Shown here: in pieces, positions 1-64,000 of the stretch | Position numbering within the stretch: the stretch's first letter is position 1 | Layout: each line of letters starts with the position of its first letter | Source of the DNA: Bolinopsis microptera | Lineage: Eukaryota; Ctenophora; Tentaculata; Lobata; Bolinopsidae | Direction: 5' to 3' | DNA length: 64,000 nucleotides | Assembly: GCF_026151205.1 (NCBI RefSeq) | Contig: NC_087072.1 | Coordinates: forward strand, 11,818,169 to 11,882,168 | The notes under the pieces: generated by a model | What the model was told of the DNA's origin: nothing | Database searches by the model: none | The model's input: the letters and a program-made list of their open reading frames with translations, nothing else | Position numbers and translations under genes: made by a program

Positions 1-1
1 C

Positions 2-76
2 CGATCAGTGAGCCCCTACCTCCCTGACCCCACCAGACTCAGGGACTGGACTAAAGAGGGCCCCAAAATCTACTGA
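2..76 (+). CDS. C-terminal end of an unidentified gene (partial)
   Basis: An open frame enters from the left edge and runs 24 codons to a TGA at 74-76. The residues are mixed and protein-like (SPYLPDPTRLRDW, then KEGPKIY at the end), unlike the simple repeats that follow. It would be the last exon, or the end of one, of a plus-strand gene whose body lies outside the window. No family is recognised. A chance open frame of this length is possible, so the call is tentative. Confidence 0.3.
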   Translation, partial: RSVSPYLPDPTRLRDWTKEGPKIY

Positions 77-470
77 GCAACTTATTCCTGGTACTCCAGA
101 CAACGCACCGATATTCATGTGACAAAGAGAGCACTTGTTAGATGATCACCCCCACCAAGGAAAGGTCCATTTTTATCTAGGCTTACCAAATGTTGTGGAG
201 GTCCTTGATTGTAGCCAGATAGGAGCCGATAACGAAATCGCCATGGACAACAATTAACTGATAACGTTAAGTTAACTGATAACGAGGACTAAAACAAACT
301 GTGACTTATTATTGTAATAACTTTGTAGTATAACGTATTTGTTTTTATTTTATGGTTAATTATGACTAGAATAGTTAATAATTATAAAAGTGTATTCTTG
401 TTTTGTTAACTTAGATAATAACTTTTAAATATTGACAGTTTAATGTGTGTATAACTTTGTACCCTTATCA
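77..470. other. AT-rich non-coding stretch
   Basis: No gene or structured repeat is seen. If the partial gene to the left is real this would include its 3' UTR. Confidence 0.4.
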
Positions 471-1098
471 AGTAGCAGAGTAGTTCAGTGCATTCTAAAT
501 ACCTCCCTCTGCAAGCAATCCCTCCCTCCGCAAGCAACCCTCCCTTATCAAGTAGCAGAGTAGCTCAGTGTCAGTGCATTCTAAATACCTCCCTCTGCAA
601 GCAATCCCTCCCTTATCAAGTAGCAGAGTAGTTCAGTGTCAGTGCATTCTATCTCCCTCCCTCTGCAAGCAATCCCTCCCTCCGCAAGCAACCCTTCATT
701 ATCAAGTAGCAGAGTGGCTCAGTACATTCTAACTCCCTCCCTCTGCAAGCAATCCCTCCCTCTGCAAGCAATCCCTCCCTTATCAAGTAGCAGAGTAGCT
801 CAGTGCATTCTATCTCCGTCCCTCTGCAAGCAATCCCTCCCTCCGCAAGCAACCCTTCATTATCAAGTAGCAGAGTAGTTCAGTGTCAGTGCATTCTATC
901 TCCCTCCCTCTGCAAGCAATCCCTCCCTCCGCAAGCAACCCTTCATTATCAAGTCGCAGAGTGGCTCAGTACATTCTAACTCCCTCCCTCTGCAAGCAAT
1001 CCCTCCCTCCGCAAGCAATCCCTCCCTTATCAAGTAGCAGAGTAGCTCAGTGCATTCTAACTCCCTCCCTCCGCAAGCAACCTCCCTCCGCAAGACTG
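471..1098 (+). repeat. Compound minisatellite containing CCGCAAGCAACC
   Basis: About eight imperfect units of 60-90 bp alternate a segment reading TTATCAAGTAGCAGAGTAG with runs of CCTCCCTCTGCAAGCAAT and CCTCCGCAAGCAACC. Units differ in the number of the shorter inner repeats, so this is a two-level array. The CCGCAAGCAACC core recurs at 6912-7071, 8757-8775 and inside a coding exon near 9960-10000. Open frames across it reflect the unit length and are not taken as genes. Confidence 0.9.
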
Positions 1099-1489
1099 CC
1101 CAGTTTAGCAGGCTTGTCACATGTCAGTTAGCTGGCACGCTGGGGTGGGCGCCTCACGACTGGCCGCGTGTCTCTCCCTTCTTAGTGGGCTGAGTCTTGC
1201 AAACCTAATTGAAAGGTTAAATCCTATAATTGATAAACGGCGGTGTTGATCCTTCAAAATACGGGCTGCTGTTGTATGGGGGAGATACTGTAGGAGATAT
1301 AATATAGTACTAATAATAGTATACTAATAATAGTAGAGTAAAGATGACACGTCAACCCCCTGCAGGTGAGGAAGTGAGAAAGATAATCTGAGGGTAAAAC
1401 TTTGGATTTCCGGGGATTGTGTGAAAGAGGAAATTTAAAAAGTACTTCTGAATTTCGAAAAATTTTGAAATGAAATGTTAGTTGTATGA
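1099..1489. other. Non-coding, no feature seen
   Basis: Between two repeat arrays. Long minus-strand frames reaching into this stretch come from the TATAGTGTGTA repeat next door and are not considered genes. Confidence 0.4.
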
Positions 1490-1748
1490 TAGGTGAATTG
1501 TATAGTATATATGTGAATTGTATAGTATATATAGTGTATTGTACAGTATATATAGTGTATAGTGTGTATACACATGTATAGTATATAGTGTGTATGGTGT
1601 GTATAGTATACACATGTATAGTGTGTAGTATACTGTGTGTATGGTATACACATGTATAGTGTATAGTATACACATGTATAGTGTATAGTGTGTATACACT
1701 GCACATGTATAGTGTGCACTAGTAGTATATTGTATATTGTATAGTGTA
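1490..1748. repeat. TATAGTGTGTATACACATG-type simple repeat
   Basis: Degenerate tandem copies of TGTATAGTGTATAGTATACACA, broken by small variants. A shorter run of the same motif occurs at 5328-5375, next to the second tandem duplication. Confidence 0.85.
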
Positions 1749-3109
1749 TTTGACCAAAACCCATAATCATGGGTAGAGTGTACCGCTGCCAGTGTCTCTC
1801 TTTTCCAAACAAAAGGAAATGATATAAATTTGAGGAACAGTCCGCTAATGCAAATTGATACCGAGAATGAAATCGGTCGCTCGCTTTTTCAAATCAATAA
1901 GCTTTATTACAATTCGTGAGCCGTGATCGAATGGAAAAAGCGAGCGACCGATTTCATTCTCGGTATCAATTTGCATTAGCGGACTGTCCCTCAAATTTAT
2001 ATCATTTCCTTTTGTTTGGAAAAGAGAGACACTGGCAGCGGTACACTCTACCCATGATTATGGGTTTTGGTCAAATATCATCTCTTTTTGATTATAATGT
2101 CAGGATAATTTACACAGCTAGTCGAAACTTCATAAACAAGGAGGTAATTTCGACGATTTCGAAATTCTGCCTTTGAAAACGTTTCCTTGTGTTTAGTTAG
2201 GTATATCTGTCGATAACAGACTGAATATGGCACTTTTTACTCATTCAAGTTGGCATTAAATTCATATATAATGCCATTTAAATATCGTGGAAAGCAGAAT
2301 ATATTCGAAATCACGAATGAGCAAAATTCTCACCTTTCGCACGTGCAAACTTTGAGCGGACGTTGCGTGCGCATACAATATTGAATCACCGTAAATTTTT
2401 GCATAGTGGTATTTAATATATAGTTTGATAAGCATGCAAAGTTTCAGAAGATTTCAAAAAGAACTTGGATCACAACGGGACTCCAAAGTTGATAAAAATC
2501 GTGAAAATCAAAATTTTTTAGTGATTTTAGCTATTTTAAATCAATTTGGGCGTGTCCCCACGTGTGCAACTTTTCGATTTTTAACTTTAAAACTAGCCTA
2601 TAACACAATTTACACCTTTAAGAAGCAAAATTGAGCTCCACAACCCAAGGGATGGCCCAACACCAGAGAATACTAATTCACAACTTTTGTGTTTTTATAA
2701 AATTATTCTTCAAAAAATCACTAACTTCAATAGCAAATATCTTTATGAAGGAGTAAGGTAGGAAACTTTTCCGGTAGATTTTCAGAATGCTTGAACAATT
2801 ATCTAAGGTGAAAATGTCCTCAGATTTTGAATAAAATTACTCCTTAATGGTTTAAAATCGATTTGAAAAGTTGTTATTTTGTCAAAAATCAAGTTTTAAA
2901 AACACTTAAATTGATGACGTCATCAAGTGATGATGATGATGATAAATTATTTTTCAATATAAAGTAAACTAAAGTATAAACGATTATCTTTAAAACCTGT
3001 GGTTCGAAATGACTGTATCTTTTGTACTTTTGAATCTACGGACACTTAAATGTAGGCTACAATTGACTGCAAAAAGCGTCTATACATATTATTATTATAT
3101 ATATATATA
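1749..3109 (+). repeat. 1.36-kb tandem unit, copy 1, with foldback head
   Basis: The unit begins with an inverted repeat: a left arm at 1749-1890 and a right arm at 1934-2075, 142 bp each and nearly perfect, with a 43-bp centre at 1891-1933. The remaining ~1 kb (2076-3109) is AT-rich with no supported gene. The whole unit is repeated directly at 3110-4470. The foldback outer ends read TTTGACCAAAACCCATAAT. Confidence 0.9.
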
Positions 3110-4470
3110 TTTGACTAAAACCCATAATCATGGGTAGAGTGTACCGCTGCCAGTGTCTATCTTTTCCAAACAAAAGGAAATGATATTAATTTGAGGAACC
3201 GTCCGCTAATGCAAATTGAAACCGAGAATGAAATCGGTCGCTCGCTTTTCCCATTTATTCACAGCTTACGAATTGTAATATAATAAAGCTTATTAAATGG
3301 GAAAAGCGAGCGACCGATTTCATTCTCGGTTTCAATTTGCATTAGCGGACGGTTCCTCAAATTAATATCATTTCCTTTTGTTTGGAAAAGATAGACACTG
3401 GCAGCGGTACACTCTACCCATGATTATGGGTTTTAGTCAAATATCATCTCTTTTTGATTATAATGTCAGGATAATTTACACAGTCGAAACTTCATTAATA
3501 AGGAGGTAATTTCAACGATTTCGAAATTCTGCCTTTGAAAACGTTTCCTTGTGTTTAGGTAGGTATATCTGTCGATAACCGACTGAATATGGCACTTTTT
3601 ACTCATTCAAGTTGGCATTAAATTCATATATAATAATGCCATTTAAATATCGTGGAAAGCAGAATATATTCGAAATCACGAATGAGCAAAATTCTCACCT
3701 TTCGCACGTGCAATCTTTGAGCGGACGTTGCATGCGCATAAAATATTGAATCACCGTAAAATTTTGCATAGTGGTATTTAATATATAGTTTGATAAGCAT
3801 GCAAAGTTTCAGAAGATTTCAAAAAGAACTTGGATCCCAAGGGGACTCCAAAGTTGATAAAAATCGTGAAAATCAAAATTTTTAGTGATTTTAGCTATTT
3901 TAAATCAATTTGGGCGTGTCCCCACGTGTGCAACTTTTCGATTTTTAACTTTAAAACTAGCCTATAACACAATTTACACCTTTAAGAAGCAAAATTGAGC
4001 TCCACAACCCAAGGGATGGCCCAACACCAGAGAATACTAATTCACAACTTTTGTGTTTTTATAAAATTATTCTTTAAAAAAGCACTAACTTCAAAAGCAA
4101 ATATCTTAATGAAGGAGCAAGGTAGGAAACTTTTCCGGTAGATTTTTGGAATGCTTGAACAATTATCTAAGGTGATAATGTCCTCAGATTTTGAATATAA
4201 TTACTCCTTAATGTGGTAAAATCGATTTGAAAAGTTGTTACTTTGTCAAAAATCAAGTTTTAAAAACACTTAATTTGATGACGTCATCAAGTGATGATGA
4301 TGACGTTAAATTATTTTTCAATACAATGTAAACTGAAGTTTAAACGATTATCTTTAAAACCTGTGGTTCGAGATGACTGTATCGTTTATACTTTTGGATC
4401 TACGGACACTTAAATGTAGGCTACAATTGACTGCCAATTGACTGCCAAAGCGTCTATATTATATAATATA
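3110..4470 (+). repeat. 1.36-kb tandem unit, copy 2, with inverted loop
   Basis: Directly repeats copy 1 with scattered substitutions. Foldback arms are about 3110-3251 and 3300-3441. The part after the foldback has the same orientation as in copy 1, but the centre between the arms is the reverse complement of the copy-1 centre: AATAAGCTTTATT then CAATTCGT in copy 1, and ACGAATTG then AATAAAGCTTATT here. Confidence 0.88.
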
Positions 4471-4478
4471 TATATATG

Positions 4479-5327
4479 CTTCACGACAATCTGTTGTAAA
4501 ACAGGGGTTCCAGAAAACCCACTTGCCGATACTGCTGAAACATGAAATTTTTTTTACAGTCGATTTGGACAAGGTCTAGACGCCCTGCAAAGTTTCAGAT
4601 CTCTAACTCAATTTTAACACGGTTTTTAAGGCACCTGAATATGGCGATTTTGGGTTTTTTACCTAATTTCGTATAACATGCTGGCGCGTATTTTGCGCAA
4701 ATTTCTTAAAAACCTCCACATAACTATTTCTTATTCCTGTCATCTTTAACATTGAATTAGAATGTTTTTAACTTTAATATACCTGCTGAACTACTTTCGA
4801 TGAGTCTTAATGCCTGGAAAACAATAAAGGGGATATAATAGTATAGGGGGTAAATAGTATTGTGAATATAAGGGCGACGGTAATGCTTGCCAGCATTGTG
4901 ATCTTCACGACAATCTGTTGTAAAACAGGGGTTCCAGAAAACCCACTTCCCGATACTCCTGAAACATGAAATTTTTTTCACTGTCGATTTGGACAAGGTC
5001 TAGACGCCCTGCAAAGTTTCAGATCTCTAACTCAATTTTAACATGGTTTTTAAGGCACCTGAATATGGCGATTTTGGGTTTTTTACCTAATTTCGTATAA
5101 CATGCTGGCGCGAATTTTGCGAAAATTTCTTAAAAACCTCCATATAACTATTTCTTATTCCTGTCATCTTTAACATTGAATTAGAATGATTTGAACTTAA
5201 ATGTATCTGCTGAACTACTTTCGAAAGAGTTTTAATACCTGGAAAACAATAAAGGGGATATAATAGTATAGGGGGTAAATAGTATTGTGAATATAAGGGC
5301 GACGGTAATGCTTGCCAGCATTGTGAT
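4479..5327 (+). repeat. Tandem duplication, two units of about 424 bp
   Basis: Both units start CTTCACGACAATCTGTTG (about 4479 and 4903) and end GCCAGCATTGTGAT (4902 and 5327). They differ at scattered positions. No coding potential is credited: minus-strand frames here overlap in several phases and have no recognisable content. Confidence 0.88.
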
Positions 5328-5654
5328 AATAGTGTATATTGCGTATAGTATACACATGTATACTGTATAGTGTATACTTCGCCCATTTTGGGGTATAATT
5401 TACTGGGCTTTGACTGGTTGAAAGTCGAAAACCCGCGAGCCACAGAGGCACAGATAATTTGTATCTGCGAGGAAATTTTAAACGTTCTGGATGTGGGACC
5501 ATCAGTCTTCTGATGTGTCGCTATGACATCAGTACGATATTATTACTACATGGTAAAATTAGCACGTCAAATTTGCTCTTGCCAGGCAGTACGCTGAATT
5601 TAAAGGAACAATGTAAAGTAGTCTCTTCTTATTATTATTATATGTTTAAACTCC
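5328..5654. other. Non-coding, no gene seen
   Basis: Begins with a short run of the TATAGTGTATAC repeat. The rest has no supported feature. Confidence 0.4.
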
Positions 5655-6206
5655 TGTAACCCCCTCAACACTCCCTGGTAACCTCTGGTAACCCCTGGTA
5701 ACCACCGCAACACACTCCCTGGTAACCCCCTCAACACTCCCTGGTAACCCCTGGTAACCACTTCAACACTCCCTGGTAACCCTGGGTAACCCCTGGTAAC
5801 CCCTGGCCCTGGTAACCACCTCAACACTCCCTGGTAACCCCATCAACACTCCCTGGTAACCCCTGGTAACCCCTGGTAACCCCCTCAACACTCCCTGGTA
5901 ACCCCCTCAATACTCCCTGGTAACCCCTGGTAACCCCCTCTACACTCCCTGGTAACCCTGGAAACCCCTGGTAACCCCCTCAATACTCCCTGGTAACCCC
6001 CTCAACACTCCCTGGTAACCCTGGTAACCCCTGGTAACCCCCTCAACACTCCCTGGTAACCCCTGGTAACCCCCTCAATACTCCCTGGTAACCCCTGGTA
6101 ACCCCCTCAACACTCCCTGGTAACCATGGTAACCCCCTCAACACTCCCTGGTAACCCTGGTAACCCCCTCAACACTCCCTGGTAACCCTGGAAACCCCAT
6201 GGTAAC
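5655..6206 (+). repeat. GGTAACC minisatellite
   Basis: Tandem units built from CTCAACACTCCCTGGTAACC and CCCTGGTAACC. GGTAACC is itself a near-palindrome. Unit order varies, giving a higher-order pattern of one long unit followed by one to three short ones. Confidence 0.9.
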
Positions 6207-6911
6207 CCCTGTGCCCTGGGTTCTGAAATACCACATACTGAACACAAACTTGACAGTTGAAATATTTAATAACCGAGCCAGAGAACTTTATCAAAAACTG
6301 TTAATTGTAAATCACATCGAACTGGGCGGTGAAAAACATTGTTAAAATATACTGAGTCATGATAAAAGGATAGTATTTTAGTAATATGGGATATGGGGGG
6401 GGGGGGGGGGGGGGTACCAGTTTGTGAAAATGTAGAATAGTACCGCTGAGGTTTGGGAGGCAGCATCCCTGCATCATAGGAGGTCCCCTACATCTTGAAC
6501 CTGCTCTCCAGTACTGCATATTGTTCCTTCATCAACTAACATTTAACGCTAAATTACACATGGTCATATATTGCCCGCTGGATCAATGAAAGTCATCAAA
6601 TCGTATTTCCCAGGAAATTTGGAATACTCATGTTATGTGTAACTAATAATTTCCCAGGAGAATCGTGTCAGTAACCAGAGTTCGGACAAATCATGGCATC
6701 CTAAAAATGAAGCGTCATCTATACTACTATCATACTTATTTTATTTCGGTTTATCCAAGCTGTGAACTGTCATATGGTTATATTGTAACAGGCCACATCT
6801 CGATATGTTCCCAGTACTGAATAACGAAAAATACTGAATAATAGAAAAGTGAAATGAGTACCTGAAGTGCCAGAATGGTTGCAACCACGTGACTACCTCA
6901 CTGTTCTATAA
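6207..6911. other. Non-coding with a 20-bp poly(G) tract
   Basis: A run of 20 G lies at 6395-6414. No gene is supported in this interval. Confidence 0.5.
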
Positions 6912-7071
6912 GGGTCCTCCGCAAGCAACCCTCCCTCAGGCAGGGTCCTCCGCAAGCAACCCTCCCTCAGGCAGGGTCCTCCGCAAGCAACCCTCCCTCA
7001 GGCAGGGTCCTCCGCAAGCAACCCTCCCTCAGGCAGGGTCCTCCGCAAGCAACTCTCCCTCAGGCAGGGTC
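6912..7071 (+). repeat. 31-bp minisatellite (GCAGGGTCCTCCGCAAGCAA)
   Basis: Five nearly identical 31-bp units of GGTCCTCCGCAAGCAACC followed by CTCCCTCAGGCAG. One unit with two changes is found in antisense orientation within the coding exon near 9960-9990. Confidence 0.92.
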
Positions 7072-9395
7072 CTAGCTTCTGTTCATACAATCATCCTAAA
7101 ATACTGTTTTAACGTTATTTCCTGCGTTATTGAGATAATATTTAGTGTAAAATAACTAATTGTTATACAATCCAGAGTAGCGGGCACTGTGTTAAAGGCA
7201 CAGTATTGAAATAGGGAAGTTATGGAAATTGAACTGACACGTGCAATTAAGCGCGTCGATAAGAAAGCAATGTAACCATTACCACCATTTCATTACGCGA
7301 CGTTTCACTGTAAGAGTGTTTTCATTTTCTATACATGTTTGAAGGACAGTAAAAACTCTACAGAAAGTGAGCACAGTTCACTCATTTCAGTCGTGTGATA
7401 TTTCCCGTTTAAGCGCACTTTCTCTGCCAGTGCCCCACTTCCAGAGGATCAGTAGTCAATCCACCGCGAGTATATAAATTATACTAACACCTTCAACAAT
7501 GTGCTCTTAAATAAGGGTCTGTCTGTGTGTCTGCATATCACTCCCAGACTCGCGAGAACGCGGTATTTCACTATTTACGGTATTTAAAGGAGAGACATAT
7601 CATAAATTTCTAAATTAAGATATTGACATCGACGTCATAATGAGACCTTGAATTGATATCAGACAGACCACCACTAGTAGTAGCCAGTAGTAACCACTAG
7701 TAGCCAGTAGTAATAGGGCCCTGTTAAGATTTACCAGGACTACAGGGCTGCTCTGCTTTATGGAAGTGAAGTAGTCGGTACAAGACTAAGAAGCCAGGAC
7801 TACAGGGCTGCACTGCTTAATGGAAGTGAAGTAGTCGGTACAAGACTAAGGAGCTGATAAGAAGTTAGGGCACACAATTATAAGAAATTAGATAAAATAT
7901 AAAAATTCGAAATGGCCATGTGATTGTGACAAGCACGCACGTTTATTAATTCTAAACTTGCTCGACCCATTCTCACAGAAGATACCAGAAGGAAGACGCA
8001 GCTATTAAGGATGTTTAGGAAGATGACCTGGGTGATTGGTAAAATTTACAACTTTGATAGTAGGCAAAAATTTCAACTTTGCTTCTCTCGACCTTGTTTG
8101 GTCTGTAACTTCGTCATCTATTGTTTAATTATAAAATCTTCTTGTATGGATTATCAATAATGTTCAGTAAAAAAATCAGCCAAAAAACTTTTAAAATGAC
8201 TGAAATATCGGTATTACTGATTACAGTGACAGACTTCTCAAAATTGAAAAAACTTTCCAAAAAGAAATTTTTTTTTCGAAAGTGCGTACTCTCAAAAAAT
8301 TTTTCGATGCATCAAATCTTATTATATATTATATTGTTTTATTATATATTATATTTTTTTTATCTATACTTTTATAATATGAAGTCAAATCCCGAATCTC
8401 GGCAAAAAAGGTTTTGGTGTATTCCCCGTTAATGGGTGGCAAGTCCCCCCCCCCCCCCCCCCCAGCCCGCCAGTTTACTGACTCACATATTATCACTGAC
8501 GGAGAGGAAGGGGGTTTCTAAATGATTACGCTAGTGTAATTTTAACACAATAGCTATGTGTAAAACTGATTACGCCAGTGTAATTTTAACACAATAGCTA
8601 TGTGTGAAACTGATTACGGAGGGGTGTTAAAATTTGCTAAAAAGTGATTTTGTCATAATATGTGAAGTGTGAACAACCCCTAACTTGTTAGAGAACGATA
8701 TAATATTTGATAGTTAAGCGCTTTAAATGTCACTCCGTGTTGTAGCTATCACGTGTCCTCCGCAAGCAACCCTCACGTAAATACAAACTATAAAATTAAA
8801 ACTATAACTATAGGTAGACTACCAATAACTTTAGGTTCACTTTCCAACAGACCCACTTGCACTCAGCGTTGCGGAATTAGTTCTCCTTTCCAATTTCATG
8901 GCAGTATTTCTGGCTATTAATAGTTTACCCACGCAGATGCTAGAGTGTTTCAGTCGAATAAGACGCAATGTATCATATTGTAAAAGCAATAAATTAAAGA
9001 ACTCAATTTCTAGGTCTAAACACAACATAGAAAAGTAAAAACATTAAGATCCCCTTTTTCTAATTTTGACTATCAGACCTCGGAGTGGGCTTGGTAAAGA
9101 AGTCGTAATAGCTGCGCTTAGCAACAACAATATAAAGGGTTTTTAAATTGTGTAAAACTTAGAAAAATAAATATTGTCGAATCCGCTCAAACACTTAAAA
9201 CAATGTTTTTGTCAAGACTTTTAACGCAAACGAACCAAAACTTTACTTTCTCAAACGATAACTCGAACCTCGAGTACTTTTTACTGGTTGTTCTATACAT
9301 TTGTTAGCTGCTAGTGGTTGTAATTTTACAGTTATTTAATGAGGTTTTTGTATCATACATGGCAGATTAAGACGGAAAGTGTTTTACCCACCAGA
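7072..9395. other. Non-coding region with small tandem duplications
   Basis: No gene is supported. It contains a 60-bp direct duplication at 7733-7792 and 7793-7852 (CCAGGACTACAGGGCTG), a 44-bp unit repeated about twice from 8524 to 8617 (GATTACG-CAGTGTAATTTT), a 19-bp poly(C) at 8445-8463 and one isolated CCTCCGCAAGCAACCCTC core at 8757-8775. The segment around 8250-8330 resembles 58630-58710 (ATCAAATCTTATT), so it is probably a dispersed repeat. Confidence 0.55.
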
Positions 9396-12300
9396 TCAAC
9401 TTCGATCAGCAGATTTGTCAGAACACTCAGGCAGCTCCATATTTCGTGGAATCCTAAAAATGATATGGTCCTTTGTTGTCAACAACACTTCCCCTTTAGT
9501 TAAGATCTGATTCTTACTGAGAACCCCGATACTTTTGATTGGTTGGATACGTTTAGGGGGGCTAGTTTTAGAGTCTGAGGAGCGTTTTAAGGAGCTACTG
9601 GGTCCGTTTAGAGGCAACAATCGCACAGTAGGTATGTTAGCTGCTGAAACTCTGGGCACTGCTGCGAAGGAGTCGTGCTGCACACCTGCTTTCACTATCT
9701 CAGGTGGTTTTAGTGGGGATCTGGGTAATGAGAGAGGTTTGGAGAGTTCTTGCTTAAGCAGACCTGATTCTTGGGGTCCTGACAATTCCTTCTTCAAAAC
9801 AGGATCCTCGGTTCCCCCGTTTGTTGATTTTCTTTTAGGATATATTACAGATTTACCGTCACGAATCTTACGCCAGGACATCCCATCGTTGGGTAATATC
9901 TCACTAGAATCTGATATTATCTGTGCGACTAACGTTTTCCGCTTACCCGATCCTGCTTTCAATGAGGGATGGTTGCTTGCGGAGGATCCTGCTTTCAATT
10001 TGAGTCCTCCTGAAACATGAACTGTCTTAGTCTCCACCGGCCTCGTCTCGCACTCTTGAGCAGGTTTGACAGGCTCAGGACTGGTAGACTCGTTCTTAAC
10101 GTTCCCCTCACACGTTGCAGCTAATGTCGGTAATGAAGATGAGGGAGGGTTGCTTGCGGGGGCATTTTGCTTGTTTTTAGAATGGTTCAGCCTTGCTCGT
10201 CTTCTCTTTGGGGGACCAGAAGGTGATGGTTCGGGCGAAGCTTCAGAACTCTCTTCAGATTTAATTTTGGATTTGAAATATCTGTCAGACCTGTATCGTC
10301 GGTTCCACTGACTACCAAACGCACTCAACATCTTTTGGGGAATGAAATAATACAAGCCTGCATAATCCTTAATCATAGAAACATGTTTCATCCTATAAGT
10401 TTTACTCTCGTAGGAAAGGTAACCATCAACACCAAATATGGAAAAGCTGACATCAGCCTTCTCTTCTAAACACTCGATAGTGTCGGTTTCTTCAATGCTG
10501 TGCCGTTCCATGAATTGCCACTTCAACCGTGATCCAACACCCCTATCCAATCTTTGCATGTTCGTAAATTTGTTGTACATTACTTTTCTTGTTTCTTTAT
10601 CCATGGTATGTTGCTCCTGATTAGACAGATTTTATTAGGAACAAATAAACTCAGTACAGTAATTAAATAGAGAGAAAAAAAAAACTGAACTAAAAAGCCG
10701 GGCACACACTTTATATGGTCAACTACCATCATATTGCTACACTAACCTCGAAATCGAACTTTTCTCTCATCTCATAAACCGCCAGGGTTCTCAGAATATC
10801 CCCGCCTTTAATGACGGAACGTTTTGCAAACACGTCGCTAGATTGGAATACTTTAATGGACCCTTCGTTCTCCATTCTTATTATACGAAGGTAAGTTCCC
10901 GGTTTTAAACGAGAAACATTGTCCTGTAACAATGATCTGTCAATACAAACCATTGGGATCGTCCTGTTAACGTGGGATTGCCTGTGAAGTAAGGAGCGTT
11001 TTAGTGAAATCTAGAGTTGCAATATTCCATCAATTTCTTTACCCATGAAAATGTAATTTTCTGATTTACAAATCACATATTATATGGTCAGTGCGTAATG
11101 TTCAAGACCAAGGCACTCAAAATTTCTCTCGCTGGTTTTGGAAAATACCTGAATATCCCTGATTTATCTACGACACGGATGACACAGGCGTCGGTGCAGT
11201 GCATGTCCCTTCTGAATATAGATATCAAGTTGTCGTTAATCTTGGTAGAGGATATTTCCAACATGCTCTTACGATGGCAGGGTCCCCGGCCCTTGGAACT
11301 TGGTTCCTCTTTAAGCCATGTGTTCAAGGGTTTTGTATCTTTTCGCGTCATGGTGTTCAGTTTCTGACAGGATATTTGAGGCTGTTCTGGTCTACGGGGT
11401 CCTGAGAAAATTGACTTCAGTCATTAATAGGAGGTAAAAGAAGGGTAGTAATAAATAATCAGCAGATCGAACATTGATGGGATTCGAATACAGCACCCTA
11501 GTTCCTAGGAAACCGCTTTCGTTTTCGCTGGCGCAAAAGCGTTCTATAATTTCACTGGCGGGTAAGTCGCGCAAACATATTGCTGCGAAGTAATGTGTTT
11601 TCTATAAGAAATGCGCTCTAAATTAACAAAGCCAACTTTTTTATCACTCTACGGCGCGCAGCAGGGCGCGTTACACGCACTGACAGTATATTCGTGCCAG
11701 CCAGTTGCGGATCCAGTGTCAGTGATAATTCTAGTTAACTTACCATATCACATAATAGAGTCTATCAGATCATTTAAAATATTCAAATAAAAAGTAGTAT
11801 CTCACCGACAGGCTGAATATCGTCAGCACTGTTTAGCTGTGAATCATTTTCATACGTGTTCAGCAGATTCTCCACGTGGCCTGCCAAAAGTAATGTTATC
11901 AACACTGTTTACCTAACCGCATTAAATTAAGATTTACCTGCCTGCAACGTTGTAACGATTTTCCTCCACAAAGTTAAAATCATCGATTACATCGGTTTCT
12001 CTATTCGATACGGACTTCGTAAAGTCATCAGTTATGGTGACGAAGTCAGGCACATTTAGTTGTAGTAATTGAAATTACTATTTGGCCATGGTGACTTAGT
12101 GACTGCAGCTATGATAATTTCGCTCAAAAGGACAGGGTAAGGGGAGGGGGAGGGGAGTCAGATCCGAACAATTGTTATGTCACGGGATCAATGTTAATTA
12201 ATAATACCAAGATAAACAAACTGCGTCATTTAACACAGTACATAGAACACTGCACAGTACACAGTGCACAGTACACAGTACACAGTACACAGTACACAGT

Positions 12301-14213
12301 ACACAGTACACAGAACACTGCACAGTACACAGTGTACAGTACACAGTACACAGTGCACAGTACACAGTACACAGTACACAGTACACAGAACACTGCACAG
12401 TACACAGTGCACAGTACATAGTGCACAGTGCACAGTACATAGAACACTGCACAGTACACACTGCACAGTACATGGTACACAGTGCACAGTACACAGTACA
12501 TAGAACACTGTACAGTACACAGTACACAGTGCACAGTACACAGTACACAGTACACAGTACACAGAACACTGCACAGTACACAGTGTACAGTACACAGTGC
12601 ACAGTACATAGTGCACAGTGCACAGTACATAGAACACTGCACAGTACACAGTGCACAGTACATGGTACACAGTGCACAGTACACAGTACATAGAACACTG
12701 TACAGTACACAGTACACAGTGCACAGTACACAGTACACAGTACACAGAACACTGCACAGTACACAGTGTACAGTACACAGTACACAGTGCACAGTACACA
12801 GTACACAGTACACAGTACACAGAACACTGCACAGTACACAGTGCACAGTACATAGTGCACAGTGCACAGTACATAGAACACTGCACAGTACACACTGCAC
12901 AGTACATGGTACACAGTGCACAGTACACAGTACATAGAACACTGTACAGTACACAGTACACAGTGCACAGTACACAGTACACAGTACACAGTACACAGAA
13001 CACTGCACAGTACACAGTGTACAGTACACAGTGCACAGTACATAGTGCACAGTGCACAGTACATAGAACACTGCACAGTACACAGTGCACAGTACATGGT
13101 ACACAGTGCACAGTACACAGTACATAGAACACTGCACAGTACACAGTGTACAGTGTACAGTGCACAGTACACAGTGTACAGTACACAGTACACATAGTGG
13201 TTAGTTATACAATTATTAATGCTACTGGTCAGCAGTGAAACTAGTTAGTTCCAATTAAGAGTCTTCATTGTTATAAACTATTTTACAACTATTTTACAAC
13301 TATTTTACAACAAGTCTACACCCAGGCTCCATAATATGAAGGAATTGTTTCAATTCTTAATGAAAAGTTCGAATAGACAATATTTCAAGATATCAAGAAC
13401 AAGTAGGTCCTGAGGTTTGTAGGTCCATGATCGCTAATCTTGGTACAATAAGAGAATCTGTTTTCTGACGAGTTTGCTTAAGAATAATTATCGGAATTTG
13501 TATTTTAAAAATCAAAAGGTCAAGAATTATCCCTGATAGGACAGGAACTGAGAGTGCCCTTTTTCCCACGGTTTGTCACATCTTGTTGATACTGTCATAT
13601 ATTGTCATATATTCGTATATTGTCATATCATATTGTCGTATATTGTCAAATCTTGTCGTTTATTGTCGAATCTTGTCATGTATTTTCTTGTATTGTCGTA
13701 TATTGGCATAATATCACTATCGAAACATTCGCAGACCCTAATTTGCCTTAATTTTGCAGAAATGTGATTAAATACTTTTAAAATAAAACTTACTGTTAAT
13801 TTTGTCCCAGAAAACTTCGTTAATGGTGTTCTTCAAATCATTGATTGCAGGAGCCGAGTTCCCCTTTATTTCATCCTCAGCGATATTAGTTACATCTTCA
13901 CTTTCACTAGGATCATCCCCCGATTCAACACCTTCTGATATTGTGAGTTCTCCTTCATAGCTAAAAACATCTTCGTCTCCCTTACTGTGTACTGAAACAT
14001 CTTTCTCCTCAATCATTTCAACTTTCTCGCTTAAAACAGAATTTTCTCCAACTGAAGGAATGTTTTCTGTTTGATTTGCTTCATCTCGATCATCGGAAAT
14101 TTCATTAGTTTTATCGTATTTCAGAAATTCTGTTATCTTTTCTCTTTGTTTCAGGAGCTTGGTTATGTCCGGGACAACTCTAGCTTTGCCTTGATGAACC
14201 CCTGCCATCATCC
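9396..14213 (-). CDS. Five-exon gene for an unrecognised acidic, probably nuclear protein (733 aa)
   Basis: Exons on the minus strand, in coding order: 14213-13794, 11880-11806, 11401-11149, 10981-10747 and 10616-9396. All four introns are GT-AG and the phases agree throughout, giving 733 aa from the ATG at 14211. Exon 1 is rich in Asp, Glu and Ser. Exons 3-4 (residues ~165-327) and the first ~110 residues of exon 5 look globular (RRDMHCTDACVIRVVDKSG, then KPGTYLRIIRMENEG), with a beta-strand-like pattern that could be an OB fold; that is only a guess. A basic PPKRRRAR stretch near residue 460 suggests a nuclear location, followed by a low-complexity Ser/Pro/Lys tail. The tail includes AGSSASNHPSLKAGS, encoded by a unit of the neighbouring minisatellite. 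The acceptor before exon 1 ends 2 nt from the ATG, so more upstream exons are possible. No family is recognised. Confidence 0.8.
12233..13194. repeat. Heptamer satellite (CACAGTA) in an intron
   Basis: Nearly 1 kb of CACAGTA/CACAGTG heptamers, broken by CATAGAACACTG and ACATGGTACACAGTG variants that recur in a fixed order about every 190 and 435 bp, which indicates higher-order duplication. It lies inside intron 1 (11881-13793) of the five-exon minus-strand gene. It makes long stop-free frames on both strands that are artefacts of a 7-bp period lacking stops. Confidence 0.92.
13195..13793. repeat. Intron remainder with TTGTCGTATA-type repeat
   Basis: 13585-13720 holds about a dozen degenerate 10-mers of TTGTCATATA or TTGTCGTATA. 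No coding feature is seen in the rest of this part of intron 1. Confidence 0.6.
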
Positions 14214-14659
14214 CTGCAAAGATAATACATAAGTTAATACAAAGTCTAATGTGAAACAGATGGTTTAAAAGTGTTCATAACAAACAGGGGGGGGGGGGGG
14301 GGGGGTACTCGAGAGAACCCGGTTTTCAGGGCAATTTCTATAAAAAAAGGGTAAAGGATACTTAAACTTATAAGACTACAAAAGAGTGACAGAGCTTGGC
14401 AAGATTTTTGAAGAAAAGCTTTTCTGCCGTTTCATTGACCAAAATTTCACAGTTTGGGCTGAATTTTTGACCAGTGACCAATCAGTGAAGTCATTGTGAG
14501 TGACACAAGTCACCATCGAGGTACTGGAAGCTGTATATCCGGAGAAAACTTTGATAAAAGTAAAATTTTGAAAATGTCCTACTGGTAGGCCATTTTCAGA
14601 TTTCAGCTTTCAGCTTTCCACAACCCAAATTTCACTGTTTTGACTGAATTTTTCTTGTA
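14214..14659. other. Intergenic stretch with a 19-bp poly(G) tract
   Basis: A run of 19 G lies at 14287-14305. A splice-acceptor-like sequence (TTATCTTTGCAG on the minus strand) ends at 14214. No gene is seen here. Confidence 0.45.
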
Positions 14660-15707
14660 TGATCATCTAGCAAGGTCACCGAGGATGGCACAAGACACAA
14701 TTGAGGTACTAAAAGTTAGATTACAAAAGAAAGCTTTGATAAACAGAAAATCGCCAGAATAAAAAGAGACATTAACATACAGCATGAATAAGAGAGGGCC
14801 TCGAACTGACCCCTGAGGAAAACCAGATAAAACATGTTTAACCTCAGACCATTGTCCTTCTACACAAACTCTCATGGTCATGGTCCTGTCTGTCAGAAAA
14901 TCTTTATTAAAATCTAAAACCTTTCTTTTGACACCAAAGCCTTCCAATTTAGACTGAAGTCTAAAGTGGGGGACTTTGTTGAAAGCCTTACTAAAATCAA
15001 AGTATAAAAGATCAACCGGGGCACCTTTATCTAAAATGTCAAGAATATCATCGAATTTCTCTAAAAGATTAGAAAAACACGATTTACCCTTAACAAATCC
15101 ATGATGATACTTCGAAATTCGATGTTCTAGAAAATCTAATACATGTAAAAATAAAGTAAAGTAAAGTATTTAAATTTATGACATCACATCATCACACATG
15201 TCTACAAAATATTATCGCACTATGCGAAAAAATAAATATTTCCCCACCAACATTAATTATTTATCAAAAACACTATTTTAAAAAATGTATCAAAACATTA
15301 TCCTATTTTTAAAACCTAATCAAACTTCCCAGTGGAATAAAGATTTATAAAACGATTCTTTGCCACACAAGGATGAAACCAAAGATAATCGTTATGTTTC
15401 TCTTTATTACTGTCATAACTGGCTCCCTCAATTCTTACTAAAACTTGTGCTCTCACCAACTTTTCATACACTTTGCACAAAATACAAATTAATGAAACTG
15501 GTCTATAATTTAAGGGGTCGGGTTTTAATACCCTTTTTAAACAATGCTACAACAGATGCAGATTTCCACGCTAGCGATTTCAACAACTTTGGATGAACAC
15601 CATCCGGACCAGAACTCTCTAAATGTTAAGCATTAAAAGTTGCTTCTTTATATCGGAACTGCTGACTTCCATAGCATTAATATATCATCAATATCATCAA
15701 AACTCAT
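14660..15707 (-). pseudogene. Reverse transcriptase remnant of a CR1-like LINE
   Basis: Minus-strand fragments in shifting frames spell RT blocks in the correct order. Near 15600-15400 are SSGPDGVHPKLLK and, after a shift, NYRPVSLICILCKVYEKLV (RT motifs 1-2). Around 15130-14960 are HHGFVKGKSCFSNLLEKFD and LLYFDFSKAFDKVPH (motif A, catalytic Asp). At 14947-14760 are FLTDRTMTMRVCVEGQWSE and LSGFPQGSVRGPLLFMLYVN (motif B). The YADD block is absent, and frameshifts show the copy is dead. It is probably the same element as the ORF1 remnant at 19334-19960, separated from it by later insertions and loss of the endonuclease region. Confidence 0.8.
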
Positions 15708-16035
15708 TACCTTAATTCCCAAAAATTTGGGCGACAAAAAATTTGAGCGGGCCTCTCGCCCAAATTTTTTGCAGACCAAATTAATTGCATAAATCTTTTC
15801 CGTCAGCTAAATTTTTTGCTAACCAAACTTTTGGCATTTGGCCTGTGGCCCTGAAATCTATAGAAAAATGGCTTTTTCTTCATATCCAAGTGAAATCATA
15901 TTTGAAATTTTAGTTTTCTAATCTGTCATTCATGGCTTGACCAAGTAAAAAGGCTTATATTTTAAATGAATATAAATAACTGGAATAGCTAACAGCTACT
16001 AATAAAGCAAATGGCTAGAGGTACGGATAGCTAGA

Positions 16036-16566
16036 GATTTAAACAAGATCTGCAAATGGATAATCATCCACCGTAAAGTCTGATCTACAAGCATCAGTTA
16101 TACCCGACTTCTCAAAGCCTTTCCTTATGTCATCTGGCCTCCCTTTTAAATATACAAAAAGTTCGTTGATCCAACGAGCGTGTACTTCACGGATCACTGT
16201 CAAGCGGGTATCAATTTTCACATTGTCTGATGAAACTCCTCCATTGAGCTGACACACTATGTTTTTCGCGTACCAATCTTCGTACTTATTGCGCATGAAT
16301 TTCTTAGCCAGTCCATTGATAGATATGTCCAGGGGCTGTAGATGATGGGTCATATTAGCTGGAACTTTCTGTAGGATGCAGTTGTTGGCTGTCATCAGAT
16401 CTTTTAGTGTCTGTGTGTGTTGGGCCCGAAACACATCTGATATCAGTAGCGCTTTCTGCTCAGGGTTGTTGATGGAGGCTCGAACTGATTCTATGTGGGG
16501 AAGAAGGATTTTCTCAAAGAACTGGACACTGGTCAAACCTTTCGACCATCTGGTGAGGCGTCATAG
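16036..16566 (-). pseudogene. Pogo/Tigger transposase fragment (DDE_1 domain, C-terminal half)
   Basis: A minus-strand frame of about 175 codons ending at 16039 carries the second half of a CENP-B/pogo DDE catalytic domain. LLISDVFRAQHTQTLKDLM contains the second catalytic Asp where active relatives read DNFRAQ-like sequence, and VPANMTHHLQPLDISING contains the third Asp in the PLD context typical of DDE_1. The helix-turn-helix DNA-binding region and the first Asp are missing; a stop lies just upstream of RLTRWSKGLTSVQFFEKIL. It lies within the TA-flanked element, which agrees with a Tigger assignment. Non-functional as it stands. Confidence 0.85.
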
Positions 16567-17408
16567 TGATAATTGTATGTGAAAGCCCAGCTCAAGATTT
16601 ATGCGAGATTGCGAGCCGGACTCATCGCACAAAATTTGTAAATAAATGAGGAAACAGAAAAAGTTTAACTTAAAAGTTGAGGGAATTAGGAACTTAACAT
16701 GTATTTTATACTCTTAACGTGTATTTTATCACTTGTTTATAGCGTGAAAACTTCGACGTAACGCGCGCGAGATTTTTGCCAGATTTTTGCGAGTTTCGTT
16801 TAAATCTCATAGCTAGGCTCACAATATCGTGAGATTCTCCGCGAGATTTCGGCACCCTCTTTCAGCACTACATATTCGGTCGCGCGCTTGCATTTTCATC
16901 GCTTTTCAGCGTGTTTATTCACTGTACTGTCTAAGTCTTAAAGGATACTAGTTGTTATAAGATCAAGATTCACAGTGGTTACTATAGTTACCATGGTTAC
17001 CATTAAAGGAGGTACTATTCCTGGCTATATTCTTTCTCAGAATATACTTGATACTGCCATAGGCATAGTGAATATTTCTTCATTAAAAGTTTGAGAAAGG
17101 GTCTCTTCAACTGGAGAACTGACTTATTAATCCTAGCAGGTAATTAACTCTGGATCCTCATCACATTGATTCCATTCTAAATTCTAGCCATAAACAAAAC
17201 AAACATTACCAGATAACTCCGTTTACAATAATTTGACATGTTCCAGTGTGAACGAGGCCTTCCCCGGACAAATCCTTAAATGCCGGTCTTCTCAGTCTCT
17301 TAGTTCTCTAGATGAAGTACGAACAGTATAATCTATCGGATAACGTATGTTACAAGGTGCTCTGATGATAATTTTAGTAAAATAATTAATAATTGCCAAA
17401 AGAATGAC

Positions 17409-17478
17409 CGCTGACGAGACTCGAACCAGAGTCAACTGCTTGACGAGCGCGCCCTCAACCATCGTGCTACGTGAGGCT
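17409..17478 (-). other. tRNA-like segment (A- and B-box only)
   Basis: The minus strand has TAGCACGATGG (A-box-like) and GGTTCGAGTCTC (B-box-like) about 45 nt apart. The acceptor ends CCTCACG and CGTCAGC do not pair, so this is more likely a SINE or tRNA pseudogene than a working tRNA. Confidence 0.3.
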
Positions 17479-18202
17479 TACCATAATTACAATATGTAAC
17501 ATAATATAATTCATGAAAATACGCACGTAAATTTTTCGTTATTTATGGGTCCAATAACAGTGACATACTTTTCGCTTACAAAGGGACTCTCGAAATCTTT
17601 TTAAATAGAAAATAATTTGTGGGGCAAGAAATCTTGCAGGCTGGAGGGGGGGGGGGGGGGGGGGGTGGGGAGTACATTTCGTGAAAATCGCACTTCTAGT
17701 GTCAAAATCCAATCTCATCGCACTTTTTTTAGAATCTTGATAGGGGTGTGAAAGGGGTATGATAAGATATGCTGAGTGTAAGTAGACTAAACTATCTGAT
17801 TGAGAGACTAAATATCACTATTGTTTATCTATCATTTTGTACTGTGCCATCATCACTGTATTTTTTAGTAGTTACTGGGCAGATCGTTAATTTCATAATG
17901 TGAAACAACTCAGACTACCACCTACATCTTAAAATTTAAAGCAAAATGACTGGAATAATAAGGAATAATAATGAACTAAGGCAAATATCTAACTGAAATT
18001 TTAGTGGAAAATCGTTCATTTTTCGAAGAATTTGTGCCCAAATTTTCGGTCGCCCAAATGAGTTTAAATTTTTTGCCCAAATTTTTCGGGCTCAAATAAA
18101 TTGTGCTCAATATAATGGCACACAAATTTTTGGGAACTAAGGTATCATGGCGTAAATTCTCAGTTTTAGGGAGAGGGTCAGGTGGCTCACATACAAAAAC
18201 AG

Positions 18203-19333
18203 AGCTAAATGCACTTTTTTTTTTTTTTTTTAATGTTGGGGCACCCACTTTACCTCCCTATTGGGAGGCTACGTCCGTCAGTTAGTGACTAACGTCTATT
18301 GGGGTTCCTCTGGTTGTAGGTGTCAGTAGGTTTGGGTCACTTGGCATGGGCTAGTGATCCCGCCCCTCCAGAGGATAAAGCCTGGTGAGCGACGTTTCCC
18401 GTAAGGGAAACTGTCATAATGCTCGTTCACGGGAGAACACCACCCATGCCTGGATGTTCTCCCGGGTACTCGATAGAACAGGCTGCCCCCTGTCATTCTA
18501 GTGGGCTGACAGGAACCTACCAGGCATGCCTGAGCCTATGATGTAATTCTCCCATATCTTTGTTGTTTTAGTGTTATATCTTTGTCTTTGCGCGGCTCAA
18601 TTTCCGCGCTATACTAAAGTGCTGATTCACGAATTTACATGCGATATTTGAATTTTGAGTAGACCCTTTTTTGTCGCAATTTGGCAATTTCTTTGTTCAC
18701 GTAATTATTGCTAATTTTACGTTTGCTGGTAATAATCTAAGTGCTATATCTCCAATAGCTGGCAGTTTGTCTGATTGTTAGATCCCCTCTAACTGGTAGC
18801 GGCCCTAAGGCTGGCAGTTTGTCTGATTGTTAGATCCCCTCTAACTGGTAGCGGCCCAAAGGCGGCATGTGAGTGAATGAGTGAGTAAAAAAGTGAGGTG
18901 TAGGAGAAGTGGGGAAGAAAACATGAATATGAAAGTATGGTACACTGTTGCCAGCTGACTCACCAGCAACAATGCAAGTCCAACAAGAAAGAAGGAGAGA
19001 CACTGTCCGTTATCTGGGTGTGCCACCACCGACAGTGCTCCCACTTCTGTGGGGCCGAGGGTGTTGGCTCCAAGAACCAGCCGTGAGCGAACAGCGCCTG
19101 ACCCCCTCTATGGTTAACTTTAGAATAACAGGACTATGCTTTTCTCCAGGCCAATCCGTTCAGTAACCATCTGACCCAGCACCACCTCTGATGGAAGATG
19201 TGGTTCGGATTTGACTTCGCTAGGATTTGTCAGTTTTTCTGTAGACACTAATGCTCCCTCGAGGAAAGACATGAGCCCCGGCGAAGCTGACCAAAAACGT
19301 GGCAGGGATTCTCACCCTACAGCTAAATGCACT
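18203..19333 (-). mobile_element. Retro-inserted element with 13-bp target duplication and A-tail
   Basis: AGCTAAATGCACT occurs at 18203-18215 and again at 19321-19333. Directly after the left copy is a run of 16 T, the A-tail of a minus-strand insert, so the inserted body is 18216-19320. The insert has no recognisable ORF. It carries a 52-bp direct duplication starting at about 18759 and 18811 (CTGGCAGTTTGTCTG). The tail and duplication are hallmarks of target-primed reverse transcription; the family (SINE or LINE 3' end) is not identified. Confidence 0.82.
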
Positions 19334-19960
19334 TGCAAGTACTCAGTCGAACTATCTGTATGTGTACCATCTCCTCTATCTAAAGAAGCTACACTTAATT
19401 TAACTTGACGTTTATTTCGAAAATAGGAGTAAAAAATTTACAATTCTGCTTCAGATTAGACATAATTTTCTTTTCATAGTTAACTTTAGCTTTAATTTCT
19501 GCTACTTCAAAAGTATGTTGCTTGCTACTTGCATAACTAAATTAACATCAGATGTATCAAGATTTTTCTCTGCACTGCCTTTAAGGGCTATTTTGAGTGA
19601 ATTTGTCAGAGCTGGTGCGAGCAGCTTGAGCTCCTCTTTAAGGATAGCCCTAACAGCTCTGTTCACAACAGTGTCGGTTGAGGTGTTGGGTACCACAAAC
19701 GAATACAGGCACTTCCAGTTGATAAGAAATTTAAGCATTTCCTCGTTTAAACCTGTCAAGCCAACACAACTGAGATGCCAATAAAGTTCACAGGATTCAC
19801 ACTACTGACAGATGATCTGCAATAAAATCTTCACACTGGCAATATCTCTCATCAGACTTTGGAATAGTGTTGGTAGCTGAATCTGCCTTTGGGGGACTTG
19901 TCTTTACTCCACATTTGATTCGTGCCGACACCCTTTCGGGTCCATTCTTTGTCACCATCC
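19334..19960 (-). pseudogene. CR1-like LINE ORF1 with PHD finger, broken (copy A)
   Basis: The minus-strand frame from the ATG at 19958 encodes PKSDERYCQCEDF, then after a frameshift near 19810 continues CESCELYWHLSCVGLTGLNE and INWKCLYS. This is a PHD finger (CxC, CxxC, HxxC, CxxC) in which the last Cys has become Ser. A PHD-type zinc finger at the start of ORF1 is known for CR1-family LINEs. The downstream part runs up to the 13-bp target duplication at 19321. A better-preserved relative is at 29200-30225. Confidence 0.8.
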
Positions 19961-21426
19961 TTGAACTCAAATTATTTATTATATGGTAGTGTTGAAAGTA
20001 CAGGGTGGGCCAAAAGTGGTGCAAACGTTGGCACTAATAGCTCAGTCACTGAGTGCCCGATTGAAATAATTCTTTCTTGTATGACTTACTACTACCACTT
20101 GCACTGGTTCAAGGAATTTGTCAAATCGAAAAATATTCGTGTTCCTTTTTTTTAAAAAGAGGGTTTATTTTTGCATTTATTTGATAGTTTGGATAGTCAG
20201 ATTGGACTACATTTTTTTGAATTGTGTTTGGCCATTTGAATTACGTTTGTCCTGAAAAAATTAGAGTTATAGCTTCTCAGATGACTGAGATACGAAGCAT
20301 AACGAGTTTATTTATTACGTGTGATCAGGTGATTGGTTTACCTAATCACGTGATTAGGTAACCCCGTTAAACACCCCGTTAAACATTATGGGGATTGTTA
20401 AGGATGCCCAATTAAGGTGTCGTGTCACGTCACATAATTACCCAGTCAATTTTGTTAACGAGATACACACAAATGCTTGATAACTTTGTCATTTCTAATC
20501 CGTTTTGCATCGTTTTTTTTTCAGATTACATTTAATAATCTACCGTCTCTCAAAAATTAGGCGTCCAGCATGTTGAGAGAACAATATCGGGAAACCATAG
20601 CCATAGCTGACGTAATTGTCCCTCTACCACAATCACCCTCCCCTCCCCAGATCGTGTTCAGACTTGCATCAGGTCCTGCTACCCAGCCAGTTCTAAGGGC
20701 TCAATAGTCCACTGGACAGACGGCTCTCGTAGCTTGACTTAATGCTTGTCTCTCTCTCTCTCTCCCCCCCCCCCCCCCCCTTTTTCTTCTTTGTTGATTG
20801 TGGAAGGGACAACCACGTTACCTACTCAGTTTCCTTTTATTTCTCATTCACATGATTCAGTGACCTCCCCATCCCTCTATATCTTTAACACGCGACCTCC
20901 CAGGACCATAGTATACCATACCAGACATTTCTTTAACTCCTCGTACAGCAAGGTAATACAACACGAAGAAGTAAAGAAATAGAGAGAAGAATACGACAGC
21001 CACGGACCTCTACAAAAGACTAACAGAAGGAACATCCCGGTTTGATCTTTCTGAACTATGCATCTTATATCGGTATAGTATTGATATCTATTTATTTCAT
21101 ATTGTTATTTTTTATCTTTGCTAGTTAATCAGGTTTTTGGGTACCAGGCCATCCTGGTTACCCTGCTATGGGCCGTTCCCCTGGCTTCTGCAGGTCTAGT
21201 TTACCCATATATATATATATAGGGAAACATATTCAAACAATATATAGGTGTTTTAATATTGAATGGGCGTGGTCTAAAATATTCGAATTTTCAAGTCTTG
21301 GCGACGGAATCCTCGAAAAAATAGGTACAGTATGCCATATTATATGCAAAGCAACAACTGTCAAATATAAAACACGGTGAAGGTATAAGACCCAACGTTT
21401 TCACACTGAATTTTGTAAAAACTATT
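19961..21426. other. Non-coding, mostly unassigned
   Basis: Contains a 17-bp poly(C) at 20764-20780 after a CT-rich run and an AT dinucleotide tract near 21210-21220. A 45-codon frame from ATG 20570 to TAG 20707 follows an acceptor-like CAG, but nothing else supports it as a gene. Confidence 0.4.
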
Positions 21427-22110
21427 ACAATAAATGCAATAAAACGGTGGAAAATTTAAATAAAACTAGGGTAGAAGAAACCCTTTACAATATACGAATT
21501 GGTCAATCAAAAATAGAGTTCAACACATTTAAAAGGTCACACTACAACAAGCACTCCCTGAACTTTTAAGAAGTACTAGGAGAGTTGATTAGGTTAAGGT
21601 TCAAATCATTTACATTTGTTGCAGCGGGTGTAAGAGTTTTGGAACCTCTGTAACCCTATTGTTTCTTCTTCTCGATATGATTTAAACCCTCGATCTTCCC
21701 TAAAACTGTATCTGACACTTTCCAAAAATGGCCTGTGTCTAAATTCCTCTAGATTAGTTTTAAATCGATAACAGACACTGAATTTCTAACTTTCTAACAA
21801 AAGATGGCGATTTATTTCAAAAGCTGATAACACGCTCTGATGAAAAATTATTTGACAACGATTTATATATTTCTATCAATATTTGAAAAAATCAATGTAC
21901 ATACATTCAATTAAATTAAGTGATGTAATTGGCAGAGCATGTTAATAATAAATGTTAGTATTTACTCATTTGTAGATACTTGATCTATTGACAGGGCCCC
22001 TTCTCATACATAGGAAAAGTTGGATGCCTTACAGATTACAACACTTCCAGAGAAACAAGTTAGAGGAGATTTAATTGAAGCCTACAAAATTGTGAATTGA
22101 TCGGTCGAGT
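21427..22110 (+). repeat. LINE remnant, copy 1 (inverted partner at 30.7-32.7 kb)
   Basis: The sequence matches the reverse complement of 30695-32675 once two insertions there are removed. Near 22012-22100 the plus strand encodes LDALQITTLPEKQVRGDLIE followed by AYKIVN, the motif close to the C-terminus of CR1/L2-type reverse transcriptases (RRLRGD-IE-YKI). It is otherwise decayed. It supplies the empty-site sequence for the insertions in the other copy: TTATCAGCTTTTGAAATAAA and AGTGTCTGTTATCGAT are uninterrupted here on its minus strand. Confidence 0.75.
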
Positions 22111-22309
22111 ATGGAAACCTCTGTAACCCTAGACAGATATTGTACAGGTTCTGAGCAAATCAAAGTGCAGTCTGCGTCTGACAAATGACATCACACAACA
22201 GTATCTTTAGCCTTTATTAAGGCTGATCTTTTCTGAAAGATGTTTCAGGAATTGTGAAGCCTCAAACGCATTTCCTCCTGTAGTACACCAAAGGCGTGAA
22301 AGTTATAAA

Positions 22310-22870
22310 AAGTATTCAAACAATATACACATAATATCACAATTACACTATATACAAATTAAAATGAAACCGTCAAAGATGCAGTACATATTCCCCTTTA
22401 CTTCTAAAATATTGATTGAACCACTTGAAAATTACATTTGGCCTTGTGGCTCTAAATTTGAGTCTAGACTCCCAAAAAAATCACTGTTGTTGTAAAGATT
22501 TCAAATCGAAGACGCTTCCTGATATATCTCACCGCATCAGAATATTTTTGACCTGTGGCTGTGTGATATTCCATCTTACTGGCCAGCTTCTTCACCAGTC
22601 TTTCCGCTTCATTACCCATTCCACCAGATGTTGAGAAAACTAACAGAGTGACGCTTCCTTTCTCCACTTCGAGAACCCTTGCGTTGTAAAACCGTTTTTC
22701 TCATTTTAGTGGGACTGGCATTGATGGGATCGATTTGACCTTTACATAAAAATATGGCGTGAAAGTAGCCCTAGGAGTGAAAGTAGCCTTTTCCACATTA
22801 AGGATTCGGTCATTGTACTCACGTTTTTGTTTTTCTCTTGACGGATGCGATGTTACTCGTTAAATTTCTT
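22310..22870 (-). pseudogene. Truncated copies of the PHD/RT element C-terminal domain
   Basis: The minus strand encodes NARVLEVEKGSVTLLVFSTS then GGMGNEAERLVKKLASKME and IRKRLRFEIFTTTVIFLGV. This is homologous to the C-terminal VEKGTFTPLIYSTNGG to RTRIRFSILRSTLIAVRG region of the intact element at 23607-26966. A second partial copy, KREYNDRILNVEKATFTP, lies just upstream (22870-22780). The 3' tail TATTCAAACAATATACACAT near 22313 is shared with the intact element (near 23310), which confirms the relationship. Confidence 0.78.
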
Positions 22871-22965
22871 CGAAGTAACGCGCCGCTTTCTTCTCGAAAT
22901 ATTGGCCCGATGTTTGCCCGAGGCAAGTACTACGAAGTAGCGCGCGCCAGGCTAGTCCATTAAAA
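22845..22965 (-). repeat. GCGCGCTACTTCG hairpin repeat, copy 1
   Basis: Reverse-oriented member of a family also at 56514-56637 and 58180-58297. Diagnostic pieces are GGATGCGATGTTACTCGT (reversed), TTTCTTCTCGAAAT and AAGTACTACGAAGTAGCGCG. The family has two internal inverted GCGCTACTTCG-type blocks that can pair. Confidence 0.7.
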
Positions 22966-23300
22966 ATGGTCAATATTTCTTGTGAGGAAGGTACATCTGC
23001 AAAATACTCTTGTCACGGTTGGACTGGGCTTGAGGGTGAAGTATCCTTACATCTGTGTACAACAGCACCCAGAAAAATCTCGCTCTGATGTTCAGTCTAG
23101 CTTCATTTAGTCTATCTGTTCCATTGGATCAATTTAGTGTGTGAACGTACAGAAGCTGAGGTTCCTGATTCTGTTTCAACATCTAGGCAAACAGCGGTTA
23201 GGTTAGGAGTTCCACTATTTGCTATTGTATCTCGAAGTGAATTTATATTTGTACATCTGGATGATCTTCTTTTTTTTTTATTTTATTTTTTTTATAAGGA
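22966..23300. other. Non-coding, A-tail of the PHD/RT element at its right
   Basis: No gene seen. 23268-23300 is a T-rich run, which reads as an A-rich tail on the minus strand and marks the 3' end of the retroelement beginning at 26966. Confidence 0.5.
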
Positions 23301-23606
23301 GAAAAGAATATTCAAACAATATACACATAATATAGCAATGGCCAATTGGCTGACTATAAGGTCATGGCCTGAACAAACAATTTTATTTTAAAATAGTCAA
23401 GTGATGCTAAAGCAGAGCACAAATGTGTAATAAGTTAATAGATTAAAAAACTGATTCATGTGATGCATTCACAGAGCACAGATAAAAATACTGATTCAAT
23501 GATTAAAATTATAGCTATGAGTGTCAATAAATTACTGTGTCGTAAAAAAAGGAACGATGTACACGTGGTCTGAAATACCAATATCTCAATATCAAAAGGA
23601 TAGTGT

Positions 23607-26600
23607 CTAGAAACATTCATAGTCCATGGTGGCAGGTATCAAGTTAAACGAAGTTACACTGACTGGCAATGTATACGATTGTCGTCTCCCTCTCTCACCC
23701 CTGACCGCTATCAGGGTGCTCCTGAGGATTGAGAATCTAATCCTGGTGCGCATATAACACATAATAGCCGCATAGTCTTCTCCTCTCTTCTGGGATAGTT
23801 TTTCAGCGAGTCTCTTGTGGTATCTTGTGGCTTGTGGACCCCATCCGCCATTTGTTGAGTATATAAGTGGAGTAAAGGTGCCTTTTTCCACCTGGATGAT
23901 TCTGTTGTTGTACTTTTTCATTTTCCTCATTTCATGAACTTTATAGATCTGTTCCATATCTTTTTTGTCATATGTGGGTGAGTTGGGGTGGGTAACACAG
24001 ACATCAAAGAATGTTCGTTCAAATGTGCTCCAGAGACCTCGTGAGGATACATCAGGTGCAGCTCTATCAGCATTGGTACCAACAATTTCTTCATTATCAA
24101 GGGGTATCAATGCTGGCTCAGTCACTACATCTCTGCATACTTCACGCTGCAGCTCTGCATTTAGATCGCGGATGTTGTTGTGTCTCATAGAAACATAGCC
24201 ACCTTTCTTGCATATAAGTGTGTGATTCACATTATTTCTCTCTCCACAAGCACAGTGAAATGGGGTGTTAGGGATCTCCCAACCATAACGCAAGTACAGA
24301 GCATCACGGAACTCAATCTTGTTCAGGGAGTAGCCAAATCTCTTCAATGGAAGTGCAGTAAGCCAACATCCTGAACCTTTCTCTTTGATGAACTGGAGAG
24401 ATCTCTTTAGGTTGGGATCTCTTACACTGTCCTCTATTGATTTGCTAACCGTAAATAAGTGTTTCTCCTTGATTGCCTTGAGACTTTTTATAGTGTCATT
24501 TTGAATTGACATGTTGTAATATTCAAGGGTGTTTTGCTGGTTGATAATCAGGTCTGTGAGGTCTTTTGTGATGGTGACTGAGGCTGTGAATTCTCTATTG
24601 CAGTTTTCAACTGGGTTGGAGATACCTAGGCCACCATGTCTGACTGGCAATGCAAATATGGAGCGGTCCAAGTCTGATACGTTCTTACCCAAGATTGCTG
24701 GAATAAAATCTGTTCTGATGCAATCCTCCAATGGTTGAAACAAGTGACTTATACCCGGGATGGTCCTCTGAATGAACGTCCACCGGTGACAAATTCCCTT
24801 AGTATATGCAGTCAAAGCAGCTTGGGGCTCCTCAACAGCAATTGATGACAACAGCTTGATGTCCTGACACCATTTATGGACTTTATCTGAGACATATTTG
24901 TTCTTAAAAACTTCGCTGCCAATTGCTGCACCCAAATGGCGTTCTCCTTCAGACCCGATTTTAATACCAGTGCCTGAGAATACTTTCTGCGCAAGATCTA
25001 GGTCCTCGGTTTTCTTCACAATCAGGACGGTCTTACTGGCTTTTGGGTAATATCCATACTTTGGTCCTTGCTCCAACAGCGTATCCCACCATATCTTAAT
25101 ACCTTCAATCTTTCCACCAGCACTACTGTCGTCTGCATACCAAGACTGTTTGCAAACACTGGGCTTGGAGGCTGTGGCTAGGTCATCTACTAGAGGCTTG
25201 ATCCCTAACGCATAGAATGCCATTGCTGCTACATCTCCCTGAGTTGAACCTTCCTCAGACTTAAGTTGGTAGTGGTCCTCGGTAGTATTAATGATCAGGT
25301 CTGCTGGCTTTTGGTAGTGGTTCTTTAGATACTGATAGAGCGGAGGACAGATCTCATGAACATTGTGAAGGGCTGCTTCTCTATTAAGACGATTGAACGC
25401 ATTATCAGCGTCAACCTGTAGTATTGCTTCAGTGTCACTGTCTTCCCAGATCTGTCTCATTGCATGAATGGAAGCCTCTATTCCTGATTTGAGCCCTGCA
25501 CAGGTCTGCAGTGGGCCAGCAGCATATTGTATATCAGTTTTGAAAGACATTATAACTGCTTTTCCAATGATTCTGCGCAATATCTCGCCGATTCCAATTG
25601 GTCTTACACCAGGTTTCCCGTTCTTATCCTGGCCTTTATCAAGAGGGATTAATCTGCATGCAGTGAACTCTTTCAGACAGCAATGATGGATATCTTCTCT
25701 ACAAAGGCGCCTTGCAACAATTGCTATAGACTCAGCAAGTGTCACTGATGCTTTGCCAAATGATTTGCTGCAGATGATATGCTTCCACAAATCTGAGTCC
25801 GTTAGTGTTGGGCCGCCTGATCCATCCAAATATAAACAAGCCCTCTTGACAGTCTCTGCGTCAATCCTCTCAAATATCACTTCCTGAGGTGGAGGAGTAC
25901 TGTGAGGGTGCAGAACAACTGGATCTGCTTTAACAGCTGGAGGGTGTTTCTCCCCAAGGACCTGTTTAATGTTTGCTGTTAGGCTGTGAACTCCTAAGGT
26001 GTCATTGGAACTGTCAACATATTTGGTGGCTTGTTTAACTTTCCCAAGAAGCATTAGTCGGCAGAAACTCTTCTTCCTGGATTCCTCGCTGATTTTTTGT
26101 TGCTGCACCAAGGCTTTCTGAATACTCCTGCACTCCATCATTAGATCGTCAAGTTCTCCATTTTTCCATTTAACCAAACGCTTGGTGAGATATGTTACAT
26201 GGTCTCTTGCTTTTGACTTGCTTGACGGTTTTTGCAACATGATTGGCAAGAAGATATGAACCAGTGCGAACGATAGCCTTTCCCACTTGGTAGCATCTGC
26301 AAATAAGAGGATGAGCCGAGTCAGTTCTTTTATAAAGTCGCTACCTGATTTACCTCTGGGAACTAGGAAAAGATTCTTTCTCCATGTCACCATCTCTTGA
26401 TAAACAGCTTGGACTTTCTCAGCTATCAACTCTTCATCAACCATTGAGCCCCAATTAATTTTGTTTGCTTTCACTGCTTGACAAGTATCACAAAACCATA
26501 TCTCTTCATTATCCATCTCAGCGTACTCGGTTTCACTGATAAACAAACAAGGTGCATGGAACCATTCTTCACAGCCATCACAACCCAATGCCTTATCCGA

Positions 26601-26966
26601 ATCCCCCACAACACTCCTACACACGGGACAGTTATAACAGATATCATTTTCCTCGTCAGGAGCATCAATGATCTGCTGGTTCTCTACATTATCCCTACAT
26701 TTCTGACAAACCCACCGTTCACTGTCCACTGGTGCAGACTTGCCAAGACATTTAGGATGGAAAAATGTCTTACAGGAATCACATTGAATGCTACAAGGTT
26801 CTGATATAAGATCTTTGGGACAGATTCCACATAACAGAGAAACAACAGGTGTAACATAAGCAATACCTTCAGAAGACAGGTGTTGAGATATCTCCGGATC
26901 ACAGGTGTCTGGTAGCTGTACACTCTCTGTTTCTGCTGTCTTGTCTTCACCGCTGTTTGTTATCAT
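23607..26966 (-). CDS. Retrotransposon polyprotein: two PHD fingers, reverse transcriptase, endonuclease-like C-terminus
   Basis: One uninterrupted minus-strand ORF of 1119 aa from the ATG at 26966; the frame is open ten codons further upstream without an earlier ATG. Residues ~45-165 hold two PHD fingers (CGICPKDLI with CQKCRDN; CPVCRSVVGDSD with CDTC). Residues ~360-690 are a reverse transcriptase: LIPLDKGQDKNGKPGVRPIG, ILQVDADNAFNRLNRE (motif A Asp), EEGSTQGDVAAMAFYALG (motif B) and WYADDSSAGG (YxDD intact). The C-terminal third has a CxC-H-C cluster (CACGERNNVNHTLIC), then RAAPDVSSRG, FFDVCVTH and VEKG, resembling the PD-(D/E)xK restriction-like endonucleases of early-branching non-LTR elements. 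No RNase H is seen. An A-rich 3' tail and three truncated relatives nearby show it is mobile. The intact frame suggests recent activity or selection; a domesticated gene is the alternative. Confidence 0.88.
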   Translation of the reverse strand: MITNSGEDKTAETESVQLPDTCDPEISQHLSSEGIAYVTPVVSLLCGICPKDLISEPCSIQCDSCKTFFHPKCLGKSAPVDSERWVCQKCRDNVENQQIIDAPDEENDICYNCPVCRSVVGDSDKALGCDGCEEWFHAPCLFISETEYAEMDNEEIWFCDTCQAVKANKINWGSMVDEELIAEKVQAVYQEMVTWRKNLFLVPRGKSGSDFIKELTRLILLFADATKWERLSFALVHIFLPIMLQKPSSKSKARDHVTYLTKRLVKWKNGELDDLMMECRSIQKALVQQQKISEESRKKSFCRLMLLGKVKQATKYVDSSNDTLGVHSLTANIKQVLGEKHPPAVKADPVVLHPHSTPPPQEVIFERIDAETVKRACLYLDGSGGPTLTDSDLWKHIICSKSFGKASVTLAESIAIVARRLCREDIHHCCLKEFTACRLIPLDKGQDKNGKPGVRPIGIGEILRRIIGKAVIMSFKTDIQYAAGPLQTCAGLKSGIEASIHAMRQIWEDSDTEAILQVDADNAFNRLNREAALHNVHEICPPLYQYLKNHYQKPADLIINTTEDHYQLKSEEGSTQGDVAAMAFYALGIKPLVDDLATASKPSVCKQSWYADDSSAGGKIEGIKIWWDTLLEQGPKYGYYPKASKTVLIVKKTEDLDLAQKVFSGTGIKIGSEGERHLGAAIGSEVFKNKYVSDKVHKWCQDIKLLSSIAVEEPQAALTAYTKGICHRWTFIQRTIPGISHLFQPLEDCIRTDFIPAILGKNVSDLDRSIFALPVRHGGLGISNPVENCNREFTASVTITKDLTDLIINQQNTLEYYNMSIQNDTIKSLKAIKEKHLFTVSKSIEDSVRDPNLKRSLQFIKEKGSGCWLTALPLKRFGYSLNKIEFRDALYLRYGWEIPNTPFHCACGERNNVNHTLICKKGGYVSMRHNNIRDLNAELQREVCRDVVTEPALIPLDNEEIVGTNADRAAPDVSSRGLWSTFERTFFDVCVTHPNSPTYDKKDMEQIYKVHEMRKMKKYNNRIIQVEKGTFTPLIYSTNGGWGPQATRYHKRLAEKLSQKRGEDYAAIMCYMRTRIRFSILRSTLIAVRGERGRRQSYTLPVSVTSFNLIPATMDYECF

Positions 26967-27242
26967 CGTAGCGGACTTTCCATTGTCATACCTCAATAAA
27001 TGTAATAGATTTGTAGTGTTGTAATTAGTTTAAAACTAATTTTAATTTCTTCTTCGTAGGGGGCTGTGGTCAATATCACTAATGGTAAGATCGTGACCAC
27101 TGTAAGATAGAGCATTGGAGCCCTGTGCTTACCCCGGTAAAATTAATAAATCAAGGAAAAAAAATGTTTAGCTTTTGTTTTTTTTGCATTTAGTAAATCG
27201 TTTAGTTGCTTGTATAAAGCCGATGATCCTTGGTAGTGAGAA
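26967..27242. other. Short spacer between two retroelement pieces
   Basis: No gene seen. A T-rich run at 27160-27190 may be the A-rich region of a minus-strand LINE. Confidence 0.4.
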
Positions 27243-28107
27243 TTAGTCCACTATGTCTGTCATGCTAAGATAAAAGGAGTCAAAGTATCCTCCTCGTTGG
27301 TAAGACCATTTCGGGCACTGGCCAATATAGTGGTTCATTGTCTCCTCCTCCGTGAGACAGTGTGGACAAATTTTGAGGACCGTTGTCGGCTTGAACTTAT
27401 TAATGTGGTAGTTTAGTTCACAATTTCCAGTAAGGAATTGTGTTGCTGTTCTTATGCTCTCTTTGCCAAGTTTCGGGATTGATCTGGCGAACTTATGTCT
27501 CCATACTCGTTTGAAGTGAGTGTTGGGCAACGATCTCCATCTTTCCCTCATTTTCCGATGACTTATACTCCGCAGCGCTCCCTTCCACATTATACCTTTG
27601 GTATTGGTAGTTGCGCATGAGCGGAGTCCAAATTATCGGAGCCTTTTTTGGCAAGAGAGTCTGCCTTTTCGTTACCATCATAGCCTTTAAGAGCTGGAAT
27701 CCATCGTAGTAGGACTTGATTGTCTGTTGCTAGTAGGTTCAGCTCACTTATTGCCCTGCTGGTGCTTTTTGATTTGACTTTGATATTGCTCATTGCCATT
27801 ATTGTCACCTGGCTATCGCAGATTATGATGATTTTTCTACTTTTGGTTCCAGATTCCCGTAGTATTTTGGCTGCTGTGCCTATGGAAAATGTCCTATCTC
27901 GGCCTGGAAGACGGTTGAGTTGGTTCCTAGGTGGTAGGACTCCTCGCGTGGAGGGGTGTCGTTATCGACAATGTACACTCCTGCTCCAACTTGTTCATTC
28001 ATTTTGGAGCCGTCTGTGTAGCATTGTATGGTGTTGGCGTCATTCTCAATTTCCTCGTACTCTGAGAGTCGTGGAATTTCTGTGGTAAAACCAATGTAAA
28101 GAACCAC
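27243..28107 (-). pseudogene. RNase H and zinc-knuckle end of a jockey-type LINE, frameshifted
   Basis: The minus strand encodes CYTDGSKMNEQVGAGVYIVD (first catalytic Asp), STVFQAEI (Glu), IICDSQVTIMAMSN (second Asp) and GYDGNEKADSLAKKGSDN (last Asp), the RNase H signature in order, then CPHCLTEEETMNHYIGQCP, a CCHC cluster, and a stop at 27243. At least two frameshifts (near 27890 and 27590) separate the pieces. This is the typical 3' end of I/jockey-group LINE ORF2. It lies upstream of the PHD/RT ORF on the same strand but in a different frame and of a different lineage, so it is a separate insertion. Confidence 0.85.
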
Positions 28108-28356
28108 AGATAGTTTTAAATTTACGTTGTCGTATAACTATAAACAAGTAAATCCTGTTTTTAAGAATGCGCGGCGTTGGCGGCCAGTTATTGACTTATA
28201 CATAAAATTGAATTTTAAATAGAAATGTGAATATATTAAAATTTAAAACTAAATATTATTATATTATGATTGTAAAATAAAGGATAAAATTTAAATTTGT
28301 TTCACACAAATTTGTTTCACAATTGACAATTAAATGTCAATATTCAGTGATATAGT

Positions 28357-28725
28357 TTATTGGTCTTGTCCTTCAGAATCGAGTTTGATGGCCTTTAGTA
28401 ACTGTTCGTAGAGTTTTGTATGGGTGATTAGGTTCAAGGTTGCCCTTATATGATCTATGATCAGTTGGCATAAAAATTGGTACGAAAATTTGTCTAAAAC
28501 TTTAATATTATATGAAATAAATAACCTAAATGTGTTGATTGACAATGTCAACCCATCAAGATCGTTGCTCTGCGAAGCAAGAATGCTAGTTTGCGCGGCG
28601 CGTCGAAGCGGCGAAGTCTTCCAAATAAATGAGCTATAGAAATGTTCTTTTTCGTAGGTTTGTAATATAACTTGATTCACGATGTCAATCATTCGCAGCT
28701 CGGCGAGGCCTAGTGGTACGTGCAT
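28357..28725 (-). CDS. Hypothetical 122-aa ORF starting inside a dispersed repeat
   Basis: Minus-strand frame with ATG at 28725 and stop at 28357. Composition is protein-like and helical (FSYQFLCQLIIDHIRATLNL), with a Ser/Arg patch (KTSPLRRAAQTS). No family is recognised. The first ~18 codons (MHVPLGLAELRMIDIVN) lie in a sequence repeated at 28868-28920 and 56651-56702, where the frame is disrupted. It may therefore be part of a mobile element or a retrocopy family rather than a host gene. Confidence 0.3.
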   Translation of the reverse strand: MHVPLGLAELRMIDIVNQVILQTYEKEHFYSSFIWKTSPLRRAAQTSILASQSNDLDGLTLSINTFRLFISYNIKVLDKFSYQFLCQLIIDHIRATLNLITHTKLYEQLLKAIKLDSEGQDQ

Positions 28726-28920
28726 CTCGCCGATCTACCGAAGAGAAAAATTATTTGATGTACGGCCCAGTAGTAAAAGTAAAATAAAGTAAAGTACAAT
28801 TTATAACATAACATCATCACATGTGCATATGATATGTTTGTAGCGAGATGCGTTACTGTGCCTCGCTAGATCGGCGAGATGCGCTACTGTGCCGCGCCGA
28901 GCTGCGATGAATTGATGATG
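28683..28920. repeat. Inverted pair of ATCGGCGAGATGC repeats
   Basis: 28686-28735 and 28868-28920 are inverted copies of a sequence reading ATCGGCGAGATGC, then CTCGCCGAGCTGCGA, then AATTGA. A third copy is at 56651-56702. Each copy also has internal dyad symmetry (CGGCGAG against CTCGCCG). Confidence 0.72.
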
Positions 28921-29199
28921 AATTAACACGACAATGGGGGTCACGACGAGATACAAGGGCCAATCAATCGTGCTTTCCAATAAATTTGTAAAATTCACAC
29001 TTAGTCTAAAGCAACTTTTGAAGCAAAATGTATCAAAATCGGAGACCAAAATAACATGCAACTTATAAAATTTAGAAAGCGTTTGATTGACGTTTGCCTT
29101 CAAATATCACATATGACGTCCACGTCAGCTAGATTTCGGCCAATTTTTTTTCTTCCCCTGCCAGAAACTGTTAGCATTGAGCGACCCCTTTGTAGGTTT

Positions 29200-30225
29200 A
29201 TAACCTTTTAAGACGCGCGCACCGAGTTGGACTTGTCGACGGTCCTGAAACAATAATATGTGAAACAAATATTTTCGGATTTTTTTCCCTTTGAATCAAT
29301 AAAGTTAAATGATTTGTTGTAAATACTGAGATCAAACTACTTTTCTTTGCTTCCTCCTGCCTCTTCTTCCTCTCCTTTATGGCTAAAAACGAATATCTCT
29401 GTCTGCCTTGCAGAGGTCCAAGTTGATCCAATAAGTTGACTTTTTACAGCCCTTACCATGGTCAGCGTAGAAATTTACTGACTCTTCATCACGTGTCTGG
29501 ATGATGAGCGGACGACGGTGATCTGGCTTGTCAGCATCAAGCTTGCCAGAGCGATGGCAGCTTATCATGTCGTCCTTCTTAATCTTTAGGGTCTCCATGC
29601 AGAACTTGGAGTCGTCCTCTTGACGTTGCTTAGTGGTAGTCTTTTTGCTCTCTGGAACCTTGAGCACACACAGATTGAGTTTTCGTTTGTTTCGCTCAAA
29701 TGTATCAGTGTGCATCTTCATTTGTACTTCCGAAATAACAGTTTCAGAAGCTTGTTCACGACTCATGTCATCAAGAACCTTCTTCTGGGTTTGTGCTGTT
29801 ACCTCAGAATAGCTAGACGAACAGCTTTATCAACTGTTTTTCTCTGCGCTGCCTTTGAGGGATTCTTTGAGAGAGTTTGTCAGAGATGGTGTAATAAGCT
29901 TGATCTCTTCTTTGAGGATAGCCCTGATTGCTCTGTTTTCAACAGAGTCGGGTGAGGTGTTGGGTACCACGAAACAATACGGACACTTCCAGTTGATAAG
30001 AAGTTGAAGCATTTCCTCCTTTAAACCTGTCAAGCCGACACAACTGAGATGCCAGTAAAGTTTACAGGATTCACACTCTACTGAAAGCTGCTACGGAATT
30101 TAATCTTCGCACTGACAATATTTCTCTTCAGACTTTGGAACATTGATGGTAGAATCCTCCTTTGGGGGGCTCATCTTCACTTTGCTTCGTGTCGACGCCC
30201 TTTCGGGTACATTCTTTGGCTTCAT
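29200..30225 (-). pseudogene. CR1-like LINE ORF1 with PHD finger (copy B)
   Basis: From the ATG at 30225 the minus strand reads MKPKNVPERASTRSK, then YCQCED and, after two in-frame stops, CESCKLYWHLSCVGLTGLKE and INWKCPYC, a PHD finger with all Cys/His positions present. After further stops the same frame continues as NLCVLKVPESKKTT, IKKDDMISCHRSGK and RRPLIIQTRDEESVNFYADH. This resembles the RRM-like/C-terminal part of LINE ORF1 proteins that bind the element RNA. A frameshift near 29385 leads to LAIKERKKRQEEAKK. Close relative of copy A at 19334-19960. Not functional as it stands. Confidence 0.82.
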
Positions 30226-30430
30226 CCCTGAACTCAAATTATTTGTTATATAGTAGTGTTGAAAGTATTAAAACATTGCTATCAATATTTTAAAACTTTA
30301 ACCAACAAATATTATATATTAAAGTCACTATTGTGACGGTACATTAGAACTAGACGGAAACAAAGTGTGAAGGGCCTGAACGGAACCCCTCGGTTTCAGT
30401 TCCTTATATACAAGTTTCAAAACACATGAT

Positions 30431-30645
30431 CTACTCCATTATTATAGGGGCAGGGATGAGGTTGTATGAGACTTCTAATAGATGAATCTCATGTTTGGTG
30501 TCCACCTTCTTTCCTCTGTACCCTCGTAGAGCAATAAGAGTTGTTCTCAACATTGCAAATCTTATCCTTGTCCTCGCATACCTTACTACATCGCAGTGTC
30601 TGTAATCCTTCCTTTTTCTTGCTATGAGGTCTGCTACTCTACTTT
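30431..30645 (-). pseudogene. C-terminal fragment of a PHD/RT-type element
   Basis: About 70 uninterrupted codons on the minus strand, VADLIARKRKDYRHCDVVRY, ARTRIRFAMLRTTLIALRG and, at the end, SYNLIPAPIIME before the stop at 30431. They align with the end of the intact element (RTRIRFSILRSTLIAVRG ... SFNLIPATMD). It is truncated at its 5' end, typical of incomplete target-primed reverse transcription. Confidence 0.8.
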
Positions 30646-30979
30646 ATCAATATTATTAGATATTTTATGTCCTTATCTACTTGGATTGAAAATATCTTTT
30701 CCATACTCGACTGATCAATTCACAATTTTGTAGGCTTCAATTAAATCTCCTCTAACTCGTTTCTCTGGAAGTGTTGTAATCTGTAAGGCATCTAACTTTT
30801 CCTATGTATGAGAAGGGGCCCTGTCAATAAATCAAGTATCTACAAATGAGGAAATACTAACATTTATTATTAACGTGCTCTGCCAATTACATTTTTAATT
30901 GAATGTATACATTGTTTTTTCAAATATTGATAGAAATATATAAATTGTTGTCAAATAATTTTTCATCAGAGCGTGTTAT

Positions 30980-32143
30980 CAGCTCACAGTGGGGCTCCAT
31001 GCTGACATTTAGCCTAAAAACGAGTTTTCCTAATGTTTTAGATTGTTGTAAATTCTGATAGAGAATAAATAACCGGATTCAATGCTTTTTAAATTAGCTC
31101 AATATCTCGGTTGGGTCAAAATTTACAACCATTTGAAAAGCGCGCCTGAAAATAACCTGCCTGCACATGCCCAGAAACTCAATTTCACTGCCATTTTTGA
31201 GTCAGGCTGAGGTTCCTTTTGTTTTCAATGTTTTTCAACTTTTGATTGATTGAACATGGATATAAGCATTCTTAGTACTGTTTAAGAAGAAAAAACCATG
31301 ATTTCGGTCAATTTTGGATTTTTGGTAGCTAAAATTAGAATATTTTTCAAAAATAGGCCTTAAAATTTCATTCGCTGACCACAAATGGGTGGTAAAGTTA
31401 TAAATGGCCCCATATGGCCCGGGTTTCATTATGTTTTCTATGTTTTCCCATAATTTTTCTAGCAGAACCCAGAAAATTTGGCTTCGGAACGCTTCGGAAA
31501 AAAAATTATGACCCATTTTTGGTACTAGCCTGAGGTGAAAAATCGCGTCAAAATAGCGCGAAAAATGAAAACTGATAGATTAAAAACTGATTTTTTCATT
31601 TATTTCATAGCTTTTTGGTGAACACTTCGATATTTTATGCTAATACCAGCAAAGTTCAATTGGAATAAGCAATATTTGGATGGAAAAATAGTGCATATGA
31701 GCCAAAAATAGCCAAAATCTGGCAATTTGAGCTCGGAAAATCCAGGGGCAACTCTGATTTCATAGGATTTTTCTTATGTTTTTGTCATATTGCATAGTTT
31801 TTATGGTTCTTCTTTCTGAAATACCCTTAAACAATCACATCAGCATGATTGATGACCATTTCCATACGAAAAAGCAGAAAAATGGGACAGAAACCGCTTA
31901 AAATTCGATGAAATCTTAAAACTGCTAGTCAAAAAAGATGCTTTTTGTGTGACAGAAAGTGCCAAATTTTCGAAAAAATTGATTTTTTGCCCAAAAAAGT
32001 AGTGAAAGTTGTCCAATTTCACTGAAATAAGTCATAATTGACGATTTAATCCAAATTGACACCACCAAGATGTGGCCAGAGGCATAAAAGGGCAAAAAAA
32101 CCAAATGTCAGCATGCCCTTTACGCGAGCCCCACTGTGCAGCT
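30980..32143. mobile_element. DNA element with CACAGTG ends and 5-bp target duplication (Transib-like)
   Basis: The element body is 30985-32138 (1154 bp). Both ends read CACAGTGGGGCTC when read inward, and a further CATGCTGACATTT block is repeated in inverted form inside each end. CAGCT is duplicated at 30980-30984 and 32139-32143, and the related LINE copy at 21.8 kb has the unbroken site TTATCAGCTTTTGAAAT. CAC-starting ends with a CACAGTG-like heptamer and 5-bp target duplications are features of Transib transposons and of RAG recombination signals. No transposase is encoded, so it would be a non-autonomous member. The superfamily call is inference from the ends only. Confidence 0.72.
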
Positions 32144-32188
32144 TTTGGAATAAATCGACATCTTTTGTTAGAAAGTTAGAAATTCAGT

Positions 32189-32475
32189 GTCTGTTACAGT
32201 GGCGTAACGTTGTCTGTTGGCGCCCCCGGCCGAAAAGGCGCCCCCTCCCCTTTTGGTGCCCCTCCCTAAAATTGAACAAATCAGGTGATTTTAGAGGATA
32301 CGCCGGTAAAATCTCTAAAAAATGTGAATCTAGATCAAAACGCGCAGTTTTGCTAGTACTTTAGTTAAGTTTTCGAAGTTGTCCCCCATTCAAACGACGA
32401 TTTGGCGCCCCCCTAAGACGGCGTCCCCTGCACAGCGGGGTCAGCGGGGCCCTTTGTTACGCCACTGGTCTGTTA
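32189..32475. mobile_element. hAT-like MITE, 271 bp, with 8-bp target duplication
   Basis: The body 32197-32467 starts CAGTGGCGTAAC and ends GTTACGCCACTG. GTCTGTTA flanks it on both sides (32189-32196 and 32468-32475), while copy 1 of the host repeat has a single GTCTGTTA. An 8-bp duplication with CAGTGGCG-type ends is typical of hAT elements. Confidence 0.9.
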
Positions 32476-32675
32476 TCGATTTAAAACTAATCTAGAGGAA
32501 TTTAGAAAGCTTATATTTATAGTTATAGTGAATGGAAATCTAGCGTCCGCCAAAACGAAACAACGGGCGCAATTCTTGTTAATCGACCAATTCGTACATT
32601 GTACAGGATTTCTTTCTACCCTGTTTTAAAAAATTTTCTATTGTTTTATTACAGACATTGTATTAGTTTTTATTT

Positions 32676-35559
32676 TTCGGGGGTGTCCAACATTATAGCT
32701 GGACAACATTTTTGAACATTTAAAATATAATTTGGAACATTACAGTAACGTTATTCAAATCTCAATCTGAAAAAGTATGTTTCAAAGCTTTGTGTTTTGA
32801 TCATATGATCGTGGGTGTATAGTGATTTTGATTGCATGATTTTGATTGGGCAGTGATGGTGAGTGGAAAATGTTGGGAGTACCAGCCAGTTACTCTGTAA
32901 AATGAACAGCCCACTGAGGAGTGAGTGAGTGCAAAAGCGAGAACAGCAGAAAAGGTGGCACTAAACAGCACACTCAGAAAAGACACAGAAACTAAGCTGT
33001 GTGCGGTAAGTTAGCCAGTGTCTGAGAGCCGGTGTTGCCCGGCAGGAGGCCTCCAAATGAGGTACCGTGGTGAACTGTGGAGGCAAAGTAAGAGTGCAAG
33101 GCAGCTCTAACTGATGATGTTAGTTGACCATTGCCATATTATGTGTAGATTGTGTGAGTAATTTGATTTTTAGAAGCAACAAGTTCAATATTTGCCTAAA
33201 AATCCGTGTGTTGCCAAGAGAAAGGGAATAAATATCTCTTGAATTTTGAAAATTTAAAAAATTAACATGGTCCATTTCCGTTACCTATGTTTTGTGCTCT
33301 GCCAATTGCATCACTTGATTTAATTGAATGTATACATACATATATATACAATATATATATTGTTTGAATGACCTTTTTATTGAAAAAAATAAAAATCAAC
33401 AGTTTTATGTAATTTATGTAAATAAGTTATTTTATGACAATTACTATGTTAAAATTTGTTTGTTCTCAATGACGGAGGCTGTGAAATGTTTACAGTTCTG
33501 ATAATGAAGAATGTCTAAAACTAGTGATGATGTTTATGTTATTATTCTAAAAATCTATACAATCCTCTAACGGTTTCCCGATCATGCAGCTAAGTTAACC
33601 AAAATGATCTTACATGCATGTGCAATGTTACATAAATAAAACGGAATCCGTAGCTCACTCTCTTTTTGACAGGGCTATAATATATCCCATAAATGTGTAT
33701 TTAACTGGCCCTATTTGGCCTCTCTAGCTCTGTCAGGAACTGCAGGCTCTTTTAAAATTAACCTTTTCATCCACCTCCTTACTTTGATTTTCTAACACAG
33801 TAACATGTTTTAGTCCATCAAATTGTCATGTGAATGAGAAGCTTCAAACTTTAATGTGTTTGTTTTTTTAAGAGAAAACGGCTGGTAGTTTGAGTACTGG
33901 CAAAACCTATGTTACAATAAGCTGATAATTTTAGGCCATGTCTATTCCCCTGGGTGCCATTATAAGTGCTTTGTCCCTGTTCGATCCTACCCCTTTTAAA
34001 TCATTGTTTTTGTCATGTCTGTCAAGCTTGATTTTAAGCGTGTCCATCCTTGTTGATAGATAATTAATTGTATAACTTTGAAGTTTAACCTTTCACTCTG
34101 TCCAGATAACATGAATCAGTTGCTGCATTCAAGGGTGCGTTTAAAAGAAACAATAAGATATACAGTATGGTGGTGTTCATAGAAAACTTGTGGATGCTAG
34201 GACGATGACAAAGTTTAAGTTGTGACGATTCCCTTGCATAGTTTCAGATTTTCACACAAGTGTTCTCCATCTTTGTATCATACAGGTATGTACATTGTAG
34301 AATAAAATAAAATAGAATAGAATAGAATTTATCAAAAATGAGATGGCTTTCTGCTGCTGATAAGCTTTGTACACTTGTATCACATGTGAGGAATTTTTTT
34401 ACAGCCACCTAGACTGGTTTTGACTTAATAGGCTAGAGCAGTACCAAAAGAACAGGATTCTTACAGGACGCATCATGCGACACACGAAAAGCACAATTGT
34501 ATGTATCTAAATGATCGAATATTCAATTTCCTATTTAAAATTTCAATTACCCCGCTCATTGATATCATGACTACAACTATTGACCGTGAAAATAGTAATA
34601 GGGGATACCGCCAGCCAGGATCAAGCATTACGTTATTTCAGTCATGCAAAATTACATTGACATAATGTTTCAATATTCGAAATAACCTTTTTCTAAAGAG
34701 CTTATAGTATCTAGAAGGAACTTCTTCTGAATAAAAGCGTATCTTCGCAAGATGACCTTTTATTCATTTCAGAAACAAAGTTGAAACTAACTGGTCTTAT
34801 ACAAACCAAAGAGATAGTCTGAGATCAACGTTTACTTCATATGTACTACCTGGACTATCCTGAGCACCTTCAAGCTAACAGCTGGTGGCCCTATTCGACA
34901 TCATTCAAAGCCGAATATCTGGTTATGTACCCTGAAGACAAGCGTCAATTGTAATTTATTATTTAGTACAAATTACAATTTCTCTAACAGCATGGCAGTA
35001 CCTATAATCGAATAACTAGATGGTACCTCAATGGTGAACTTTTAACTGGACTAAACTGTGAACATTATTAATCCCCAGTAAGGTATGATGTGGGGTGTTG
35101 ATTGTTAAATGTTGTTAATGTGTATAATGTATATTTGCTATATTTGTATCTTGTGTGTTTAATGATCTCCCACAAGGGCAGTGTTATACAAATATCTAAA
35201 ATAATGCAGGAAAATGGGCTACAATAATCTGCAACACTCAGGTCTGTTACTTCCTAAAATATCTAAGCATGAATTGAAAATTTTTTACATCAAATTCAAA
35301 GTGTCTTTCTCATTACTTCTTTTGTAGCTCAATTACAATTACATTATATTATTGGCAGTGTATTACAGATGTAGGACACAGCAAAAGTTGTCACCTTGTA
35401 GTATGCACTATGCAGGGGCGACATTTCTACTTGACATGATAATGCGATGTTATAGTAACTCCAAAAGTGAGGGTTTCCTTTTTCCGAGGAAAATTCGCCC
35501 AAATTGGGAGACCTTACCCAAGGATTCCGAATTTTTTGGGTTTTATCATGTATTTTAAC
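32676..35559. other. AT-rich intergenic region, no gene seen
   Basis: No supported coding region. There are TA-rich runs near 33340-33360 and an AGAATAGAATAA-type simple repeat near 34300. Open frames are short and without recognisable content. Confidence 0.5.
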
Positions 35560-35905
35560 GACCAGGTAGCGCAGTTGGTTAGAACGCCAGCTTTGCAATC
35601 GTGAGGTTGCGAGTTCGAATCCCACTGTCTGCCTGGTCGTAGGGTGAGCGTCGTTGATGTTCAGCTAAGGATCCTGAGTGGTCTATGCCCCCGGTCTACT
35701 CAGCCGAATACTCGAGAAATCGGATGTGAGGGTTAAATGAGGAGCTGCCCATTGCAGCAAAGTCTCGGGCGAAGAAAGTATGGTGCACACAACCTTAACC
35801 GTCACTGGCCAAATGAATCCTTCGGCTTCCTGTAATTCGCTGGTTACACTTGTGTAACAATGTGGCTGTTGGAATACTCCGAAGTAAAATAAGTGAGAGA
35901 TAAAA
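35560..35905 (+). mobile_element. tRNA-derived SINE, plus-strand copy
   Basis: The head at 35560-35638 is tRNA-like: GACCAGG and CCTGGTC ends pair, with TAGCGCAGTTGG as A-box and AGTTCGAATCC as B-box. The anticodon stem does not pair well, so a functional tRNA is unlikely. The body continues with TCTACTCAGCCGAATACTCG and GGCTGTTGGAATACTCCGA, both found in reverse at 55452-55655, which shows dispersal. Confidence 0.8.
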
Positions 35906-36740
35906 ATTGAATAGTTGGCAATTTTTACTGATATTTTATTCTCCGGGCTATTTTTTGATTTAGCGATGTTATCTTTCTTAAAGGCCCCATAGCCTCTAGC
36001 CAAAAATAGCCAAAACTTGAGATATCATCGTAACAAAAATCACTGCTGTGAAAAGCCCATGAGATTAAGAGCTTGTGGGCCGAGGCCACGCCCTTAAATA
36101 TATTCGCGAGTTTGAAAGACTGAAGCAGTAAGCATATTATAATATATCAGGATATATTAAGTCATCCAAATTAGCCTCTGTGAACACTTCTTTGTTAATT
36201 GTTTCTCAGAAGAATTTAATATTGATCAAAGTAGCAGACTTGTAGAAAAGCGCGATTGGCACATTTATATAATATATATTTTGTATGAATTAGTAACATA
36301 CCATAAAATGCGTATTTTTCAAATTATTGGCAAAAATCTGATTTTTGGATTGATATTTTAAGTTGCAGATAGATCCAACATTTTGACAATATGCCAATAT
36401 TTATGATTATGGTTACCTGCTCTATTATCTAGATTCTGCTCTATTATCTAGATTCTAGAGGTATTCTAGAGGCCCCGATGAAATGTGATATATCTAGTGG
36501 TCCCTATTAGAGCTAGCCTTACCTCAACAGTCTACACATACCTCAACACCTCAATACATTTATTATTCATCGGTCATCCTGATTAAAATTCGGAAATTTC
36601 ACATTGGTGCTGATGATTTAACTCATGCGATGCTTGACTGTTAACGACTAAGATTGCGTGATCCGTTTGCAGTTCATCAAAATGTAAAACGAAAGCTTTC
36701 TAGCTCGATTGGACTATTGTAGCTTCATCTACAATAGCAG
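35906..36740. other. Intergenic, no gene seen
   Basis: AT-rich. A short duplication of CTGCTCTATTATCTAGATT lies near 36418-36454. Confidence 0.45.
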
Positions 36741-36745
36741 TCCGG

Positions 36746-37090
36746 TATGGGGTCATCTACATAAGACGTCCGGCAAATAGAGAGAGGGGGTGGTTTCTGA
36801 AAATCCCATTTATTTCAACTCTTTGACACTAATTACTCTGTAAGTTAAGATCCCTGTATTTTGAACGAAAAGTCGATTCCCAGAGCAGCTCATGAGAGCC
36901 GAGACCCAACTCGCATATTCTCCTACTATACTGCCTTTTATACTTCATGTCTCCAGCCAGTCTGACGACAATACGGACGTCCGGGGGAGGGGGAGGGATG
37001 GTTTTGAAAGTTCGGACAAACCCGGACAGGGGGAGGGGGTGGTATGAAAATCTGCGATTTTGGCGGAAGTACTAAGTAGATGGCCCCTAT
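36746..37090. mobile_element. Harbinger/ISL2EU-like MITE, 339 bp
   Basis: Imperfect terminal inverted repeats: GGGGTCATCTACATAAGACG on the left and GGGGCCATCTACTTAGTACT on the reversed right end, body 36749-37087. TAT flanks both sides. A 3-bp (or 2-bp AT) target duplication with GGG-starting ends suits the PIF/Harbinger group. The interior has GGGGGAGGGGG-type runs near both ends. No ORF. Confidence 0.65.
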
Positions 37091-37824
37091 TACATCTGAT
37101 TATCCAAGTTAATTGGTTTTCTCATTTAAATATGGTGTTTGCATCTTTAGACTTCGTGTCTCTTTCTACCACATATTTACTGAGCAATAACATAACCATA
37201 ATAATGGGTCCAGTAATAAAGGGTTATTTTCGGAGCAGCGTAAAATAAAAACAAGCTGAAGGTTAGCTTATTCTGGTCACAGCATCGTCAACAGATAGTC
37301 TCGCTTAAAATAGTAAACAACATCACCTCCTCGGTCAATGACTGTTTGTAATGTAGCTAAATCATTGAATTTAAAAATCTTGTATCTAAGAAATTATCTG
37401 CTTAAACCACCGAGACACATTTTTACCAGCGCTGAAAAACACTACCCTCTTAAAAAAGTTCGCACCGTTCCTCATAAGTCATAACTCTGACTACTTCTTA
37501 ATTGATACTCTTGGATCCAATCAGTATTATTTGGGAACAATGGACGATCTCTTACTCTACCTCAAATATTTCAGGATACTGTCCGAAGTTGTCTGCCTTA
37601 TCAGTACCGAACGGTGGAACTGCACGATACCACACACGTCGTAACTTTCAGCCGCGTGGGACAACCTCGCAACAAGAGCATTTTGTACTAGCAATATTTC
37701 TGGTGCCTCTCGTACAAAAACACATCCATCAGGCATTTAGTGCGCGCGGCTCAAAACTTCGTAGGCGAAACGTTTGGCTATTCGAGTCGTCAGTTTAAAC
37801 TAACCAAATATTTATAGAAAGGAT
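37091..37824. other. Upstream region of the hnRNP K-like gene
   Basis: No gene is seen. An acceptor-like sequence with a branch-site-like ACTAAC (ACTAACCAAATATTTATAG) ends 10 nt before the start codon at 37825. Confidence 0.45.
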
Positions 37825-40800
37825 ATGGAGGAAAACAAGAGAAGTTTGGACGAGAATGTTGTATCGGACGGAGCAAAGAAGAAAGCGAGATCAGCTACTC
37901 AAGTACTCATACGGCTCTTGGTTCCCAACAAGGTATGTTAACAGTAACTGTATTTAACGTTGATTATTATGTCTCTACTATCTGTCCGCTTAAGAGTCAT
38001 TACTTTTAATCTAATAACACTCTGCTGCAGGTAGTCGGTGGACTGATCGGTAAAGGTGGTGAGAATATCCAGAACCTTCGCTCCGCTTGTCCTGACGTTA
38101 GCTATTTTCTAATTTGTCGTCGACCTTCTAACCTAACCCTTAACTTAGAGCCCTTTCACACTATTGGATCATTTCCTGACCCATCCTATAATTTCCTAAC
38201 CATAAATTACCGAACCCCATATCCCAATATTGAGAGGTCGAGTGCTGATCTAACCCATTCCCTCCCGCAAGGCCACCATCAAGGTAAAAGAAACCCCTGA
38301 ATGTCCCCATGCTGAGGAGAGGTAATTCCTGCTTCCCAATTCAGCTACCATTATTTTCCCTTTACATCTTTCTTTCCCTTTACAAATTTCGTTTCCCTTA
38401 ATTTTTGCAGCAATACATTTTGCCCGACAACAAGAAAATACACCCTATACAGGCGTATACACTTTGCAAAAATCTGTAATAGCTATAATCTAGGTTATAT
38501 ACTAGAAGTGCCAAGTTTGTAATTTTAACTAATGTTACTCAGGGTGGTCCATGTGGAGTGCGAGGTTAACGACATTTACGCTATTTTCTCTCAACTCATC
38601 CCTCAAATATTTGATGTAAGTTAGTAATTGGCAGTTTTTGATTACTTCAATCAAATTAAGATTAAAATTATTTTCAATTAAAAATAATTTTGATAAGTTA
38701 AGGGAGTTAATAAGTGCATTGCAAATTCTGTGTTATAAAAACTAACATAATGTACGGTTAGGAGAGGGGCTTTAAATTTACTAAAATAAAGATTGGTTGT
38801 AATCGGTTTTCGCTTGCATTCCACATCTCATATTCCTTGATATCATCTAATCTATCTATGAACACTCAAATTTGTATGAACCGACCTATATGAATTTTTC
38901 AGGGATTGACAAAGCAAGGCTATGATAACGTTAAAGAACCAGAAGTGTGTGTCCTCTTTTCTGGGGTCACTATGGGAAGCATCATTGGAAAAGGCGGAAA
39001 AGTTATCAGCGGATTGAGAACCAGTTCTGGGGCATTTATAAAAGCTTTTCCGAACAAACTCCAAAACTCAGACGAAAGGGTTTTGTTGCTTAAGGGTGAA
39101 GTTGACAAGATCATTGAATGTCTAACTCAAATCTACAGTTAGTTTTAAAAAATTGTTCTTTCATTTTCTGTTCAGCTACTCTTAAATTCAGCTTTTATCG
39201 TTGCAGTGCCGACTATACTGGACAGTGAGTAGGGGGGGGGGGGGGGGGGGGGGGGGTCCAAGGGGAACTTTGGGGAACTTTGGGAAAGTCCCCCAAGATT
39301 TCTGAAGTTCCCCAAAAAAAAGTTCCCCAAAACTCCCCAAAGTTCCCCAAAATTCCCCAAAATTATTCAAAATTATTCAAAATTATTCAAAATTATTCAA
39401 AATTTCTCTAATATACATTAATACCCATTGATGTTAACATGTATGTTATTATAAGGTATAATCTTAACTTACTTGTTGATACTTGCAGCATGATAATTTT
39501 TTTGGCATGATAATTTTTTTGGGGAACTTTGGGGAGCTTTGGGGAATTTTGGGGAACTTTCTGAAGTTCCCCAAAAAAAAGTTCCCCAAAATTATTTGTT
39601 TCATTGATAATTTTTTGGGGAACTTTGGGAAAGTCCCCCAGGTTTCCTGAAGTTCCCCAAAAAAAAGTTCCCCAAAACTCCCCAAAGTTCCCCTTGGACC
39701 CCCCCCCCCCCTGAGTATGCCTTGTTTGTTTACCCTTCCTGATTCTGGGTATTTACTTTCTCTTTTGAACGAGTTTTGTGCAATGCTCAATCTCGTTTTG
39801 ACACTTAGTGTTTCAGATACAGTAGAAATGGACACTGGTCCCTACAAGCAGTACAACCCCGTAGACGGAGCCAGTATTCCACGAGAACCAGGCACGGGAG
39901 GATATCAGGACGGTGGTGATTCTTTCGACTCTGGTCGGAGATCCAACAACAACCGAGGATCTCATGGTTCCAACAGACAGATGGGATCTGGTTTTGCGCC
40001 TCCGCCTCCCTTCAGGAAGCCTGCTCCAGATTTCTACTCCGCTCCCTTCAAATCGAGAGGAGACCCTTACGGTTACAGTCATCACGGAGCTGCACAGTAC
40101 GACTTCCCTCAGACAACTGCTCCTCCCACTGCTTATCCTACACCGGAGGCGGGCGGTTTTGGGTAAGTACAAATATAAACTGTGCTGTTGTCCTGTTAAC
40201 GGGGCAGGGGGGGGGGGGGGGTCTTCATGTTAACTCAGTCTTACCCCCTTCTTGTATTATTGTCTCTAATCAGCTTATTAACTATGAAACGTTTTCAGAG
40301 GCGGTGATGATGGTCACGGAGTGGGTACTCTGTTAGCAAGCTTCATCTCCAAATACCCCTTCACCATCTTCCAAGGTACAGATGGGGACGCACACACAGT
40401 CAAGGAGGTCACACTCGAGAACACCTTGACAGGCTGCGTTATCGGTGATAAAGGTTCCAGAATCAGAGACGTCAGAAATTCATCTGGAGCCAGGATACGC
40501 ATAGGTAGGTTTATTTAATCTATCTCCCAAATTTGGTGAATCGTACATTTTAAAATTGGATACTTCTAATTTGTTTAAGTTCGTGGGGGGGGGGGGGGGG
40601 GGGTCGACCACTGTCCACTGACCATGGTTTCCCCGGTATTGCTTACTACGACTCCTCTTCTTAATTTTGAGCACGTATCTTATATTCATTTTTATTCAAA
40701 TTGAATAAAATTCACAATTTTTGAAATACGTCAAATTATCAACCCCCTTTTCACTTACCTTTTCAAGGGGTGTTTCGGCTGCCACTCCCAACTTCTTACA

Positions 40801-41100
40801 TAAACATTTATAATGCATCATTCAAAACTCGTCATGTACTAATATGTTGCAGCTGATTTCGACTCGGCGGGAGCTGGAGAACGCCTGATAACGATAGAAG
40901 GTAACAACATTCAAGCTCACCTTGCTGAGTACATGCTACAGTGCTGTGTCCAGAGCTTCTCAGGACATGCTACAGAATCAGCGCGAGCACCGCCGCAAAG
41001 GAAGAAGCTCCAAGCTAACCCTGCAGCTGCCCCCAACTCCTTCAGCACGTGGGGCGCTGAACAGCCCGAACAGACTACTCCAGCCTCAACTGGCTGGTAG
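37825..41100 (+). CDS. HNRNPK: hnRNP K-like RNA-binding protein, three KH domains (443 aa)
   Basis: Eight exons: 37825-37932, 38031-38096, 38272-38321, 38543-38615, 38903-39137, 39817-40162, 40299-40504 and 40853-41100. All introns are GT-AG, phases agree, total 444 codons with stop; human hnRNP K is 463 aa. KH1 is about residues 26-99 (LIRLLVPNK, GGLIGKGGENIQNLRSACP), KH2 about 112-177 (GSIIGKGGKVISGLRTSSGA) and KH3 about 324-395 (GCVIGDKGSRIRDVRNSSGA, then LAEYMLQCCVQSFSG, close to the hnRNP K KH3 end). Each GxxG loop is present. A Gly/Pro/Arg-rich linker separates KH2 and KH3, as in hnRNP K. The family binds C-rich RNA and single-stranded DNA in nucleus and cytoplasm. KH1 is split over four exons. 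Introns 5, 6 and 7 contain poly(G) tracts. Confidence 0.92.
39226..39717. mobile_element. Inverted-repeat element with poly(G) ends inside hnRNP K intron 5
   Basis: The body runs 39232-39711. It starts with 25 G followed by TCCAAGGGGAACTTTGGGG and ends CCCCTTGGA followed by 13 C, so the ends are inverted repeats. TGAGTA flanks both sides (39226-39231, 39712-39717), a likely target duplication. The interior is made of GGGGAACTTT and AAAGTTCCCC blocks that pair with each other. Confidence 0.7.
40207..40221 (+). repeat. Poly(G) tract in hnRNP K intron 6
   Basis: Fifteen consecutive G, 45 nt downstream of the exon 6 donor site. Confidence 0.9.
40585..40603 (+). repeat. Poly(G) tract in hnRNP K intron 7
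   Basis: Nineteen consecutive G, 80 nt downstream of the exon 7 donor site. Confidence 0.9.
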
Positions 41101-41934
41101 ACCTACACTGGGTTGGTCCTGTTTGTTTGTTTTTTCGTTTTTCTTTTTACTACTAAAGCTGGTGTTATATTTGCTGCTCACGTTTAAAGTCGTGACCATG
41201 ATTCTCGTTCACCAATTTGACGAAATTTAAAAGGGTAACAAATTTTGAGATCCCAAGAATCGATAAATTTGATGGTATTTGCTTGATATATTTCCTTTCT
41301 AAAGAAGTTTCGAATATAGCAGCGACGAATGCTCTGCAAATTTGGTTAAAGTTCTGCATCTTAATGCTGAGTGTTTTATACAGTAAAATCTCGATTAACC
41401 GGGCTCGATTTTTTCGTTCGATATTATATCCCGTCTTCCCAAACACACGCTTCCTGATAGGCCCTGTTAATTGAGGGTGTACTTTATTCTAGAAAGGGGG
41501 AAAACTTAACTTATAGAAATTCGGTTACAACTTTGGAAAAGTTTTCGAAATAGAGAAAACAAAAACTTTACACTCTTGATTAAAATTGAGCTTGCAAATT
41601 CTCTCCTAACTTTCTTTTAATTTCGTTGGTTATTTATCGAATCAGAATATTCAATATGAGATTGACAGTTTACAGTGTTGTTTTTTATCATTAGGCGTTA
41701 AAAATCGAAATTATTACTTTTCAGCGCTAAATTTATCATTTTGTCACAAAAATGAATTTCAATGCTCAAGTCTACAATACCATTTAAAAGTTCTTCTTAA
41801 TCATGAAATTCAGGGTTAAACATTTGATGAAATTACAATACAGCTCGATGGCAATTTAAATTTTACAACATCATCCATAATTCTTATGAAACGACAAGTA
41901 ATTAAAAAATCAATTTATTTTAGCGATTTAACAC
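41101..41934. other. Spacer between hnRNP K-like gene and first intronless KH gene
   Basis: AT-rich, no gene seen. It ends with an acceptor-like TTTATTTTAG at 41914-41923, 11-14 nt before the next start codon. Confidence 0.45.
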
Positions 41935-43209
41935 ATGATGGCAGAAGCAGCAACTTCGCGAGGTCGAGGTAGGGGTCGTGGTGCCCCTCGCGGAGGTCGT
42001 GGTGGTTACGGTCAGAAACGACCTGCTGAATCCTTCGACTACGAGGACTATGGTTCCGGAGGTGGGTACACCAAGAAGAGGAAGATAATGGACGATGTGT
42101 ACAGATTCCTGGTGAGAGAGGATCTGGTGAGAGCTGTCATTGGGAAGGGTGGAGATCACATCAGGATGATAAAGGAGGAAGCTAAAGCAGCAGGAATTGA
42201 AACCAAGGTGTCTATCTACGCTCAGGGGTCAAATGGCGCCCCCCTGATGGAAGGTGCTGTGGACAGAGTCATGAGTGTGCAGTCCACCGGGGACGGATTA
42301 GAAATGGCGCTCACAAACCTCCTGCCATCAGTGCAAATCCACCACAACCACAAATCTTTCAGAGGTGGTCGCGGAGGGGGTGGAGCACCGGGTCAGAAGA
42401 GTCAGAAGTTAGAACTCCGTCTACTGGTGCCAGCTCATTGTTGCAGTGGTATCATCGGTAAAGGTGGCTCTGTTATTAAGCGAATCAAAGAAGAGACTAA
42501 CTCCTACATCCAGGTTTACACTCTTCCCATGCCGGGCTCAGAGGAACATTGCGTCAGAATACAAAACTTTGAAGCTCCTGACCTGATTGCGACCGCTGTC
42601 AAAGTGTTTGAATCAATCGCAGATATAAAAGGAAAGAACCCGATAATCATGTACGATCCAATATACTTTGAGCATGGAGAATACGGTGATACCGGTAGTT
42701 ATATTGACACAGAGTGGTATCAGGAAGCACTACGATCAGGGGTTGCTAAACCCACTCCATTCAAACAGATACGAGGATCATCAAGAGCCGCCCACACTGC
42801 TCCTGCTGCCCCACATGCTGCTTACACTGGATATGAGGAGGAGTATGAGTATGGGTATGAGCATGAAGGGTACGGTTATGGGTACGATGAAGGTTACGGT
42901 TACGCTGAAGAGGAGTACGGTTATGAAGACTACTACGCATACGCTCCCCCAGCACCCGCGCCAAGAGCACGAGCACGTGGTGCCCCACGTGCACGCTCTC
43001 GAGCTGCTCCTCCTTCCAGAGGTTACGGAGCCCCCTCATCAGCCCCCAGAGGTTATCCTCCTCGTGGTAGAGGTGCCCCCAGAGGAGCTGCCCCCAGGGG
43101 TGCTCCTAGAGGTTACTCAAGAGGAGCACCACGAGCACGTGGAGCTCCCCGCGGTAGAGGAGGTCCTCCTCCAGCTGCTTCCTACGCTCCTGAGGAGGCC
43201 GTCGAATAG
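41935..43209 (+). CDS. KH-domain protein with Tyr/Gly and RG-rich tail, paralog A (424 aa)
   Basis: The coding region is uninterrupted from ATG 41935 (a second ATG follows at 41938) to TAG at 43209. The N-terminus has an RG-rich run (SRGRGRGRGAPRGGRGG), then KKRKIMDDVYRFLV. KH1 is about residues 55-140 (RAVIGKGGDHIRMIKEEAKA) and KH2 about 160-235 (GIIGKGGSVIKRIKEETNSY); both keep the GKGG loop. A conserved block NPIIMYDPIYFEHGEYGD follows. The tail is Tyr/Glu/Gly-rich and then RGG/RGAP-rich, a composition typical of RNA-binding proteins that form RNP granules and are arginine-methylated. It is about 80% similar by eye to paralog B over both KH domains and lies close downstream of the three-KH gene on the same strand. 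Closest family seems hnRNP K/PCBP-type KH proteins; the exact orthology is not clear. Confidence 0.9.
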   Translation: MMAEAATSRGRGRGRGAPRGGRGGYGQKRPAESFDYEDYGSGGGYTKKRKIMDDVYRFLVREDLVRAVIGKGGDHIRMIKEEAKAAGIETKVSIYAQGSNGAPLMEGAVDRVMSVQSTGDGLEMALTNLLPSVQIHHNHKSFRGGRGGGGAPGQKSQKLELRLLVPAHCCSGIIGKGGSVIKRIKEETNSYIQVYTLPMPGSEEHCVRIQNFEAPDLIATAVKVFESIADIKGKNPIIMYDPIYFEHGEYGDTGSYIDTEWYQEALRSGVAKPTPFKQIRGSSRAAHTAPAAPHAAYTGYEEEYEYGYEHEGYGYGYDEGYGYAEEEYGYEDYYAYAPPAPAPRARARGAPRARSRAAPPSRGYGAPSSAPRGYPPRGRGAPRGAAPRGAPRGYSRGAPRARGAPRGRGGPPPAASYAPEEAVE

Positions 43210-43358
43210 ACACTTGCTTATATTGATTTTAAACATCATGATCATCTTTGACAGAAAGCCATTTATTTCCCCTACAAGTATGTTTTCTATTGTGAGCGGA
43301 CTATTTAAACAATCTCCCATTCTTCTTACGAAGATGACGTATATATACTTCTAACTGA

Positions 43359-43888
43359 GATGACTCCGGGGGGGATCATACACTTAGTACCGGACATGAC
43401 GTTGGTGGGTGGGTCATTTTTTCATTCTAACAACACTGTTAGTACATGGTACTAACTGGTGGGTCTACTGCCCATTTTCCAGAAAAACAGTTAGTACATG
43501 GTACTAAAGGGGGTGTCTAACCCCAAAAAAACCCATTTTACCTCAAATTTCAATTTTGGGAATGGGTTTTGAGGTTTTTTTAGTTTTTTTTTGGTTTTTT
43601 TAATTTTTAAAATTTTTAAAAGTCTTCCTTTAAAGTTTAAATGAGCTCTTTAAAAAAAAGCAATTTCTGGGTGGGTATCTTATTCTATATACCAAAAAAC
43701 AGTTAGTACCACGATTTTTCGACAGTTAGTACCGCAAAAGGCGGCAAAAGGGGTGGGTGTCTTACGTATTATCCAAAAAAACAGTTAGTACCGCAAAGGG
43801 GGTGGGTGGGTCTAGTGAAAAATATCCAAAACTACACTTAGTCGACGTGATGTCCGGCACTTGGTACCTGATCCCCCCCCGATGACTC
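43359..43888. mobile_element. 514-bp MITE with 8-bp target duplication between the KH paralogs
   Basis: The body 43367-43880 begins CGGGGGGGATCA then CCGGACATGACG and ends CGTGATGTCCGG then TGATCCCCCCCC, giving ~36-bp imperfect terminal inverted repeats. GATGACTC is duplicated exactly at 43359-43366 and 43881-43888. The interior has five or more copies of CAGTTAGTACCGC or CAGTTAGTACATGGTAC. An 8-bp duplication suits hAT, P or Merlin elements; ends starting in G-runs are atypical, so no superfamily is assigned. Confidence 0.85.
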
Positions 43889-44206
43889 GAATATCAAATT
43901 TGTAAGGAGCTCCGAAAATTGTTTATCGGACGTGCTAAGGTGTGCGTGTTGCCCAAAGCTCTCTAACATCTTTACATGTTAATTTATATCTGATTTAATA
44001 ATTCATTTTTAATCCTCTATTATCATTTTCATTATGTGTTGTGTTGGTTATTTTGGTCACCCTGGCCCTGTTGCAAAAAATCGTGGTAGTAATAGTGACT
44101 ATTACGGCAAAAATTATTTATAAACGTAATTTTGAAAGGTAACTTTCCAAAAAATAATAGCTCAAAATTTACTGACTTAACACCTCAATATTTAGCTGCT
44201 GCCTTC
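43889..44206. other. Upstream region of KH paralog B
   Basis: AT-rich. A stop-free frame extends upstream to 44132 but starts at TTG. The sequence CTGACTTAACACCTCAATAT then TTAG at 44192-44195 looks like a branch site and acceptor, so this part is more likely intron or outron than coding. Confidence 0.5.
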
Positions 44207-45355
44207 ATGGCTGAAGCACCCATCAGAGGTCGGGGACGAGGTAGACCTCGCGGTGGTTTTGCACAGAAGCGCTCTGTGGAGTACGAGGATTATAGCTCTG
44301 CGGTGTACAGCAAGAAGAGGAAGATAATGGATGATGTGTACAGGTTCCTAGTAAGGGAGGACTTGGTTCGATCAGTGATAGGTAAGGGGGGAGAACACAT
44401 TAAAATTATCAAGGATGAAGCGAAGGAGCACGGTATTGAAACTAAAGTGTCTATCTACGCTCAAGGAGCAAACGGGACGCCTTTAATGGAAGGATCAGTG
44501 GACAGGGTGATGAGTGTACAGTCTACGGTTGAGGGACTTGGTATGGCGCTGGCTCATCTTTTACCATCAGTTCAGATTCATAAAAACTTCAGAACTGGTA
44601 CCCGGGGCGGTGGGTCGTTCGGCAGGGGAAGTCAGAAACTAGAGCTGAGATTGATCGTGCCATCTCACTGCTGTAGTGGGATTATAGGGAAAGGAGGGTC
44701 TGTTATCAGGAGGATTAAGGAGGAGACTAAATCTTACATTCAGGTTTACACACTTCCTCTACCACTTTCAGAGGAGTTTTGTGTCAGAATTCAAAACTTT
44801 GAAGGCCCGGACTTGGTTAATACGGCCGTTAAAATATTTGAATCGATAGCTGATATCAAAGGAAAGAATCCAATAATCATGTATGACCCAATATTCTTCA
44901 ACCACGGTGAGTACGGAGACACAGGGAGCTACATCGACACAGAGTGGTATCAGGAAGCTTTGAGATCGGGAGCAGCACAGCCTACACCCTACAAGGCCAT
45001 CAGCTCTCAAACTCAAAGCCGATACCCAGCTTACCCAGCTTACGAAGAGGCACAGTATGGGTACGAGGAGTTCGTGCCTGGGTACGGGGGGTATGGCGAG
45101 GACTATGGGTACGAATGTGGAGATCCTTATTATTACGACTATTACGAGTACCCTCCCCCGGTACCACGTGGCAGGAGCCGCGCACCCCCACGAGGGAGGG
45201 CCTATCTTAGCCGGGTCTTGTCTAGGGGCTTCAGAGGTCGGCCTAGTTATGAGGGCCGGGGATTGAAGACGGGGAGAGAGAGCTCTGTTAAAATAGAATC
45301 TATGGACTTCACCGAATCTGGAGCGGATACTGCTGGACAGTCTGCTCAAATTTGA
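44207..45355 (+). CDS. KH-domain protein with Tyr/Gly-rich tail, paralog B (382 aa)
   Basis: The uninterrupted coding region runs from ATG 44207 to TGA at 45355. The ATG was chosen because it matches the paralog A start (MAEA) and follows an acceptor-like site by 11 nt. Order: short RG-rich N-terminus, KKRKIMDDVYRFLVREDLVR, KH1 with SVIGKGGEHIKIIKDEAKE, KH2 with GIIGKGGSVIRRIKEETKSY, and the shared block NPIIMYDPIFFNHGEYGD then YIDTEWYQEALRSGA. The tail is Tyr/Gly-rich (YGYEEFVPGYGGYGEDYGYE) but its RGG part is much shorter than in paralog A and ends in an acidic, Ser-rich segment. An ATTAAA at about 45371 could be a polyadenylation signal. Same inferred role as paralog A, RNA binding; function not tested by anything in the sequence. 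Confidence 0.9.
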   Translation: MAEAPIRGRGRGRPRGGFAQKRSVEYEDYSSAVYSKKRKIMDDVYRFLVREDLVRSVIGKGGEHIKIIKDEAKEHGIETKVSIYAQGANGTPLMEGSVDRVMSVQSTVEGLGMALAHLLPSVQIHKNFRTGTRGGGSFGRGSQKLELRLIVPSHCCSGIIGKGGSVIRRIKEETKSYIQVYTLPLPLSEEFCVRIQNFEGPDLVNTAVKIFESIADIKGKNPIIMYDPIFFNHGEYGDTGSYIDTEWYQEALRSGAAQPTPYKAISSQTQSRYPAYPAYEEAQYGYEEFVPGYGGYGEDYGYECGDPYYYDYYEYPPPVPRGRSRAPPRGRAYLSRVLSRGFRGRPSYEGRGLKTGRESSVKIESMDFTESGADTAGQSAQI

Positions 45356-46920
45356 AATCATTTTACTATCATTAAAATTACAATATTTTGCTTCGAAATG
45401 TTTTCATTATTATTATTTTCCGGGGTTTTGTCGATCTGTAAATTTTTTGGCTCTTGGGATGTTATCAGACAGTTGAGAAAGTGTACTTTTAACGCAACCT
45501 CTAGGAGCCGTAACTACAGTTCGATTAAAAAGTCAAGTTTTGCATTTTAACGAAACTAAGCGTCTTCAAATCGAAAAAAACTAATTTTAAATCAGTCAAG
45601 GCTCGATTTTGACGCTATAAGTATAAATTTCTTCATCAGTGGTTCCTAAGGCAGTGTAGTACATCATATAAAATAGTGTAGTACGTCGTATAAATTCCAC
45701 ATTTCAAGCTTTCCAATTTGCCGTAGATTCCGTTTTTCGGGGTTTCCGACGTTTCTCTGGAATTGTATCTGTTTTTAAAAGAATAATCCCTATTTCGAGA
45801 TGGAAAAAAATAAAATAAAATTCGTCTAAAAAACTTTTTTCATCGACCAATGGTAAGTTTTTAGAGGCGGCGTTGAAAGTCTACTTGTTCGATCACCCCT
45901 TGATGTCGGTTATCTAGAATCTAGATATAATTTCCTTGCCCATTTTCAGGAATTCTGAAATTATCGTGCGAGCAAAAATATTGTGTTTAACAATGTAAAG
46001 ATTGCGATGAAGTTTGAAACAAATTTTAAGTTAATACAATTTCATTGACAGGTATAATAATTTATTGTTTTGTGATATATTTTCATTGATTACATGTGAA
46101 TAAATAGACTCTTTGACTCTGGCTATATAATCAATGAAGAGAAAAGCGAAAAGAAATTAAAATCCAGTAAAATTTGAATAAAATGTGTTTTCCTAAAAGA
46201 TCACGGTTCGTGTAAACTCTTGAACATAACCCAAAAAGATTTCAGAAAATACAAATCACTTTGATGATATTCGCAATCAACGTCGAAAATGTCGTCAATT
46301 ACAAATTAAGGTAAAATCGTTTAAAATTAGAAATCAAGTTGTTATCGTATTTCTCAGAAAATTCGACGAACTTTCGTGACAATTGTAAAGTCGAAGATAA
46401 TTTAAATTTGTTTTGAATTTTCATAAATTTTAATCATAACAAATTACTTTTCAGCAGAGCCCTCAACTTTTCAAATTTGCAGATATCACAGATAACAACG
46501 TTGATAGCTCAAAATGTCAAATTTTGAAACCGCCATCTTGTAACCAAATTTAAAATGCCAATTACAGAATCAAGGTTCAGGTATGTCTATTTTAATTAAA
46601 AAATTCCAATTGAATTGCTCGTAAATTCAATATATCGTAGATAATAGTGATATAGGGGTAATTTTCAAAATTAGCTTTTCCAAACTCAAATTTATGGTAA
46701 ACTTCTGTCATTGTTATTCATTTTGTAACTATGGTGGTTCGTGAAATTGGTGGCTATTCTATTTAATTTAAATATCATTCAAAAATTGCCTAAATTTTAT
46801 TTTTTTTCTTCTACTTTTTCCGGAGCGGTTAGGAACAATTTTTAGTCCTCCAAATAATGGGTTGCTGTTTTTAACTCGTAACTTATTTTCAGAGCGTGTG
46901 CTAAAGTCGAACCAAGATCT
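45356..46920. other. AT-rich intergenic region
   Basis: No gene is seen. A short duplication of GTGTAGTAC-TC-TATAAA occurs near 45654-45692. Confidence 0.5.
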
Positions 46921-46923
46921 ATC

Positions 46924-47052
46924 TGGTGTTGTCTCTCTTGGACAGTGGGTGTTGTATCTCTTGGACAGTGGGTGCTGTCTCTCTTGGGTGTGGTCTCTCT
47001 TGGACAGTGGGTGTTGTCTCTCTTGGACAGTGGGTGTTGTCTCTCTTGGACT
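46924..47052 (+). repeat. 27-28-bp minisatellite (CTCTTGGACAGTGGGTGTTG)
   Basis: About five units of TGTCTCTCTTGGACAGTGGG with the third shortened. Frames across it in both strands are repeat artefacts. Confidence 0.85.
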
Positions 47053-49180
47053 CCAGTTGCACTCTACAGCTATGCTATTTTCATCCATCACCAGCCTTTT
47101 TATTATCGGGACTGTTTTTGACAGAACTGTTCAGCTATGAATAAAATATTAAACTGGAATACAGATAATGTTTAATTTGTTAATTTAATTGGGTGGCGGA
47201 ACATAATTACTGATTCTGCTGGACTGTATATTAATCTTATGTTCGTTTATTGGACTATTTATATTTGTGCCGAGTTTTCAGTGTCTGTACTTTGAAACTT
47301 AACTTTTTATTTGGTCTACTTAAAGTTTTAATACAAACTGAGAATGATTTATGTGAACAAGGATATGTTGTTGTGTGCCCCCTTATTTATCCTGAACAAC
47401 ATTATCATCGGATTGAAAACTGTGATTAAAATTCCTGATACTAACAGTAATTGTAATAACTACAACAATTGAAACGATCGGAATTGGTGAGCAACTTGAA
47501 CTAGCAACTAATCGTTTGCTCTATAGATTTAGTTTAAGCCATCTGAAGAGACTCCTAGCTTATGTTAATGACTTGTTGATAACTGTTTTCACATAAATTA
47601 AGTTGCTTTCTGATGATTTTTAAGATTACAAATTTGTTAATTCCTTGTTTCATTTGACTCCTAGAATAGTTTATAATTTTCTAAGTATACTAAGTGTAAT
47701 AGTTTACATAGCTAATTTTCTAAGTGAGCTCTCAAATAGTTTCCCTTGAAGCCTAGTATTCTTCCAAGTTCAAAAATTAAGTTTAAGTCACCTTCTCCAG
47801 TTCCCCTTAAAAGTTCTGATACATGAACTGTAGTATACACTATGCAAATTACACTTCTTATTTGTTCAGTACATGTTCTACTTACGTGTTATTTTTATCG
47901 TGGCAGGTCTTTAAATTTAAACTAAGATCAACCTGAATGTTAGTAGTTATTGTCTGCTGAGTCTTGTTATGGGCGATGTAACTCAATAGCACAAGAAATA
48001 CTGTCTGTACCAAGATCGTGTCGCAACTGCACGTCATTTTGTCGGTAGAAGAGTTGTTATAAGAAGGTTATAAAATTACAGCCCAGTTATAGGTTCGTTA
48101 TTAGGTGGGAAATACCTTCTTTATTCAACCAATTAAGAAGCAATACACAGTCTTGTAGTCTTCCATTGGAAATCTGAGGGACTATGATTCTTTCTAAATG
48201 CACCACGGAGAATATACTTTGTCTCTATAATTCTGTAGTCATCGCTCCGTATATATAAAACGGTAACTAATTGCGGAACATGCATATTTATGCGTAATTC
48301 TTCAAATTTATTCGGATTATGTGAATGCAATAATTAAATGATAAATTTTAAAAACCGATATTATAAAAGATTGTAAGTATTCGCATACTAGAAGTTTAAT
48401 TTGTGGGAAGGAAAAGCTATGGCTTTTTAATTTGCCTTATCTTGTTGTAATACTTAAACTGACGCTAAAACTCTTATCAGAGTTGTTTATACTTTTCTTA
48501 GAATGGCATATCCTGGAAATAACACTCCGTGAGAAATTTCACAGCCTATAAAATGTGCCTATCTGTAATAATATATATATAATGATATAGAATACCGTTA
48601 ATATTCACACTTCATCCTGTTACTACCACTTTAACCGTTACATATCGTGTTTAACCCTGACCAAGTCTCAATTGGCATGTTGCACGTAACTGGTGCATGA
48701 CCTGTTACTATAACTACGTACGAACATTTTTGTATTCCATGTGAGTATGTTTATATTCAGTGTGTACTTCACTCCACATTCATAAATATAATGATAGTCT
48801 CCCATGAGGAAGGGGCACACGTGTTTTTACAAAATAGTTACTATTTCTCAACAAAACACGTGAGGCTAAACCTTAATGTGATTTGTTGTGAAATAGTAAA
48901 TCCAACATGCCTGCCTCGTTCCCTTCAGAGATACGGATGTCAACTTAATACCGGTCTCTATCTTCACTTGCATCCGCTTCTGGTCCATACATTTCCATCC
49001 TACACGGACTCATTCTTTCATTATGTGGATTATCTTACATTTTTTTCATGTCTCTACCACAATTTCTCGCCTCCACTCTCATTCATCATTTCAAATCTCC
49101 ATCATTTGTCTGCTGTTCAGGTCTATCTTTGATCTGTTTATGCTACATGTCTTCAAGTCTCAATTTTTTTCTCTCATTGT
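47053..49180. other. AT-rich intergenic region, no gene seen
   Basis: Only short open frames without recognisable content. A TA-rich run lies near 48570-48590. Confidence 0.5.
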
Positions 49181-49570
49181 GTTTTTTTGCGGTTCATATG
49201 TCTCAATGGCTGTTTCTGTGTCTCAATATGACTTAGTGTGAATCGATCTTGATTTATCCTTCTCAATCTTAGTCAATGTCTCTATTTTCGGTTCTATATG
49301 TCTCAATTGTGTGCCTCAATCTATATGCCTCAATCTATATGTCTCAATCTATGGTACATGTACTCCAATCTTGGGTCCATATGATTTATTGTCTTTATCT
49401 TCGGTAACTGTGTCTCAGTATTAAGTTCCTCTGCCTCAATTTTTAAAACCCAAGTCTTAATCGTGTATTCGTATGTCTCAAATCTCTGATCATTTGTTTA
49501 ATCTGTGCCAACCTTGGATTATCTTTCTCTGTCTTCGGTTCATATGTCTTCGTTCCATAAATCTCAATCT
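49181..49570 (+). repeat. Degenerate ATGTCTCAAT repeat
   Basis: A dozen or more loosely spaced TATGTCTCAAT / TGTGCCTCAAT words, clearest at 49295-49355 (CTCAATCTATATG repeated). An old, diverged tandem array. Confidence 0.6.
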
Positions 49571-50704
49571 TCTATTCCCGATCTTTTCTTAATATTGACA
49601 TGAATAATGAACAGAATGTGGAGACACTATGTGAACATCTAAACAATGTTCCTCTTACCAACTAAATCTAGATATAAAGATCCAGACAAACTGCATCCAC
49701 AATTGTGAAGATCACATGATCTGCAATATTTCATTGAGTGAACAGCTTTTGCAAATATTTTGTCAATCAATTAGTCATTGTTGGTATAAAGAAAGAAGTC
49801 TGTTCATATGTAAAAGTTTTGATAATCTTCGAAACTGTTCCGTAGAAAAAATGTTTCTCAGAAGTTCAAGTAATTAAAAGTAGAAGACAGTTGTCTGAAT
49901 CTGAGAGTTCTTGTAAGGTTCTGGTTTCAAAGATAACAGACTTCATTGACGAATGTTTTGCAAACAATTAGTAATTCCCCAATTAGATCATTAATAAAAT
50001 TAAACCTTTAATTAAAACGTTGGTAATCGCCAAAAGTTTTAAGTAAGAATTTGTAAGGACCCATACCTAATTTAGATTAAATTTTCACCTATTTAATTTA
50101 ATGATATAATCAGTGAACTAGCCAATTTGCTAATGATCATCTATCTGGTTAGCTGGTCAACGAAACGTTTCAAACATTAATTATCTTGAGTGAGATGGCA
50201 TGTTAACAGAGGGTAACTCTCTAGTATTTCTATAACCGGAGACATCGTACATGGCTAATTGGTATAGAATAACAATTAGTACTCATCATGATGGTATAAA
50301 ATATTGCCCTGTCGTTTATCTTAATCAAGATATAGATTATAGGGATAACCGGAGGTTATATGTATAAACCGGAGGTTGCAATATTCTCTATATAATTGCG
50401 AAGTGTTATTGTAGTATCACCATATCTATAATGTGCAGTAGTAGTAATAGTATGACAATATGTAGTATATGTAGTGTAACCAGCATGCTACTGATCACGT
50501 GCCTGATCACGTGACTGTGTCTACGCTACATGCTAATCTCCGTCTTAAGAACTTAAGAAGTGTCCGTTAATAAACTAACAATTGAGTGATGAAATATTTG
50601 ATTAGCGGATAATGAATCTCAACAACAAACTTATTCTCGGATATAGTGCAGATCTCGTGACACTAGGAATTGCACGGGATTTGTGATTATATGCTAGTGA
50701 GACC
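49571..50704. other. AT-rich region upstream of PNUTS
   Basis: No gene seen. TAGTAGTAATAGTA-type simple sequence occurs near 50436-50476. Confidence 0.45.
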
Positions 50705-50759
50705 AAAATCTCTCACACACTACTTCAATTGATAATTGAAGTAGTGTGTGAGAGATTTT
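50705..50759. repeat. Perfect 26-bp inverted repeat with 3-nt loop
   Basis: AAAATCTCTCACACACTACT to TCAATT at 50705-50730 is followed by GAT and its exact reverse complement at 50734-50759. It lies 63 bp upstream of the PNUTS start codon. The stem is a little short for a usual animal microRNA precursor but could form in RNA from either strand. Confidence 0.9.
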
Positions 50760-50821
50760 TATTGCTAATGACCGAACTAATGACCATATAACTAACAACT
50801 AATTGATACACTATTCCTAGC

Positions 50822-53800
50822 ATGATCTACCCTGGAATGACCCAGAACATTACTCCCAGATCTGCCGTTGACGGAATTTCTCATCTCTTGACTAGAACTG
50901 GGGAACTGAAGGTTTGTCCCGAAAATTCCAGAGACATGGTTAATGCTCTTATATTAATAATCATGATAGATTAATACCCTTCATTTATTCAACACAATGG
51001 ATTCCATTTTAAACAATCTTCTAAAACTTTCCTCCTTATTCGATTTTATTGAAACATCAGTATTCGTCACATTCCTTTTTACAGGGAGACGATGAAGCGA
51101 TATCACTGTTGGATTCTATGAAAGAAGCAACACTTCTATTCCAGAGAGCTATATACTTAGAGGTGCTGAAGATAACGGCCAGTGAGAAGACTCTGGGGAC
51201 GTACCTTTCAAAGGGTGGTTGGGACCTCCTTAACTCCTGGCTTTCAGGTAATATCGCTCACAAGTAGTACACACAAGTTTCCTACAAGTTTCCTACTTAA
51301 TAATATCTAGTTGTACGGTGTTCTCTGTGTTATAGCTCTGTTTATTTAAGTCTCCGTGTTCAGTAGTTAATCTTACTGGCATTCTAACATTCTAACACAC
51401 TAACACAACTTGTAACGCTCCATTTTAAGGCTCCATTGTAACGCCCCATATTACAGATGCTAAGAAGACGTCTAACAATGCCCTGGCAGTGGAAATACTG
51501 GAGGTTCTACAACAGGTCCCAGTAACACTAGGGCTACTGAAACAAGGCAACATGGGCAAGTTAATGAAGAGTTATAACAAGTCCGAGGATAAGGAAATCA
51601 AGAAGAAAGCTGGAGAGTTGATGGACTCGTGGATGAAGTTGGTGCCCACTGCTGGTAGTGGTAAGAAGAAGAAGGTGAATGAGGATGGCTTAACTAAGAA
51701 GGACCAACTTGTTCCAAAGAAGGCTGCCTCTAAGTCTGTTCATTTGGGTAAGCGTTTCTTTTCTTATAGCTGTTGTATTTCAAGGTTAAATGTTGGTCGT
51801 ACAGAACATATACAACTAAAAGTAAAATCACAATTTGTGCCGGTGGTATAATACCCTCTTAATACTAATATTTAATACCCTCTTAACCTCTTACCATTTA
51901 GCCGAGAGTCTGGGGTTCCTGGACGCTATAACCAGTACTAGTAAGACTACTAGGAAGATAAGGAAGAGAAGCTCTACTGATATAGACTTTAAGAGATCTA
52001 ACAGTCAGTCCGAAACCCCTGAACCTTCACCAGTAGCCAAATTTAGTAAGGTAAGCTGACAGTCATCAATTATCACGCAGCCAACATGCAATCATTTTAT
52101 TAAGTGGTTAAAATTTGAAACATTTTCAAACATTTCCGCAAACTTATTCAACAACAATAATGCTTGCGCTTGCTACCATGACAGTTGGAAATTAAAAGAA
52201 CTAAAATCGCAGGTGGACAAATTAAGTCTGACAATAGATAAGCCAGCCTCTCCTAAAGTTGACAATCCTATCAAGCCAGAGATGTTACTGACTAACTCTC
52301 CTCCCCCTCTTCCTGATAAGAGCCATGGTAATGATAAGATGTTCTGCTTCAGACGAGCCAAGAAGCGGAGAAGGTTCGTACTTTAGTCACAAATATATTT
52401 CTCTTATATAATACACGTGATAATACACGTGCTCCCTGCTCCAGTACACCAGTACACGGTGGGGTGGGGTGGGTTGGGGTGGGGTGGGGTATTTTAACAC
52501 AGGAATCTTAACTGCTTCTCCCTCTTACCTACCTGAATATTTAGAGCAACAAATAACTTAATTAATTTAAGTTAATACCATGAATATCTGTCAGGATAAG
52601 ATGGAGAGATGAGTTAGAGGAGGTACAATTCTTTGAGTGTGAGGAGAAGTCTGCGAACCACAAGTCCTTCTCAGAGAGTCTCACCAAGGAATACGATAAA
52701 GAGAGAGCAGCCGTGCTCCGGAGCAGACAACTTGAGGAAGACATGATGGTCGAAATGGTGAGTAACGTAACTGGATGGGACCAGTAAACGACACGGACGG
52801 AAGAAAATAACAAATTTACAAAAGTGCAGCATTTCGCACACAGATATATAACTGGAAAGTATAGCTAGGTGCTAAGTTCGAAAGTTATACAAGTACAGAG
52901 GACAACTTTCAAAACATGGTTTTAAGACCACCCAAAGTTGTGTCCGATTCAGTTCATCCTCAAAGAGAAGCCACCTACAGGATATGTAGTAGCCACATAC
53001 AGTATGATATATGTAGTAGCCACATACAGGATATGTAGTAGCCACATACAGTATGATATATGTAGTAGCCAACTACAGGATATGTAGTAGCCAGTAGGTG
53101 GCTTATACATACAATATGATATATGTAGTAGCCACATACAGTATGATATTATATGTAGTAGCAAAACTAACTGACAGGCTTTTAAGCTTTTAGCACACAA
53201 CCAAATTATTGAAATTATTTATTGTCAGGCCCCCTGGAAACACCCCCTGAAGTTAGATGCCAGTATGTTAACATTGGCAGAGAAGGGGGCCTCTAGTAAG
53301 GAAAAGGAGACGCAGAGAGAGCGAGAAAAGAACGTTCTAGCAGTTCTAGTGTTCGATCAGAACGCAATGGTGGAGTCTCCAAAAGAGCCTGATGCTGAGG
53401 TGAGAGCTAGTTTGTAATAATTATTCAATTTATTATTTATTTTGGTCGGCATATAATCTAATTGTTATTATTTCCGAATTATAGATTTAAAGAAAGGTAG
53501 CATATTATTATATATATGTATATTATTATATATATAGGTAACTCTAATATTGCCCGGTCATCCAACTTTTCAGAAACAAATGTAAATTAACATATTCCCT
53601 CAGGAGCTGAACTACACGTTTGTGACACCCAACATCATCCCCTTGACAGACAGTTCACAGAGTCAGCCTACTCCAGAACCAGAAACCCGAACACCAGAAC
53701 TTTCTCCTCCGCAATCAGTCCCACAAACCCCCTTCAGCGAGACACCAGGAACTCAGCAGCTACCTCCAGTACTTGCCAATATAATCCCTCAGCCTCTGCT

Positions 53801-54440
53801 GATGCCCTCCATGCCCTCTATGCCGGAGATGCTGCCCCATCCTAATCAGGATCTGCTGCCCCACCCCCAGTACAACTTGCCCGTACAGCGGTACCCAAAC
53901 CAGCAGAACCAAGTACCACCGCAGCAACCACCACAACCACCGCAGCAGCAGCAACAGCAACAGCAATACCATCCTGTCCCACCGAGCCAACCTTCCTCTT
54001 ACAATAACTACAACCCAGAAAACAACCGCAACTTTGACCCCCACAGTCGTAATGGTCGTGATAACTACAGTAAGAGAGGTGAGGGAGGCTGGAACTACAG
54101 GAAGGGAGGTCATGGAGGGAGACAGTACCGGGATTGGATAGACTCGGACCGCAGGAGGGATGAGAACCCCCGATTCCAGCACCGACCCAGGAGACCCTGC
54201 GCTTACTTTAACACAAAACAGGGCTGCAGAGAGGGCAACAATTGCAAGTTTATACACGAGACTGGGTTACACGGCTCACTCCCGGGACAGTATAATAGAC
54301 AGTGGGATGAGAGGGACAGTAGGGACGGCCGGGACAGAGGGGTCCACATCAGTAGGGACACAGAAGATAAGGACCAAAGTAAGAACTCTGATAAGACAGC
54401 AGAGTCGCTGGAGAATAAATCTCCTTCAGCAGCAACGTGA
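50822..54440 (+). CDS. PPP1R10: PNUTS, nuclear targeting and regulatory subunit of protein phosphatase 1 (674 aa)
   Basis: Eight exons: 50822-50911, 51085-51247, 51457-51747, 51902-52050, 52213-52373, 52595-52757, 53229-53399 and 53604-54440. All GT-AG, phases agree, 675 codons with stop; human PNUTS is 940 aa. Residues 1-~150 form a TFIIS N-terminal (LW)-like domain (LLDSMKEA ... LGTYLSKGGWDLLNSWLS ... KKKAGELMDSWMKLV). Near residue 283-288 KRRRIRWRDELEEV matches the RVxF-type PP1-docking motif. APWKHPLKL and REREKNVLAVLVFDQNAM then ESPKEPD match the conserved segment that follows it in PNUTS. A Pro/Gln-rich region with a short poly-Gln and an RG-rich part lead to a C-terminal CCCH zinc finger (C595, C604, C610, H614; C-x8-C-x5-C-x3-H). 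PNUTS directs PP1 to chromatin and acts in transcription termination and mitotic exit. AATAAA lies at 54509. Exon 5 start is the least certain boundary. Confidence 0.93.
52450..52490 (+). repeat. GGGGT repeat in PNUTS intron 5
   Basis: Six GGTGGGGT-type words in a row (ACGGTGGGGTGGGGTGGG). A likely G-quadruplex former on the coding strand of the transcript. Confidence 0.85.
52975..53165 (+). repeat. Minisatellite ATATGTAGTAGCCACATACA in PNUTS intron 6
   Basis: Seven or eight units of ATGTAGTAGCCACATACAG alternating with a longer form containing TATGATAT. Confidence 0.88.
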
Positions 54441-55451
54441 CGAAGTGTAGAGCACTATATCAATCATACTTGATCCAATACACTTGTTGACTTGCTAATG
54501 TGAGAGAGAATAAAAGACACGGACTTTGAATTCAGTCGAGCCAATCTTTATGTACTTTTCACACGAACAGAATTATTGACATATTAGCCAGATCAAATTG
54601 GCTGGGCGTGTTTTTGTTGCATGTACGTATCCCAAGTAACACAGTATTTCAGTTTGCTATCATATAACTGTTTTATACTGTTAAAGAGTGGAAGCTTTTA
54701 ATTTTTACACCCGAATTCCAATTTTGATAATGTTTGATGAATCTTTGTCAGAGAATCAATTATTAATTTATGGTATTTAAGGATTTGACTTTTAATAAAA
54801 TTTAATTGTTTCAGTGTTCTGCATCTGGAGCGCTGCTCGATAAAAATAAAAATAATACATTGGGGATCATGAAACTGTAAGGAACTTACAAACGACTCCA
54901 CCATCGATAATTTGGAGATGTGCCAAAATGTGACCACGACATGAGCTATTCTTGAACTTCTGAAGTAATTTAAGAAGTCGTCAGCTCCCACATAACATTT
55001 TATCTTATCAGTTCATTCTCATATGACACCTTGACCCAGTTTTGCGTGCTTTGTTCGATTTTTGATAAGTTGTCAAATTTGAAGCAAGCACTCTATCTTA
55101 ATCATGATGCCTTGTTCATCAATGCCATCGATACTGTCAGGTTATTATAAATGATAAATCAATGTTTAGTTAGTACTTTTCATACAAAATTATTAATATG
55201 ATCGGATTATTAATAGGTTATGCAACTGAATTCAGAGTATTGATATAATCGCATATGCTATGGCTGCGACTGATTCGGTTGAATCTCATTAATCAACAAC
55301 AAACAATCCTATAGTTTGGAGCCCATCAATCATATGAAGGATCATTGCAAGTTGAAATAGGGATAAGAAACACCGTCTTATGGTGACAGTGGTATTTAAA
55401 TAAGCCATACTTGTGCCGACATCTAGCTTACATTTTTTTAAATCAAGACAC
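54441..55451. other. 3' flank of PNUTS and intergenic DNA
   Basis: AATAAA at 54509-54514 is the probable polyadenylation signal. No other gene is seen. Confidence 0.5.
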
Positions 55452-55655
55452 TTATTTTACTTCGGAGTATTCCAACAGCCACATTGTTACACAAGTGCAA
55501 CCAGCCAATTACAGGAAGCCGAAGGATTTGTTTTAGCCAGTGACGGTTAAGGTAGTTTGTACCCTACTTTATTCGCCCGAGACTTTGCTGAAATGGGCAG
55601 TTCCTCATTTAACCCTCACACCCGATTTCTCGAGTATTCGGCTGAGTAGACCGGC
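55452..55655 (-). mobile_element. tRNA-derived SINE, minus-strand copy (body only)
   Basis: Matches the reverse complement of about 35695-35895: CTTCGGAGTATTCCAACAGC, GGAAGCCGAAGGATT and CGAGTATTCGGCTGAGTAGA are shared. The tRNA-like head is missing, so it is 5' truncated. Confidence 0.8.
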
Positions 55656-56132
55656 TGAGCCAATAGAATAAATTTCATGGCATAAAATGAAGAATTACTC
55701 AAGGGTTATTCCATTTTCTCCTTAGAAAAATTCTCCATTTTAAGCCATTTAGAAATTTAAAAATGTAAAATCCCTATTTTTTACAAAATTTTGGACAGTT
55801 ACAGGACGAAATAAACAAACTTCTCGTATCTCTTATATGTTTTAAAACAAATCCCTCTCCAGGACGAAAGAAGTTTAAACCAATATTCATCTAGAATCTA
55901 AAATCTAAATATCATTTCGAACACCAAATAGACAATTTTTGCCCTTTTAGTTTTATCGTATTTCGACCTTCAACAATTTTTCAGCTCGAACACGAGGGTC
56001 CCCTTTTTTTGGTATTTTTAAAAGTTTTTCGAAGTCCGCACCTAACCCTCGATGACGATATACAATCTTGAAAACGAGGCTTCCCTCTGTAATGCGATCT
56101 CGGAGGGCAGGCCTCTCCTATTATATGAAACA

Positions 56133-56210
56133 CTTACCTGGGGACCTCAGGCTATTATGTTCATAAACATAGAGATTCGGCGGAATGACAGGCTGAGCGC
56201 GGCCCAGTAA
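56133..56210. mobile_element. TTAC-ended hairpin MITE, copy 1
   Basis: TTACCTGGGGACCTCAGGC to GCTGAGCGCGGCCCAGTAA. Shares TATGTTCATAAACAT and CGGCGGAATGACAGGCTGAG with copies at 58305-58380, 58452-58539 and 59637-59738. Confidence 0.75.
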
Positions 56211-56513
56211 ATGTAACACTACTACTAGCTCGGAAGCGTGGATAGGAGTTGTCTTTATATTAAAGGTGTCTTTATATTAGAGGTTCGTATCGAGTAAGTA
56301 ACAAGTAATTCAAATTTTAACGGGTGATATAGATACTCGTAAAATATTTGTTCCAACTCGGCTCGCGTCCTGGTAGGTTGTAAACCTACAATTCAAATTA
56401 AAAAACGTTTTCCTGGAAATCACTTTTCTCCATTAAATTATGTGCAGAAAATAATTTGTCCGGACCTAGTCTAGCTCTTGAGAATTTTCCTGGAACCACC
56501 ACTGACCACTTCT

Positions 56514-56637
56514 TTTAATTTGACCATTGTTAATGGTCTGGCCCGGCGCGCTACTTCGTAGCACTTGCCGTCGGGCCATTTCGAGAAGAAAGCGGCGCGC
56601 GCTACTTCGAAGAAATTTAGACGAGTAACATCCGTCA
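56514..56637 (+). repeat. GCGCGCTACTTCG hairpin repeat, copy 2
   Basis: Shares GACCATTGTTAATG, CGCGCTACTTCGTAGCACTT, GAGAAGAAAGCGGCGCGCGC and GACGAGTAACATCCGTCAA with 58180-58297. Confidence 0.75.
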
Positions 56638-57181
56638 ACTATTAATTAAATCGGCGAGATGCACCACTGGGCCTCGCCGAGCTGCGAAGAATTGACATCG
56701 TCAATTAACATTTGTGTCGACATTTATCTTACGGAGAATTTTGAAAGACGAAGAACCACAAACTAAAATATATAATATAAAAGCAAAAAGTTATACTTAT
56801 TGCAAGGCGCGCAGTTTGAGGAGTGCTTATTTTTGATTTTATTTGTGGAGATACAATATGCAATAATACAGTAATACAATAAATAGTTGTTCATAATCAT
56901 TGTTATTGCTGCAAATTTGTGGCGCTAACGACGCGATCCAATCAAAAATCGATAATAAGAATTTAAATTGATTTGGGTGGTCACTGGTCTGACATTTGCA
57001 CAACATGCCATATGGCATCCCCCATTTCTCCTTGTCATACGTTGTATGACCCGCCGCGCACGAAGTGCGCGGCTCCCCCTGTAGCGTCGAAGACGCTATA
57101 GTGTCGAAGACGCTATAGTGAAGCGACCGTGGGGGTCACCGCGTGATACAAATTTCTCCAACGTTATTAATTCTACCTCAG

Positions 57182-60100
57182 AGGATCTAAACAGTATTTT
57201 GAATACGACAGCAAGGTCTAGACGTCTCGGAAGGAAAGAACCGAGGTACAAACGGAGAGTGTCCCGAAAATTATCCCATCAACTCAGTGTCGACAATGAC
57301 ATTTTGGTAAGTGGATAGGAAAGGTAAGGAAAGTAAAAATGTATGATGTAGGTTTATTACATATTATTATATAATAGCTTATAGCTGTATATTTAATTAT
57401 TTTAAATAACCTACGATTACAGAATACGTGCACAAAATGGTCACATTCACAAGTTATAGTGTTATAACTTTATTATATAAGCTAAGCAGGTTTGACTAGG
57501 TTGTTGTCCATTGTTAGTGGAATTCGGAGAAATTTAGTGTTTGGTGTTTAGACAAGCAACATCCGTCAAATAAAACTAGGTTGGCGCAGAATTTGTTGTT
57601 TCCGAATTTCATAAATTTGGTACCAAATTTTGCCTCAAATGTTTAAGTGTGCATTATACAAATGACAAATTCATCGTGGCCGTGATGCATGATTGGGTCG
57701 AGCTGTACGTGCAACGTTGAACGTGCAGTGTGCGTCTACTCAGTGTGCCTCTATACTCAGTGTGCCTCTACTCAGTGTGCCTTTACTCAGTGTGCCTCTA
57801 CTCAGTGTGCCTCTACTCAGTGTGACTCTACTCAGTGTGCCTCTACTCAGTGTGCCTCTACTCAGTGTGCCTCTATACTCAGTGTGCCTTTACTCAGTGT
57901 GCCTCTATACTCAGTGTGCCTTTACTCAGTGTGCCTCTACTCAGTGTGCCTTTACTCAGTGTGCCTCTACTCAGTGTGCCTCTATACTCAGTGTGCCTTT
58001 ACTCAGTGTGCCTCTACTCAGTGTGCCTTTACTCAGTGTGCCTCTACTCAGTGTGCCTTTACTCAGTGTGCCTTTACTCAGTGTGCCTCTACTCAGTGTG
58101 CCTTTACTCAGTGTGCCTTTACTCAGTGTGCCTCTACTCAGCCATTGCGCATTACCATTTACCTGCAACCTGGAGACCCCTTGACCATTGTTAATGATCT
58201 GGCCCAGCGCACGCGCTACTTCGTAGCACTTGCCATTTCGAGAAGAAAGCGGCGCGCGCTACTTCGAAGAAATTTAGACGAGTAACATCCGTCAAGGAGA
58301 CCCCTTACTGGGCGGCGATCAGCCTGTTATTCCGCCGAATCTTTATGAACATAATAGCCTGGAGTCCCCATACCAGGTAAAGTGATCCCTTATACATTGT
58401 AGCGCGACGCACTACAACATACTATAAGGCCGAGCCGCGCATCAAATAATGTTACCTGCATGGGGACCACAGGCTATTATGTTCATAAACAAATAGAGCT
58501 GATTCGCGGCGGAATGACAGACTGAGCGCCGTCCAGTAACAAACACAAAACAATGCTTTACGCAGCCACACTTCTCGCAACCTTTGTTAGATCGGCAAAA
58601 TGCAAATGCACCACTTGCACCGGGCCACGCACTTTTGAAAAATGTTTTCTTTTTGGAAAGTGTGTATTTTCAATTTTTTTCCAATGTATCAAATCTTATT
58701 GTTTGTACAATGTATACGTACCTCTTTTCACATACAACTAGTCTGTCACGTGACCAAAACAGTTTTGTTGCCCAGAACTGTCTTGACATACGTTGCATGC
58801 CACTTTTCGCGCGCGAAGCGCGCGCCGCCGAATACGCCGGGATACGAAACATGTATCAAGAACTGTCCAGGGAAGAATTAAATTACTTTATACCCGCAGG
58901 GCGTTTTCATAAGATTTTTTTCAAAATTGGAGCAAGCGATTTAGTGGGAGATATACTGTCCACAAGAGGCTAAACTTAAAATCTTCTGTCCAGGTAGCAG
59001 GAGAAGATTTGCACGATCGGGTCAAAAAGGACAAGAGTTTGGTAAAAACTTGCTCTTATCTCGGAAAAACATACGTTTCCTCCTTCAAAGGAGAAGAATT
59101 ACTGCACTGGATGGTATCTCATTGCTGGGCTGCGCACGCCCTAGAGGCTGTTTCTATTTGTCAGCTGCTGCTCACTCATAATGTTATCTGCAATAGTAAG
59201 CATGTCTTCAGTTTTGACATTTGACACGATTTACAGACAACAGATAAGTAAATTTAATCATTACTAATTGTATTATCAGTAACTCCTAAGTTGACAAAAT
59301 TGCTATTAATAAGGGCTCATATTATGGTGCACTAAAATGACAGCTCGACTGTTGTTTAATGAATAATTTAATGAACCCTCAGTATCAGACTCTAGAAATC
59401 TGATGACATTTAAGAAGTTTGCAATTTACCGGTTTCGGAATGACCAGGACGACATACCTCTGGAACCCAACTCAGACAGTATGGATGTTAGTTTAGACAT
59501 GTTGTACCGCAGGTAGCACAACATTTTATATATTTATTTTATACATTTTATATATTTATACTTTTACATGTCACAACTCTGACACTTCTATTTTCATGAA
59601 CTTATTTTACGAGCTGAACCACCAATTATAATAGTCTTACTGGGCGGCGCTCAGCCTGTCATTCCACTGAAATCCGAATCTCTATTCGGTATGTTTCGAT
59701 ATGTTTATGAACATAATAGCCTGGGGTCCCCAGATAATAATAGTCCTCCTTTTTATCCTTGTATCTACAAGTACAACGTTGTGAAGCTGTCACCCACAAA
59801 TCCCCAACTGTCGAATTGGTCAGTTAGCAAATAATATAATAGTGTACTAGCTAGTGACTAGCAGCTACTAAGGAACCTCCCACGTGTCAGGTTGTGGAGC
59901 GACTGGGTGATCAGATCACGTGTTATAGGGTGGTGGCTGTACACTAACACTCTGACGGGGGACGAGTTCCTCTCCTGGCTCACTTCTACTCAGATCTGCG
60001 CTAACACTGAGGAGGCGAGACACTTTGCTAACCAGCTTCTCCTCGTCAACTTCCTTATCAGAAGTAATGCTCCACAATCAAAACACTCATAGTCTTAATT

Positions 60101-61611
60101 CATCCCCATTTGTTCTTATCAAATTTGATCTTTTTCTATCAATTTCATTTGATTTTTGATCAACGTGCCTCCAATGCATCTAATTGCAACTCGAAATCTG
60201 TTATCAATAAGTTAAACTATCTTCTTCAGTACACCCAGAACGAAATAAAGAAGACGTTCAGCCGGAAGAGTTGACGGATGATGATAGTTGTACAATCTAT
60301 CAGATTAATGTTTGCTGCAATCAATCGGTAGGTTTCTGGACCATACCTGAAATCAAATCACACTTGGATCTTAACATACCAGACAATTTAAAAGTTGTAA
60401 CTCGATGTTTGCAAGTTGTCGTTTCAATAACAAGTTTCAAGAACCATAATACCCTGATAGTGATGTTTGCAGGTAGACACAGCGACCAAGGTGTTCCACA
60501 CCCTAGCACACGCAGTCAGACTGTGTAGTGTTCACTCAGAAGACTGCATTTACTACGGTAAATCTGATGTCAAGGAAGACGTTCTTCTAGAACAGTTCGA
60601 GGTAAGGCTCCCATGATCACTGATTGGCTAACTCTTCAGTTATACTCTTCTAATTTGTAGTTGAATAAACATTAATTGCATGATCTGATAGTGATGACGA
60701 ACAACTATAATATAGTTATTATAGTAACTATAGTAACTATAGTAACTATAGTAACTATAGTAACTATAGTAACTATAGTAACTATAGTAACTATAGTAAC
60801 TATAGTAACTATAGTAACTATAGTAACTATAGTAACTATAGTAACTATAGTAACTATAGTAACTATAGTTACTATAGTAACTATATTGGTAACCCCCCTC
60901 AGCTTGAGGAATCTAGTCCACCTCCTAGTTTGGAGAGCAGTGATAATACTGATACGAGTCTGTCTGCCTCGGAAGAAGCAAAGAGGTTCCTGCAATCTGT
61001 TTGCCGAGCTTACTATCCCAAGTTCACCTCAGCAATTGAGGATACCTATTTCTCTTACGAGGTAAAATCAACTTACAGCTGCTTGTGTGTTAATAATCAA
61101 TATATTCTACGAGTATAACTTCGCTCCAGACAGAAAATTTCTCTAACTTAATTGTGTTCTAGATTAATTCAGATTCCTGTGACCACGAGGATTTTAGTAT
61201 CCCAGACGAGATGTTCCACTCTTATCAACTATCTACATTTGACCAAGAAGACAGTATAGTAATAGAGTTGGAGGATGGTGTAAATCTGCAGGATCTAGAT
61301 GGAGATGGTAGGAGCATTCTCCGCATGGTGGAGGAGGATTCCTCTCTTGAAGTAAAAGGTAAATTCATAAATTACAATTCCAATCTACCTGAACATTTCC
61401 ATTGTATTTGACTTTTCAAGAAGGTTTAAATCTTATAAAGTTTTAAATCTTATAAACTGTTTTATTTGGATTGAAAGTAACCCTTAGAAATAACCCTATT
61501 ATTACAGAGCGCTCGAGTACTTTAGATCTGCTTCCGACTCCCAGAGACTCTAGCCTCATGTTTCAAACTGCCAGACTTGAGATTAATTATGAAGATATTC
61601 CCTCACTCTGA
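57182..61611 (+). CDS. DEPTOR-like protein with two DEP domains (5' exon missing)
   Basis: Exons: 57182-57309, 58994-59195, 59383-59512, 59891-60063, 60230-60327, 60473-60601, 60903-61061, 61163-61358 and 61508-61611. All introns are GT-AG and phases agree; at least 438 aa are encoded after an unfound start. DEP1 (about residues 43-140 of this part) reads GEDLHDRVKKDKSLVKTC, GKTYVSSFKGEELLHWMVSH and FKKFAIYRFRNDQDDIPLE, aligning well with DEPTOR DEP1 including the YRFR-DD-PL end. A weaker second DEP follows at once (LYTNTLTGDEFLSWLTST). DEPTOR uses paired DEP domains to bind phosphatidic acid and restrain mTOR. The C-terminal ~220 residues are acidic and no PDZ domain, normal in DEPTOR, is visible. 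Other DEP families (P-Rex, DEPDC) remain possible. The exon 1 frame upstream of 57182 has no ATG. Confidence 0.75.
57722..58142 (+). repeat. 15-bp minisatellite ACTCAGTGTGCCTCT in a DEP gene intron
   Basis: About 28 units of TACTCAGTGTGCCTC or TACTCAGTGTGCCTT, with some CTATAC-extended 18-bp units. It lies in the intron 57310-58993. It is stop-free in all three plus frames, so the ORFs seen are artefacts. Confidence 0.93.
58180..58297 (+). repeat. GCGCGCTACTTCG hairpin repeat, copy 3
   Basis: Same orientation as copy 2, with a short deletion. It is directly followed by a TTAC-ended hairpin element. Confidence 0.75.
58305..58539. mobile_element. Two TTAC-ended hairpin MITEs in inverted orientation
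   Basis: 58305-58380 runs TTACTGGGCGGCGATCAGCC to CCATACCAGGTAA. 58452-58539 is the reverse: TTACCTGCATGGGGACC to GAGCGCCGTCCAGTAA. Together they form an arm-loop-arm structure with a 71-bp centre, inside a DEP gene intron. Confidence 0.78.
59637..59738. mobile_element. TTAC-ended hairpin MITE, copy 4
   Basis: TTACTGGGCGGCGCTCAGCC to GCCTGGGGTCCCCAGATAA, in the intron 59513-59890. It has a longer centre than its relatives (TATTCGGTATGTTTCG). Confidence 0.72.
60716..60886. repeat. 9-bp satellite TATAGTAAC in a DEP gene intron
   Basis: About 19 copies of ATAGTAACT in the intron 60602-60902. The last repeat ends only 15 nt before the acceptor of the next exon. The reverse complement GTTACTATA is the same family as the arrays near 63.5 and 63.8 kb. 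Confidence 0.92.
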
Positions 61612-63004
61612 TATTGGATATAGTTCACGTCCCGGCTTGATGCACATTAAATAGTTTCAGAACTGTAAATGAAGAGACTTATTGAATAATAAGGATCGAG
61701 GCGCTGGAAAAAGTGTTAAGATATTATCATAGACTAATATTACTGTCGTGGTACGTACTACAAGATGAACTATCGGTTGTGATCGGGGTAAAGAAGTCTG
61801 ATTCGCGGTAATGATATGTTTTTTGTAAAAGTTGAGGTATTATAAGTTAATCGTGGTTAATATTGGCATTGGCAAGACGACAAAATCAAAATAATATGTT
61901 TATTATTTACTTTACGTTTTTAATTTCGATTGGATAATCGCGTGGAATGAAATTATTATTTGATGATAGGCGTTATCAGAATTTAAACAATGTCATAACC
62001 AAAGAGTGAGATTTTTAAATAAAATTAAATAAAAATAAATTTAAATAAATTGGTAAATCACAATGGAATTTTATTTATTCACACGGTTCCGTTAGCATTT
62101 CCAAATTTATACATTATCGATAATAATCACGAATCAAAACAACCTAAAATTACGCTTATTTAATTTGGAAACAAAATAAAAACGGTCACATAAACACCAG
62201 TAACTTCATTTTTGTGATTTATTTTAAATCAAATGAAAAGTAAATAAATAGATAAAAGAATTATTTTATATGACAACTAATCTCTGAAAACTCCCAATAA
62301 AAGTATTAAAAAACACATATAAATTAAAAATTGGTCAAATGTTACTCGTCAGTTCTCCATTCCAATTGCAATCTCTATTGATTACAGGTCAGTCATGTGT
62401 CGGTTGGTGTCATTAATTATAATATAGTTTAGAATCTTAATTTTGGAAATATTTGTCCCTTGATTCAAGAGAAAAAAGTGTTACATGGTTACATGGTTAA
62501 GTTTTAGCATTTTTCTAATGAGATGACGTTTAGCAGACCATACGTCTCCACAAATTTCTGTCTCAAACATGGCTTGGTGCTGAAAATGGTTAAATTTTAG
62601 GTTGTATTTGTAATTATTGTGGTTATATTTCAATGTTTACGGTACCTTATCGGACGTTATTTGACCGGACATTAAAATGAACGCTCGAAGGCATTCATTT
62701 ATGATTTAATGTATTTAATTTAACTACCTTGTCGGACTTTATTTGAATGGACATTAAAATGAACGCTAGGGTCCAATTAATGCGCGTTCAAATAAAGTCA
62801 GATAAGGTATATAGTATATACAGGAAACCAAAATAATATAATTATAAACATACTAAAACCCGTTCATGAGGGGAAGATTAGGGAAATTTCAAGTTTTGTT
62901 CTCGTTTTCTCTTTTGAATGACTCACTCAAAACGTTAAATTTAAACATAAAAGTTAAAATTAAAGAATTCCATTTCACTTATTTAAACCAGCAAAAGGTA
63001 TATC
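61612..63004. other. AT-rich intergenic region with a small TA-flanked MITE
   Basis: No gene seen. 62651-62812 starts TACCTTATCGGACGTTATTT and ends AAATAAAGTCAGATAAGGTA, inverted repeats typical of a Tc1/mariner-type MITE. An internal third copy of the end (TACCTTGTCGGACTTTATTT) is at about 62723. Confidence 0.6.
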
Positions 63005-63161
63005 TCACCAGATGTATTGGAATTTGCGTTGGTTGAAAACCCTGTAAGCGGTGGTAACCTTGTCTGAGTTCCTGCTGTGCTCAGCTGCTCTCCTGTTCGC
63101 ATTGAACAGAGCATGACTCACAAAGTATACTGCCATCTTGATCTCTTCCAGTAAGTATCCA
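63005..63161 (-). CDS. Possible terminal exon of an unidentified minus-strand gene
   Basis: An acceptor (CTAACTCCACATAG on the minus strand) is followed by one nucleotide and 51 codons ending TGG TGA at 63005. The sequence GYLLEEIKMAVYFVSHALF then HSRNSDKVTTAYRVFNQRKF and QYIW is protein-like and well composed. The family is not recognised. The upstream exon would lie at higher coordinates, and no matching donor was identified with confidence. Confidence 0.4.
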
Positions 63162-63441
63162 CTATGTGGAGTTAGCAGTCAGTTAGGAAACAAGATGCTA
63201 GAGAGCTGTTCTTTCTATTTAACAATATATATATATATTATATATATATTTATATGAATACACGAATCAAGTTATCTCAACGCTTTGTGAGATATGATTG
63301 ACGAAGTACGTGAAAACTTACGAGTAAGTGGTTTGTTTGCTTGACCAAGCTTCCGCTTCTGAGTATCCCATTATTCTTCTGGCTAAGAAACAGATTGCTG
63401 CAGCCAACATACTTTGAGGTCCCGAACAGTGACCCTGATAC

Positions 63442-63551
63442 CTGGAGTTACTATGGTTACTATGGTTACTATGGTTACTATGGTTACTATGGTTACTATG
63501 GTTACTATGGTTACTATGGTTACTATGGTTACTATGGTTACTATGGTTACA
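63442..63551. repeat. 9-bp satellite GGTTACTAT, array 1
   Basis: About twelve units. The array is bordered on both sides by a near-identical GTGACCCTGATACCTGGAG / GTGACTCTGATACCTGGAG segment, which points to a duplication including the flank. It encodes Tyr-Tyr-Gly repeats in one frame, but this is not evidence of a gene. Confidence 0.9.
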
Positions 63552-63604
63552 GTGACTCTGATACCTGGAGTTACTATGGTTACTCCAGATGTGTCTGGTT
63601 AGTA

Positions 63605-63730
63605 ATAGTGAAATAGTCGTACTGTCCAGTAAAAAACCTGACGACCAAGGTGGAGAGATATTTGGAGATGTTGTGTGTCTCCATGTTAGTGCCGCTAATA
63701 CTGTTGTACCTTCTTACAAACAGCATCAAG
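63605..63730 (+). CDS. Possible internal exon of an unidentified plus-strand gene
   Basis: After an acceptor-like GTCTGGTTAG the frame reads NSEIVVLSSKKPDDQGGEIF then GDVVCLHVSAANTVV and ends before GTGAGG, a donor-like site. Composition is protein-like. A short candidate start exon with a good donor is MIDEVRENLR at 63294-63323. Joining them is not supported by phase, so this is only a candidate. Confidence 0.25.
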
Positions 63731-63749
63731 TGAGGCGTTACCATCTGGG

Positions 63750-63835
63750 GTGGTTACTATGGTTACTATGGTTACTATGGTTACTATGGTTACTATGGTT
63801 ACTATGGTTACCATGATTACCATGGTAACTATGGT
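63750..63835. repeat. 9-bp satellite GGTTACTAT, array 2
   Basis: About eight units grading into GGTTACCATGATTACCATGG. Same family as array 1 and, in reverse, the intronic array at 60.7 kb. Confidence 0.9.
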
Positions 63836-64000
63836 TACATAATACATAGTCATCATTTACACTTTTATCCAAATTGGACAAAAAATGGTTGAGTTACATT
63901 TCAAAGTTAAACTGGGAAGTCTGCGAGAATTCTAGATAGTCAATCTGTTAAATTATTTGATAAACGTCGACCAATTTGGTGGGCTCTAATAAATTAAATC

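Follow-up and report, generated by a model that had tools for sequence, protein, structure and literature searches.

We analysed a stretch of 64,000 nucleotides from Bolinopsis microptera (NC_087072.1), referred to as the window, and find in it a young, protein-less insertion, which we assign with high confidence to the non-autonomous DNA transposons of the Transib superfamily and which would be mobilized by a RAG1-like DDE transposase encoded at another genomic site. In the proposed mechanism, such a transposase would bind two bipartite ends, a short one with blocks 1 and 2 adjacent and a long one with 10 bp between them, would cut next to CAC and would insert the element into 5-bp staggered targets, giving rise to a 5-bp duplication. 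Judged from sequence likeness, the C3-type transposase described below or a close relative of it probably moved the window family. Pairing of a short with a long end may be required, and cutting would presumably follow the nick-hairpin route of RAG and Transib.

The insertion and its empty site

The insertion comprises 1154 bp (window 30985-32138; Table 1). Read inward, both termini are CACAGTGGGGCTC, so that the CACAGTG noted at both ends in the first-pass annotation is part of a 13-bp inverted repeat, and CAGCT stands on either side. The 5-bp target duplication and the uninterrupted host-repeat copy at about 21.8 kb, which had been claimed there as well, were both borne out by alignment: once the insert is left out, the joined flanks can be aligned across the junction (GTTATCAGCTTTTG) with an inverted host-repeat copy (about 21.8-22.1 kb), which contains a single CAGCT, lacks the insert and represents the empty site. 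The feature is a real insertion with a target duplication. A second 13-bp inverted block, CATGCTGACATTT, follows the 13-mer directly at the left end and lies 10 bp further in at the right end, starting 13 bp from the left and 23 bp from the right terminus (positions 14 and 24). In a six-frame Pfam scan of the interior, nothing came near the cut-off.

Table 1. Features of the insertion and of its empty site (window coordinates; right-end sequences are given inward)
Feature	Position	Strand	Basis
Left target site duplication, CAGCT	30980..30984	.	sequence; single CAGCT in empty site
Left terminal inverted repeat, block 1 CACAGTGGGGCTC; heptamer CACAGTG at 30985-30991	30985..30997	+	
Left block 2 CATGCTGACATTT, directly adjoining block 1 ('short' end)	30998..31010	+	
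A-rich CTAAAAACG, 22 nt after the heptamer	31014..31022	+	
Non-coding interior of the non-autonomous element	31011..32102	.	
Right block 2 CATGCTGACATTT	32103..32115	-	
10-bp spacer GCGTAAAGGG ('long' end)	32116..32125	-	
Right terminal inverted repeat, block 1 CACAGTGGGGCTC	32126..32138	-	
Right target site duplication, CAGCT	32139..32143	.	
Inverted host-repeat copy without insert (empty site)	21761..22125	-	

The first-pass annotation had additionally read a nonamer of recombination-signal type into the left end. By eye, the A-rich stretch listed in Table 1 indeed agrees with ACAAAAACC at 6 of 9 positions, and similar stretches occur at the left ends of the C3 element (CTAAAATCG) and of the type B family (AAAAAAG), two relatives described below; none was seen at the right end of the window element. 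This 23-RSS-like nonamer is weak and one-sided, the second block common to both ends being CATGCTGACATTT, and since it is found at one end only we set it aside as a true RSS-like signal. The element thus does not have the two nonamers with spacers of 12 and 23 that characterize 12/23 RSS, its single 6/9 match lying on the left with a spacer of 22.

Repeat family and target duplications

Further copies with the same termini, anticipated in the first-pass annotation, were found genome-wide. A DNA search of the window's own assembly (264.65 Mb, 232 contigs) returned at least 34 matching stretches, the window copy included. Eleven copies, again counting that of the window, extend over the full length with 98.7-100% identity; a twelfth one aligns over 3-1154 and is 90% identical. 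The 11 full-length copies differ pairwise by 0.60% on average (0.17-0.95%), and 29 of their 33 variable sites are private to one copy; near-identical copies with mostly single-copy variable sites fit a recent burst. Flanks differ between copies of the family. A second family, type B, shares with the window family 35 bp at the left end and about 570 bp within the right half.

Both flanks could be read for 20 elements, 18 of which display exact 5-bp duplications. In L007, 4 of the 5 positions match, and L022 has a damaged left end and flanks that happen to match over 4 bp instead; apart from L022, none of the 20 elements showed a full flank match at lengths of 3, 4, 6, 7 or 8. Of the 18 exact cases, L012 and L013 have common flanks and were counted as one event, and L010 sits in a short tandem repeat. 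The 18 duplications have a G+C content of 59%, compared to 31-47% in 2-kb steps of the window.

These duplications also bear on a hAT-type element, for example of a group with short duplications, whose CACAGTG ends would be a coincidence. The inner CAGTGGGG resembles hAT ends. However, 18 of 20 elements have duplications of exactly 5 bp, starting outside CAC, and the 8-bp duplication expected of hAT, which had been named beforehand as an outcome against a Transib-like family, is seen as a full match in 0 of 20. An unrelated transposase had been named alongside it; the protein found within homologous ends is RAG1-like, with the qualification that it was found by a search with a RAG1 model. We therefore consider a hAT origin barely conceivable and retain the assignment to Transib.

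Two copies whose matches span 3.3-5.1 kb, L009 and L010, were considered as autonomous copies and turned out to be copies broken up by nested insertions, that of L009 with a reverse transcriptase frame and those of L010 made up of other repeats; no transposase match was found within either. The bare 13-mer occurs at 92 places in the genome. Of these, 56 belong to a 20-bp tandem array (C13:14896328-14897757) whose unit contains CACAGTGGGGCTC and which seems to have no connection with the transposon, and among the remaining 36, L053 and L054 are likewise located in tandem repeats. A tandem array with a unit of about 14 bp extends from 12151 to about 13.2 kb in the window, and sequence similar by eye surrounds the L010 insertion.

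A probable transposase partner

The genome also contains an element that encodes a RAG1-core/Transib-like transposase, as predicted in the first-pass annotation; its termini are homologous to those of the window family, and it is flanked by a 5-bp duplication. A search with the Pfam RAG1 model yielded two matches over the curated cut-off, at C2:19700416 and C3:4783511, with 0 of 14 control genomes positive, so that this search is without a positive control. The C3 match sits in a complete element of 3927 bp (C3:4782663-4786589), flanked by TATCT, with the ends CACAGTGGGCTAC+CATGCTAGCAT and CACAGTGGGCTGCGCGGGGGGGT+CATGCTAGCAT. Its left end reads CACAGTGGGCTACCATGCTAGCATAGGCCTAAAATCGACT, to be compared with CACAGTGGGGCTCCATGCTGACATTTAGCCTAAAAACGAG in the window element, and for the left 45 bp none of 5000 shuffles, in which the first 9 bases were kept, reached the observed score. 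The right ends are less clearly similar, 37 of 5000 shuffles reaching the score observed for them. Between the interiors of the two elements no clear similarity is found, and the window element is therefore not a simple internal deletion of this C3 copy.

The coding sequence of the C3 transposase is divided into two long frames by what reads in the sequence as a GT-AG intron. Among PDB entries, its second exon matches 6pqn (E 1.1e-11), RAG1L 6b40 (6.1e-8) and RAG1 (1.4e-5), and the C2 protein matches the same three with E-values of 1.3e-18, 1.9e-16 and 6.5e-10, respectively. The best solved relative of both transposases is consequently 6pqn, named DNA-mediated transposase, which we take to be the Helicoverpa zea Transib, and vertebrate RAG1 ranks after RAG1L 6b40; the match of 6pqn to the C2 protein splits into two separate stretches. 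The C3 protein contains GFDGSGG, AMDRKA and GGIEACNK, presumably the stretches carrying the RAG1 catalytic D, D and E, and in the C2 protein the equivalent stretches are covered by the alignments with 6pqn, 6b40 or RAG1. Near its end stands CKHCDMRGHSRRWC, a Cx2Cx3GHx4C motif, followed by 18 residues.

With a RAG1-like protein at hand, it has to be weighed whether the window element instead derives from a RAGL transposon, which encodes RAG1L together with RAG2L and of which amphioxus ProtoRAG is an example; it would then be a non-autonomous form mobilized by two proteins like RAG1 and RAG2. Both transposases align with RAG1L 6b40 over a long stretch, and ProtoRAG has asymmetric ends too (PMC8289069, in excerpt). 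However, in the C3 element, the one element examined for a RAG2L gene, the two transposase exons are the sole long frames; less than about 0.9 kb per side lies outside them, where no frame of 85 or more residues and no RAG2-like frame is found. In addition, 6pqn rather than RAG1L is the best solved match for both proteins, and the tail and the asymmetric ends are shared by Subgroup I Transibs (PMC9435367, in excerpt). Because the C3 element has no RAG2-like frame, we prefer Transib over RAGL, which we regard as very improbable. A Pfam RAG2 search of the genome gave 0 matches; the control likewise gave none in 14 genomes, hence this search is uninformative. Of the two options left by the first-pass annotation, 'Transib or other RAG-like', the former is thus supported and a RAG1-RAG2 (RAGL) transposon is not favoured on present evidence.

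An intact transposase element with exact 13-bp CACAGTGGGGCTC ends was not found in the genome, only a broken carrier, L015 on C9. It consists of about 101 bp of a type B left end, whose first 13 bases are those of CACAGTGGGGCTC, and just inside a transposase fragment of 59-73 residues with 37-46% identity (E 1.7e-4 in the genome search), oriented as in the C3 element. A type B right end is also present at C146:6003. About 77 bp inside it lie 66 bp that are 79% identical to sequence of the C3 element, placed equally far from the right terminus in both. Among the best candidates scored, none was a transposase match beyond this type B end. L090, also on C9, is a short type B right end only.

Searching the genome with the C2 protein listed 55 matches, mostly fragments and many with stops; transposase fragments cluster on C5 at 12.6-14.1 Mb. 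The C2 transposase itself (L086) was considered as partner or as a domesticated gene. It is spread over two overlapping frames, which suggests a shift of frame, and continues at the 3' end into zinc-finger repeats; the 4119 bases examined outside the protein contain one CACAGTG, without likeness to the family's ends. We treat L086 as a fossil. The C3 element (L087) and the split window-family copy L009 are located about 17 kb apart (C3:4782663-4808286), and both adjoin similar C2H2 zinc-finger repeats.

Pairing of short and long ends

In the examined loci, 43 distinct ends fit a pattern with an open gap between the two blocks, the gap being 4 in 23 and 14 in 20 of them. Genome-wide, the pattern CACAGTGGG, 0-30 free bases, CATNNTNNCNT gave 141 matches versus 7 for the reversed control, and among the 100 of these 141 that were listed the gap is 4 in 47, 14 in 49, 12 in 3 and 22 in 1. 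If adjacent inward ends within 8 kb are taken as a pair, all 36 inward pairs among the 100 matches listed combine one short with one long end (4/14), with no 4/4 or 14/14 pair among them; 28 of the 100 listed ends are unpaired, and these include all four odd-gap ends. In 19 of the 36 pairs among the matches listed, the ends are 1102-1115 bp apart, and where both ends were read, in three of these 19, they are almost those of the C3 element.

The spacer sequence varies by family (GCGTAAAGGG, TCTAATAGGG, and GC-rich in the C3 element and its small relatives) and the sequence of block 2 has changed between families, with the spacer length remaining 10. The two ends thereby differ by 10 bp, about one helix turn.

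It is conceivable that this asymmetry merely goes back to a common ancestor and serves no function. The 36 pairs derive from few families (type A, type B, a family of about 1.1 kb with C3-like ends, and the C3 element) and the pattern was built from ends already known, so that they do not amount to 36 independent tests. Against mere inheritance stand the constant spacer length of 10 next to diverged spacer and block 2 sequences, the lack of any symmetric pair among the 36 from the listed matches, and the preference of ProtoRAG for asymmetric pairs in assays (PMC8289069, in excerpt). On balance, we hold inheritance without function to be a serious possibility, somewhat below an even chance.

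Comparison with known systems

The features that define Transib occur together here: 5-bp duplications, exact in 18 of 20 elements; CAC-initiated, heptamer-like ends, with CACAGTG at both; a RAG1-core-like transposase with homologous ends, in the C3 element and as the L015 fragment; and the D-D-E residues in the C3 protein. Two marks of Subgroup I are likewise seen, namely asymmetric ends, present in every one of the 36 inward pairs that the 100 listed matches (of 141) contain, and a type I tail, Cx2Cx3GHx4C, as CKHCDMRGHSRRWC in the C3 protein.

For the published systems, the following draws on excerpts of the papers cited. Transib-like proteins were reported by Tao et al. 2022 for ctenophores (6) among other groups, and Transibs of Mnemiopsis leidyi and Pleurobrachia bachei are named there (PMC9435367). 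All Subgroup I Transibs are described as having asymmetric ends and a CTT1 tail (PMC9435367), and our system resembles them in a RAG1-core transposase without RAG2, in CAC-initiated asymmetric ends with conserved blocks and in the CTT1-type tail; it differs in that the window family is a protein-less derivative with a block spacing of 0/10 bp. The motif Cx2Cx3GHx4C is that of CTT* (PMC7204232), which is equated with CTT1 (PMC9435367). In contrast to the window family, HzTransib ends are described as symmetric, and most Transib families are called so (PMC8289069).

With the ProtoRAG/RAGL elements of amphioxus, oysters, ribbon worm and sea star, the window family and its probable partner share CAC ends, 5-bp duplications and the Cx2Cx3GHx4C tail, and with ProtoRAG additionally bipartite asymmetric ends, on which ProtoRAG depends (PMC8289069). 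Non-autonomous RAGL elements and 5-bp duplications have been described (PMC7204232). RAGL elements, however, carry RAG2L and have other end sequences: the protostome RAGL consensus is CACTWMCAAACKTYKBB (PMC7204232), and ProtoRAG ends in CACTATG with a 27/31 spacing (PMC8289069), both unlike the window family. In a pelagophyte RAGL, elements of 13 bp and 10 bp occur with a 4/13-bp spacing (PMC9435367). No non-autonomous ctenophore Transib family was apparent in the titles and abstract openings of the papers listed in a literature search.

The heptamer CACAGTG is identical to that of the 12/23 RSS of V(D)J recombination, and both systems combine a short and a long spacing that differ by about one helical turn (10 here, 11 in RSS). 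Unlike RSS, the window element has no nonamer at both ends, and its block 2 is of other sequence and nearer to the heptamer (6 and 16 bp).

Other features of the window

Apart from the transposon, the window contains a single frame of 1140 residues (23607-27029, minus strand) with PHD fingers in two stretches followed by a reverse transcriptase domain, and a fragment with a DDE_1 endonuclease domain (16039-16560, minus strand). Two long frames in tandem on the plus strand (41932-43209 and 44099-45355) agree by 74-75% in two DNA stretches, about 300 bp long, the first frame encoding KH domains. Nested inverted repeats of 151-174 bp, 93-100% complementary, are located at 1747-3444, and long hairpins are possible there.

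Conclusions

The transposon origin of V(D)J recombination is traced to Transib, a superfamily of transposons related to RAG1. The kind of element found here is known, and since both asymmetric ends of Transibs and Transibs of ctenophores have been published before (PMC9435367, in excerpt), no new class is added; what is gained is a clear example, and a system in which tests can be made. Tentatively, and with a chance of being right that we put just short of even, we suggest that a RAG2-less Transib system of an early-branching animal obeys a strict short/long end rule, in which the difference of a helical turn is kept while the spacer diverges. If this is true, dozens of natural copies in one genome would document the rule, and the principle of the 12/23 rule would predate both RAG2 and V(D)J recombination. 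Recent copies, a transposase element with open frames and constant pairing together provide a natural test of whether the pairing rule existed before RAG2.
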